From Carex sylvatica (taxonomy: Eukaryota; Streptophyta; Magnoliopsida; Poales; Cyperaceae), in the NCBI GenBank assembly GCA_964058845.1, contig CAXKVR010000273.1, positions 124,001 to 188,000 of the forward strand: 64,000 nucleotides of DNA. Reading direction: 5' to 3'. A program made the translations under genes and the position numbers. The notes beneath the pieces are model-generated. The model had not been told where the DNA came from. It worked only from the letters and a program-made list of their open reading frames with translations, and did no database searches. This document shows, piece after piece, positions 1-64,000 of this stretch (position 1 is the first letter of the stretch; the number at the start of each line of letters is the position of its first letter).

Positions 1-1
1 C

Positions 2-409
2 TATGGTTTGTATTCTCCAGGTTACGTTCTGATTCAGTCGATGTCTCCTTCATATCTACCAGGGTTTGTTCAGCCTCACCCCTTCCCGCTTTTTCCTGGC
101 ACCTCCACACAGCCAACTTAGTATCCTCCCTGTCCGGACTTTGCTAGCACCTCCACACAGTATCCTCCCATCTCCATGGATGATCCTATCATGAGATGTG
201 CCTACGGTTTATTCCCATCGGTTGAGACTTCACAGACAGTAGCATTTGATCCTGCAGTCCAGTAGTTGACCGAGATTAGGGAGGTTCATATAGAGGATGC
301 TGAGGCCATTGAGTCAGATGATTCTCTCGACCACACGCCACTCGCGCTACAGATTCGAGGTTTGAGGGTCATGAGACAGAGGCAGCTGTTCAGTTTTTTT
401 TACTATTAG
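2..409 (+). pseudogene. Decayed proline-rich reading frame, probably the tail of a transposon protein
   Basis: One frame reads through about 400 bases from the window edge, interrupted only by two TAG codons (near 118 and 265). The translation is rich in Pro, Ser and Tyr, then acidic (IEDAEAIESDDSLDH), and ends in a basic stretch (RGLRVMRQRQ) before a TAG at about 407. Both internal stops could come from CAG to TAG changes. I do not recognise the family. The composition resembles the C-terminal tails of plant mobile-domain or Mutator-type proteins, and the palindromic words downstream fit a transposon, but this is inference. The 5' part lies outside the window. Confidence 0.35.
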
Positions 410-1700
410 ATTGTAGTTTATTTTCGTACTTTTTTTACTTTATTGTTTGTCAAATACTATGATTTATTATATTATGATGCTTATTTTGTCATATATAGTT
501 TATTTATCGTACTATTTTGATTTTTTATTTGTTGTTTTTATTCCGTAAAGACATATCGAACAAATGAATAAAACAAAAAAAATACAATTACAACTATTTT
601 TAAAACAAAAACAACACAATTACAACTATTTTCAAACAAATAATACAATTACAACTATATATTTAATAACTATTTTTAAAAAAACAACACAAAAATATCC
701 TAAACCCTAAAACAAAACAAAAATATACATTCTGAAAAAAAAAATGGGTGGCCGCATCCCCTAGAAGCGGCCCAAAATTCTGCCCGCTTTGCCTAGATAC
801 GGCCATATCATTTTTCAAATTTTCATAAAGGCGTGAAGTTTTAGTTTATTATTTTTGGGAGTATGGTATATTTAAAATTTTCAATTTTTTGAGCCATAAA
901 TAATTGTATAATTGTATATTTTAATATTTAAAACTTAAACGAGAAGTTTGAATATTTAATTAACCTATTTTAATCCACAAGCAATGCGTGCAAACAAGCA
1001 TTTATATTTTTCCAAGTTTGTAGATTAATTACAATATCAGGAATCTTAGACTTTAGTGAATTAATTAACTTAGTTGTAACCAATAGATACATTTAATTTA
1101 TTGTACTTATCATTTTGTTTTATTGATCTGCTAACAAATATTCAAGAATTTATATTTTTGTTACGTGCATGCATGCATCAAATTGTGAAGAAGAAAAATA
1201 CCGAAATTTTTATTAATAACATTAAAATCAATCAAATTAAAAAAAACAACATCACTATTTGAAAAAACAAAATCCAAATATGACATTTCTGCAGTATTAC
1301 TCAGCGGAATTGCAATGGACCCAATTCTGCTAGATTATCCAGCAGCATTAGTTTTCTTTTTTTGCTTGATTCCGCTGGATTATATCCAGCAAAATTAGTT
1401 TTTATTGTTGTTGCTAATTCCATTGAATTTCTATCCTTAAAAGTTAGTTCCGCTAAATAACCTCAATTCTGTTGGATTATGCAGTGAAAATGTTATTTTT
1501 GGAACCATAAAAGCGATGTTATTTTCTTTAATTTGATTGATTTTAATGTTATTAATAAAAAATTCGGAGAAAAATATTAACAGTGTTCAGGTTATTTGTT
1601 TTTTTTCTTTGATGTAAAAGTATCAATGCTTAAAAAAGAAATTTGATAACTTAACACACACAAAAGTGAAAAGTATAATGTGGACAATACTATCCCTTGT
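410..1700. other. Non-coding AT-rich stretch with two palindromic-word patches
   Basis: No credible gene. At 744-812 GC-rich words pair with one another (GGCCGCATC ... GATACGGCC) in otherwise AT-rich DNA. At 1300-1485 a different word recurs three or four times: versions of ATTCCGCTGGATTA followed by its near-complement TCCAGCA. A CT microsatellite begins near 1710. The word patches resemble those at 10,815, 26,570, 31,140 and 59,060. Confidence 0.5.
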
Positions 1701-1702
1701 CT

Positions 1703-1708
<6 letters not shown>

Positions 1709-1767
<59 letters not shown>
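1709..1767. repeat. (CT)n(TA)n microsatellite
   Basis: An uninterrupted CT run passes into a TA run and abuts the first fold-back element. A TA run also follows the element's right end (2145-2166). The long ORF across it on the minus strand is only a translation of the simple repeat. Confidence 0.9.
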
Positions 1768-2144
1768 GAGGAGGGATCGGATGACACTCTTTTTTGATGA
1801 CATCACATGACACCGTCTATTTTTAAAGTTTTCAAAATCCAAACGGTCGATCCAAACCGTTCAACTTGATGGATATGTTAAAATGTGCTTGCAGATCAAA
1901 TTTTATATTTTTCGGAATTTTTTTACTATTTATTAAGTATTTAACAAAATCGCTATATTCAGACCGTTGAATTTTGTATCCATATGAATAAATAGTAAAA
2001 AAATTCCGAAAAATATAAAATTTGATCTGCAAGCACATTTTAACATATCCATCAAGTTGAACGATTTGGATCGACCTTTTGGACTTTAAAAATGGACGGT
2101 GTCATCCGATGTCACCAAAAAAGGGTGTCATCCGATCCCTCCTC
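1768..2144. mobile_element. Fold-back element FB1 (type A core)
   Basis: The left end GAGGAGGGATCGGATGACAC is the exact reverse complement of the right end before the TA repeat. The two halves pair almost throughout. The inner arm is the type A core (AAATTTTATATTTTTCGGAA, then TTTTTTTACTATTTATTA), and the central loop carries TTCAGACCGTTGAATTTTGT. No coding capacity. TA repeats lie on both sides, so a target duplication cannot be read. Confidence 0.85.
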
Positions 2145-4019
2145 ATATATATATATATATATATATTAGATTCTGATAGTGGAAAAAATTACAAATATAA
2201 AAGAAATTGTGAAAACTAAAAAAAACAGAAATTATATTGATAAAATAGTAACGATACAAGATATTTGTTGGGGCTAATCAACCAAAAGAGGACTCACTCA
2301 ACTCTTAAGGGATTTGTTCACCTAACAGAAATCCAATGGGGACTCACTTACCCAAAGGAGACCCGAAGGGGACTCATTCACCCTAAACTTAGCATCACAC
2401 TAAGACAAAAACAAACTGACTCTCATCTAATATATACCATCTCCTCTAACCCATGGACTTATTTATAATAAAAGAGAAATAAAAATGAGTTGTTACAAAA
2501 TCTTGCAATATATGATTTTAAAGCAGTATGATTTTTTCTTTAATGAGCCATGATATTATGCTTTTAATAAGTCGTTAATTGGCAGCACCATATTCTCTTT
2601 TATTTCTCTCATTAATTGGTTGCATCATATTCATTGGCAGAATAAACTAAATTGTGTTATTTATAAATTAGTACGGAAATATTCTATGAAATAACCATTA
2701 AAGGAATAGAGAAAAATTAGAGAAATACAAGAGCGAAAAAAGAAAGAAAGAAAGAAAGATCAGAGAATAAAAAATAAAATAAAAATTCGGAGCATTTACG
2801 AGGCTAGCTGGTGAAAAAATGTCCCGTAGAACAGACCCATATATTTCACATTAAATTTTAATTCTAAATTAAAATTTGAATAATGTAAGTTAAACAAAAA
2901 TGAATTCTAAATTCAAAAAATAAACACATTAAATTTAATTCATAAACATTCTAATTTTAACCGCTTTACTTTATATTAAATTAATTCGAAAATTTAAAAT
3001 TTTGACATCTAGACATGCACATCACTCGTAAGATACATAGATAGATTTCAATGTTTAAATCCATTGTTTGAAATCAATTAATCCAATATGTTTTAGAGTA
3101 GTTAAGTTTACAAAGAAATTTTTGTGAACTTAAGAACCCTAGTTCTACTCGTTTCATTTGACAATTCTAAAAAGGAGTGTAACTACGAGCCCCGCAAAGC
3201 AAAATTCGATTAGTGTTATAATGTCAAAATTCGATTTTGCATAATGTTGAAATGATGTTTCAAAAGATATCTCTGAAGTAGATTGTGATTGATTTATTAA
3301 ATTTCTGATCATAATTTCCAATTAACAGAGTCATTTACTTACATTTTAATTGTACCAACTGTTGATGTGAATAATAATTACACCAGCATCGATCGCCTGA
3401 AAAAAAGTTGCTGAAAAAAAATATTATAATCCTAACTGAAATTGCTACCGTGAGAACTGAGCAATCCATTCGGCCGACAGTCACTTGGGAGTGGATATAT
3501 CATCTTAGTCTTTTCACAGTAGCACACTGAGATACAAGTGGACGTATAGTTGATAGATAAGTGAGAGAACTCAAGTCTTTGCACAGTAGATAATTAATTT
3601 CTTTCAAAATCATACATTTAATCATTGCATTGCTTTGGCTACAGTGATACATCGCCAAAAATTGATGGTATCCACCTGAAACTTACAGTTATATATATAT
3701 ATATAAACACGTCACTGCACTTATTTATGAAATACAAGAATTCGTAAAAATGACTGTTGTTAAGGATACATCTACAAAAATTGTTATTTATGAGAGTATT
3801 GTATAATTACCGATGTGAATATCTATGATGAAACAAGTACTTTTGTTCTTGTAGATATTTATCGATGTTTGTTGGTTCAGAAATAATTTTTTTGTAAAAA
3901 TTGAATTAATTTAACATCTTAAATTGGCACAAATAAAATTTAGTTTATCGGTAAAGTGTTTGGATAACAATTAGTTTTTATTCATTTTTCTATCCAATAA
4001 TATTAAAACTACTACAAAA
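2145..4019. other. AT-rich intergenic DNA with a degraded type B fold-back half
   Basis: No supported gene. About 2930-3100 resembles the right half of the type B fold-back elements (short word ACATGCACATCACTCGTAAG, compare ACATGTAGACACATCACTCG near 32,552). A GAAA run lies at 2738-2759 and a TA run at 3691-3704. Confidence 0.4.
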
Positions 4020-6183
4020 ATTGGATACTTTATTCGGGAGTACTTATGCGTGGTAGCCACCGACTTACGCATGGAACGAGTTATTGTAGTGGGAGAAATC
4101 GTGACCATGATTTGCAAATACCTCAACATCCATATGGGCCATGAGCGCGAAGCGTTGGAACAAACCCGTCTCAACATAACCTACTTGAGCAGGATCAAAC
4201 ACGTGAAGATGGCCTTCAACCAGCACACGGGTGATCTGAACTACTATCTATTATTGGCCAACAAGTACTTCACGCTCATCCACACCGACCACTATATCTC
4301 CGCCAATCACAACCCTCACCACCAAGCCGGGAACGATGAGAAAAAAGATGATATCGCGCCCATGACAATCTCCTACACAGCCTGGGAAGGACAGATGAAG
4401 AGTCCTCCCGAAGATCAGACCGCAGCAACCGAAGTCAAAGCAGAACTGCACCATATCCTCCACCTTTCCAGATGCACAAGTACAGTTGAGCCAAATTGCA
4501 TGCTCGATCGCACACAGATGGAGCACAACTGCATGCACAACCGCACGACCTCAGTCTGCCATGTCTCTATCAATTCTGACAAGCCAGTGTCCCTTTCCAT
4601 AGCCATAAGGTCATACCTGAACAGGGAGGGGTAGATTTTGACGTCATACTGAAGTGTCTCAACCATTTGGAGACCTACAACAAACTCATGAGCAAGGCCT
4701 TTGTGGAATTCCAACGCTATTGCGCATGAGAAGGAGTCACCTTCGACAGTGTGCCCCATCCCTTCTAAAGTTTGTAAGTTCACTGGTTCTGACCCCTCTC
4801 CTTTAAGTTTCTGAATTGATTAACATCGCTATCGATGTAAAGATTTAAGCTTAGGGGAGAAGGTGTAAGAACCATGTATCTTTGCATTGCATGTTTACTT
4901 TTTGTACTTGTAAAAACTAGGGTTTTACCTAACCATGAATAGGGTCTCTTGTTAGACTTGTTATGATGTTTCCCTAGTCTTTGTCGTGCATGTTTAAAAT
5001 TCCAGCAAATTACATTTAGGTTTAGGGAGTCTATACTTGTTAAATTGTGGAAGAAAATAATTTGGATGAAAATTGTTAAGTCAAACTTGAAATATATATA
5101 TCCTCCAAGACACTTGATTGAATCATTTTAGAATAAGAAAGACTAAGGCTAACAACATATTTAGATTGAAAAGAAAATTTCAGAAATGGATTTATTAGAA
5201 TTGTTACATGTGATAACTTCTATAAAGTACATTCTTTTTATGTTTTTGACCTCGATAATTTGATAAAGTCTAAGGATAAATTTTAGATATACGTATTTAG
5301 GAATTGTGTGTATTCATAGTGAACATGACTCGTACTTTACATTTATTTACTTTTTCAAAAATACAAGAAAAATACAAAAAATCAGAAAATACAAAAAAAA
5401 ATTAGAAAATAGAAAAACACAAAAATATGCATTAAAAGATGGAGATAGAAAAATTAGTACGGACGCCTACGTAAGAATGGTTGTCAATAGGCTCGAAAGA
5501 TCTCCCAATAAAAGTACATAAAAATATGAGTCCTTCCACCCAACTTTGATCTAGAGCCCGATGAAATCCTTAGGTGCATTCAGAATGCATAACCTCTCAT
5601 TTGTATTTATGCGTTAGAAGGGTGAAACCGGAACAAGTGAGATGGTGGGTTTTTGCATTTTTGTTATCTACTTTATTTTAAATTTTAAAGTTCTACATTT
5701 GCATAAGCCATGCTTTAGTAACACATTTAGTCACTTAGTTTTATCCCAAACCTAAGGGTATGGTCGAAGAAGGGATCAAGTCGTAAAGAGAAAGGTGAAA
5801 TGGATTTTATTTACTTTATGGTTATTATCATCATAATGATTTTAAATTTCTGTTTTTGAAAGATTATGATTAAAGTAAAAAATGGTGTTGTGAATGCAAA
5901 GGTTTCTATTTCTAAAAGATTTTTGTTCTAGCACAAAAATTAGAGTTTGAGTAAGCAATGTCATGACAAATCCAGATCTGAAATAATTTAACAAGTCTTG
6001 TAGTCTGGTTTAGAGTAATGTTTAAAGGTTCGAACCAAGGATATATGTGACCCGGGAATCAATTGTTTAGATTTGCTTGTAGATAATCAAATCTATAACA
6101 TTTGCAAAATCTTATATTTTATTCGGGGATGAACAAAATCTCAGATTATTTGTTTGGGATGAACAAAGATTTAAGCTTGGGGG
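4020..6183 (+). mobile_element. Remnant of a gypsy (Athila-like) LTR retrotransposon, internal region
   Basis: An open stretch at 4050-4634, continuing in frame with few stops to about 4770, encodes a protein with the spacing GEIVTMICKYLNIHMG ... NYYLLLANKYFTLIH. It resembles plant gypsy/Athila-associated ORFs, but I cannot place it firmly. Downstream is non-coding DNA with CAAAAATAC-like runs (5345-5430) and two purine-rich tracts after AAGCTT (4848-4863 and 6172-6183). The second directly precedes a TGT-starting LTR-like block, as a polypurine tract should. No integrase, reverse transcriptase or protease was seen, so the element is deleted or non-autonomous. Confidence 0.45.
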
Positions 6184-7387
6184 TGTGATAGGGGTGAAAT
6201 AAGTCGTTATTTTTCCTATCACTTAACCTAAAATATTGTTATTTATTGAGTTACAATTACTTATTTTTCATAGAATCAGATTTTTTTTTTTTTTTTGTTA
6301 TTTTACTTGATCTTAGATAATTGCATATTTTCGACGATATTCAAGCTAAAACAGGCATAAAACGAAGCAATTATGACATTCAGCCTCAGCCGTGCGGGTG
6401 CCCTCATCTGCATGCTACCCAGAAGAGTTGTCGTAGGAAGTTATGCCCTCCATGAGGTTTACACCCAAACTGCATGCGACTCAGACATCTGCACGCAGAA
6501 ACTACAAGAACAACGATTACAACTCTAACTTGCCAACCAAGACCTATATATGCATTTGGACACTTGGAGAACATATCTCTGGACAACTATTCATCATTCC
6601 ATACCAGAGAGCATAGAGAATTAGGTTAGAACTAGGGTTTTCTCTCATGAAGGCTATGCAAAGGATAAATTAGTAAAATAGAGAAGCCTCTATTAGAAGA
6701 AAATAAAGAGGCAAGATCTGAAGATGGTGTGCATGAGAGAAGAGACAGCATATGTGTTATCCTTCTATGTCTCTCTATTGCTTCCTTTCTTTATGTCTTT
6801 TGTCTCTTTTGTTGTTGAACCAACTATGAGCGGATAAGTAACATTTTTCTAGGGTGAAGACATGTAATCTTGAATTCTTATGAGTTTAATCTAAGGTTTA
6901 TTTATATTTATTATTTGCTTTATGATTTGAATTCTTTCTAAGATTTACTCTTTGTATTTTTACTTGACTTAGTTCATAACAAACTTCGTATACACATTGA
7001 GATGCGCACTCCATGGTATGCATAAGAGGTTGACCAATAGGTTAAGGATATTATTATCTTAGATCCAAGTAGGAGAGACGTAATTATTGACACTTGTGAT
7101 CTGAACTTCAGTTAGAAATCTATTAGGATATAGTCTAGTAGATGAACATCACACTCTATAACTAATAGTGGAGTGATCTTAATTGTTATTATTATGAAAG
7201 GCATATAGGAATGACGTATTTATGAACTTGACCATTTTCTAATATTAGTAATTATGACTTATCATTAATCTTCATACAATTGTTTAGGTACCTTTACTAG
7301 TCCTACTCAATTAGCGTGTTATAACATTTTAGTGACTAACACTTGAACAGGATTAGCAACTCTCGGATTGCATTTGATACCAGTACA
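6184..7387 (+). repeat. LTR-like block, copy 1
   Basis: It starts TGTGATAGGGG immediately after the purine tract AAGCTTGGGGG and ends ...GATACCAGTACA, giving TGT...ACA borders. The last 630 bases are clearly repeated at 29,790-30,433: shared words include GAAGACATGTAATCTTGAAT and TCTGAACTTCAGTTAGA, and both end GATACCAG. Similarity continues about 20 bases past the proposed end (GTTCTGATCA), so the right border may be misplaced. On the minus strand the end reads TGGTATCA, which resembles an initiator-tRNA primer site, so the opposite orientation cannot be excluded. Confidence 0.5.
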
Positions 7388-7399
7388 TGGCGTATGTTG

Positions 7400-10175
7400 T
7401 TCTGATCAGTGCAAGGATCATACATGAAAATTGGCCCATGTTCGGTCCACCTATCCTAAAGGATATTCTGAATTTTTTTCAATCCTGGATAGATGCCCAA
7501 AGCTTACGCCAATCAAATTTAATTCTCATCACAAATATTGATGAAGCAGTTAAGGTCACTGATTTTAGTCCTATCTCAGTGTGTAATGTGATCTACAAAA
7601 TTATTTCTAAAATCTTGACTTTGAGATTGAAACCATACATCGGCCTTTGTATTTTGAGGGCTCGAAGTGCATTTTTGCCGGGTCGTGAAATCTCAAAAAA
7701 TGTTATTCTCCTTAGGGAAGTACTCCACTCTTTTTGTTTGCCAGCATACAAGAACAAAGAGTTATATTTGAAAGTTGATTTATCAAAAGCTTTCGATGGA
7801 ATGAATTGAGATTTTATAAGTTCTCTAATGACAATTTATAACTTTCCTCTAAATTTGCGGATTGGATTATGGTATGCATTAAGTCAACTCAATTTAGAAT
7901 TACGTTAAATGGTAAAGGAGATGGTTTTCTAAATTTGAATAATGGTTTGAGGCAAGGTTGTTCATTATCACTATATATTTTTATTTTGGGAATGGATGTG
8001 CTCTCGAGGAGTCTAGCATACTGTGTGCAAACAAGGGTTCTGAGAAGGGGTCCGCATTGCTCCATCGGCTTAGCCTCTAACATATTGTTTATATGCGGAT
8101 GATTTATTAATTTTTGGTGCAGTTAGGAATGAAGAGGCTCAATAGATAATGATTTCCCTTCAAGAATTTTCTGAGGTTTCGGGTCAGATTGTGGGGATCC
8201 AAAAAAGTAGTATCTGGTATAGCATAATCACACCTACTTTGGTTAGAGAAGAGATCTCCAACTTGTTCCTGATCCCGCCAAATGCAATGTTTTCCTCTTA
8301 TTTGGGTGCTCCAATTGAAACAAAAAGACAGTCTTTTGATTTTTTTTGATTGAAAAATTTGAGGCGAAACTCCAGATGTGAAAAAGTGCCCTTCTTTCTC
8401 ATGCGGGCCGATTAGTGCTGGTTTGGACTGTTCTTTAAGCTATGCCCATTTATTACATGGCCATGTGTCGTATTTCCAATTCAGTGATAAATGGAATAAC
8501 CTATATTAATCGAAGATTTTTCTGGAGAAAAGTAAAGAAGCGGAGGTATTTAGCATATGTCGCTTGGGATAAAATCACGATGCCAGTAGATATGGGAGCC
8601 TTGATGTGCGTGATCTTCAAGTAATGAATGAAAGCCTTCTAATAAAATTTTTGGGGTATTTAGCTTCAGGTTCTGAGGCACAGTGGGTAAGGATAGTAAA
8701 AGCCAAGTATTTTTCAAAAAGTGAATTATGGCATAGTAAAAGAGATTATAATTGCATGGGTTTTGGATAAGCATGATGCGCCTTAGAAGTATCCTAGAGC
8801 CATGGGTACAGTGGAGGATAGGCAATGGTGAAAGCTGTGGAGTCTTCGCTCAACCGTGGTTTCAAGGGGCATTAGAATCAAAACCAACAGACAATACACA
8901 ACGACATTTGGTTGTCAAAGATCTCCTTGATTTTCAAAGTGAAAACTGGGATGTCGACCGCCTCACTCTACTGTTCAGCTATGTGAAGTGCATGGAAATC
9001 ATTTCAAATATTGATCCTCCATTGCAAGAGGACTCTGAAGACAAGCTAATTTTCAAAAAGAGAAGTACTGGCATGTATTTGGTGAAGTTGGGATATTTTC
9101 TATTGAGAAATCAGCAAGCAAGTCCAAGCACTGGAACCAAAGAGTTATGGGAAGCTGTATGGCATAAGGTGGAAGTGCTACTTAGAATCAGGTTATTTGT
9201 TTGGAAATTAATTCACAAGCCCCTCCCTCTAGCAAAAATAATGCATCGTTGGTTCCCAAAGCAAAGCCCGTTATGTGTTACATGTAGTTGTGAAGAGGAA
9301 GACGCCATTCATCTCCTACACCTATGTCCATTCTATAGGGCGTGCATGTTAGCAAGACCGCTAAGCATGAGAACTTACAAATTTCGGGGTGATTTTGTGC
9401 AAGTGATATAGACTATTTCGGAAGCCCTTGATGAAAATTAGTGGCAACTATACGTTAATTCTGCATGGGCCCTTTGGAGATGTCGAAATGATTGAACTTA
9501 TGGAGGTAAACAACTAGATTTCTCCCAGTTCATGAGTTATCTCAAATTCATAAATATGAAATCAAAAATTGGTGCTACACGTAAGTTTTGTGTGATGCCA
9601 GGTAGGACATAAGGCGAAAGCTCAATGTCAGAGGTGCAACAGGATTATTGTTGCTTTTTGAACGGTTCATGGTCAAAGGGGTGGTCAGAAGGGATTGGAA
9701 TAGTCATGTGGCATAAGGAGGAAATGATTATTTATGAATCTAAGGCGGTCAAGGGTTGCTGCCCTTTACAAATAGAAGCCATGGCTCTCAAAGAATCTCT
9801 TCTACTGACGATCAAACTGAGAATAGATACATATGCTTTCCTTTCATATTATCTCACCCTGATAAAAGCTGTCTCAAGTCCACAACCTCCAGCTGATGCG
9901 GATTGGCGTGCATTTGAAGAAGTGCTAGAAAGTTGGAAGCTGCTACAAGAAAATCCTTCCTTTTCATGTACTCATATACAAAGAGGTCAGAATGATATGA
10001 CTGATATGTTAGCAAAACAAGGGAGGCTTAACAATTGGGATTGCTCGGGTTATATTTTTCTTTTTTTAGATAGCAATGTAACAAAAGTCAGGGTGGACAA
10101 AAGAAGAGCTGCTAAGATGATAGTTGTAATGTGATGTAATGACCTACGGGTTTATGATAACAAAAAAAATTATAG
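7400..10175 (+). pseudogene. Dead LINE (L1-type non-LTR retrotransposon): reverse transcriptase, zf-RVT, RNase H
   Basis: Pieces in shifting frames spell out a plant LINE ORF2. Reverse transcriptase blocks: VTDFSPISVCNVIYKIISKI at 7555, FLPGREISKN and DLSKAFDGMN to 7809, LRQGCSLSLYIFI near 7950, and the catalytic YADD box at 8092-8103. The zinc-binding zf-RVT domain lies at 9100-9350 (CVTCSCEEEDAIHLLHLCPF). An RNase H-like domain follows at 9625-10,134; its first acidic residue is Asn (LNGSW instead of DGSW). AFDGMN is followed by TGA where the family has Trp. Endonuclease and ORF1 are absent, so the copy is 5'-truncated. A short A run at about 10,160-10,170 may be the tail. Confidence 0.85.
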
Positions 10176-10840
10176 AATTGAGAGAACCTATTTCTAAAAA
10201 TAAAGTTGTAGGAAAGATTTTGTGTGTAATGCTTAAGAAATCAAGATGAGAGTCAATGATAAGCATCCTTGAAGTACTCTCGGAAGTTCACACTTTTACC
10301 CTGGACGAACTATTTTCTCATCTCCAAAGTTGTGAAGAGAGGCTTTGACTAACCAAAAAACCTGACCCTAAAACTAAGATTATAGCTCTTCCTGCACAAA
10401 ACAAAAAATTTTACAAAAACAAATCCTACAACTCCTCAAACAATTATTCCTCAAATTATTACTTCATTAACAAAATCAACCAAAAATTCTCCAAAGATTT
10501 TCTCCTCTTATCCAAAACATTTCAAAGCATATTAGACTTTGAACAAAAATACAACAAGAATCATCTAGAGAATAATAAGAAGATGATGTGTCTAACTTGT
10601 CACAAGGAATGGCATTCCATGCAAACATGCTATAAGATCTCCTAGACACAAAGATGAAGGAGGATAACAAAAATGCCAATTGAGGTCGAATAATGAAAAA
10701 TATCAAGGTAGGAAAATGTTAACATGGAGCGATGATGAGTCTGACACAGAGACAGATGATGAACAAGTAGTCAACCTAGCCTTGATGGCTAACTATGAGG
10801 AAGACTCCGATGTTACGGTCCGTATGGCTCCATACGAACC
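10176..10840 (+). pseudogene. Fragment of a copia-type gag with a CCHC zinc knuckle
   Basis: Around 10,580-10,620 the frame reads CLTCHKEWHSMQTC, which fits the CX2CX4HX4C zinc knuckle of retroviral-type gag. After a stop and a frame break it continues with MLTWSDDESDTETDDEQVVNLALMA (10,716-10,790). In Ty1/copia elements an acidic stretch of this kind followed by NLCLMA comes just after the knuckle. No protease, integrase or reverse transcriptase follows, so only a scrap remains. The homology call comes from motif order, not from a search. Confidence 0.65.
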
Positions 10841-11020
10841 TAGCCAGTGGATACGGAGGCAAAAGAAGAACTGGGAAGTGACCAAGTAGCGGATACGGAC
10901 CGTATCACCCCAGGCGATCCATAACCAAGGGATAGAATCGAAGGAAGTTAGCAGGAAAATAACTTATCGGTTTGGATACGAATCGTATCACCCTATACGG
11001 TCCGTAACCAAGAAGAAACT
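10812..11020. repeat. Cluster of quasi-palindromic words (ATACGGACCGTAT type)
   Basis: The word TACGGTCCGTA or its relatives occurs at least five times: TTACGGTCCGTATGG near 10,815, CATACGAACC, GGATACGGACCGTATCACC near 10,890, GATACGAATCGTATCACCC near 10,977, and TATACGGTCCGTAACC near 11,000. Each copy is close to self-complementary and several are followed by CACC or CCC. It is not a regular tandem array. Confidence 0.6.
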
Positions 11021-11875
11021 GAGAGTTGCAAACCCGTTAACAAAGAGATGCTCGATTTCTGTGAGAATCACGTCTTATAACCGTTAGAAACTCCCGTTTC
11101 TAACATAAACCCCGACCCCTCTCTCTCTCTACTCTCTTCTCCTCTTTCCAACCTCCCTTCCTCTCCTCTCTCTTCTTCCCTCTTGCACGAGCTGAGCCCA
11201 AACCACTGAAACGGTTGGCCTACTCCGAATTATTTCCATTGTCGCATCTCTCCTCGTCGCTCCAACTCCATCAATTCCGCCAAGCACTTTCCGATTGGAC
11301 TTCCCGCAACTCGTGATTGCGAACTTCATTCATCACCATTTTTGGTTTTTGTTTCTCAACTCTTCATTCTCTTCTTAATTTCAAATTCAAAAATCTAAAA
11401 TCAAAAGAAAATTCCGAAAATCACAAAATTAAATTCTAGCTTTTAATTCTATATATACAAGATGTGATAGTTTAGTTTAGGCTAGTCTAACTTTAGATTT
11501 ACGTATAATTAAGTCAGCTTATTTAATATTCGTTTAGTAGAATGATTGAGGCTTAAATCTCTTAAAAGGAATTGAATCACTTATCTGATTCCTTCTATGA
11601 TTATCAAAATAATATTGTCATCCCTCTATTTTCTTATATTATGTTAATCAATTTCTATAATGAAATAAACAATTTTGCCTCTTGTGCGTTAATGGCTTAA
11701 TGAAAATAAAAGTGACTAACACAAGCAATCATCATGGCTTTAGATGGCGCAATTCACGATGCCGACCAATTAACAACCTTTGAAATTAAATGAAGTATGA
11801 GGTTGATATTGCTTTCCATTTCCATTTAATTCGAGGGATACGCCGACAAGAAGTTGAAAGTCCGTACCACTTTTT

Positions 11876-11907
<32 letters not shown>
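11021..11907. other. Non-coding stretch, possibly LTR or leader sequence
   Basis: A CT-rich strip (11,115-11,185) is followed by AT-rich DNA and a TA microsatellite (11,879-11,907). No gene is supported. An ORF on the minus strand over the CT strip is compositional. Confidence 0.4.
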
Positions 11908-11910
<3 letters not shown>

Positions 11911-12330
11911 GTTGGCTACTATGCTTATATAAGCATATTCACACATATGCTTATAACTCATTTTTGTGTTTCCAATGTCTAAATAGTCGATCTGAACCGT
12001 TAGATGTGATCTCTATATTGAAATGTGCTTGGAGACCAAATTTTACATTTTTCTGAATTTTTTTACTATTTATTAAGCCAATTTGAAAATTTCTGATCCA
12101 ACGGTGGCTTCTGATTTTACTGTTTTGTTAAGCCACCGTTGGATCAGCGATTTTCAAAGTGACTTAATAAATAGTAAAAAAATTCAGAAAAATATAAAAT
12201 TTGGTCTCCAAGAACATATAAATATGGAGAACAAGATAAACGATTCGGATCGACCGTTAGGATTTTGAAAAGTTAAATATTGAGCCGTAGCACCGTAGCT
12301 CTCTATGCAACCCATAGCACCCTAGCCTTA
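11908..12330. mobile_element. Fold-back element FB2, chimeric outer arms
   Basis: The left end is GAGGTTGGCTACTATGC, as in FB6 and FB9. The core and loop are the A1 kind: GGAGACCAAATTTTACAT, then GATCCAACGGTGGCTTC and AAGCCACCGTTGGATCAG. The right half pairs with the left only through the core. Beyond about 12,255 it changes to an unrelated arm (GAGCCGTAGCACCGTAGC ... CACCCTAGCC). The right border is uncertain. Confidence 0.75.
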
Positions 12331-12351
12331 CTCTCTCTCTCTCTCTACGCT

Positions 12352-12727
12352 ACTTCGTGAATTAAACGGGTTGTTTTAATTCGCGCTCATATCTCTAGTT
12401 TCGAAGTCCAAATAGCCGATCCAAATCGTTAGATGTTTAATTTATATTAAAATGTGTTTGGAGACCAAATTTTATATTTTTTGGAATTTTTTTACTATTT
12501 ATTAAGATAGTTTGAAAATCGTTGTTTTTATTAAAATTTTGCACCATTAAAAAACAGCGATTTTCAAACTATCTTAATAAATAGTAAACAAATTCCAAAA
12601 AATATAAAATTTCGTCTTCAAGCATATTTTAATATAGATTAAACATCTAATGGTTTGAATCGTCTATTTGGACTTCGAAACTAGAGAAATGAGCGCGAAT
12701 TAAAACAATCCGTTTAATTCGCAAAGT
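12352..12727. mobile_element. Fold-back element FB3 (type A core, loop A2)
   Basis: The outer arms match each other through GAATTAAACGGGTTGTTTTA / CGCGCTCATATCTCTAG. The inner core is GGAGACCAAATTTTATAT ... TTTACTATTTATTAAGATAG. The loop pairs GTTTGAAAATCGTTGTTTTT with its partner AAAAAACAGCGATTTTCAAAC. It lies between FB2 and FB4 with only a few bases between units. Confidence 0.8.
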
Positions 12728-13081
12728 AAACGATCTATTTTAATTTGTGCTCATATCTCTAGTTTCGAAGTCCAAATAGCCAATCCAAACTGTTAGATGT
12801 TTAATCTATATTAAAATGTGCTTGGAACCCAAGTTTTACATTTTTTGGAATTTTTTTACTATTTATTAAGATGGTTTAAAAATCGATGTTTTTATTAAAA
12901 TTCTGCATCATTAAAAAACAGCAATATTCAAACCATCTTAATAAATAGTAAAAAAATTCCAAAAAATGTAAAATTTGGTCTCTAAGCACATCTTAATATA
13001 TAGATCGCATCTAACTGTTCGGATTAACTGTTTTGACTTTGAAAACAGAGATAAAAGATAGGGTGCATTTGAACGTTCCTC
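12728..13081. mobile_element. Fold-back element FB4, chimeric outer arms
   Basis: The left arm is the FB3 kind (TTTTAATTTGTGCTCATATC, TAGTTTCGAAGTCC), and the core and A2 loop are like FB3. The right outer arm is different (AGATAGGGTGCATTTGAACG, then TTCCTC) and ends next to a TA/GA microsatellite. It cannot form a hairpin beyond the core. Confidence 0.75.
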
Positions 13082-13118
<37 letters not shown>

Positions 13119-13122
<4 letters not shown>

Positions 13123-13539
13123 TAGGCTAAAATGAGTCATGGAGTAAAATGAGTTTGTGCTCCATGGCACTATATTTTTATTTTGTAAATTCAAACGACC
13201 GATTTGAACTGCTCAACATGATCTCCATATTGAAATGTGCTTGGAGACCAAATTTTACATTTTTTAAATTTGTTTACTTTATATTAAGCCACTTTTAAAA
13301 TCGTTGATCCAATGGTCCAGAAATTTTTACTTTTTTTACTGTTCACAGCAAAACAACAATTTTTAAAATTGCTTAATAAATAGTAAAAAAATTCCAAAAA
13401 ATATATAATTTAGTTTCCAAGCACATTTCAATATGAAAAACATGTTGGAAGGTTCAAATCGGTTGTTTGGATTTTCAAAATGAAAATATAGCATGGAGTA
13501 CAAACGCATTTTACTCCATTGCTCACCCAAGTCAACCTC
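13119..13539. mobile_element. Fold-back element FB5 (type A core, distinct outer arm)
   Basis: The outer arms pair through GGAGTAAAATGAGTTTGTGC and its partner GTACAAACGCATTTTACTCC. The inner core is GGAGACCAAATTTTACAT ... TTAAGCCAC. The left end lies in a GA repeat; the right end CAACCTC meets a TA repeat. Confidence 0.75.
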
Positions 13540-13577
13540 TATATATACATACATACATACATATATATATATATATA

Positions 13578-14010
13578 GGTTGGCTACTATGCTTATATAA
13601 GCATATCTCCACATATACTTATAACTCATTTTTGTGTTTCCAATGTCCAAATGGTCGATGTGATCTCTATATTGAAATGTGCTTGGAGACCAAATTTTAT
13701 ATTTTTCTGAATTTTTTACTATTTATTAAGCCAATTTGAAAATCTCTGATCCAACGGTGGCTTCTGATTTTATTGTTTTGTTAAGCCACCGTTGGATCAG
13801 CGATTTTCAAAGTGGCTTAATAAATAGTACAAAAATTCAGAAAAATATAAAATTTGGTCTTCAAACACATTTCAATATAGAGATCACATCTAACGGTTCA
13901 GATTGACTATTTGGACATTGAAAACACAAAAATGAGTTATAAGCATATGTGGGGATATGCTTATATAAGCATATGTGGGGATATGCTTATATAAGCATAA
14001 TAGCCAACCT
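13578..14010. mobile_element. Fold-back element FB6 (GGTTGGCTACTATGC arms, loop A1)
   Basis: Complete hairpin. The left end GGTTGGCTACTATGCTTAT is complementary to the right end ATAAGCATAATAGCCAACC. The right arm contains an extra copy of the unit AAGCATATGTGGGGATATGC. Core and loop are nearly identical to FB2 and FB9. Flanks are CATA/TA repeats on the left and a GT repeat on the right. Confidence 0.85.
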
Positions 14011-17000
14011 GTATGTGTGTGTGTCGCCAAAATATTGTCCTTATTTTACAGAGAAATTTAGATATATATCTATCATCACTTTTTGAATTAGATATTTCTT
14101 CATCAAAACTTCAAAACTAATTATTTTCTCATTTAAATGTAACTATATCATAAATATACCTATTACTTATTTAAATCAATTAAAATACTAATTGATAAAA
14201 AAAAAAAAAAAGTTCGACGGATATGCCCATTTTGATTCAATCACTGTTATGTTTCTCATTAAATATGACAGATGGGACTCCATTTTTATCTATCACTGCA
14301 AAACGACCCCCTTGTCCCGATTCATCTCTTCCTCTCAATATTTATCTTCCTAAACTTGAAGTTCATGAACCTCTTGAATTGGCTTCCTGGCTCATGGAAC
14401 ATCGAGCTCATCCTGAATGGGATCTCCTTTTTCCTAATTAGTCGCCAAAGAAAAAAAAAAAGAATAGACATTTGCAAATGAGAAGAAGGAAAAGAGAACG
14501 GCAGCGAAAATTTCGAGTTTTAGTGAAAATCTGAACGTTTCAATCGACTTTGTCCTCTCCTGAAAAAAAATTTTGCCCCCCTCCGAATGTTCGATTTGTA
14601 ATTTAGGTTAAATTTAGAGTTAAAATTAAAATAAATTTCTTAATTATGATTGGTAATTAGAATTATATGTTAGAGAATAATCAGAAATCACAAGTCAGAG
14701 TATTGAAAAGTATAAGTTAAAGTATTATTTTTTTATCGAGTATCTAATTAGTTAATGGGTTTGAACTGATTAGCTATTTAAACTCAATTTGATTTTTTTT
14801 TTTGCTCCCCCAATGAAAATTATGGATCCGCCCCTGTTTGTTTGGGCAACACATCATTTAAAAATAATTTTACTTAATAATAAAATGGTTTTTTATTTAA
14901 ACATAAGGGCATAATTGTCATTTTATTAATTATTAATATTAATCAATGTTTTTAATTGTTTAATTGAGTAATGAGTATATTTATAATATAGTTATATTTT
15001 GATGGACAAATATTTAATTAAAGAAGTTATAATGGGTATATATCTAATTAAAATTTTCTATTTTCTATTTGTTGAAAAAATATTTTTTTTCTCGGTTGTA
15101 GCAAAATCACTCTAATAGAGCATTATTGTCAGATGCCCAAATTTTGTATGAGGAATTCTGAAAATGTGATTGGTGTTGAAAATTTTGAAATATTTATACA
15201 TAATTAGCACATGATAATGTACTATTGTAGGACGAACTCGGAACGATTTTGATTTGAATGATTGTTAGCATGCCCCTCCTAATGTTTAGGTCAGATTAAT
15301 TAATTGGCCCAAAACAACTAGTAACTTCCATCAAAATAAATAAACACAATAATAAAGTTTTAAATATAAATGATATATACAAATATATATTAAATTAGGG
15401 TTGGAACCCACAATTCTGTGTCAGATCCTCTAAGATCAAATTAGACTGCACTCTTTGCTATAGAGGAAAAAAAAACAGTTATCAACAAAATTTTATATTT
15501 AATCATCATATGTAGATCCTCAATATTTATAAATATAACAATACATTTCACAAGTTATTTTAATTTGTTTTTAAAATCTACAAACTTAAATACATTAATT
15601 TATAGATCATGACACATAATATATTTATGCACATACATACGTCTAAATTGGTTAATTTATTTGAGAAATATACAACCAGTAGCTAACTTATCAGAATTAA
15701 AATATTTGTGTTCTCTACAATTTAGATGTATACAAAAGTGTATCGAATCTAACATAATATAAAAACATTTCTATTATTAATCAAGTAATTAATGTTAACA
15801 AAATTATATTTAAGAAATATACATTTATAATTCTAGTTTTGAATTTAAAAAAAATTAGTCCTTATGTATACACACTCTCTGTGATCACACTTATATATGC
15901 GTGCCTCTCCCTTCCAAACTCATGCTCTTAATATTCCGAAGCTATTAATTTGGGGGCCATGTGATCAAAAGGGAAAGAGAAACAGTTAATTTGGCCGCTT
16001 TAATCTGACGAGACCAGCCGTCAAGAGCAATTATATATTCTATGAAACAGTTCCTACAAGGACCAGGCTAAAGGAAGGGCGAGTGAGCTAGGTATACTTC
16101 TGCAAATAAGAAGCCCCTTAATTGTGTAATTAATTAATTTAACATACTATTTATTGTACGTAACGTAATTATGGCCAACGATATATGCAACTTTGATGAG
16201 ACTTGTCAATTAATGCTTAATGTACAAGTCTGATAGAGATGTACTTTTTGTCCGCGCATACATAAATTAAATACCTTGACAGTTGATTTGATTCTACTCA
16301 GATATATAAATTTAATAATATTAAACAATAACTTGTGTTTTTATCATGCCGTTATTTTTTTGATAAATTTAAGAATACTTAAATTCAAATAAGAAAATAA
16401 AACCTTTAAATATGATTCATATCATATATATCCATTATGTACATATAAAAAATTACCTCATTTCAGATTCATTTTGATGGATATTAAAAGCATAAGAAAA
16501 TAATATCATAAGTATTAATATTAGTAGAGTTCTTGAAATGCATAATCTGTTAAAAAAAAAAAAACTAAAATGTAACATTGTTTTGTATGTACATTAAAAA
16601 GTGATATAAATGAAAGTTGATGAACCTCATTTTCTTGTACTGTTTTGCCCAAAATTACTTAAATTATTTTTCAGTATTATACACCAATCACCAACATGTT
16701 TTAGGAATGAACCATTTCACAACATAGCTAGCTTAAGCCATGTCACTACAAAAAGATTGCTAGTCACTGGCTAGATCAATTGACCTGTTGCCACAGGTCA
16801 GCATGCACACGTGTTAATTGTTTTTTATTCATATTTCTATGAGCAGGAGTAAAAAGAAAATTTGGGCCCTAGTGCAATTAATGATGAATTGATGATTGAC
16901 ATCAATTGGAACCATTTACCAAACAGAATTTAGAGGTCAGTTCTAATATATTTTGCTTCATTTAGCAAACCGAATCAAATCAATACTGATATATATGCAT

Positions 17001-17157
17001 GGTACCATTTACCAAACCAAATCAAATCATTGAAACAAATAATTCAAATTATTGCAAGCTAGCTAGCTCTCTTATTAATATCATTGCTATCGATCTGACA
17101 ATTGATCTCTACCTGCGGGTTGCATTGAGAAATTAAGAAACTTTTTTGTCTTGGAAT

Positions 17158-17198
<41 letters not shown>

Positions 17199-18415
17199 TT
17201 GAAGCTTCAATTAATTGATATTATAGATGCTATCTGGTTTGTGAAAGATAAAATTGTTTGTTAATTTCGGCCTAGTTGGTCTAGTACCTAGTCGTCTAGG
17301 AGACGAGGATATATAAGTGCAATGGAGACATTTATTTCATGATTCAACTAACCATCAAAATAAATGCCCAGCGGAGGTATTATAAACTATAAAGTACAAG
17401 TACACATGACCAATTGTCCTATATATATCTAGAAAAGGACCTTCTACAGTAAAATGATACACTTCTATATTAATGTCCAGCATTATATTTATTGATGGGA
17501 ATAATTGCATGCCTGTCCCAAATCAACAATCTGCATAATCAAGCATCAATTTATCGTGAATATGAAGAAATTACACATATTATACTTCTGGGTCACTCGA
17601 TTGGATAAATATAATGATATATTGTAGTTATCATCCCTAAACAATTATTGTATACTACAAAACACGACTTTCATAAAAAAAACATATTGTTTTCTGGCGC
17701 ACAAATCTACCGCTACAGTATTTGTTGGCTTTAAAAAAAGTAATAGTGGAATCTAGATTTATTATTATTATAAAACAAATACAACAAGTTCAATTATTGG
17801 AGGGTGTGTGTATATACATTTATTTCAAGTATATATTGTTTCCATTCTAGACCATGAAATAGGTGATGTCTCAATCCGACAAGACTATTTATGATCCATG
17901 TATGTGTATAAATATATTTAATTTTCTTTTGTTTGTCATGTACAAAAGAAACACACCCGCATTAGGAGACAACATACTTTCTCATTGCTCATGAAGTCAA
18001 GTATCTATCACGTACGTACTTCAGCATTGTATCTTTTATAAAGTAGTATTCCATGAAGGGATTGATCATTGATGTGGAGAGGTATAGATTGAGAAAGATA
18101 GAGGAAGGGAGAGAGAGAGAGACGGATCGATGCTACGTCGCTATAAGGTTAGATAGAAAGTAACGAGATCCCAGTAATAGGCCCCATAATCTCCTCAATT
18201 TTGTCGGGCTCTCACCACAGTAGTACAGTTCATAATAGCTACCTTCTAGAGTACAAATAACATGGTGTGAGAAAGAGGTCAGAGAGAGAAAGAACACACA
18301 CACCATTGGAAGGGAAGAGACCCCTCCAACCAACCAGCCAGAAAAAAAAAAAGAGAAAGACAACAGAGAAAAGAGATAGAAAAAGGTGTCACAAAGGGAA
18401 GACAGATAGATAAAA
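14011..18415. other. AT-rich non-coding DNA upstream of the MYB gene
   Basis: No convincing gene on either strand; short ORFs such as 14,223-14,441 have no recognisable motif. Contents are A/T runs, a TA microsatellite (17,165-17,193), two copies of the phrase ATTTACCAAACAGAATT / ATTTACCAAACCAAATC (16,914 and 17,009), and a GA-rich strip (18,090-18,125) in what is probably the MYB 5' leader. The MYB promoter should lie in the last 1-2 kb; no TATA position can be assigned safely. Confidence 0.5.
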
Positions 18416-19979
18416 ATGGGGCAGCACTCATGCTGTAATCAACAGAAGGTGAAAAGAGGCTTATGGTCACCTGAGGAGGATGAGAAACTGATTAAATACA
18501 TCACAACCCATGGCTATGGCTGCTGGAGTGAGGTCCCAGAGAAAGCTGGTAATTAATTAGTAATTTTTCTATTCGTTCCTCCAAAATGTAAATAATTGTT
18601 TTACCTATTTTGTTATGCTAATTTTCAATCTTTCTAAGCTAACTCAGCGAAGCAAATTCCCTGCAAGGCGAGGCAAACATTTAGCAAGCAATGATAAAAT
18701 TATTGTTACAAAAAAAAAATACTTAAAAGTGAATCTTAAAATACATGTGGCTTGTAATCGTGACACAATCAAGATATCCATCCAATTATACTAGCTAGTT
18801 TGATGAATATCTGTCACATAGAGATTGCTACATTTTGATCGACAGCTTGATTTATTTGAGTTTCATTTCGCTTTTTTTTTCTCTTTCTGAAATGTGTGAA
18901 ATACATATAGGTCTTCAAAGATGTGGCAAAAGCTGTCGTTTAAGGTGGATAAATTATCTGAGACCTGACATCAGGCGTGGGAGATTCAGTGCTGAGGAGG
19001 AGAAGTTGATCATAAACCTTCATGCCATCGTTGGAAATAGGTTAATCATCAAGACCCTTTTTTTGAATTTATTGTCATCTTATTTGTTCTCTTTAGATTC
19101 TTCTGGTGTCGCTTATGTTTGAATGACAGTGAATCCTTGCTTTTATTTTTTGTAACTTGGTAGCCACTACCAAGCAATTTCAAAAAAAAAGACAGTGAAT
19201 CCTTGCCAATTTTGGTTTATAATTAATTTTTTATCTTAAATGATAAAACTGGATGCATTTGTAACGGCAATTGAATTCACCATAAAGCTTATATCGATTA
19301 TTCACCGATGAACTTCTGCAGATGGGCCCATATCGCAAGCCATTTACCTGGTCGTACAGACAATGAGATAAAGAACTATTGGAACTCATGGATAAAAAAG
19401 AAGATCAAGAAATCCAGCACGCAACCATCGGTAACTCCTACTCAGGACCTATTCCAATCAGGCTTCAACCCGATCGACCAACTCGATGCTATAGTTAACC
19501 AAAACCTAGCTCAACAAAACCTAACACCTAAACCAGCTTCTGGCTCGATCTTTCTCTCTCAGGCACCATTCTTCTCTTTTGATGCTAGTCTTGGAAGTAG
19601 CTGCGACAGCAACAATGCAAGTGGTCACACAAGAGATCATGATCTAGCACAAGATGTGCAAGCCTTAACTAGTTGCAAGATTTGGGGCAACAGCATTCCA
19701 CCTGCTGCCAATTTTGCAAGTGCAATTGATCCAAATTACTTGCCTCCCTTGGTTGATAGTATGAGCATTGGTCATTTGGTTACCATGGAAGAAGGGGAGA
19801 TGAGTGTTGGAGACTGCTACGAGAAGCATCAAAATTCAACTGACTGGGGGGACCCACATAATTACAACGGGCTTCTTATGTGGGACCAAATACAAGGTGA
19901 CCTTGAAGAAGAAGAAATTCAAATACAAGGTGCGTCTACCTTAGACACTACATTAACCTCATTCCCTAATTCCCTATGA
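18416..19979 (+). CDS. MYB26: R2R3-MYB transcription factor, MYB26/MYB67 clade
   Basis: Three exons, 18,416-18,548, 18,911-19,040 and 19,322-19,979, join into a 306-residue protein. The introns fall at the two classic R2R3-MYB positions (after the first base of Gly45 and inside Arg88). R2 has Trp17, Trp37 and Trp57; R3 has Phe70, Trp89 and Trp108. The N-terminus [20 protein letters not shown] and the R3 text [14 protein letters not shown] / [20 protein letters not shown] match, from memory, the MYB26/MYB67 group. Arabidopsis MYB26 (MALE STERILE 35) switches on secondary wall thickening in the anther endothecium. The C-terminal 190 residues are variable and end in an acidic patch ([11 protein letters not shown]), a plausible activation region. 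Nuclear DNA binding is expected. The gene appears intact and stands alone between non-coding stretches. Confidence 0.93.
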
Positions 19980-21096
19980 TCAAATAAATCTAGCTTTCTT
20001 ATCTAACTTTGGTGTGTGTTACCTGAAAAATGTGTGTTAAGAGCCTTCAAGAAGATGGAGATCGAATACATATAAATTATTGAGTGGGTTATATCTTCCT
20101 TTATTTTTGTTTTCTTTTTTAATTTCTGTGTGGAATGGGGTTCTGTGTGAATGGATTTTTGTATATATGTAAAAGAAAAGAAAAAAAGTTATGGAATCTG
20201 TATGCATGCAAGCGTGCATGCATGAGGAAAGGTTTGGGTGACCTGGATATTTGTTTTTTATACATATTGGAGAAAATAACAGAAAAAAGCATCATGGGAA
20301 AGTTTGGATTTTTCTGTTTGTTGTTGAGTTCATTTTGCCTCTTTCAAAAAGTGAAAACTTCTTCTCTGCCGTCTAGCTTATCCTCCTTTCATAAGCATTA
20401 AATTGTTGCTAATGGTTTTTCATAATCAGATAAAATATAACCGGGACCGAGGTGCAAACTGCAAAGTAATAGGATAGTATATGTAGAGGGCCTATGGGCC
20501 AATTATTGAGTACACCATTGAAGGCCTTCGATCGATATGTATTGATACAAAGTAAATTATACATTTTAAAGATTCGATAAAAATGGCGAGGGGATTACTA
20601 AAACGTCTCATGTGGTGAATTTTTTACTCAAACTATAATTGGTCCTACCGAAGTAAAAAGATATTACATAAGGTATATAAAATACATAAAACCTTTCTGA
20701 TCTCCTCTCTTTCGGCTAAAATTTAGAAGTGTAAGGGATATGAAAGTAGAGGGTGATGCGATAAGTAATAAAAATAATGACTATTGCCGAGCTAGGTTAA
20801 GCCGATATATTGCTATTTCTAAACGTATTGCTATTACCGACGGAAATATCCACAAGGATACTGATATCATTAAACATTTTTATCCTCACAGGTAAAAGCA
20901 CATTCTTGTAGTATGTGTGATGAAAGAACATCCAAGGTTAATGGACAAATGAAAATGTGAGGAATGCCGTTCTGGGAATAGCGTTCCCAGCGCACATCGT
21001 GTAGTTAAGGCCACATCAGTAGATAAATATCTTGATATCGTAAGAGTATGAGACTTTAAATAATTGTTCTAACTTCTAAGATTATTTGATCCCTCC
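19980..21096. other. Non-coding DNA downstream of the MYB gene
   Basis: The MYB 3' untranslated region presumably lies in the first few hundred bases. A short inverted word GCATGCATGCAAGCGTGCATGC sits near 20,200. No gene is supported. Confidence 0.5.
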
Positions 21097-21272
21097 ATTA
21101 CTGACAACAAATGGAGAATATAAACCTGAGAAAACTTGATCGAGAAGGTCGAGGGCCTTCAACTTGGGAACGCTATCCTCCGCACATTACTGACAACAAA
21201 TGGAGAATATAAACCTGAGAAAACTTGATCGAGAAGGTCGAAGGCCTTCAACTTGGGAACGCTATCCTTTGC
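21097..21272. repeat. 89-bp tandem duplication
   Basis: The unit beginning ATTACTGACAACAAATGGAG occurs at 21,097-21,185 and again from 21,186 with a period of 89 bases. The copies differ by one substitution (GAGGGC/GAAGGC) before they diverge at CTCCGCAC versus CTTTGCGG, so the duplication is recent. Confidence 0.9.
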
Positions 21273-21273
21273 G

Positions 21274-21372
21274 GAGTACCTCTGCGAAGCTGTGCGGAGC
21301 TTTTAATCTGGTCCGTTTGTTTTGATCGGACGGACCAGATTAAAAGAACTGCAGAAAATACTCCGCATACTC
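21274..21372. repeat. Small hairpin (group C MITE-like)
   Basis: CTTTTAATCTGGTCCG (21,299) pairs with CGGACCAGATTAAAAG (21,334) around GATCGGA. The outer words GCGGAGTACCTCTGC and GCAGAAAATACTCCGC also pair. The central GATCGGACGG motif recurs in the hairpin at 43,046. Confidence 0.65.
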
Positions 21373-21982
21373 TCCCCTTCAACTTGTGGCAAAATTTAGT
21401 TGCACGAGCACTATGCTGAAAGGGATAATGGATGATCTTAAATTTTTGGTAAAAGTTGGGATGACAGAGACTCGATTTTGCTTTGGTTATTCCTCCATTT
21501 CAATTTTAATCTAAGACTTTGCTACGACTTTTACACTGCTTTTTTTCATTTTTCTTCTTTGCTTTGTTTTATGGTTTTGTATATGGTAAAAGGCTAGGCT
21601 AGGGTTTTGACACATTTTAAGTAATTATGGATCTCTAATCCTTAATTGAGGAGGTTAGCTACCTCCTCACGTACAGATTTTTTTATAACAGTTTCTAGAT
21701 AGCGCCTTTTCCCCATTTTGTAACCTATCCGATAATATTGCACTTGCTGAAGAGAACGATGGAAAAAGAAAGTGTAAATTAACTAACACTTAAGAGGTTC
21801 AAGACACCAAGTTGATAGACCCGAAAAGAAAAAAAGAAAAAAGAAAAAAAAAAAGATTTATTTTGAAGGAGGGTACCAATGCCACAAACTTTGGTGTCAA
21901 CACTTTGTTGATACAACTAACCCTGCAACACGACTCTCTTGATGATTCTAACAAATAAGGATTCAATTTCTAATAGAAAGCT

Positions 21983-24900
21983 TCAATTCTTTGAAACCTT
22001 ACTTCTTCGGCCTTTACCTCTGTTTCCAATCTTTGGTAAAGCCTCCTCCACATCAGCTTTCTAAAATCAAACAGTTAAATACGGAGAATTAATGTATTTA
22101 CATGATACACAATAAACTAACCAATCATCCACTTTAAAAAACCTAAGAGATATCTCCTAGTTTTTTTCTTTTTCTCAGATATTTTCTAAACTGACAGCAA
22201 GATCTTATGCAAATCTAATGGTATCACACTTGTGAAAAACGAATAAGAACGGATTTAAAAAATAAAGAAAGAGAGTCCAAACTGACTTGTGATCGGATAA
22301 GTGACCTCAGCTCTCTGACTCTTCTCACATTTTTTTGGGTCCCAGTAGTATTTGACGACTCATTCTTTTCTGATACCTTTTCACCAGCATCTGCAAACAT
22401 AGCATGTCTAAATTTTTTAAAGAAACAAAATAAAAAAGAAATATCTTCGCCGATTTTGATAAAAAAATTGGTAATAAATAACAGCCATTATTCAGCAACA
22501 AGGCTCAGACCTCAGTTATAGGACAGGTACAATTTATTTAATAAGCAATATTGGTAACTACTGTGCCACTAAAAGAATTTACAGGCACAGTAGAAACTCC
22601 AAGGAAGAAATCCTTCATTTGCCTTTTAGCAAGAGAGATCTCTCCAAGGTGATGTTGCATATGCAAAGAAATAATGATTTAATAATAGTAACAATAAAAG
22701 CTCACCAGTGCGGCCAGCTGACTCGTTGAGTACTAGTGCATTTTTGGCAACCATAGATTTTGTTACGATAACAGTACACTTGGTATCAGAGATAACTGCT
22801 TCAGCTTTGTGCTTTTTCGAAGCCTTCTCATTCTTCAAAGAGGCATACAATTTTGAAGAAATAGCCTCAGCTTTCCTCTTCCCCAAAGCCTTCCTAGTAG
22901 TTCCTTCTCTTTCTCTCTGTAACTCATCTATCCTTTCCTGAGATTATTATGCCAAAAAAATAATAAAAGTTAAGCAGTTCTCGCTATTTTTGGGCACTCA
23001 TGCTCACTAGCATCGACTTGGTAAGGCTATTATACTGGTAATAATTGGTAGATAAATAGCTACAGCTGACAAAATTTGACCTGACAGAACCTCAAAATTC
23101 GGGGAAGTTAAACTACCTGAAACCTACAAGACGTAACATGATAGACCCAACCCCACTCCACCTCCCGCCCAAAAAAAGATAGAAAGAAAGAACTCCCCCA
23201 ACCAAGAACCTGCTTCCAACCTTAAAAACCAGCACAAGCACTGAAATAACAGAGGAAAAAACTGCAATTATAACACTAGCAACATAACTGATAAATAGAC
23301 CTAACACTATGGGTTTTGAAACTGGAACTGAAGTCCTAATGTCTTAAAAAAATATAAATTAGAAAGATACCTTCAGTAGTTCATTCAGCTTCAAGGACTC
23401 ATCAAGCTTCCTCTGAGTACGGGCCTCAGACCTTGTTAGGATATTGCACCTTGATTTCAATTTTCTGGTTTCACTGAAAAAACAACAATCACAAGTAAAT
23501 TATAGTTTTGACTTATTATTTGACTGCTGCTATGGCACCCACCACCTCCAACCCCAAGTGTTGTTCTTTTGACATTTCTACCCATTAAAAGGTGTCCACT
23601 TGTTCTTTTTTTCCCTTTTTCCTTATATTATGTGAATGCATCTCTTAAACAAGAGTATTGTAGTAACCTGACAGAAAGGACTGTGCATCTTGACACTAAA
23701 GGTATACATACCAGAATGAACAGATCTACTGAGTACAACCAGTACATCAAATTATAAATTCTTGTGCCATCAAGAAATAGAGGTTCCATGAAAATCGAGA
23801 TATAATATGTAAATATCTTAAAAGGTGTATGGTAGAACTGCAACATGCACATTTTGGGGCTCCAATAGAAGTTCAATTGTAATGTGCAAGTAGTTAGTAA
23901 GACTACAAATCAAGAGCAGAAAGTTCTTTAGAGAGAAACATAGCAAGTCATGCAGTAGAACTACAACAACTTGTAACATACGAATTAAGAGCAGAAAGAT
24001 CTTTAGAGAGAGACGAGTTCTTGTTTTTGAGATTGCTACACTCTGATGTTTTCTTTGCCAATTCCTAAAATATGTAAACAGAAAAAATAATTAGAAAAAA
24101 CAATAAAACTGAGACATATAAATTCAAAATTACTACAAACATGGAGGGGTTTACTGTTATTTTCTCCGTATGGAGCTGCTCCTGCCTAGTTAACTCACAT
24201 AACAAGGTTACTTCCCTGTCAGCTGATTCCCTAAACAATCTGTTCACCTGGTGAGAAGTTAACCAAAAAAAAAAAATATATCAACTAAGAGAAATCTCAA
24301 TAGTATTGAAAGATTCATTAATAAATGATCATCAGTATCAGAATACAGATTTTAATGACCTTGATTATTTGAGCACAATATTACCCAATTTAATTCCTAA
24401 ATCACCAATTATTTTACAGTTGATTCAAGTAAAAATTGAAGGTACCAGAAACCACAATTTCAACTAGTTCCTTGCCCTACTTTGCCAGTAAACAAATGAA
24501 CTTCCACTGAACAAGAGTAGAGATTACAAATGTCCCACCAACACAAAAGCTTACAATGATCTATCTCAATTTCTCTCAGAAGGAAGTTCTCTTTTGTTTT
24601 CCCAACAAAAAGAAGCAAAAAAGAACAGCACATACAACAAACAAAGAACCTTAGAAGTAGCTTTTGTGCACAAAAATGAAAAACAATATGTTGCAATATG
24701 CAAAACTATTATAGCCATATAGAATTGGTAATATAGAAGCATCTATATTGGAAGTGGAAAGTAGCCAATATGGGTACCTCGAGCACTACAATGTTGAAGT
24801 TAGAAATATCACTAGATACAGTATCAATACACCTACACCAAAATATTGCACTGCAAGACATAGTAGCTCCATAATAAGAAAAACTATTTTAGGTTATAAT

Positions 24901-26309
24901 GCCATCTCGGTCGTCCAGTGATTGTCCGGTGATTAGATCATGCTGAGGTTACCCAAATTTACTGTGACAACATCATACAGTTGCTACTTAAGGGAGGGTA
25001 TCCCAGAAAGGGACAAGAAGCAAATCCAATAAACAAACAAAAAGAAAGAGAACATATTCACAAAAATGGCACAAAAAAAAGGTTATATTTTTCCAAATAA
25101 ACACTATAAGGTGTATTATTGATACCTTATAATCTACCTCTCGTACGCGTGCATCAAGAGCAGAGATGCGCAACTCCATGCGAATCACCGCACCTTGGGG
25201 CAGATTTGCAGTAATGCATTCGGGATTTGTTGCTGGCTCCTCAGTATCAGTGTTGTCAGAACTAGCAGTTGATTGGAAATATAAACGAATCGGTGGATGT
25301 TGTGCGTAGCATTGTTTGCATACTGGGCATGTCGGCTCCTTCCCTGCCGGGCAGTAGTCTGACCAATGCCGTAGACTGTACAATATTAGTTAGTGTTTGT
25401 GTATAAGTACTTGATATGTGTAAGAGAAAGAGAGACTGATGCAAACAGAGTTCTAGATGGCTGGGATTAAGGTTTATCAAGGGGCAGCGATGGGTAGGGG
25501 CAGAGAGTGGGGCACAGCAAAAAAAGAAATGCTTATTCATTTAATTTATCATAACTTATGGATTACAAAACAATACTAACTCTTAGATAGACTTAACAAA
25601 CATAGTAACCAAGAGACTCTCAAAATAAAATTCAGTCAGACATAAGCAAAGTTAAACGAACATAACAAACTTGAAATTTTTTACCCTTTGATTAAATCAT
25701 AACAAAATCTGATCAGAATTCCACCAAAATTGCATTCAATTTTATCCAATTAATAAACTGACTTGACTAAACCTAGGCTGGATCAAGGTTTCAAATCAAC
25801 CATGCAACTTCTACATTTTATACGGATGAAGACGTTGTTAAAGGTTTGCATTACTGAATCTATCTATTCTCATCTGGTATCTCACATACAATTACCATAC
25901 CAGCCAGTACCAATTTGCATAAATTGGTACACTATCTGTCTAGTATAGCATAGCACTTAACAAGGAATAATTAACAAGAAAATATTATTTAAACGAAATA
26001 TCAAACAGGTAACGGTCCTATCTAATACTAAGCACCATGTAATCGCGTTTCGCGTTTCTTAATGACAACTCCCATCAATAAAAGATCATTTCCAATTAAC
26101 AAGAAACAAAAGAAGAGAAACGGTTTATACCAAACTTCATGAAAAACATGACCACAATCGGGGATCGACTGGAGAAGTTCAGAGACTGTGTGGAGGTGGT
26201 CATAGCAGATGGAACAGATTGCCTTCTCCGCCGCTGTGGGATCGGAAGCGGCGACCGACGAGGAAGATGTGGTGGCCGGTACGGAGGCATTGGGGTTTGA
26301 TTCGGCCAT
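21983..26309 (-). CDS. TRAIP: TRAIP-like RING E3 ubiquitin ligase, short paralogue (no PIP box)
   Basis: Eight exons on the minus strand: 26309-26131, 25375-25126, 24247-24155, 24064-23982, 23473-23371, 22937-22706, 22390-22287, 22060-21983; 373 residues. The RING is C3H2C3 with Cys32, Cys35, Cys52, His54, His57, Cys60, Cys76 and Cys79, and exon 1 ends inside Cys60. A Ser/Thr-rich N-terminus precedes it. A charged, probably coiled-coil middle follows, then a Lys-rich tail (GKRKAEAISS, KKHKAEAV, KGRRSKVSKN). TRAIP ligases act at replication forks in the nucleus. Exons 4 and 5 have the same lengths (83 and 103 bases) and related text as exons 4 and 6 of the paralogue at 35,824. The 117-base exon between them has no visible counterpart here, and the reading frame survives without it. 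The C-terminal PCNA-binding motif is also absent. The final two exon borders are the least certain. Confidence 0.85.
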
Positions 26310-26980
26310 AACGATTGAACGATGGTTATACTCTCTTAAGTCCAATTGGGGAAGAAATGTTTTGCCAGGAGTGTAAATTGATTTGGGCCGTTTTTACCTT
26401 GGTATTATGTTGGGAAAACAAAGTTTAATATTAGAGGTTTCTACAATTTCTCCGACCAGGATAAAGTGGTTTCTTTGGGTGTACCCGGAGTACGGGAAAA
26501 AAAATTTAAATGAAATTAGTTTTAATTATTTTAACATAAGAACGTTTAAGAGTTACAAAATTAGTATCCACCGATTTTATGAATCGGTGGAGCAAAAAAA
26601 ACATTCCTACATTGATTCTACGGATCGATGGAGCCAGTTTTCTCCCTGCCACAGACGCTACACACATGGCCACACGTGGCTACACGAATACCCCTACACC
26701 GATCCTGTGGATCGGTGTAGGTTTAGGGTTATATCAAAACCTCCAGAGCACCTTCCTTCTTCTCTCTTCTCTCTTCTCTCTTCTTCTCTTCCCAGCCTCC
26801 ATTCTTCTTTCTTATTTTTTTCATTATTTCATTTTTTTCAAATTCAATAGAGGAGTTGCCATATGAATAGATTGCAACCACCATTGTACTCAGCATCGTC
26901 TTCTGATTATTATTTTTACTCATATGTTTATATTTAGTGTTGTAAAATTAAAAAATATTTAGAGTTAATTTAGTGTTTGA
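26310..26980. repeat. Leader of a Mutator-like element with palindromic words
   Basis: Between the short TRAIP paralogue and the dead transposase, self-complementary words recur at 26,571 (CCGATTTTATGAATCGGTGG), 26,615 (GATTCTACGGATCGATGG) and 26,698 (CACCGATCCTGTGGATCGG). A CT-rich strip follows (26,755-26,815). They lie 280-420 bases upstream of the first reading frame of the transposase, as do the words at 59,045 before another Mutator-like frame. No gene. Confidence 0.55.
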
Positions 26981-26983
26981 TTT

Positions 26984-29400
26984 TTGTTCAGCAAAATGTC
27001 ATTGTTATTGATCAATGTGTATTATGGTGGTAACCTCCAAAGCACTTCAACAGGTGTTGGTTATGACATAGGGGCTGCATTTACCTTTACCGTATCTGAT
27101 TCTACTAGTTTTGCTATTATAAGACGGCAGATATACATTGGACTTGAATTGCTTCCGAGTCGAGTCAAATTGACAATCAAGGTACGTATGAACACAGTAC
27201 AACCCGGATCGTACCATTTCTAACTATTTCGGATAGAAAATGAGGAAACTTAGGATGTCATTAAACAAACTTCAGCTCAAGTGACTGGATTTAAGGTTAT
27301 AGAATTGGTAGCTGAGGCGCACCAGGGTAGAAACCAAATCATTTATGATCTGTGTTCAGATAGTTTGCTTGGAGGTAGTAACACACCGTCGATTCAGACC
27401 AACTTTCATCGTGACTCAAGAAGTGTACCTGTACCCACCTACATACCTCTGGTTCAGACCGGTGATGACCCTTGTGAGCAATCAGATCAAGACACAGAAT
27501 CTGATATGAGTTCTTTTGATGATAACAATTCGACTGAAGCATGAGATGCAAATATGGACGAAACGGAGGCTGAAATGAACGCCTGAGAAATATTGAAGGA
27601 TTGGCACAAGTCGATTCCATTCCTTAATCGGGGAGATAGGCATCCATGTTCATCATTCCACGATCAATTGCCAATGCCATACAAGGATCATGCATTTCTG
27701 GAGAACCTCCCCAGGTTAAATGAAAAATTTGCTGAGGGTCAAATGTTTGAATCAAAAGGCAAACTAAAATCAGAACTTGCTGATTTTCACCTAAACAAAA
27801 ACACAGAGTTAGTCGTGCTAAACAGCAGCAAAACTAAGTATAGAGTTGGATGTAAATCTTCTAAATGCCAATGAAAATTGTATGCAAAGGTAATACCAAC
27901 AGGTGCATGAACAATTTCCACCAACCCGTTTGTCCACACATGTTTTGGAAGTGCTGAAAGGTTGGATAGTCATCAAATGACTGCCAGACTAATTGCTGAT
28001 GTTATTAAACCGGCTTTGAAAGATGATCTGGAGTTAAGCATTAAAGTGGTCAAGCATCTGGTTAAAGTTAAATTTAGGACAGTAGTGCCCTCATATAACA
28101 AGTTGTGGAGAGGTAGGGAACTTGCAATTGCGAACTTATTTGGGAGCTGAGAGAAGTCTTACGAGTTGCTGCCATCATTTTTGGATGCCATCAAAGCATC
28201 TAATCCAGATACACAGTACTTACTAGAGGATGAACCATCAAGCAAGTTTAATATCAATATTTTTAACCAAGTTGCATGGGTATTTGGGCCATGCATTGAA
28301 GCATGGTCTCATCTTCGGTCCGTTATCAGTGTTGATGTCGGGTTCTTATCCGGAAGATACAAGGGTAAACTTTTTATGGCTTGTGCTTACGATGCAGAGC
28401 AACAACTGTTGTCACTTGCATTTGCAATTTGTGAAAAAGAGTCTATAGAAAATTAGAGTTGGTTTATGAATTGGTTGCGTATCAATGTTGTCGGGCCAGG
28501 AAAAATATGTGTTGTCTCGGACCAGCACCTTGGTATACGGGGGGGTGTTTGAGGCTCCTAATCTGGGATGGTGTGAGGAAAAAGGTGAAAAATTTGTCCA
28601 CCGACTGTGTTCATAGCATATTTGTGAAAATATTTGGAAAAAATAACGTGAAAAGTTGATCAAAAAGGTATTCAATGAATATGTTGTCAAAAAAAAAATG
28701 GAGATTTGATGAGGGGATGGATTTGATTAAGTAAAGAGATACAGCCGTACATGACTACATTATGCAATTTGGTAAACGGCTCTGCAACTCTAATGCAGAG
28801 CTTTTGGCTCTGCATAAGTGGGCACAAGTGCATGATGGAGTCCTCAATCGATAGGATATAATGACAAGTAATGGCTCTGAGGTACTAAACAGTGTATTTA
28901 GGATTGTCAGGTAACTGCTTGTATGTGCAATTGTGGATAAGATATTTTATAAGTTCATCGACTGGTTTGTAAATAGGCGGGAGGCCGCGATTGGATGGGA
29001 GGCAACTAGATTGGATTTTTCGTTGAACATTACTCTGGTTTTACATCGTCGTAATGAGAAAGCAAGGAAACATGAGGTAAAATCGATGTATAATGACCAT
29101 AACGGCTATGAGGTTATTGATAATGATGGACTTCTCAAGACAGTAAGTCAATCATTCGATAAATCTAATTATTTACTTTCATGTAATATATTTGATGTAA
29201 ATATGATTTTTTTAATTGAAGGGTGTTCGGGGCAAAGTGAAGTATGTTACCTTTCATGTAGAAGGAATGCATATATGTAGCTGTCGGAGACCTCAATTAA
29301 CAGGTATCCCATGTAACCATGTTCTTGCAGTTTGCTTCGTGAGGAGGCTAAATCCTAGCGACTATGTTAGTTCATATTACAGCTTACAAATTATGTAAAC
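26984..29400 (+). pseudogene. Dead Mutator-like (MULE) transposase
   Basis: A near-continuous frame runs from 26,984 to 28,541. It starts with an N-terminal domain like that of plant MULEs (LLINVYYGG), then an acidic linker, then a MuDR-type region (KLKSELADFHLNKNTELVV ... KYRVGCKSSKC). The transposase region follows (AWSHLRSVISVDVGFLSGRY, YKGKLFMACAYDAEQQLLSL, SWFMNWLR), and after frame changes a SWIM zinc finger CSCRRPQLTGIPCNHVLA (29,276-29,330; CxCx8CxH). Stops at 27,872, 27,908, 28,148 and 28,454 fall where the family has Trp. A G run near 28,540 shifts the frame. A fragment with KMEAPATRRNARQHNQ follows to about 29,720. The element cannot make an intact protein. Terminal inverted repeats were not found by eye. 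Confidence 0.85.
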
Positions 29401-29789
29401 ACTTGGTCTGGTCGATTCAATGGATTTGGAAATAAATGAGATTTGTCATTGTATAATGGGCCCATTATAAGGACAGATCTGGATAAAGTAAACCCGGGTA
29501 GGAGAAAACACAAGCAAAGAATAATGAATATGGACAAAATGGAGGCCCCTGCCACGAGGCGAAATGCTCGACAACATAACCAAGAGTCAACTACAGCAAG
29601 ACATTCGGGTATAACAATCAAGAGTCAACTACAGCAAGACATTCGATTCAATAAATTGCAAGTACATCGCAGGGACTCCATCCGCACTCGAGTCTGGAAA
29701 CATAACCGACCCGAATAAATCCATACAAAAATCTCGGGTGTACCATTCAACTGTGTCTTCATCATGCCCATCTTCTAATACAAAATTAA

Positions 29790-30433
29790 GTTGTCCACCT
29801 TCCATCTCTATCTCTCTATTGCTCTATTTCTTAATGTCTTTTGTCTCTTTCATTGTTGAACCCGCCATGAGCGGCTAAGCAACCCTTTTCTATGATGAAG
29901 ACATGTAATCTTGAATTCTTATGAGTTTAATCTAGTTGTTTATTTATATTTGTCATTGCACTAAGATCTGAATTCTTACTGAGATTTACTCCTTATGTTC
30001 TTACTTATTATGTGCTTGAAGAGACCTTGTATACATTGAGATGTACACTCCTTGTATACCACTAGGGGGTTAACCAATAATCAAAGAATATAAGTATCTT
30101 AGATACAAAGTATAATAGACTGACCGGTTGACCGCTTGTATCTGAACTTCAGTTAGAGACCTATTAGGATATAGTTTAGTAGATGAATGTCACATTCTAT
30201 GACATGTAGTGGAGTAATCTTGACTGTTATTATTATGAAAGTCATATAGAAAGGACCGACCAAGTGAACTTGACCATTTTGTAACATTAGTAATTAGAAC
30301 TTATCATTAATCTTCATGCAGTTGTATTAAGTATCCAATCAGGACTTAGTCAATTATGGTGTTGCATTACTGACCAAGTAATCAACACCAGAACAGGATT
30401 AGAAACTCTCATATTGTAATTGATACCAGCGCA
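29790..30433 (+). repeat. LTR-like block, copy 2 (3' part only)
   Basis: Aligns with 6760-7387 through most of its length: GAAGACATGTAATCTTGAAT, TCTGAACTTCAGTTAGAGAC and the end TTGATACCAGCGCA. The 5' half present in copy 1 is missing and the block abuts the MULE remnant. After the end, GGGCGTGTGCGGTTCTGATC parallels the sequence after copy 1. Confidence 0.6.
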
Positions 30434-32280
30434 GGGCGTGTGCGGTTCTGATCAAATCGTATGTGATTCTATCTAAAGTAGAAACCAGACCTTGTACGGT
30501 TTGCTCAGTCATGTGCAGATGGTGACGAACCGCATGCTACTGAGTAACTTTACATCGACAGGTATTAGTAGTACCATGCGGTTGGTGACAGACCGTATGC
30601 AATTGTAAAGTAGACAATTAGGGTTATAAATATTATTAGCATTGATTTTCACCCTATCAAGCATACGACCTACTCACCCGAGACCTAAACCCCTAGAGAG
30701 AGATCTACTCCCTCTTGGAGAGATCCATTACAAAAGTTGGCAATAATAAAAGAAATGAAACAATGAAGTAGTTACACCCTTTATCAAGTCTCAAACCTCA
30801 AATATGCCCAAGTCTTGGTTGAATCTTCTCCTTCTCCTTCCTTTGAAAGCTTTAGGAACTTCGAGAAATTCTACCGATTTATCACTATATTGTATGGAAA
30901 TTGGCATGCACCAAGGGGAGAGAGAGAGGGGGGAAGTAAGATGAGAGATGTCCCTTGAATGGAAAATAAACCCCCTTATATAGCAAAAGACTATGCCTAA
31001 TTTAGAGGCTAGAAGGTGGGGTTATTGGGTGCTATCTTTGCCTTGTTTCCCTTGACTGATGTGTCCAAATTTAGCTGTCAAAAAGCGTCCCTGGCTCGCT
31101 AAAAATAGAAACTGTGTTGAAAACGTGTAATTCTGGCTGCCTGCAGGTTCAGTGCGCCCGCACTGGTGGTGAGTGTGGTGGATGACCCACACTGGTTCAA
31201 CTTTTCATATTTAACTTAGAAGAAAAATCTTGCGAAATTCACTGAGTGCGTCCGCACTGGTGGTGAGTGCGGGTGGCTGACCCACACTGATGAATTTTCT
31301 GAGTTGTTCTGAAGTTCCTAAAATTGGCTAAGTACTGAGTGCGGTTGGATGGCCCGCACTAGTCTCGGACTTTTTCCTGTGAAGCCCTGAGATACTGAAA
31401 ATTCATCTAAGTGCTGAGTGCGTCCTCACTGGTGATGAGTGAATCTTCACTGGACCCCAAACTTCTTTTTTTATTTTCTCAGGTTGTAGATCTTCTCATT
31501 AATTTTCCGAAAAGTGGTTATATGCCCAAAATAGAGTTACGAGTCAAAATCTATGGCCGTTTTAAGTTCAGGCGCCCGTTCTGCATTTCTGCTACAGTGC
31601 GTCCACACTGGATCTGATTGCGGGTGATCCATCCGCACTGGGAGTATTTTTCTTCATTTTTCATCATTTTCTGCACTGTAAAGTCAAACAAATGCAGTAA
31701 CTTAATTCTAGATGTATTCTATTCACTTTATATTCAAAATACAAGATATTTGGTGTTATTTTATGATGAAAACTAGATCGAATATGTATATAATTTATGC
31801 TTATCAATACGCATATAACCGAACCAAGGCATCCGTAGGGAATAACAGTACCGTTATGCAGCTCTGTCTGCAGGGTGGTCTATACCGTATGCGAATTAGT
31901 GACAGTGCCGTATACAGGTAGACATGAGTGCCATCAATATATTTTGAGATAATTAAAAGAATTTCATCTAAAACCCTAGAGGCTCTTTATTCTTTGGCTT
32001 ACAACAATTAGCACCTCCACCTAAACTTTTTTCGAAGTATACTATAAAATCACCCTATACTTATATTATTATTATTATTTATTAAATATCACGCAACCAA
32101 ACAAACTGAAGAACCTAGACTAGTGTTAAGTTGTTAATTATTTATAGATCTATCCCTGTGGATCGATACCCGACACTACTACACGGTAGGATTATGCGCT
32201 TGTAATCCGACAGAGTAGAATTAGGGTAACTAAGTATATATTTTATATACTAAAAGTTAGTAGTACTTATTTATAGTCAT
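30434..32280. repeat. Retroelement-like non-coding DNA with palindromic-word arrays
   Basis: No coding sequence. Two word families occur. At 30,475-30,615 and 31,840-31,920 the words are ACCGCATGC, CCATGCGGTTGGTGACAGAC and CCGTATGCGAATTAGTGACA. At 31,140-31,640 the words are built on AGTGCGTCCGCACTGG followed by TGGTGAGTGCGGGTGG and TGACCCACACTG; about five degenerate sets are spaced 60-190 bases apart. Near 32,155 CCCTGTGGATCGATACCCGA resembles text near the 3' end of gypsy LTRs. Short GA runs lie at 30,920. Confidence 0.55.
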
Positions 32281-32633
32281 CAGGTGTTTTTAAGTTCACC
32301 AAGCCCCTTGGTGAATTCAAGTCTAAAATCCATCAAATCGACTTCAAATGACGAATTAGAACCATTAAAACCCGCCTACCTTACGCGTGATGCGTCTACA
32401 TGTGAAAATTTTAAACATTAGAATTAATTTAGTTTAAAGTCAAGCGGTCAAATTTACAAGGTTAATAAATAATTTTAATGCATTCATTTTTTTAATGTAC
32501 TTTGACCACTTGACTTAATGCAAACTTAATTTCAAAATTATTATTTTTACATGTAGACACATCACTCGTAAAGTAGGCAGGTTTCAACAGTTCGAATTAG
32601 TCATTTAAAGCTTATTCAATGAGCTTTATATAT
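32281..32633. mobile_element. Type B fold-back element, outer arm missing on the right
   Basis: The arms pair through GACTTCAAATGACGAATT / AATTAGTCATTTAAAGC and through AAAGTCAAGCGGTCAAA / TTTGACCACTTGACTTA. The same core words occur in the elements at 32,638 and 50,391. The left outer arm (AAGTTCACCAAGCCCCTTGG) has no partner on the right. Confidence 0.6.
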
Positions 32634-32637
32634 ATAT

Positions 32638-33459
32638 GAGCAAAGCTAGGGTGTGATATGCTCACCAAGAGGGTTCGGTGAGCACAACTCTAAAAGTATA
32701 TCGATTCGGCTTCAAATGACGAATCCAAACCGTTGAAATCCATGTACTTCATGAGTGATGCATGTACATGTAAAATTTTGAAAGTTTCGAATTTATTTGT
32801 TACAAGGTCAAGTGACCAAAGAAATGTTGAAAAATAAATATACAAAACAAGTTATAAAATAATTTATAAAAGATTCATTTCTTGAGACTTGAAGCAAATG
32901 AATTCAAAACTTTTAAAATTTATATATAGAGGAGGGTTCAAATGCCTTCATTTTTTGTGCCTCCACTATGCCTTCATTTTTAAAAACTTTAATAATTCAA
33001 AATGTAAAACTTAAAAGTCAAGATAAACCCATTGGATATGATCTACGTCATTTTATTAATGCACATGTAAAAAATTATGACATTTCAATTTTATTTTGAT
33101 TGTCATCAAGAGCTTGTAAAAAACACATTAATGTGGATGATTTCTAGACGTTGATTTTTGAACTTATTGATTCACATAAAAATAAAATTGAAATGTGATA
33201 ATTTTTTATGAGCACATAGAGAAAATAACATAGATCACATCTAACGGTTTTATTTTGACTTTTAAGTTTTAAATTTTGAGTTATTAAAGTTTTAAAAAAT
33301 AAAAACATGGTGGAGGAACAAAAAATGAAGGCATTTGAACCCTCCTCACACACACACACACACACACATATATAAATTAATTAATAAAATACAAAAATGA
33401 TCGTAAAATTATAATTAATAAAAGGTTTGGTGAGCACATCACACCCTAACTTTGCGCTC
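32638..33459. mobile_element. Fold-back element FB13 (type B), interrupted by FB14
   Basis: The outer ends are complementary: GAGCAAAGCTAGGGTGTGA at the left, and TCACACCCTAACTTTGCGCTC (less one base) at the right. A shared GGTGAGCAC word sits inside both. The left part carries the type B core GTCAAGTGACCAAAG. A complete second element is inserted at 32,929-33,347. Confidence 0.75.
32929..33347. mobile_element. Fold-back element FB14 (type C core), nested in FB13
   Basis: The left end GAGGAGGGTTCAAATGCC is the exact complement of the right end GGCATTTGAACCCTCCTC. The arms continue through TTCATTTTTTGTGCCTCCAC and the core AAACTTAAAAGTCAAGATAA. It is nearly the same element as the one at 40,999. 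A CA repeat follows its right end. Confidence 0.85.
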
Positions 33460-33465
33460 TCTCTC

Positions 33466-35354
33466 TCTATATATCTCCATTCTTATATTATGCACGTAGT
33501 TGTTCTGATCCGTCAACGGTTCAGATTGAAAGATAAATTTTCGAATTGAATATCAACCCTCAAATCACATAAGTTATCCTCCTTTGATTAAATACATCTA
33601 TTTTATGTATAGAAGCCTAAATTTAATTAAAAATATAGTCGACACACAGACTGCTACATGGTTTGTCACATTAGAATTGAATGAATCCCAAGCGATATGT
33701 TTTCTTATTTCTCCTTACAGCTATCTTTGATTCATGCAATCAAATTATTTCTTTATTTCTCCATTTTCTCTGTTTCATTTCTCCTCTTCCCCTATAGTTT
33801 CAAAAATAAAAATGGAAACAATTATATCTTCTCGAATTTTGTTTAGAGCTATTGTATCTTTGTGAATATATGAATAGCAATTCTTATGCTGATGGAAACA
33901 ATCATACATTTTTTATTTGGAGAGAAAATAAAAAATATCTAAAACTTTCGAGTAGATTATTTTCATCCTATGGTAAGCAAGTATTGTATTGAAAATTTTA
34001 TATCAGTGTCATCCTTAAAATAAGACAACTTCTACAAAAAAAATTGAGGAGAAATTAATTGCACCTTGGTATAAATTCTAGGCTATTACAACTAAAAACA
34101 CAAATTCATACACATATATTCAAGTTTAGCTTATCTCCTTGACAGTTTATCCTAGAACCTAACTTGCCGGTATATATATGTATATCTAAATCCTGATCAC
34201 TCTATATAAGTTGGCTAAATGTACCTCATTTTATTTAGAAATTGTATTTTTTTTTTAAAGATGCCTAGATATGCAAGAGCTTTTGTTTTGAGTTATAAAA
34301 TATTTTTTTAAGAAAAAGAAAAGAGAAATATCAATGAATTGTTTGCAAAATGTTTTTCTCTTCATAGAAATCCGGCTATAGATATATATTGCAACGTTTT
34401 TTTTTGTACTAATTACTACGTACATTTTTATTTTTTTAGCCCTATAGAATAATGGATTTCGATATTTGGCGAAGCAATATGCAAATTCATGTATGTACTT
34501 CATAAAAAGGTTGAGATGAATATACACTCTCTGCTGCATGAGAGTATTATAGGCTTCATCAAAAGTTTTTGCTGCATTGAAAGGTTCGATTCCATAAAAT
34601 TGAATGAATCCCTATACTCCTACATGATTTGTCATATTAAATTGAATGAATCCCTATACTCCTACATGATTTGTCATATTAAATTGAATGAATTTCTAGC
34701 GATCTGTTTTCTTATTTCTTCTTATAACTATCTTTGATTGTTGCAATCAAATTAGTTTCTTATTTCTACATTTTCTCTGTTTCATTTCTCCCCTTCGTCT
34801 ATAGTTTCGAAAATAAAACTGAAAACAACCGTATCTTTTCGGATTTTGTTTAAAGTTACTGTATCTTTATGATATGAATAGATGAATAACAGATATTGTA
34901 CTGATGGAAACAATTATACCTTTCTAATTTTGAGAGAAAATGAAAAATATCTAGAATTTTTGTGTAGATAAATTATATGTTGAGAAATTTCCATGTTAAA
35001 ATAATTTACATCAATAATATAATGTAGAGAAAATCCTTATTTCAATCATTTAATTAAATCTTTTTTAATTTTGTTTCTTTACATATCATTTTCTCTTCTA
35101 AATTTTAATGACATGCCTTGCTTATAAAAAAAAAATTGAAGTACCATTGCGATTTAATATCTAATTTTTTTATTTGTTGTTGTTTCTTTTATTGTTATTT
35201 ATTATTTGAATTTTTGTTTTTTTCACTTGTGTCTTTTATTTTTATTTAAATATATATTTTTTATTTTGTGTGAAAGTCAAATAAAAAGATCTCTTCGTAT
35301 TCTATTCAATTTTTTATAATATGTCTCCGTTGTAATGCACGGACACAATACTAG
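33466..35354 (+). mobile_element. Candidate non-autonomous Helitron (3' terminus visible)
   Basis: At 35,326-35,343 a short hairpin TCCGT-TGTAATGC-ACGGA is followed, after seven bases, by CTAG (35,351-35,354) and then T. This is the 3' end layout of plant Helitrons (hairpin about 11 bases from a CTRR terminus, inserted before T). The left border is a guess: no clear TC start was fixed. No Rep/helicase is present. The interior contains a direct repeat of about 330 bases (33,640 and 34,640) and a 42-base tandem repeat. Confidence 0.35.
34597..34695. repeat. 42-bp tandem repeat
   Basis: Units starting AAATTGAATGAATCCCTATA lie at 34,597 and 34,639 and are identical; a third begins at 34,681 and diverges after 13 bases. 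The third unit continues into DNA matching 33,670 onward, so the tandem grew at one edge of a dispersed repeat. Confidence 0.85.
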
Positions 35355-35823
35355 TATATATCTATATAAAAATTAAATTTATAAAATACAAAACTGACCG
35401 TGAAATTTTAATTAATCAATCACATATCAACTAATTATTTAACGGTGATCCTTTCTTCCGATGAATGCATAGCGTTATTTACAACACAGTCAACACTCTG
35501 GTCACGCCTCTCAGATCAATGTCTAAAAAGTGAAAACTAAAAAGAGTACCGTCGGTCTACTGCTCCAAGATCCGGAAAATAAGTTCTTTATTTCTTCTCA
35601 AAACAAGAAAATAAAGAGCACTTCTTTCCCATTTCTTCAGTCCAAAAATACTGGAATAACGCGCGGCTCTTAGCCAATTTTTTCATTCCCGCTCCAATTT
35701 TTAAAATATGTTTTTCCTTCTTCCAACTCTGCCGCCGTGCCTCCGCTGAAAGACTTCCTACTTCACTCCATTTCCTTTCTTTCCATGACATATAACTCCT
35801 AATTTCTCTCTTCATTCTGATTT
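35355..35823. other. Upstream region of the long TRAIP paralogue
   Basis: About 470 bases between the Helitron-like end and the ATG, presumably promoter and 5' leader. No TATA box can be assigned with confidence. The minus-strand ORF at 35,588-35,815 has no recognisable motif and is unlikely to be real. Confidence 0.4.
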
Positions 35824-35974
35824 ATGGCCGATCAGAAACCTGATGGAAGCGCGAGTGCCACATCAGCAAGCCACAGGCCGATCTGCTCCATCTGTTACGA
35901 GGATCTCCGACCGGTTGTGGAGCTCCTTCAGTGCGTCCCTGCCTGCGGTCATGTCTTTCACGAGCTCTGGTTCT

Positions 35975-36005
<31 letters not shown>

Positions 36006-39000
36006 CCTCTGATTTTCCAATGACACAAATTGAATAGCTATGAAGTACAATGTACTCTTAATGTGATACATTCTGATCAAATCCAAGGTTGATTTATGCT
36101 TGGATAAGAATATTCGACTCCCTTTTTCTCTCTCTTACCATTGCTACGGGAGAGGTAGACTTACCAGAATTTATTCAATGGTATCCAAAATCCAAATTCT
36201 AACTGGCATTTATTAATAATGTGAAGGGATAAAGCTAATTCCTTGGTGTCCTTAATTTTTCCAAAATAAAAATAAAATTCTAAATTATTAAACCCTATGT
36301 TTTTTTCTTCTTCTGAAGCCTCCAGCAATGGTTGGAGTACTGCCCTAAAGGGAAGAGCCCAACATGTCCCATGTGTAAGCAGTCATGTGGGACCCACCAC
36401 AAACCAACTCGTCTATACTTCCAGTCCACCGCCACTGACGGTGGGCCCACCCAGCCCTCATCTGCCTTTTGTCCTGGTTTCAGTTCTGATGCTGAGAAAC
36501 TGACTGAAGTGGTGGCCAGGCTGGAGAAGAAGAACTTGGCTTTGGCTGAGATGGCGGAGGCCATGAAAACCCATACAAAGAAACTAACTGAGGAGGTATG
36601 GTGCTTTACAAGTTAACCAACCAATTGCTCTAAGAGCTTAAACTGCTAGGATAGGCATTGATTTGGTTTTATACTACTAATATAATGTTGTACAGTTGTA
36701 CTTTGGAAATGCTTTGCTGCTGATTTTGATAAAAGATTTTTTTTGGCTGGTGTTGATAATGATTGCTATTACATAACTAGGATTTGAAGGTCATTAACCG
36801 ACACAAGATTATTTTTTCTCTTTTGCCCTCTTTGCTTTTTAGGTTTTGTTTAATTGCATGTGTGAGGTGTAATGCTTATAACATAATAATCCCTTATACA
36901 TAAAGTTCTAGTATGTTTCTCATTAAAAAAAAAAAAAGCAAAAGAAGCAGCATATAACAAGCTTTTTTTTTTTTTTCTTTTCTTTTTTATTAAAGTGGGA
37001 ATTTTCCCACCGATTCCCATTGAACCAAAAAGATACATTGTGGGTACCAAACATCTGGTATCAGTTACAAAAAGAAACATACCAGTACATCTAAAAAAAA
37101 ATTAAGCAGCAGTTTTCTACAACAAAAAAGGCCCAGAAACACGTCAAAAGCTTTTTACTACTAAAATGAGCTTAAAATCAAGTCCATATCCAGCCCTTGG
37201 TACCACTGCCAGCTCCCTCTTTGCTGTACCTGTTGATATCTGTGCTGGTAGCTCCTTCACAGCACATGGCAAGAGAAGTGTGAGTTTAATGGGAACAATC
37301 ACCTTTGATTTTGCACCAAAATGAACCCAAGACAATTATTTTAGCACCTAATGACCTCAGGGATTTTACCAAAGGCCTCCTAAAACAAACTTAATTTCTT
37401 TCAAGCCATATAATCCAAAGAACTGCCCCAATAATTAGTTCAGCAAAAAAAATTATCTTTTAGAGGGAGTTGAGCATCAATAAGCTATAGATTTTCTATA
37501 GATGAACAGTAAATCTGAAACCATTAAAAGATGCAATCCAGTCCCAAATTGCAAAAGCAATTGGACAATTAACGAAAAGGTGATCTACTGTTTCTGGTTG
37601 ATCACAGAATGGACATGAAACTGCTCCAGACAAACCACTTTTGGACAAATTAACTTTTGTCAGAATGGACAAGCTTTTTGTAATCGAGTAATTGCTAAGA
37701 ATGCATAGTTACATAGATATGGTTGTCATTAGCATGCTTGGTGAATGGTGATTGTATGCTTGTTGGCTTTCAGCTTCAAGTGTCTCGGGAGTTGGTAAAG
37801 AGTGAGAAAGCTAGAATGGAAGATTTGAAGAAAGAGAAACAGAATATGCAGCATCTTCTCAATGTAAAAGTGGAGGTAATTTTGTCCGTAATCTATGAAG
37901 GGTTGTAATTTCAGTTGGCATGTAAAAATTCATCTAAGCTCTGAATAAGCACAATTTAGCAAACCAAACTGCCTTTATATAATTTTGCATCAAAAGAGCT
38001 CATCAAACAAAGAGAGAAAACATAAAAGCAAGTAAAAAAGTGACCAATGTAGCATATTTTCTGCATCCAGTTATACAACCTGATACTTTATATTTCTTCA
38101 TTTTGTTTTTTATTTGGCCTTGTTATAGTATCACAGTGTAAACTTTATAGGAAGTTTCAAGAAAGACCATGGAATGTAATAAGTTACAAGAGAAGAGCTT
38201 GGCTTTGGCCAAAGAGCTGGCTGCACTCAAACTGTATGATAAAATGCCTCTGAAATTGCTCTGATTCCTTTTTAGTCTTTATTTGCAATTATTAATTGAA
38301 CTCTATGGGTTTGCAGATCAACAGATATGAACCTCGGGGAAGAAGAGATTGTGAAGTTCGCATATCTTGGCCACTCAAATAATCCTGAAAGTGCTGTAGA
38401 TGTCTTGAAAAGATCTCTTGCCATGAGGAACAAGTATGCCATTTTTTCATATTCAATATTGGCAAACAGTATCTATTTCACATTTAATGTAGTGAAGTCT
38501 CCATAGATATAATTTTCATGGAGTAGTTATATTCCGAATTGTTTGGATGTGTAAAAATATAGGAAAGAGAAGTGTATATGTAATTTTACAAATTTGCCCC
38601 TGTGTTTCCTACTAAAGATTAGAACCCGTTATTATCTTTCTTAACTATATTGACATCCTGAACTTGCACTTCATTTATACTATATTGACATCCTGAATTG
38701 GCACTTCATTTATACTATATTGACATCCTGAACTGGCACTTTGTTTATTATTATTTTTTTTCATCATTTTAGATTTTGTTAGCTGGTAAAATACACTTGC
38801 AAATTCTTAACTATAATCTATTTGCTTGCCCATAGTTCAAATTATTTGCCCATGTTGACATCATTTCCCAAAATTTCTAAAAAATGCCGAGACAAGAAAT
38901 ATCAAAACATAAATGATATCACATGTGAGACTTCCAGACTATCCATTTTTACTCATTACCTTCCTCAATACAAATAAACAATGAAGCAAAGGAGGTCATT

Positions 39001-40315
39001 TGACATGCTTATAAGTACATTGAAAAATCATACTATTTTACCTTTTGTATGCGGACAGGAGCTATAAAGAGCTAATGACACAATGCAATATTCTCGGGAG
39101 ATCAGAGTCACGCTTACAACATAAGCTTGAGAAGGCTAAAGATCAATTTAAGAAATTAAAGGTATAGATGAACTTATTTTTATTTTGTTATTCTCTCCAT
39201 TGAGGACAGAAGTTAATATAACTTACAGAGATTATTTCTTTCGAGACATCACCATGAGTCCTGTAAATTGTAGCATTTTGTTTCTTGGTCAATATAGATA
39301 CAGTTATTGGAACTAGAGAAGGAGAACGAAGAAAGACAAAATGCTATGCTGAGAGATCTAAAACATTCCAAGAAGTTGAAAGCTGAAGGGAAGTACACTA
39401 GTTCAATGAGAAGTTGTACAGTTGAAGCTATCAATTTAGAAGATGATCCTGATGTTATAGATACTGAAGAACTTTTGGGCCGCAAACCAAGGGCAATGAA
39501 CAATAGTCCCGTGCTTTCAAATAGGAACTTAACAATTGAGCAGTTGGATATGGAGCAAGAGACTTCTCCTTTTGAAGCCAAGAATGGAGAAGAAAACAAC
39601 AGCAAGGAGAACTTAGCGGAGCCTCTGGCAAGGCCAAGTTCAAATTGGGTGAAGGGAATATCTCTAATAGAAGGAATCAACAAACAACCGACTTCTATTG
39701 CAGCACCTCAGAACGAGGTTGAAATTCACAAGCCATATTCTGTCATTGGTAAGACATGGAATAAAGTTTTCATCGACCAAAGAGAGGATAGAAATGATTT
39801 TGTTTTTGATGTGAAATTTTGGTACACTGTTTGAAATGCTGCAGAAGTATGGCAGTTTTCCTGCAAATGTTGAGATAGATTATAATTGGCATCAGTGTAC
39901 CATACTAATGGGGCAACAGCTGCTTTTAACTTTCCCTTTTACATTTCGTAGATAATTTGCACCCTCCAAAATGGACAACTGGTACTGGAGGGATAATTAG
40001 AAGTACATCAAAATGGTGCAAAAGAGATGCAAAAACTGAAGCAAATGGAGATTTGATTTCAGTTGGACCTGATGGCAGAGGTGGAAGAGTCAAAGTGCTT
40101 CGATCTGCAAATCAATTTCAAGTTAGTTAATACAATCAATTTCAAGTTAGTTAATACTGGTATCACAACCTACCCACTGGTGGTATCTATTCATTATTTT
40201 GTTTCATTATTTATAGTGGGATGCTAAGACAAAAACTCCATTATCACGGTCTCAACAGAAGGTTGAAGCCAAGGGCAGTCAATTTCAGATAGAGCATTTT
40301 TTCAGCAAGAAATGA
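35824..40315 (+). CDS. TRAIP: TRAIP-like RING E3 ubiquitin ligase with C-terminal PIP box
   Basis: Nine exons: 35824-35969, 36319-36595, 37774-37875, 38151-38233, 38317-38433, 39059-39161, 39298-39748, 39952-40121, 40217-40315; 515 residues, all phases closing. The RING is C3H2C3 (Cys21, Cys24, Cys41, His43, His46, Cys49, Cys65, Cys68), split by intron 1 inside Cys49. A long charged coiled coil follows (about 105-300). The last residues hold Q505-F-Q-I508-E-H-F511-F512, a canonical PCNA-interacting PIP box, as vertebrate TRAIP also carries at its C-terminus. TRAIP ubiquitinates replisome and DNA-protein-crosslink substrates in the nucleus, and the same role is likely here. The shorter divergent paralogue lies at 21,983. 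Intron 1 holds a 24-base C run, intron 2 a LINE scrap, intron 5 a 35-bp tandem repeat, and the donor of exon 8 is duplicated. Exon 7 could also start at 39,304. Confidence 0.9.
35984..36007. repeat. 24-base poly-C run in intron 1 of the long TRAIP gene
   Basis: An uninterrupted C run follows a CT strip just inside the 5' splice site of intron 1. G/C homopolymers of this length are uncommon in AT-rich plant DNA. The opposite strand could form G-quadruplex structures. Its true length may be uncertain because such runs are error-prone in sequencing. Confidence 0.95.
37080..37690 (-). pseudogene. LINE remnant (zf-RVT domain) inside intron 2 of the long TRAIP gene
   Basis: Read on the minus strand, 37,631-37,531 encodes CPFCDQPETVDHLFVNCPIA followed by FAIWDW. 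This is the Cys-x2-Cys ... His ... Cys zinc-binding pattern of the zf-RVT domain found after reverse transcriptase in plant LINEs. The remainder toward 37,080 is in broken frames. It lies opposite to the host gene. Confidence 0.7.
38644..38748. repeat. 35-bp tandem repeat, three units, in intron 5 of the long TRAIP gene
   Basis: Units starting ACTATATTGACATCCTGAA lie at 38,644, 38,679 and 38,714, with a few substitutions between them (ACTTGC, ATTGGC, ACTGGC). Intronic, with no coding role. Confidence 0.85.
40110..40157. repeat. 24-bp tandem duplication covering a 5' splice site
   Basis: Two identical 24-base units (40,110-40,133 and 40,134-40,157) each contain the sequence CAATTTCAA|GTTAGTTAATAC. 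The first GT at 40,122 is the donor of exon 8 that keeps the frame open. The second at 40,146 would add 24 bases with an in-frame TAA (GTT AGT TAA) and remove the last exon. Confidence 0.9.
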
Positions 40316-40998
40316 AGAGATGTGTAGCAAAATATTTTCTGTAGGCAACAGCACAAGTTGATGCGGGGTACCTGATTTCTGTTGCAAAAGCATATTTTCC
40401 TACTTATGTGATATCTATGTCGGTCAAGTATGTTAAGCAAATATCACAAGACAGTTGTAACTTGGAAGTGCAATGCAAAGAAGAATCCTACCTACTTCAG
40501 CTGATTAAGATATCGCTCTACGTATGGGATATGCATATTTAAATTGACTAAATGGTATCAACCAAATGTTAAAACAGGCAATTTTTGTACATGCTCCCTT
40601 TGTGCACTTTGAAATTCGTGCAGTGAAATATGCCGGGTTCTCTTTTTGCACATTTAAATTCGTCCCAATGCTCTAGGCGAGCACTGGAGATCGGCCTCTT
40701 GGGTAGCAAAGGAAAGGAAGAATTTAGAATATGTACAGTAGTACCTGCAAGTCAGAACCCATACAAGATGTCTTCTTGCATGTTTCGTACTAGATACAGA
40801 ATGCAAAAATCTATAAACACATAAATTAGGCAGTCAGCAATTTACGAATACGATATTACATTTGTTTTTTGAATTATCATTCTTCCAAACCATCTATGCA
40901 AAACAGTTGAGTTAGCTAAAATGGTACGACAGTGGCACAGTGCTACTTCTGAAAAACATGGTAAAACCAAAACATTTCATAATGCCGTATTTTTATAA
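40316..40998. other. 3' flank of the long TRAIP gene
   Basis: Probably the 3' untranslated region and spacer. The ORF at 40,630-40,824 shows no motif. No further gene is seen. Confidence 0.45.
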
Positions 40999-41417
40999 GA
41001 GGAGGGTTGAAATGCCTTCATTTTTTGTACCTCCATTGTGTCTTCATTTTTTAAAACTTTAATAACTCAAAATGTAAAACTTAAAAGTCAAAATAAAACT
41101 GTTAGATATGATCTATGTTATTTTCTCTCTGAATTTATAAAAAATTATTACATTTCAATTTTATTTTTATGTGAATTAATAGGTTCAAATATCAACGTCT
41201 AGAAATCATCCACCTTAGTGCGTTTTTTACAAGTCTTTAATGACAATCAAAATAAACTTGAAATGTTATAATTTTTTATATGTGCATAGATAAAATGATG
41301 TAGATCATATCAAATGGTTTTATTTTGACTTTTAAGTTTTAAATTTTGAATTATTAAAGTTTTTAAAAATAGAGGTATAGTGGAGACACAAAAAATGAAG
41401 GCATTTGAACCCTTCTC
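40999..41417. mobile_element. Fold-back element FB15 (type C core) with a 9-bp flanking repeat
   Basis: The left end GAGGAGGGTTGAAATGCC and right end GGCATTTGAACCCTTCTC pair with two mismatches. The arms continue through TTCATTTTTTGTACCTCCA and AAAACTTAAAAGTCAAAATA. The nine bases TTTTTATAA lie immediately outside both ends, which looks like a target-site duplication. Very close relative of FB14. Confidence 0.85.
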
Positions 41418-41516
41418 TTTTTATAAATCAATTTTGTTAGTACAATCTATCTTTTTTTTCTGGAAATTTTTTGTTAGTACAATCAGACTTGATTTATCCT
41501 CTGCAAAGTTCAAAAT

Positions 41517-41925
41517 TCAGGCATTTTTCTGGAGGGTTTCAATAGCTTTTTGTGGGTCATTTGCAACATTTCCATACATCTTTACCAACTTATGGAATAA
41601 AACCTCGGAAAGTTTGATTCTTTCAAGTTTCACCCTTCCTAATAGGGTTTCCACCTCATCAAACTTGCTAGCAAACGTGAGTTTGTCAATTAACAATTCA
41701 TAAAGAGCTTCATTGGGCTTGTAATTAATCCGAGTCGTTTCCTTATGAAAAGCGAGCATTAGCAAATCAGGGTTTCTTATATGAGACAAAATCTCAAGGA
41801 TTTCATTTGGAGATAGCCAATCTTTGTGGTATAATCTCGTGCAATTCGACTTGGATAGTGTTGAGAAGTGATATTTGGAATTTAATGGTTGGTTAGAACA
41901 GGTAAATATACCAGTTTCTGTTTGA
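41517..41925 (-). pseudogene. Truncated P-class pentatricopeptide repeat (PPR) gene
   Basis: The minus-strand frame encodes the characteristic N-terminal region of a P-class PPR protein: WLSPNEILEILSHIRNPDLL, YKPNEALYELLIDKLTFASK, FDEVETLLGRVKLERIKLSE, then LFHKLVKMYGNVANDPQKAI. It stops at ETLQKNA, just where the first repeats would follow. Intact members continue for several hundred residues, and nothing similar follows before FB15 at 41,417. Upstream, similarity fades near 41,925. PPR proteins bind organellar RNA; this copy is very unlikely to work. Confidence 0.75.
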
Positions 41926-43045
41926 GAGAGGACGCCATAAATTGTTGGATTCAGGGGCAGATGCAGGATTTTCGTTAGCAAAAAAAATATCAAATCGGGT
42001 TTAAATAGCTTATCGAATTTAAATTTATTAACTAATTGGATACTCGATAAAAAAATAATGTTTTGACTTATATTTTTCAATACCCTGACTTATAATTTAT
42101 AATTAATATTACCAGTCATAATTCAAAAAAATTATTTTGATTTTAACACTAAATTTAACCCGAATTACAAATCAAACATTCAGATGGGAACAAAAAAATT
42201 TTCAGCAAGAGACAAAGTTGATCGGTACTAATAAATCACTATTAAAACTCAAAATTCACGAGAGACAGCTGCCCCTGTGCTACAGTAGATCCGCTCTTGA
42301 TTGAATTGTTGCTGTGTACTCTGAAATTTGGAGAAGGAAACCCACCGCCACCGGCGTCAGGTTTTTAAGTAAACTGGGCCAGATAAACTCTAACATCTGG
42401 CCTGTTATCGGCCCAGTTAGGGATCCAGATAGCGATTAGACCGGAGACTTAAAACGATAGAACAGATCACAGACGTAAATTATATCTTGATCATTTGACT
42501 GTTCGATTTTCCTTTTTCTTCATTTCAGATCCCTCGACTTTTTTTTTTTGTTTTTGAGTGAAAGATCCCTCGACTTACAGGGCTGACGGGATGAAAGGAT
42601 GAAAGAGCAGGCTGACGGAATTCAGACCAAATTCAATTCAATGTCAGTCGCAACTGTTCGATATGCATTCGCACAATTTTTTTTTTGAGATATGTACAGA
42701 TCAATTAACGGCATTTATAAGAATAAATAATAACATAATCTTATAAGAATAATTTAGTCTCTTAATTAATACCACTCATCTACTTATTTAACTGCTATCA
42801 ATCACTAATACTTTAAATTAATCTAATATCGGTTTTAAGTAAAAGGCTCCAATTGGCACAAAATAAAGAAAGGAAGAAAAAACAAGCGAAAAACTAATCA
42901 AGTAGATGGAGACAGAAGTAGAGTAGCAAATGATTTTTTGACGATTGTCTCGCTTTTATTGGATCGGATTCCATCTGTACTTTGAAAAACCGTTCGGGAT
43001 TGTTCTTTGTTTCTTTGGTTGGCGTCTGTCATCGAATTCATATCA
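41926..43045. other. Spacer between the PPR fragment and the reductase gene
   Basis: A stretch near 41,950-42,240 (TGCAGGATTTTCGTTAGCAA, AAATTATTTTGATTTTAACA) has a word layout also seen at 14,575-14,830, so it is probably a shared dispersed repeat. No gene is supported. A T run lies at 42,540. Confidence 0.4.
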
Positions 43046-43200
43046 GCTGAGGTAACAGAGCTTTTGAGTTTAGATCGACCGTCCGATCTTCTTTGGCCGT
43101 GCATTCCAATTTCCACATTTCCACCTCGAGCAGAATTGGCCCGGATTCTGATCGGACGGTCCGGATTAAAAGTCAAATATTCTGTTACCTTAGAGGGTGC
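43046..43200. repeat. Group C hairpin in the reductase promoter region
   Basis: GAGGTAACAGAGCTTTTGAG with GATCGACCGTCCGATC on the left pairs with GATCGGACGGTCCGGATT and ATATTCTGTTACCTTA on the right, giving an imperfect hairpin of about 150 bases. It lies about 260 bases before the start codon, followed by a CT-rich strip. Confidence 0.6.
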
Positions 43201-43457
43201 GGACTCTCTCGCTCTCTCTATCTCTCCCCTTCGCGGCCTTTCGCGCCTTAGATAGTCAGTGACCTCTGAACTCGTCGAAACCTAATCAAATCCGCTCTAA
43301 AATAATTGAAACTATTGATTGCAGGATTATTTAATCATCGCTTTAATGGCGTCAGGTCAATCTCTCTCTCAAACCCCATCTTCGACTCCGATAAAAAAGC
43401 TACAGCGAGTAATTTTGCTTTCGTTTGTTTTGCAAGTGAGCAGCATTTCTCAGGCGA

Positions 43458-46400
43458 ATGGCGAGCTCAATCTCTTCCTCTTATTCCCATTACGCTTTGA
43501 AGCACCGAGTTGTAGGCACGCCTCGTATTTCGAGAAGATCTTTTGCTGTTTCCGCCTCCAAGATTTCTAATGAGAATCGCGAGTGAGCTACTTTTTCTTC
43601 TCTCCTTTGTGTTTTTTTTTCTACATTTGCATATGTACACTTATCTAATTGAATATTGTTTCAAACTCTGAAAGTTAGATGATACTCATTTTCCTTGTCT
43701 TTTGTTTTGTATTTAGATATTCTGAAGTAGGGAAAACAAATTAATGGTTAATCCGGAGTTAAGTTCCATACAAAAACTACTAATTTTTTTTTTTTTTCAT
43801 AAACTAAAGTAAGGCTTATAATTGCAGATAGTAGTGTCATACTGTACAAAAGTAATGGTTTGGGGGATGTAAGAAATAATAATTGGACATTTATTTTAAT
43901 GAAAATTGCAGATTTGTGATTGTTGGCGGAGGAAATGCTGCAGGATATGCGGCTAGAACTTTTGTTGAGCATGGATTGGCCGATGGCCGACTATGCATTG
44001 TTACTAAAGAGGTCTATTTATCAACTTCCTATTTTACCCTGTAAACTTTAGGTTATGCCGTTCACTTCTCGTCAACAAATGATCAAACTGACCTTGCTTC
44101 TTCACTATATGATATATGAGAAATATGGACGACATCCTCCTTTTCTGTATTTTGAGATTTCTGGAGTATTAAGGAAGATTGCCCAAAAGTTTACTTTTTC
44201 TTGTATCCTTACTTTCCATTTTGTCTCTGTATTTCTTATATCTCCTTTTGTTTTTATCTTTGAAAATGCAGGCTGTTGCACCATATGAGAGACCGGCATT
44301 AACCAAAGGCTACTTGTTTCCTCTGGATAAGAAACCAGCACGCTTACCTGTGAGAAAATGCTTAAATTTATGCTCTGTTTACCAGTAACATTGATATTTA
44401 TCAGTACCCAAATTAATGAAGGTTCTAAAACTGTTATTAGACCACCAAGTATTTTCTAATCTTAATTTATCTTATCTACTTATTTACAAAGCTGAGTTGG
44501 TACAGGGTTTTCATACATGTGTTGGCTCTGGGGGAGACAGGCAAGACCCAGAATGGTACCAGAAGCATGGTATAGAGGTACATGTCAATGGTTTCTCTTT
44601 ATTCATATAAAATCCGTCATGCCAAATAGGTTTTGCTTGTCTTATATTTTTGACATGATATGCATATGTATAAATAAGGTGTTGTATGAAGATCCAGTAA
44701 TATCTTTTGATAGCAATACACAAACTGTGGCAACATCATCGGGGAAAACAATCAAATATGGATCTCTAATAATTTCAACTGGTTGTGGTTCTGCGAGGTA
44801 CAGTTTTTCTTGTCAAAACTTATTCTTCTCTACAATTTTTTTTCTTTTTTTTCTCAATAATCTGTCTGCTGTTTAGGTTATTAAAGTAAATTCAATTTCA
44901 GGTTTCCAGAGAAAATTGGTGGGAATTTACCAGGTGTTCATTATATACGTGATGTAGCTGATGCTGATTCACTAATTTCTTCATTGGTAATTATTTTTTA
45001 AGCTCCATCCATTAAATAAATTAAATTCCCTCTATTTATTGGTTTTTCTAAAGCTTTTGTTATTGATCACTTTTCTTTTACTTTTCTTAGCAAAAATCTA
45101 AAAAGGTGGTGATTATTGGTGGAGGTTATATTGGCATGGAAGTGGCTGCTGCTACTACTGGCTGGAACCTTGATACGACTGTAAGTATCAACTATTTCCT
45201 TCACTTTTTTAGGCCTAAAGATGAAAGATGTATTATTTCTCTTAAGTGCCATTTGACTACAAATATTGATTTCTCTATCGCATGTTTCTATTCGCAAGGC
45301 TTTCATTGGTACTTTGATTCACTAATCTATTAAATTGCCCAAATGAGTAAAATGATCCTAGTAATATATATGTTGTTGTGCAAGGCAAATACTGTATTGT
45401 CCCCAATGATATACATGATAAATTTCCAATATGTAATGTACAAATTTTGTGGTTGTATTGTCCCCAATGATTTAGAGTCTTTGGTTATTAACACTAATGT
45501 GGTTGTATTGTCTCTAATAATTTGAGTCTTTGGTAACCAGGTAATATTCCCAGAGGACCACATAATGTCAAGGCTCTTTACACCTTCTATTGCGCATAGA
45601 TATGAAGAGCTTTACGAAAGTAAAGGTGTCAAGATCATGAAGGTATTACAATTTTTGCTGCCCTAAGCCTGGTATTGATTGTTACCAAATAACAATAGAA
45701 GCCTTTTTGTTATCAAATTAAGTAGATTCTTAATCTGAACTTCTCTTTTTAAACCAGGGGTCACTTATTGAAAAATTGGAAGCTGGGGCAGATGGAAGAG
45801 TGGCAAATGTGGTACTTAAAAATGGATCTGTGGTGGAAGCTGATACGGTATGGCTTTTAATAGTATCATAAATCTTTTTCTTTTTTGAAAGGCGCAAGAA
45901 AATAAAGGGGTAGAGGGATGACAAGAATAAGATAAACTATCTTTTTGATATTGATAGCCGTTATATTTCCTTATCATACTAGGCAACCTTTTTAACAATA
46001 ATTGATTTTTTCTCTACAAATGTGGAAGTCCTTTTTACTCTGTGTTCTTGACAAACTAAGGTAATGATAATTCTTAATTTTTGTTTGACTATAGGTAATT
46101 GTGGGCATTGGAGCAAAACCAGCTGTCAGCCCCTTTGAGTCAGTTGGATTGAACACGACTGTCGGTGGAATACAGGTTTGCAGTATAGACATCAAATTCT
46201 GATTATGTAAATTGATCAGGGATTCCTTTATACCATGTGTAAGAAGTTGATATGAATTTATCATTTGGTTTTTCAGGTTGATTCTTTATTCCGTAGTAAT
46301 GTACCTGGCATATTTGCAACTGGTGATGTGGCGGCATTTCCATTGAAGGTACATTGTGCTTTATTATTATTATTTATTATTTTATTCCATAATAGTTAGG

Positions 46401-47415
46401 TTTATATTATTAATAACTCGTGTTCTTTTGTTCTGGGAAGATATACAACAGGATGACACGAGTAGAGCATGTTGACCATGCTCGCAAGTCAGCACAGCAC
46501 TGTGTCAAGTCTCTCCTTACTGCCTACACTGAACCGTATGCTTGCTGTTATTTATATAGTTCAGTTTACTTAGTCGTCTTCTTCTTCTTCTTCAAAGCCT
46601 TTATTCCCAAACAAGTTGGGGTAGGCTAGAAATGAAACTCAACCGGAATCAACAACACAAGGACTTCCGAGGAGGTCACCCATCCTAGTACTACTCTTGC
46701 CCAATTCATGAGGGTTTCATTTCCATAAAGAGTCTGTTTTTTTACCGCTGGCTCACCAAGCCTATCACGAACCCTCTTGTTTTTTCAGTTGACTTTGTGA
46801 AAAGAAGTAGGAGTTTTGTATTTGCAAACAAACAGCCTGGACAACAATTACTCTAAAGTATCTTGTTTGCCTGTGGAACTAGACAAATATGGTCTTGTTT
46901 TTATCTTCGCAAATAACCATTGCTTATTTCAATATTCTTCTCTCAACAAGTACCGCTGAATAGGATTAATGAATTAGTGAAATTATCCAACTTATTTGGA
47001 AGAGATTTGATTCAGAGGAAATATAAAAATTTGATAGATTGCTAAATAATGTTCACGAAAAGTAGCTTTTTGTTTGTCAATTTGATATACTAATATTTTG
47101 AGTTATTGTCATAACTCACGATTTATTTACTTTCCTTATATTAATGACTATTATTGATTTCCCGTGATCCAGATATGACTACCTGCCGTATTTCTACTCG
47201 AGAATATTTGAGTACGAAGGAAGTACCAGGAAAGTATGGTGGCAGTTTTATGGAGATAATGGTAAAATTAAATAATAATCTAATTAGTTGTACATATTCC
47301 TCTTTACAAAATGGATATTAAAAAACATTGTTGTGATTTGTGCAGTTGGTGAAACAGTAGAGATCGGAAATTTTGATCCGAAGTTAGCTACTTTTTGGAT
47401 TGACTCTGGTATTCT

Positions 47416-47462
<47 letters not shown>

Positions 47463-47928
47463 TATTTGGTAGTCAAGTTTGATTTCTTATATATGTTATA
47501 TTGTCCTGCAGATAGTCGATTGAAAGGAGTTTTCCTTGAGAGTGGAACTACTGAGGTATTTACAATATACTTTTTGAATCAAAATTTTGATATTTTCCAA
47601 TTATTAAGTCACAACTGCAATAGTATAATAATCTTTTATAAAAGCGAAAGTTGTTTTTGATAAGCTGTTAAATATGTATATCACAATGCAAAATTTACTG
47701 CTAAGTCTGGTATGGTATTATATCACGCTTAGCATGAATGTGTTTAATTACTTGCTGTTTAGTTTGAGACTTAATGTTAGTTAAATTGTAGTTAATTTGT
47801 TACCATTTTTCCAGGAATTTTCTCTTCTCCCACAACTCGCCAGATCTCAGCCGGTTGTTGATAAAGCCAAGCTTAAAAGTGCATCCAGTGTAGAGGATGC
47901 TTTGGAGATTGCAAGGAGTTGTCTTTAG
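43458..47928 (+). CDS. MDAR6: Monodehydroascorbate reductase, chloroplast/mitochondrial type
   Basis: Sixteen exons: 43458-43582, 43912-44011, 44272-44349, 44506-44577, 44679-44797, 44902-44986, 45091-45180, 45541-45642, 45758-45847, 46095-46175, 46277-46348, 46441-46535, 47173-47261, 47346-47408, 47512-47555, 47815-47928; 472 residues. The enzyme is an FAD protein that reduces the monodehydroascorbate radical with NAD(P)H in the ascorbate-glutathione cycle. Visible motifs: FAD site IVGGGNAAGY (residues 45-54), NAD(P)H site IIGGGYIGME (201-210) and second FAD motif ATGDVA (328-333). The body is very similar to the organellar isoform (PYERPALTK, YLPYFYSR, KVWWQF). The first 40 residues are Ser/Arg-rich with few acids (MASSISSSY ... 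TPRISRRSFAVSASK), as expected for a transit peptide. The start was chosen because it leads into NENREFVIVGGG. Two upstream ATGs in other frames overlap it. Confidence 0.95.
45391..45540. repeat. Duplicated segment next to the exon 8 acceptor of the reductase gene
   Basis: The phrase TGTATTGTCCCCAATGAT occurs at about 45,391 and 45,454, and in altered form (TTGTATTGTCTCTAATAAT) near 45,503. The last two sit in a roughly 50-base direct repeat ending GAGTCTTTGGT, and the second copy supplies the acceptor TTGGTAACCAG used before exon 8. Confidence 0.7.
46567..46790 (-). repeat. SINE-like insertion with a 5S rRNA-derived tract (intron 12 of the reductase gene)
   Basis: On the minus strand, 46,702-46,653 matches the central part of plant 5S rRNA as I know it, about 47 of 50 bases, including AGTAGTACTAGGATGGGTGA from the internal promoter region. 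Next to it is AAACAAGTTGGGGTAGGCTA (46,610), a phrase common in plant SINE-like repeats, and on the other side CACCAAGCCTATCACGAACC. Only about 50 of the 120 bases of 5S are present, so it is not a 5S gene. The borders are approximate. Confidence 0.65.
47411..47462. repeat. (CT)n(CA)n microsatellite in intron 14 of the reductase gene
   Basis: A CT run passes directly into a CA run just after the exon 14 donor. It gives rise to spurious ORFs rich in SLSLSL/HTHTHT. Confidence 0.95.
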
Positions 47929-48624
47929 ATAATTCCTTATTTATTACTTTGTTGTTGATAAAATGCAGGGTTATCTTTTGCATAGCACCAAGCTAATAAA
48001 ATGCAAATATTCTCTGTACAGTGGTTGCAGAGAATTCTTTTTGTTTCCTAGCATAAAGATTGCGAATATATAGAGCTGTTCAATAAAGGGTCTTTATTTT
48101 CCATGTTTCTTCTTCTTCTACATTTAGGTCCTTCCGAGCTACCTTATTTAAAATTCCATTTTTCTTTTTATCTGCTTGTAAAATTAGAATTCCATATCGG
48201 AAAGTGCAAGGCCTTTTCCGCTTACCAATTTGCTGACTGATATGTTCAATGTGCTCATAATAAGCCTGGCTTTATGTCTTAAACTCTTAGTTGACTGATC
48301 TGTATTAAAATTTTAGAAGAAAGATTAAAGAGCGCTAAGCCGTTTTATGGTTGGAATGGTAGAAACGAGAAGAGAAGATCGAGAGAATCTTTGAAAAAAA
48401 TTGAAGCATTGGACCACTTTTTTCAAAACTACTGATTTGCCAAACATTTGTCTTGGTTAATGCAGTTTAACTGGAGTACAAATGCCCTTCGATCGAACTT
48501 GTGACTGCCTCAATGTAAGGGTCTTCAGTCTTCACAATATTGCCTTGCATGAGTGATAAATATTTTGAAATATATATATATATTTTTTAGAATTTTTTTG
48601 AAATATATATATATAGAGAGAGAG
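47929..48624. other. 3' flank of the reductase gene
   Basis: Probably the 3' untranslated region, followed by AT-rich spacer and a TA run that meets the next fold-back element. No gene is supported. Confidence 0.45.
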
Positions 48625-49034
48625 AGATTAATATGCTTTCGGTAGCATATGGGCCGAAGTGCTACCGGTTCAAATTTGAAATTTTAAAATTCAAAAAGTC
48701 GATTTGAACCGTTCATCTTGTTCTCCATATTAATATGTGTTTGGAGACCAAATTTTACATTTTTATGAATTTTTTTACTATTTATTAAGCCATTTTGAAA
48801 ATTGCTAATCCAACGGTGGCTTAACAAAACAGTAAAATCAGAAGCCACCGTTGGACCAGTGATTTTCAAAGTGGCTTAATAAATAGTAAAAAAATTCAGA
48901 AAAATGTAAAATTTGGTCTCCAAGCACATATTAATATGGAGAACAAGATAAACAGTTCAGATCAATTTTTTGGATTTTGAAATTTCAAATTTGGACCGGT
49001 AGCACTTCGGCCCATATGCTACCGAAAGCATATT

Positions 49035-49040
<6 letters not shown>
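48625..49040. mobile_element. Fold-back element FB7 (type A core, loop A1 inverted)
   Basis: The outer arm AATATGCTTTCGGTAGCATA with GGGCCGAAGTGCTACCGG pairs with CCGGTAGCACTTCGGCCCAT on the right. The core is GGAGACCAAATTTTACAT ... TTTACTATTTATTAAGCCA. The loop reads GGTGGCTTAACAAAACAGTA, the reverse orientation of the loop in FB2, FB6 and FB9. Flanked by GA and CT microsatellites. Confidence 0.85.
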
Positions 49041-49077
<37 letters not shown>

Positions 49078-49080
49078 ATA

Positions 49081-49500
49081 GGCTAATAAACAATTGATTG
49101 TTCCTAGCCTCCCATCCAATGAAATTGTTTTCTAATTTTTAAAGTCCAAATGATCGATCCAAACCATTAGATGTGATCTCCATATTCATATTAAAATATG
49201 CTAGGAGACCAAATTTTAAATTTTTTGAAATTTGTTTACTATTTATTAAGCCACTTTGAAAATCGCTGATCCAACGGTAACTTCTGATTTTACTGTTTGG
49301 TTAAACCATCGTTGGATCAGCGATTTTCAAAGTGGCTTAATAAATAATAAAAAAATTCCAAAAAATGTAAAATTTGGTCTCCTAGTACATTTTAATATGG
49401 AGATCACATCTAACAGTTTGGATCGATCATTTGAACTTTAAAAATTGAAAAACGACTTAGTTGTACGGGAGGCTAGGAACAATCGATTGTTTATTAGCCT
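49081..49500. mobile_element. Fold-back element FB8 (type A core, loop A1, own outer arm)
   Basis: The left end GGCTAATAAACAATTGATTG with TTCCTAGCCTCCC pairs with the right end GGGAGGCTAGGAACAATCG and TTGTTTATTAGCC. The core is GGAGACCAAATTTTAAAT. The loop carries GATCCAACGGTAACTTCTG and its partner. Flanked by CT repeats on both sides. Confidence 0.85.
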
Positions 49501-49559
49501 CCCTCTCTCTCTCTCCCTCTCTCCCTCTCTCTCTCTATCTATATATATATATATATATA

Positions 49560-49980
49560 GGTTGGCTACTATGCTTATATAAGCATATCCCTATATATGC
49601 TTGTAACTCATTTTTGTGTTTTCAATGTCCAAATGGTCGATCTGAACCGTTAGATGTGATCTATATATTGAAATGTGCTTGGAGACCAAATTTTACATTT
49701 TTCTGAATTTGTTTACTATTTATTAAGCCAATTTGAAAATTTCTGATCCAACGGTGGCTTCTGATTTTACTGTTTTGTTAAGCCACCGTTGGATCAGCGA
49801 TTTTCAAAGTGACTTAATAAATAGTAAAAAAATTCAGAAAAATATAAAATTTGGTCTCCAAGAACATATTAATATGGAGAACAATATGAACGGTTCCGAT
49901 CGACCATTTGGACATTGAAAACACAAAAATAAGTTATAAGTATATGTGGGGATATGCTTATATAAGCATAGTAGCCAACC
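49560..49980. mobile_element. Fold-back element FB9 (GGTTGGCTACTATGC arms, loop A1)
   Basis: Complete hairpin with ends GGTTGGCTACTATGCTTAT and ATAAGCATAGTAGCCAACC. Core and loop nearly match FB2 and FB6 base for base. A TA repeat lies on both sides; the right one separates it from FB10 by about 20 bases. Confidence 0.88.
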
Positions 49981-50001
49981 TCTATATATATATATATATA
50001 A

Positions 50002-50375
50002 GAGATCAAGTTACAATATTTTTTGAGTTACAACAAGTTACAACAAGCATTTTCTACATTTTCAAAGTCCAAATTGTCGATCCAAACCGTTAGATGTGAT
50101 CTCTATAATAAAATGTGCTTGGAGATCAAATTTATATTTTTTGAAATTTTTTTACTATTTATTAAGATGGGTACAAAAACTAGTCAAATTCAGACCATTG
50201 AATTTTATACCCATCTTAATAAATAGTAAAAAAATTCCAAAAAATGTAAAATTTGGTCTCCAAGCACATTTTATTGTGGAGATCACATCGAACGGTTTGG
50301 ATCGATGATTTGGACTTTAAAAATGTAGAAAATGCTTGTTGTAACTCAAAAAATGTTGTAACTTGATCCCTCCTC
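50002..50375. mobile_element. Fold-back element FB10 (GATCAAGTTACAAC arms, loop A3)
   Basis: The left arm GATCAAGTTACAATATTTTT pairs with the right end AAAATGTTGTAACTTGATCC followed by CTCCTC. The core is GGAGATCAAATTTATAT ... TTTACTATTTATTAAGATGG. The loop contains GTCAAATTCAGACCATTGAA. It shares arms and loop with the elements at 62,065 and 62,872. Confidence 0.87.
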
Positions 50376-50390
50376 ATATATATATATATA

Positions 50391-50795
50391 GTACGGCTAA
50401 CGCGTTTCTACTAGTATATCAACAATATGCTTCCGGCCTCTAAAATCTATTGAATTGAGTTCAAATAAAAAATCCGAACCGTTCAAACCAATTTTCTTAA
50501 CGAGAGCTTTGTTTCCATATTAAAAAATTTAAGTTTCAAATTTATTTACTATCAAGTCAAGTGGTCAAAAAATGATCAAAATAGTGCATTAAAATGCACA
50601 CAAAATCCTTCATAATTTGACCGCTTGACTTGATAGTAAATAAATTTGAAATATAATTTTTTTTTACATGAAAACGAAGCTCTCGTTAAAGACATTAGTT
50701 TGAACGGTTTAGATTTGTCATTTGAAGCCGATTCGATAGATTTTGAAGGCCGGAAGCATATTGTTGATATACTAGAGGAAGCGCGTTAGCCGTAC
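50391..50795. mobile_element. Fold-back element FB11 (type B core, GTACGGCTAACGCG arms)
   Basis: The left end GTACGGCTAACGCGTTTC and right end GCGCGTTAGCCGTAC pair. The arms continue through TATATCAACAATATGCTTCC and its partner, then the inner core ATCAAGTCAAGTGGTCAAA / TTTGACCGCTTGACTTGAT. Flanked by TA repeats. Confidence 0.85.
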
Positions 50796-50808
50796 TCTAT
50801 ATATATGA

Positions 50809-50953
50809 GTACGGCTAACGCGCTTCCACTAGTATATCAACAATATGCTTCTGGTCTCTAAAATTTATTGAATCGGATTCAAATGAAAAATTCGAACTGT
50901 TTAAACTAATCTTATTAACGAAAGCTTTGTTTTCATATTAAAAAATTTAAGTT
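50809..50953. mobile_element. Truncated copy of FB11 (left half only)
   Basis: Starts GTACGGCTAACGCGCTTCC, follows FB11 with few changes through GAAAGCTTTGTTTTCATATT and ends abruptly at AAATTTAAGTT, before the hairpin core. Only 13 bases separate it from FB11. Confidence 0.8.
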
Positions 50954-52640
50954 CTACTTATGTTTCTGAAAACAATAGTAATATGTCAACGAGTTATGGC
51001 TTTATGATCTGTTCTAGTCCACATCTAGGCCTTTGACCATAATATATATTGTTATAAGTGTGAAAGAGCTAATACTTTCGTTTTATTTAGAGAATAAATT
51101 TTATATTTATTAATAAATTCAGTGTTATTAAAAAATAAGCGGTTGAATTATTGATCCGGTCAATAAACTATTGGCCCGGAATATTACTGGGTTGATGTTC
51201 GGTCCAGTTTTGATAACATTGGTTATAACAGTATTAATTAGATGACGCAAGAAATTATTATTTCGGAACATGAGGCCGAAATTTGAACCAAAATTTTCTT
51301 TTCCTTTTTTTGGGTATGCTGAAAAGAAATTTGAAACAGATCCCGTAGGATTTTATGAGTATTTTTCAACAGAAAATAAATTAATAAAAAAAGGTTCCGT
51401 CTATATAATGCTAATACTGTGCGTTTTTTTTTCTTTTTTTCATTCAGAATTTAATACTGTATTGTGACAGGTCAGATGACTACCTATGATTCCGTAATCT
51501 AATCATCAAGATATATTTTTAAAAGACATTGATCAGTAAGGAATCTCTCCTCTTAAAACTATTTCCATTGATCCAATGTATCAGACTTTTGTAAAAGGAA
51601 GTTTGCTTAATTGCTGCACACTAACCATAAATTAACATGTTACATGTACACGATGAACTTTAATTTCATGGACAGATAAAGTCATTTTCATAGTTGCTGT
51701 TGTTGCAGCCAGGGCAATTTTTTTGCATTGACAAACCTAAATTATGCAAAATTAAACCTAACACCATATCCACCAAAAAAAACGAAAGATTTGACAAACA
51801 TAGACAAGTGGGGTCCCATATCAGAATAATTCCAATATCTAAATCTTCTGAATCACGAATGCCATCCTTACCTTTTTAGAATTGGAAGAGAAAAAACACT
51901 ATTAAGTAAATCAAGAAAATAAATTACAGATTTCATTGATAAACACAAAAATTAAACAACTAAAAATTAATAGAGAAGATGTCAAGTACTGTAACTGTTG
52001 ATGTCACAATTGTCTTACACGCCGTCACGCCGATATTAAGAAACTTAGAAAGTAGAACCAAATGACAAATTCAAGCGATTTATATATCTTAATCTTTCCC
52101 TCGGGCGATAAAAGTATGAGAATTTTGTAAACAAGTTCATTTTGTATTAAGATATCAGATATGAATAAACTATTTTTATCTATAAAAATAGATTAGTAAT
52201 ATTAATTTTAGCACTTTTTAAGTTTAATAATCATGTAAGTTTATTGAGAAAGATTATTCAAAGCTATTATCGCCGATTGTTCAAAGCTACTTAATTTAAT
52301 CCACTTAAGCAGTTCTTTTCCATTCAATACTTCGATCAAACTGCTTCCTTTCGGGTAGATTTTAGTTGCCAGACCAATTTTAGATATGAACTTGAGCGCC
52401 TTCATCTGATTTCACATTTCCAGCACCGCAGAAATGGTTGCCAACCAACCAAACACACACATGCTACTGCACAGCAAACAACATGAGAAAGGCAACCAAC
52501 CAAACTAAAAAGAGAAAAAGAAAAGAAAAAAAAAACCTCATTAACTTTTGCTACTTTTACAAACACAAACAAACCAATAATTCAAAAAAGAAAATACAAC
52601 TCTACTACTCTAAACACATAGCAAAAGTACCATTCTACCC
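50954..52640. other. Intergenic DNA downstream of the IQD gene
   Basis: AT-rich, with no convincing gene; ORFs at 51,270, 51,694 and 52,438 lack motifs and have biased composition. The 3' untranslated region of the minus-strand IQD gene should lie in the last few hundred bases. Confidence 0.45.
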
Positions 52641-54656
52641 TCACCGAAGCCACCGCCTAAGGTCAGTAGTAGAAGAAGGCGAAATCTCTCCACCAAGGCT
52701 CTCATTACATGAAGAAACATTTGACCTAAGTTCCGGCACATATCGGCCGGCGACGCTTTTGAAGCTTGGACTTCTTAAGTTTTGTGAATAGCCATAAGGG
52801 TCAAGTGGGACCGGAAACGAGAGCCTCTTCTTAGCTGAACCAGTGGCCCCACTTTTCTCTCGCTCGGGTGTTGAAGGGCGTTGCCTTGGTGCACTCTGCG
52901 ACCTTAGCCTGGCTTTAGCCGACTCTGTCGCCGCCATGTAATTCGGCAGGTTGTGGACCCCACCGGCCACATTAGTGCATCTTGGGCTTGCAGATCGCAC
53001 CTGTGATGCCCCACAATTCAAGGTCAAAAATGTAATTTTAGCTAGATAGACAATAGCCAATTACGAATGGTACAAAACAGAATTTATGTAGATAGGGTTC
53101 TTGCCATGTGTTTAAATTGTTTTCGTTCAGACTTTTGTAGAGAAGTAGGGTCTTAGATAAATACAAAATAAGACAGGATAATTTATCACACTGTTATAGC
53201 CACCATTCATTGTTGGGTTGAACAGCTTATTAAATCATCAAGAACAAAACTCCAAACTCTGTTACCTGCACCGGTGGCCGTGCTTTCGAAGGGGACGGTG
53301 TGACCGGGGACCGCTGATGGAGGGGTGACTGAGGAGGGTGGTACAAGTTTTGCTGTGCCTGGACTTGCTGTAAATGACTATGCGACCTTCTCGGTGTAGA
53401 ATAAGAGAAAGGCCGTGCTGTGTCAATCTCAACTGTCTTTACTGGGTCCCGATGGTCAATGGAGGCCCTTGCTCTGCTACTCATCCGGTTGTCAAATGAG
53501 GATCTCGACGCAATCCAACGGTCCATCCAACGTGGCTGATTCGGCTCAGATGTAGATATAGCTTCAGAATCTGTTTCTTCCTCCATTGAAGCCGATGGGT
53601 TCTTCCAGATCTGCAAAACATGTCCAAATTTAAGGATTTATGAGCTTTCTTCATTCAATGAAAAAAATTGGTCAAATTTATTTACTTTGAAAGTAAAGAA
53701 TGAAAAATACCTGATTAGAGAATGCATGAGAGAGTGATTTTTCTCGCTTCAATGCAGCCTCTTTTCTTGTCTGAAGTAGCGCTTGAATATCTTCTATTGT
53801 GCGCGGCCGTTCATCCCAGTCATCGGCCACAGTACTCCCATCTCTTGACTGATCCTTTACAAAATAAAATGAATCCAGTTTATTCATATTTTCTAAAAGT
53901 AATGGGACAAGCATAAATCTTTGTTTATAACAAGCATAGAATACTTGTTATAAAACCTTGTCTATCAATAGTAGTCGCTTATTAAATGACTGTTTTGTGT
54001 TGTTCCAAAAATATTGATCAGGCAAATAACATCTGCACTGCAGCTGGTAACTATTCATACCATGGAACGACGCTCAGCATAGACTTGAAGATATTTGGAG
54101 TCCCAAAAAGAGTTGTCAGTGTCACAACTGTAAGTTGACTTGCCACTACAACAGCCAACCGTCTCTTGCGAGAGTCTGATGCGTTGGTCCCGCACCCGAG
54201 CCTGAACTCTCACCAGGGCTTGCATGCACCTAAGAGTCATGTTTGCTTGCTTTCGTACATTGTGACCTCTGACCAAGGCTTGTAGCTTCACCAACCCTTT
54301 GAGCGCTTTTAGTGCTCTTCTTGCCTGATAATAAATAAGCACATTAAATGAAAACATTTTTGGTACATGATTTTGTTTAATTTAAGACCCAATAGTCTCA
54401 TTTCAAACAAGGTTTCATTGAATCCTTAACTGACTCCTTGTATCAAATACTCAAACATTTCATATAATTTTTTTTTTCATTCAATCAAGTTAATTTCCAA
54501 CTTTTCTTACACTACTTTAAGAACAGAAATTTTAAATTAAACAATGAGTTGTTTTATAAAGAATAGTTGGTTGTCCTAAATTTTTTTTTTTGCTTTCCTG
54601 ACAGCCCGTGGGCCTCCTAAAATTGCTAGAAGAGAGAAAATAATTGCTTTGCCAAG

Positions 54657-54688
<32 letters not shown>

Positions 54689-55724
54689 TTAATAGCACAC
54701 AAAATTCATGGAAATAACATTTAGTTTAGAACCGAACTTTTAGTCTGTTGGACAAGACAGACCATCCTTAAAATATTAAAATAGATGATAGCTGTCATAA
54801 AACTGTGGTGTCTTCTTTTTATAAAAAAGAGAAAGACATGAGAGCATGGGAACGTTAGCCTTTTGTCATTTTACTTTCAAAAAAGGTCGCGCAAAAAGAA
54901 AAGAGATAATTAATCAGAAATTAATCGAAGAAAATAGACCGAAATAATTGCCGTCTTCGGATATTACTCTAATTTCATATCTGTCGTTACTAAAATAAAA
55001 ATAAAAACAAGAAATATAGTAGTTCTGGGAACAAACAAATTGGGGTTTTCAACACGTGTCACATCATGCGTAGCGTACATCTGTGCACCGTAAGCAACTT
55101 AGTTTACATCTGAACAGAAGTTTGACCCAAAAACAAAATCCAACTTAAAAAAAAAAGGAGAACCAATTTGAATATCAACATTAAAACCATTGATTAAGAA
55201 AAAAAGAAAAGAAATAATAATGTATAATAATGAACCTACCAGGTAGCCGCGAAATGCGGTTTGTATAACAATGGCAGCATAATGCTCTCTAACAAAAGCA
55301 GTAGTTGAGGGGCGAGTGAGGCGCACCACCTCAGCCGCGGCCTGAGCCGTGGCGACCGCCGCCTCGGCTGTGGCAGCAGAGGCAACGGCTAGTGCAATCG
55401 CGTGCCTCTGCTCATCTGTTACTGCGGACGGTGTAGCCGTCGGTGTGGCGGGTTTTGTTAGTGGTGGTGTGGATGGCGGTGGCGTTTGTTGGTCGAGAGT
55501 TGTAGATGATTTGCGAAAGAGCCATCTTCTCTTCTCTCTCTTTTGCTGAAAAACAGAGGAAACAGTGTTAGTATTTAGTCTGTTATTAGAGAAATAGAAA
55601 AGCTACTATCTTTGAGAACGAGCGAGAGAGAGAGAATCTTGACCTGGCAAGCTTCGTCCTTAGAAGGAGACCTGAAGGCGCGCTTGACCGCCGTCAACCA
55701 AGAGCTCGCGCCTTTCTTTCCCAT
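52641..55724 (-). CDS. IQD: IQ67-domain (IQD) calmodulin-binding protein
   Basis: Six exons on the minus strand: 55724-55644, 55545-55240, 54324-54061, 53854-53711, 53610-53266, 53000-52641; 499 residues, every intron in phase 0. It opens with the family start [20 protein letters not shown] and a basic patch ([11 protein letters not shown]). The IQ67 domain follows: [10 protein letters not shown], an intron at the conserved place, then [20 protein letters not shown] and [15 protein letters not shown], i.e. repeated IQ and 1-5-10-type motifs. Near the C-terminus is the DUF4005-like text [20 protein letters not shown] with RLSFP. The Ala-rich segment before the IQ domain is also usual. IQD proteins bind calmodulin and link calcium signals to microtubules, the plasma membrane and the nucleus. 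I place it near the IQD16-18 group on general appearance only. Confidence 0.93.
54657..54683. repeat. TA microsatellite in intron 2 of the IQD gene
   Basis: A simple TA run in the longest intron of the gene (54,325-55,239). The rest of that intron holds nothing recognisable. Confidence 0.9.
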
Positions 55725-56007
55725 TACCACCGCCTCTGTCGCATTTACACGCCCCCAAATGAAAGTAAAAAACAGAGAGAGATAGAGAGAGCGGAAGCAC
55801 AGTAAAAGATAAAAGGCTACGAAACCTAACACTTAGTACAGAGGGAGAAGTGAAGAGTAACTATCTACATCCCAAGCTCAGCGCTCTGACGCTCTCTCTT
55901 TCTCTAGTCTCTACCCCGTTTACTAGATTTTATTACACTCAGATGGAGAGAGAAAGCGGAGGCAGAACTTGCGCCAGCAGTGCCAGTGACAGCTCTCTCC
56001 GCCAGGG

Positions 56008-56224
56008 AATTCGTATCCTCTGCTTTAACTCAAAATAGAATCTATTGAGTTAATGAATATTTACCATCTGATATGTTTTAAGATTCGTGCAGACTAAATC
56101 CGCACTAATATTAAAGGTCCCCTATATCATAAACAGGGGCCGGATTGGCTCCGTTTAAAATCAGACGGTTGAGATTCATTAACTCAAAAGATTCCTTTTT
56201 GAGTTAATGCAGAGGATATGTATT
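56008..56224. repeat. Group C MITE-like element, copy 1
   Basis: The left end GAATTCGTATCCTCTGC followed by TTAACTCAA pairs with the right end TTGAGTTAATGCAGAGGAT and ATGTATTC. The central part contains AATCAGACGGTTGAGATTC. It lies about 280 bases upstream of the IQD start codon. A second copy with the same ends is at 57,776. Confidence 0.75.
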
Positions 56225-57775
56225 CCTTGGGAGGTGGGTATCAAGTCAAGCGGCAGTAAATTAATCTGGTACTGTCAAGTGTAAACAAAATAACTATACT
56301 AGAAAAATAATTTGGGTATTACTGACCAACGGCCCCCACAAAAGATTAGGTAGTTACGGATGTACGATTTTTAATTCGAGCGTGTATTTATGTGTGTTTT
56401 AACTGCTAAGTATGGTATCTTGCGGTTTTGAACGGCTATTTATTTTTTAAGATTGGCCGACTCGACTGCGTGCCGTAGGGTACAGAAAAAGTTTAAGCCT
56501 ACGGGCAACATTACCCAAAAAGCAAAAAAGTTTTGAAGGGTTCTCTTACTCGGAAATTCCCCCAATTGCAAACCTTCTTAAATGAACTTTCGTAAAAGAA
56601 GAAAGAACTTTACGTTGCATTGTTTTCAAGAATATATAATAGTGTTTTATTTGAAATTGATATAAAAGTAGTATTATTTTATTAAAATTGTACATTTTTA
56701 TTTGCATTTGGAATATCATACAATCATATTACCCGCTTTAATGATAATGTTTGTTGTAATATATGAGTCCTAATGAATAGAACCTTAAATGTGTATCTAT
56801 TGACGATTCTTAGTATTTACAAATGGACGACCTTTGTAGGATTTTCAAACAATCTTATGATAAATTCTCAGATGTTAGCCTTTCTTTTCAACGTAATCAA
56901 TATTAAAGAGATAAACAATACATGTCAAAGTTTTAGTTAGAAGTCAAGATACATGAGGAAGTTTGAAAGATTCAACTTACATGTGGTAAAAATCAAATAA
57001 AATCTAACATGCAGGTATTGTATTTTCTTTGACAATGTGTTCATACAACTTGTGTGAACATAGCACACACTATATTTACTCAATACATAAATATTTTACT
57101 GAATATTGTTATGTTACTATAATAAATATAGTATATTTCTTTGTAGAAACTAATTAAATTGTATGGACTTATTAGTATTCCAATTTAATATTTTAAATTT
57201 AACATAAAAGAGTTTTCTAGCTTAGTTATTTTTGTATCATAAAAAAAACTATATAGTATTCTTGGTTTAAATGCCATTTAAGCTTTGTGCAAAACAGAAT
57301 TTTTTTTATTGAATATCTTGTGCAAAACAGCATAATTGTAATAATGTTGTAATTTTAGTAGCCACTACCAAGCCCTTAAAAAGAAAGAGACATCATGTAA
57401 TAATGTCAAAGCTCCGTTTTTGTTTCCTCACTTTATTTGATCAGTTAGTATATTGATAATAACATATCATCTTTAAAAAAATAAAGACAGGTTTTCAATT
57501 TTAACACAAATGAGAGAGAGAAAATGAAGCAAGAAATTTTTTATCCTTAAAATCTTAATTCGAAATTAAAATAAAATAAGAATTTGAGCTGCATTAAAAC
57601 TCGTGCCAACACTATCATGCAAGTGAAATCCGACAATTTTGTAGTGTGCAATTGAGGTCATCACAGAGGATAAGAGAAGCAGCAGTACAAGCGCCTCTGG
57701 CGCAAAAGCACAAACTCCTCAAAAGCGACGAACAGTAATATGGATAAAATAAATAAAAAAGAGCAAGAGCCAACG
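56225..57775. other. AT-rich non-coding spacer
   Basis: No gene is supported. At 57,355 the phrase AGTAGCCACTACCAAGC also occurs at 19,162, in both places followed by an A-rich tail, so it may be the end of a small retroposon. Otherwise featureless. Confidence 0.4.
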
Positions 57776-57951
57776 AATCCATATCTTCTGCACTAACTCA
57801 ACTATTGAGTTTATTTTTTCGGCCGTGTGATCAGAATTCGAGCCAATCCGGCCCATGCCTATAACGCATGGGGCCATTAAATATTAGTGTGAATTTGAAT
57901 CAGATGGTCCAGATCTTAACTCAAATTTTGAGTTAACTCAGAGGATACGAA
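57776..57951. repeat. Group C MITE-like element, copy 2
   Basis: The left end GAATCCATATCTTCTGCAC followed by TAACTCAA pairs with TTGAGTTAACTCAGAGGAT and ACGAATTC on the right. The centre has AATCAGATGGTCCAGATC. Shorter than copy 1 but with the same ends and layout. Confidence 0.75.
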
Positions 57952-59040
57952 TTCAGAGCCAACGGGAAAAGAAAAGTTATAAATATGTCATGACTCATGA
58001 ATCATGATCAAATTGTTCTGACAGGAAAAATAAAGGGTGAGAGATCAGGATCTTTTGAGGGGGTGCGATGAATGAGTTGGATGCACGTGACACCCACAAT
58101 AGTTACTCAGGTCCACTTATTTATGTTTCCATAACAGATCTTCTGTGGCAATTCTACATGTATATATTGTTATTCACCTCCATTTACAAACTGTTTCGGC
58201 TTCATTTTAGTTTATGGCCGCAGGAGTAGCAGAATTTGGTGCCATTTAATTTTGTAAAATTATCAAATAAAAGAATTTAGTTTTGGAAATGTTCATGTAG
58301 TTCGACATTCACACTGAAAAGTTTGCATGAAATCCAGGAAACAGTAGATCAAAACAGCTGCCATAAATTTATTAATTTCTCTTTAGATGCAACAGTGAAC
58401 CAATTTTATCGATACTGGTATGTCTTTCTAAATGATATCTTTCGTTGATACAGAATATATTCAGGGGTGTTGTTTTAGCCAGCACAGTTTTCCCTTGACA
58501 TAATTAAGAAATTACTTTTTGACTATTTATTACATTGATAACAATTAACCAAACCAGTGAATGAATTAATTGATTAACTAATAAAATGGACAAGACTGAA
58601 ATTGTGCTGGGGGTTCTTGTTCTGACACGTAGTAAGTATCCAACGGCATGCCACAGTGGTGGAGTCATATCTGACAGGCCATTGATTAAGTAAAAATTAA
58701 TGGCGCACGACTGGACATTCACATTCAGGGTTCACTTCAGCATGGTTTGTTGTGCACCTAAATTCTGACCCGTTTTGTTTTGGCTTGAAAAAGACTCCGT
58801 ACCCTATTGGCTATGGCATTTTTGCATCAGAGATTCGTTGATGGTTTGGTTTGTTTATCGACTCCAAAAAACACTGTGAGCATAAATAGTGAGGCAATCA
58901 CTACACAGCCAGAGGTTATCGCGTCATCTCCATACCAACTTCCGAGATGAGAAAATATTCTGATAATCACAAGTTGCCGACATTTTTATTAATATCCAAC
59001 TAAAAATATATTTTATCACATTTATCCAAAATTTCAATTT
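57952..59040. other. Non-coding spacer
   Basis: No gene or clear repeat seen. The minus-strand ORF at 58,504-58,722 has no motif. Confidence 0.4.
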
Positions 59041-59130
59041 TTTTATTAAAAATACTCAAATCGCCAATTAAATTGGCGGTTTGAAATAAAAAATTTCAAA
59101 CCGCCAATTTAATTGACGATTTGGAGATTT
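59041..59130. repeat. Palindromic words (ACCGCCAATTTAATTGGCGG type) before a Mutator-like frame
   Basis: AATCGCCAATTAAATTGGCGG and AACCGCCAATTTAATTGACG occur back to back with TTTGAAAT / ATTTCAAA between them, so the words pair both internally and with each other. A reading frame related to MULE N-termini starts about 230 bases downstream. Confidence 0.7.
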
Positions 59131-59333
59131 TTTTTTTATATTTTGTGCTCTCTAAATACCTCATTTCTCTCTCCTTCCTCACAAACTCATCAGAAATCAA
59201 AGAGAGAAAGAGAGGAAGAGAAAGAGAGAAGGAAGAGGCGATTTTTTTTTTTTTTTTTTCCTGCAACTGTTACAACAGAAATTCGTAAACTTACAAAATA
59301 TTTACCATTTACGAATGTAGTTTATTGACTATG

Positions 59334-60040
59334 TATATTGCAATTTCAGTGCATTTTGGAGGGAAGTTCATAACTGATCAGTATGGAGTTCATTACTCCA
59401 AAGAACCAGACAATACCTATTTTGTTAAGGAATATTACTCATTTGAGGAGTTGAAATCGCTTGTTTTGAAGCGAGCGGTTACAATAAGAATCATTGGGAC
59501 TTAGAAATAATAAGCTGAATAATCCGAAATGGAAGGTATATTAGACTCATATTGGGAGATGAAAGGACAATGAGAGGTATGATTGCATGGGTTGTGAGAT
59601 TCGGCAATAATGGCTTTGAAGTTTTTACTTGCAAAAGTCGCAGAGAGCCAGAGGCGGAAAGTTCAGCCCAAATTTCGATTGAAGAAAATTATCAACCAAA
59701 TTATCAACCATGCACTCCTTTATTCATACCCAAACCAATACAAGTACCGGTACCAGAACATGAAATATACAGTAATTCACCCCAACCACAATCTCCACAT
59801 TTTATTTTACCTATATCCATGTATGGGGCTCCTTCATTCTTACCTATGCCTGAACCAAGTCCTCACCCCAAACTGGCACCAGTACAGGAAGATCTAACCG
59901 AGTCAGAATTTGAATTTATTAACGATATTCCGGAGAAAACTCTGCAAACTGGGGATAAGTGGGCGGAAGAAAGCTGGAACCCTGCTGAAGAAGATGATCT
60001 TGATGCAGAAGATGACACACAACCCACTCCTATATAAGAT
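59334..60040 (+). pseudogene. N-terminal part of a second Mutator-like protein, frameshifted
   Basis: It begins ISVHFGGKFITDQYGVHYSK (from about 59,346) and passes through YYSFEELKSLVLKRA. The frame breaks at about 59,475-59,510. It resumes as GDERTMRGMIAWVVRFGNNG (59,555), followed by a Pro-rich and acidic linker (PEHEIYSNSPQPQSPHF, EEDDLDAEDDTQP) and a stop at 60,037. Start motif, domain order and linker parallel the dead transposase at 26,984. The transposase core and zinc finger are absent; LINE sequence begins about 50 bases later. Confidence 0.55.
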
Positions 60041-60084
60041 AGAAATTTATGTTAAGTGGCCGTTCTGCGACTCACCCGTTCTCA

Positions 60085-60965
60085 AACTTCAATGACATCT
60101 CTGATTTTCGAGAAGCAGATATTGCTTAAAACAACATTCCTACCACTTATCCACAAACTCAATGAGAGGCTGGCTAGATAGGCGGCCAAGCATCTCTCAA
60201 TAGCTAGCAGATTGGTCTTACTAAATGCGGTGCTCTCAACACTACCGTCATACTTCATGACGGTCACCAGACTGGAAAATGGGTGATAAAGCAGATTGAT
60301 AAAACAAGAAGGAGATTCCGCTGATTCCACAATTTTTCTAGCAGGTACTCACAAAAACAAGAGAGTAGGAACTACAAACAATGTCAGCACTTCTACGGAG
60401 AGTCGTGAGACACCCAAGATAGCAACATGATGATGTCTAGTAGAAATGGACAAAAATGAAATTTACTCGGTGAAAAGTGCATACCGAGCTCTCAAAAATC
60501 TTCCATATGTTACAACCAACGCATTCCGTGTATGGATGTTACGAGTGCCACTAAGAATAAAAGTCTTTTGCTGGCTATTAGCGAACAATTGATTGCTCAC
60601 CATTGACAACCTAAGGAAAACATGATGGCCAATTATAAATAGGTGTGTTATGTGCAAGTGCGATGCGGAAACATCGGCTCACATGATGGGACAATGCAAA
60701 TTCGCTATAGAGATATATACACGAATGAACATTGCACCGCAAATAAGGATACAGTCGATTGAAGCCACATTCGAAATTAGCAACAATAAGAAGGCGAGAG
60801 GAACCTTACTAATTACAATGTTTGTCATCTGGAGAGAGAAAGATGCTCACGAATATTCAAATCAAACAAGACAATACCATAATTGATAGATGAAGTGGAC
60901 CAGCTCCTGCATGGTTTCGCCCCGTAAGCGCAAGAAGATTGACCGATGAATAAAATATTCTCTAA
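60085..60965 (+). pseudogene. LINE fragment: end of reverse transcriptase and zf-RVT
   Basis: In broken frames it reads LPLIHKLNERLA, AAKHLSIASRLVLLNAVLST and LPSYFMTV (60,140-60,262), the well-conserved block after the LINE reverse transcriptase. Then comes FRVWMLRVPLRIKVFCWLLA (60,522-60,580) and a zf-RVT motif CVMCKCDAETSAHMMGQCKF (about 60,638-60,700). Several stops, two of them at Trp or Gly positions. No poly-A tail was identified with confidence. Confidence 0.75.
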
Positions 60966-62064
60966 AAAAAACCTTTCAAAACTTTACATTTCTAGCTTAG
61001 ATTTTACTTTTTCTCACTTTCTAATTTCATTTTTAGTTTTAGGTCAAAGTGTTTTGAGCAACTTGTGTTTTTTTTATTTTTATGTTGCAACTACAAAATT
61101 TTTGTAATCGCAATTATCAATCAAATATAAATTAGACCTCTATTTTTTCTAAAAAAAAAAATCTGATTAAATAAAAAAATCTAACAATCTATATTACTTG
61201 TTAATAAACTAAGCTGGATCGAACCGAGTCAGACCAAATTCGAAATTATCATATGCAGAACCAAGTTACAACAAACTAACTCGTTTTCAGCTCGATCCCA
61301 ACCAATTGTTTTTTTTCGAACTTTTTACGAGGGTCAATTTCGAGCGAACCACGAAATAAGAAACTTTTGTCATCCCAAATTAATGAACTTGACCGAACCA
61401 AACATCAAACATACGGCAGAACAGGATGCGATCTCCCAAAATTAGTTCGTGGAAGCAAGAATCACTTTTCTGAAGCAAGCAGCAACATGATGTAAACGTA
61501 ATTCGTAGATTTAAAAGGCGGTGATAAAATCTGATCGGACTCGAAGTTAAATTTCAGTCAATCTAATTTTCCTTTTGGAATGTTTAAATTCAGTCAATCC
61601 CGTTTTGACTCGACTCGAATATCGAACATGATATAAATTTTAACGACTCAAAATCTGACCTATGATCCGATAATTATCTAAAATAAATTAGATCCGATCT
61701 AATTTGATTAAAAAGTCAAACTGATCACCCGAATCACATTCGACGTGACTCGATTTGTCAACAATTCTGACATGATTCAAAACTGAGACATGATCCAATA
61801 ATAGAGAAAGTCAATCTGATCCGACCCGACTCTGCCCGCTTTACATATAACATTCCAAGTTTTCAATCCATCAAAACTTCATGTCCATTTGATGCGGAAA
61901 CCATAACATTTTTCTTGCCGGGAAACAAAATCAAATTTGGCGAAATTTCTTAATTTCATTGGTGAAATTTTGTATAAACAGAGGATAACTTAGGCGCACA
62001 AAATATGTGTTTTTTTTTTTTAAAACACAAAATATGTGTCTTAAAAAGCAATATTCTCTTGTAT
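60966..62064. other. Non-coding DNA with GATC/GACTCGA-rich low complexity
   Basis: From 61,200 to 61,860 short words such as GACTCGA, CCGACTC and GATCCGA recur irregularly. No gene is supported. A poly-T run lies at 62,013-62,022. Confidence 0.45.
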
Positions 62065-62454
62065 GAGGAGGAATCAAGTTACAACATTTTTTGAGTTACA
62101 ACAAGTTACAACAAGCATTTTCTACATTTTTAAAGTTCAAATCATCGATCCAAAACGTTAGATGTGATATCCACAATAAAATGTACTTGGAGACCAAATT
62201 TTACATTTTTTGGAATTTTTTTACTATTTATTAAGATGGGTATAAAATTCAATGGTCTGAATTTGACTAGTTTTTGTACCCATCTTAATAAATAGTAAAA
62301 AAATTCCAAAAAATGTAAAATTTGATCTCCAAGCACATTTTATTGTAGAGATCACATCTAACGGTTTAGATCGATGATTTGGACTTTAAAAATATAAACA
62401 ATACTTGTTGTAACTTATTATAACTCAAAAAATATTTTAACTTAATCACTCCTC
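62065..62454. mobile_element. Fold-back element FB16 (GATCAAGTTACAAC-type arms, loop A3)
   Basis: Starts GAGGAGGAATCAAGTTACAA and ends with the degraded partner TTTTAACTTAATCACTCCTC. The core is GGAGACCAAATTTTACAT ... TTTACTATTTATTAAGATGG. The loop AATGGTCTGAATTTGACTAG is the reverse orientation of that in FB10. The flanking nine bases do not match each other (CTCTTGTAT and TATTTATAT). Confidence 0.85.
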
Positions 62455-62871
62455 TATTTATATTTATCTTCCAACTTTTTGAGGCATGTCAGTAACTTAT
62501 TATATGGTCGGTGTGTCAGTAGCTGTCACACATATCCGGGTTTTAAGTTCTAACGACGCCTTGTTATTTTTTATTAGTGTATTGGAGAGTACAATTAGGA
62601 CCCACTTCCCGGTGTAATGTATGAGAATGTGTTGCACAGTCAAACAAGGCAGTCAAACTTATATTTTCTCTTTGTACTTGAGAAATATTACTTTCAAAAG
62701 AATCCAATGTCCGATTTAAGCTAATCTTAATTTAGTACTCGATTCTTTAATAAGCGCCTTATTAGTTTGCTTGACCTGACCGACTTGTGACCCAAATTCA
62801 TATAAATATTTCATTGTTTGAGTTTGAATCCAATCCGTTCGCTATATATATTATATGAGGATATATTATAT
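62455..62871. other. Spacer between two related fold-back elements
   Basis: No gene. Near the right edge the phrase ATATTATATGAGG is repeated twice in a row, the second copy forming the start of the next element. Confidence 0.5.
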
Positions 62872-63251
62872 GAGGAGAGATCAAGTTACAATATTTTTTG
62901 AGTTACAATAAGTTATAACAATTATTTTTTACATTTTTAAAGTCCAAATCATCGATCCAAACTGTTAGATATGATCTCGACAATAAAATGTGCTTGGAGA
63001 CCAAATTTTATATTTTTTGCAATTTTTTTACTATTTATTAAGATGGGTATAAAATTCAATGGTCTGAATTTGACTATTTTTTGTACCTATCTTAATAAAT
63101 AGTAAAAAAATTTTAAAAAATGTAAAATTTGGTCTCCAAGCACATTTTATTGTAGAGATCGCATCTAACGGTTTGGATCGACGATTTGAACTTTAAAAAT
63201 ATAAAAAATTCTTGTTATAACTCAAAATATGTTGTAACTTGATTCCTCCTC
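62872..63251. mobile_element. Fold-back element FB17 (GATCAAGTTACAA-type arms, loop A3), 9-bp flanking repeat
   Basis: The left end GAGGAGAGATCAAGTTACAA pairs with the right end TTGTAACTTGATTCCTCCTC. Core and A3 loop match FB16. ATATTATAT is present directly outside both ends, which looks like a 9-bp target duplication although the site is AT-only. Confidence 0.87.
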
Positions 63252-63442
63252 ATATTATATATATAGCACGAATTTTGATCGGTCTGTCTGAATTCCAGCT
63301 AGCAATGAGGTATTAATGCAGAGGATCAGAATTTCTTGTGACCATGCAAAACAAGAACCAACAAAGGTCGTACTCTCACTAGATTGTACGCTCTTGTATT
63401 GATACAGATAATTTGATGCAAACCAATCTGCCTTACTAGATA

Positions 63443-63602
63443 GGATCCGACTCCTCTTGCTCTCTAAATAGTAGAGCATGACTCTATTATTCAAAATTAA
63501 ACTGTTAAATTTTTTTATGCATAGATCTTAACACAAATGAACGGTTCGATTTTGAATAACAGAGTCCTGCTCTCTTATTTGAAGAGCAACGGAGTTGATT
63601 CC
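63443..63602. repeat. Group C-like hairpin
   Basis: GGATCCGACTCCTCTTGCTC with GAGCATGACTCTATTATTC pairs with GAATAACAGAGTCCTGCTC and GAGCAACGGAGTTGATTCC. The centre contains GAACGGTTCGATTTTG. CTAGATA occurs near both outer borders. Confidence 0.7.
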
Positions 63603-64000
63603 CGCTAGATAATATGCTCTTGGGTAATTCAGATGGAGATCTATTATAAAAAAAATCTTGCGAACAAACCGTATATCGAAATAGCTCCATACAATTAATC
63701 GATCAAAATTAGACGATATGGATTAAGATAGAAAAATACTGCAAATATAAACAAGAATTGGCTGCTTTGTGCAGTTATTAATTGTACATGATTTTAACTT
63801 GATTTTTAAGGTTTTTTTTTTACCTTGGTTCGTTATTTTAAATCAGAAACTTACATCTGTCAAATTCAATCATGTCAAAACCCGGTCTAAAATTAGTTCA
63901 AAAAAAAACATTCAATACCCTACATATTCTCCCTTTTTTTTTTTTTCTTTTTTTTTTTTTGAGAACTTGATGGAAGCTGTCACCCTGCATATTCTCGCTA
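63603..64000. other. Window end, non-coding
   Basis: AT-rich sequence with T runs at 63,811-63,819 and 63,937-63,960. No gene seen. Confidence 0.5.

What the first reader, a model, noticed from the sequence alone, without database searches (positions are those of the whole stretch)
48625..50795. Fold-back elements built from interchangeable modules: constant core, variable outer arm, variable loop
FB7, FB8, FB9 and FB10 sit side by side and share an almost identical inner arm (GGAGACCAAATTTTACAT ... TTTACTATTTATTAAG). The outer arms are unrelated (AATATGCTTTCGG, GGCTAATAAACAAT, GGTTGGCTACTATGC, GATCAAGTTACAAC). Loop A1 (GATCCAACGGTGGC) occurs with three of these outer arms; loop A3 occurs only with the fourth. 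FB1, FB3, FB5, FB6, FB16 and FB17 elsewhere obey the same plan. Ordinary MITE families keep their terminal repeats and vary inside; here the ends vary and a middle zone is kept. That suggests the core rather than the terminus is under constraint, or that new ends are acquired repeatedly. The known facts are that MITEs and fold-back elements exist; the modular reading is inference.
Basis: partly seen in the sequence, partly recalled or inferred. Interest (0 to 1): 0.75.

Follow-up and report, generated by a model that had tools for sequence, protein, structure and literature searches.

The report
Hairpin transposons with variable end cassettes
A plant genome holds many small hairpin-shaped jumping genes that settle in simple repeats; their tips and inner parts are alike, a short stretch behind each tip differs from family to family, and two of the families share, and have probably swapped, their inner parts.

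Summary
FB7-FB10 are real: ~370-430 bp fold-back elements side by side in (TA)n/(GA)n repeats, members of an abundant clan (one FB9 end motif: 1,135 hits in 64 Mb, reversed control 0). With 9-10 bp target duplications outside repeats they resemble the known microsatellite-seeking Mutator-type elements SaTar, MuTAnT and Ac-mMITE.

FB7, FB8 and FB9 outer arms align without gaps at 48-53%; the hypervariable part is ~30 nt behind the tip.

Modularity holds for one pair. FB7- and FB9-type families differ at the outer arm (Fst 0.74) but barely in zone 4 and core (0.03, 0.02). FB8- and FB10-type families differ from FB9 in every zone except parts of the FB8 loop stem. Ends nearly always match: 344 FB9/FB9, 46 FB7/FB7, 2 mixed; 0 of 7 testable mixed elements have matching flanks, 55 of 98 others do. 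Best reading: recombination and conversion exchange interiors, as in Drosophila Galileo, while a fast-changing end cassette marks each family. No transposase source was found; one candidate proved a nested insertion.

The parts
48620..49044 (.). FB7: F5-type outer arms, loop A1; both ends in GA/CT repeats, so the exact tip is uncertain by a few bases
49075..49505 (.). FB8: F7-type outer arms (dyad AACAATCGATTGTT), A1-type loop with changes, own core lineage
49558..49982 (.). FB9: F13-type outer arms (TATGCTTATATAAGCATA dyad), loop A1; left arm zone 4 haplotype A, right arm B-like
50002..50375 (.). FB10: F8-type outer arms (direct repeats of AGTTACAACA), loop A3; left tip degraded
50389..50797 (.). 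FB11: tip GAGTACGGCTA with a different core (TTTCAAATTTATTTACTATCAAGTCAAG); followed from ~50808 by a half element of the same type
   Evidence: not found by the core pattern
48742..48788 (+). FB7 left core (zone 5)
49680..49726 (+). FB9 left core (zone 5)
11908..12330 (.). mixed-end element: FB9-type left outer arm, F6-type right outer arm, loop A1 (right end approximate)
12724..13080 (.). mixed-end element: F1-type left arm fused to the neighbouring element, F12-type right arm (ends approximate)
13576..14011 (.). FB9-type element; right outer arm carries a duplicated dyad segment
1769..2144 (.). F9-type element (GAGGAGGGATCGGATGAC ends), same core
62065..62454 (.). FB10-type (F8) element
62872..63251 (.). 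FB10-type (F8) element

Best explanation
Non-autonomous Mutator-type hairpins that accumulate in microsatellites. Each arm reads from outside: a common tip of ~11 nt; a fast-changing ~30-nt cassette (dyad or tandem repeat) that differs between families but is nearly always the same on both arms; zone 3 (~24 nt); zone 4 (28 nt, a few haplotypes); a 47-nt core; the loop. Shown: this anatomy, 9-10 bp duplications, matching of the two ends, sharing of zone 4 and core between FB7- and FB9-type families and not with FB8 or FB10, excess likeness of the two arms of one element in the two large families, no matching flanks at mixed-end elements. Inferred: the families descend from one hairpin; the cassette diverged because it contains what the transposase reads; zone 4 and core pass between FB7 and FB9 families by ectopic recombination and gene conversion, which also runs between the arms of a hairpin; neighbours in arrays recombine into mixed-end elements, mostly dead ends.
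For: Fst by zone F13-F5 0.74, 0.42, 0.03, 0.02; nearest neighbours of the same family 1.00 outer, 0.93 zone 3, 0.67 zone 4, 0.60 core, 0.52 shuffled. Both zone-4 haplotypes occur in both families (F13 57 B, 40 A; F5 42 B, 21 A). Zone 4 by loop side in 44 F13 elements: A/B 10, B/B 21, A/A 7, B/A 1, x/A 1, 4 undetermined. Arms of one element are more alike than arms of different elements in F13 outer, zones 3 and 4 and core, and F5 outer, zones 3 and 4 and stem. 344 and 46 matched, 2 mixed; about 83 of 392 expected if ends paired at random. Flanks match in 55 of 98 concordant and 0 of 7 mixed elements (Fisher p 0.004). Dyad halves covary in F5 (26 aa, 13 bb, 4 cc, 1 ab; 44 of 63 arms parsed) and both arms agree in 10 of 10 elements that could be read.
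Against: No transposase with these ends was found, so the role of the cassette is untested. Arm likeness fails in F5 core (1144 of 2000 permutations as low) and is reversed in the F13 stem (1999 of 2000); smaller families show it only in parts; most private variants sit on one arm only. The F13-F5 loop stem is less shared (Fst 0.14-0.19 by side), and NN fractions for zone 4 and core still exceed the shuffled maximum of 0.58. 9 of 16 mixed elements could not be flank-tested, and one of the 7 tested (L064:594) adjoins another element, so 0 of 6 is the safe figure. 23 of 98 concordant elements also have unlike repeats on the two sides.
Confidence: 0.62

Rival explanations
1. Simple divergence: separate families from one ancestor, the core slow and the outer arm fast; no exchange of parts.
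For: FB8-, F11- and FB10-type families differ from FB9 in outer arm, zones 3 and 4 and core; outer arms of several families align in register; outer arm and loop are mostly tied.
Against: FB7 and FB9 outer arms are 0.52 apart but their cores 0.074 (within 0.064 and 0.082) and both share two very different zone-4 haplotypes; within-family diversity gives no tenfold rate difference between zones.
Confidence: 0.22
2. Repeated capture of ready-made ends: each outer cassette was taken from a different autonomous element onto a passenger hairpin.
For: One core with nine outer clusters of six or more arms; the middle ~32 nt reach z>=3 in only 3 of 36 family pairs; mixed-end elements exist.
Against: Common tip and ungapped scaffold in several families; 8 MULE loci looked at show none of these ends; the one apparent donor was a nested insertion.
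Confidence: 0.12
3. Assembly artefact: mixed ends and unlike arms come from misjoined repeats.
For: The elements sit in microsatellite arrays and the genome held is 950 contigs.
Against: Unlike zone-4 arms have a consistent orientation in F13 elements (10 A/B, 1 B/A) and elements are only ~400 bp. Mixed ends themselves were not checked on reads.
Confidence: 0.04

Closest known systems
SaTar elements of guayule, rice, sorghum and citrus (PMC5907723; parts 1-3 of 6 and found passages)
   Same: Small non-autonomous MULEs in microsatellites, 9-10 bp duplications elsewhere, arrays of different families, fused neighbours by deletion.
   Different: Described as never nested, while here an FB9-type element sits in an FB9 outer arm with a 9-bp duplication (L036). 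A shared core with different ends is not described in what I read.
MuTAnT, Medicago (PMC4486113; parts 1-2 of 4)
   Same: Fold-back MULE in (TA)n, 9-nt duplications; end mask GGGGTTTGCTAGAACA resembles GAGGTTGGCTACTATG at the tip.
   Different: One family with two subfamilies and a known autonomous element; no set of different end cassettes in what I read.
Ac-mMITE-1/-2, pineapple (PMC8449440; part 1 of 6 and found passages)
   Same: Very abundant, TA and GA/CT flanks, 9/10-bp duplications, clusters, no autonomous element found.
   Different: The two families share their distal ends, the opposite of the pattern stressed here.
Galileo, Drosophila mojavensis (PMC3573991; found passages only)
   Same: Fold-back-like; 12 chimeric copies with two different ends and non-matching flanks; copies with ends of one subfamily and the interior of another, ascribed to ectopic recombination and conversion.
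   Different: P superfamily with 7-bp duplications, 170 copies studied, not microsatellite-seeking.

Membership tests
microsatellite-associated MULE MITE (SaTar/MuTAnT/Ac-mMITE kind) | flanked by TA or GA/CT microsatellites | tested here: met
   of 98 concordant elements with both tips found, 58 TA/TA, 23 TA on one side and GA/CT on the other, 5 GA/CT on both, 12 mixed classes
microsatellite-associated MULE MITE (SaTar/MuTAnT/Ac-mMITE kind) | 9-10 bp target duplication outside microsatellites | tested here: met
   L019, L020, L026, L032, L065 (FB9-type) and L060 (FB7-type) read by eye; FB8 and FB10 types had no clear case outside repeats
microsatellite-associated MULE MITE (SaTar/MuTAnT/Ac-mMITE kind) | long inverted repeats, no coding capacity | tested here: met
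   hairpins of ~370-430 bp; no ORF of 100 aa or more overlaps 48620-50797
microsatellite-associated MULE MITE (SaTar/MuTAnT/Ac-mMITE kind) | ends like those of an autonomous MULE | tested here: inconclusive
   8 MULE loci, mostly one side only, without these ends; C9 candidate was nested
SaTar | arrays without nesting | tested here: not met
   nested FB9-type element in an FB9 arm, L036; not a defining feature of the wider kind
Galileo (analogy, not membership) | chimeric copies with two end types and no matching duplication | tested here: met
   0 of 7 mixed elements (6 if the doubtful L064:594 is dropped), 55 of 98 others
Galileo (analogy, not membership) | P-superfamily transposase, 7-bp duplication | tested here: not met
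   duplications here are 9-10 bp; transposase unknown

The most novel reading that the evidence does not exclude
The ~30-nt cassette behind the tip is an exchangeable address label, a dyad or triple site read by one of several related transposases. One hairpin interior rides on many labels, and a family arises when the label changes on both arms together by hairpin-templated conversion, so the element changes its transposase while keeping its interior.
Probability: 0.2. Interest if true: 0.75.

Novelty: new variant of a known kind. Interest (0 to 1): 0.48.

Why it matters
How non-autonomous elements keep or change the transposase that moves them is open. Here one genome holds nine outer clusters of six or more arms on one hairpin interior, with exact counts of matched and mixed ends for two of them, so partner switching versus plain divergence becomes testable once the transposases are found. 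It also warns that repeat annotation by ends would split, and by core would merge, the same elements.

Tried and rejected
Autonomous partner: convergent FB9 tips 9.9 kb apart around a MULE frame on C9 looked like an autonomous FB9-ended element. Rejected: copies of that MULE elsewhere start at CCGCAATTTTTATTCATAGG-like ends with their own 9-10 bp duplications (L096, L097, L099, L103), and the C9 copy lies inside an FB9 outer arm with a 9-bp duplication. Eight other MULE loci, 3-6 kb each and mostly one side of the gene, showed none of these ends; this does not exclude an autonomous partner among the 150 scored hits.

Loop of FB8 hardly diverged from FB9 (Fst 0.04): withdrawn, it came largely from pooling the two loop sides (0.47 on side 1, 0.11 on side 2, 7 and 6 FB8-type arms).

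Outer arms replaced outright: weakened by the register test, but remote homology of the middle ~32 nt is unproven (3 of 36 pairs with z>=3). Consensus rows of F6, F11, F9 and F3 are blurred by length variants.

Share of mixed elements in the sample (16 of 135; 10 of 65 in by-catch) includes truncated and fused arms and is no rate. One search timed out; redone with BLAST. A protein search points to a flowering plant but gives no species.

Full report
WHAT IS THERE. The window is G000:C273:124001-188000 in a 64-Mb set of 950 contigs. Named relatives of its DUF4005 frame are flowering-plant proteins. Inverted repeats confirm FB7-FB11 side by side at 48.62-50.80 kb and others at 1.8, 11.9-14.0, 32.3-33.3, 41.0 and 62.1-63.3 kb. 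The core pattern finds 24 arms = 12 elements.

SAMPLE. Core and four outer arms were searched in the whole genome; per search only 40 of 184 to 2,247 first-look candidates were scored. 68 loci were cut by search (core 8, FB9 arm 30, FB7 arm 30) and 20 short regions were fetched for FB8 and FB10 arms. Window plus L001-L088 hold 398 core-bearing arms, 184 pairs, some counted twice because loci overlap. 306 arms are non-redundant with enough flank, 299 have zone 3, 298 were clustered; 135 elements have both arms typed. The sample is biased to F13 (FB9) and F5 (FB7).

ANATOMY. Zone 3 to core is 28 nt in 286 of 299 arms. Direct duplications of 9-10 bp outside repeats fix the termini of FB9-type and FB7-type elements: GAGGTTGGCTACTATGC and GAGAGTGACTAATATGC; those of FB8 (GAG[AG]TAGGCTAATAAACA) and FB10 (GAGGAGGGATCAAG) follow from alignment only. 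GAG-NNN-G[GA]CTA is exact in 144 of 298 arms (F13 72 of 98, F5 38 of 63, F7 17 of 23, F1 7 of 16, F11 5 of 18, F6 2 of 16, F3 2 of 6) and GAGGAGGG[AT]TC in 24 (F8 16 of 29, F9 7 of 14, F12 1 of 4); the rest have neither exactly. The cassette is a significant dyad in F13, F5, F7 and F1 (0-8 of 300 shuffles as high) and a significant direct repeat in F8, F13 and F6; F11, F9 and F3 are not significant.

ARE THE OUTER ARMS UNRELATED? There are 19 clusters, 12 of them with two or more arms. On consensus F5-F13 agree at 0.53 without gaps (z 5.1; other shifts at most 0.33), F5-F7 0.52, F7-F13 0.48, F7-F8 0.48, F1-F13 0.48; F8, F9, F11, F6 and F3 against F13 do not stand out. By block z>=3 in 5 of 36 pairs for the tip, 3 of 36 for the middle, 13 of 36 for the inner 20 nt.

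DO THE PARTS DISAGREE? Fst by zone, outer / zone 3 / zone 4 / core / stem: F13-F5 0.74 / 0.42 / 0.03 / 0.02 / 0.07; F13-F7 0.81 / 0.54 / 0.38 / 0.45 / 0.04; F13-F11 0.75 / 0.54 / 0.28 / 0.33 / 0.07; F13-F8 0.71 / 0.52 / 0.41 / 0.34 / 0.66. With loop sides separated F13-F5 zone 4 and core are 0.00-0.04, stem 0.14-0.19; F13-F7 stem is 0.47 and 0.11. Nearest neighbours in F13+F5 belong to the same family in 1.00 (outer), 0.93 (zone 3), 0.67 (zone 4), 0.60 (core) and 0.71 (stem), shuffled mean 0.52, maximum 0.58 for zone 4 and core. So FB7 and FB9 families almost share one pool of zone 4 and core; FB8, F11 and FB10 do not share it with FB9. F6 carries loop clusters 5, 24, 22, 20 and 10, F11 clusters 5, 24 and 22.

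MATCHED AND MIXED ENDS. Exact patterns genome-wide: F13/F13 344, F5/F5 46, F13/F5 2, reversed controls 0; random pairing of these ends would give about 83 mixed of 392. Two of the 46 carry F6-type arms by their letters (C19:418368 on one side, C48:294076 on both). These counts miss variant ends; L064:2219, a variant FB9/FB7 mix, is not among the 2. In the sample 119 of 135 elements are concordant and 16 mixed. Flanks were testable in 105: 55 of 98 concordant and 0 of 7 mixed have 88% or more identity over 9-10 nt, and 6 of the 7 have TA on one side and GA/CT on the other, against 23 of 98. One of the 7, L064:594, adjoins another element. Galileo chimeras also lack matching duplications (PMC3573991, passages).

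ARM-TO-ARM LIKENESS. Zone 4 by loop side in F13: A/B 10, B/B 21, A/A 7, B/A 1, x/A 1, undetermined 4; in F5 B/B 10, A/A 6, undetermined 7. Arms of one element are closer than arms of different elements in F13 outer, zones 3, 4 and core and F5 outer, zones 3, 4 and stem, not in F5 core, and the reverse holds in the F13 stem; other families show it only in parts. I read this as conversion between arms plus common descent; the two were not separated.

WHAT MOVES THEM. PF10551 gives 150 scored hits of 305 candidates, several with many like copies. No examined MULE has these ends, and the C9 candidate is nested. Assignment to Mutator rests on duplication length, tip and likeness to MuTAnT and SaTar, not on a transposase.

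NOVELTY. Microsatellite-seeking MULE MITEs in arrays are known, chimeric fold-back elements are known in Galileo. In the parts and passages read, and in the listings, I saw no plant families described with a common interior, different end cassettes and shared cores. I file it as a new variant of a known kind.

Noticed in passing
L036 ~1501-1921: FB9-type element inserted in the outer arm of another FB9-type element with a 9-bp duplication (TAAGCATAG), unlike the 'never nested' rule printed for SaTar arrays.
   Followed up: partly
L092/L093 (C9:207980-218060): Mutator element with a 944-aa open frame inserted in an FB9 outer arm; its ends begin CCGCAATTT and carry arrays of GGGACGCCAT repeats; short relatives L096-L106 share these ends.
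   Followed up: partly
L089, L090, L091: Multi-copy MULEs with long frames and subterminal palindromes that differ between families (e.g. GACCGCCTAAAAATTAGGCGGTC, CCGGTTAACGGTTAACCGG).
   Followed up: no
window 50389-50945 and 32300-32900: Further fold-back elements with a second, different core; FB11 has the same kind of tip, so the plan extends beyond one core.
   Followed up: partly
window 32929-33347 and 40997-41419: Two related fold-back elements with GAGGAGGGTTCAAATGCC-like ends and a third interior.
   Followed up: no
window 7387-10134: Pieces of a reverse-transcriptase element (RVT_1, zf-RVT, RVT_3 frames).
   Followed up: no
window 52641-53060: DUF4005 frame, 94% identical to an unnamed protein P0001; named relatives are flowering plants.
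   Followed up: partly
window 19308-19979: Myb-like frame.
   Followed up: no
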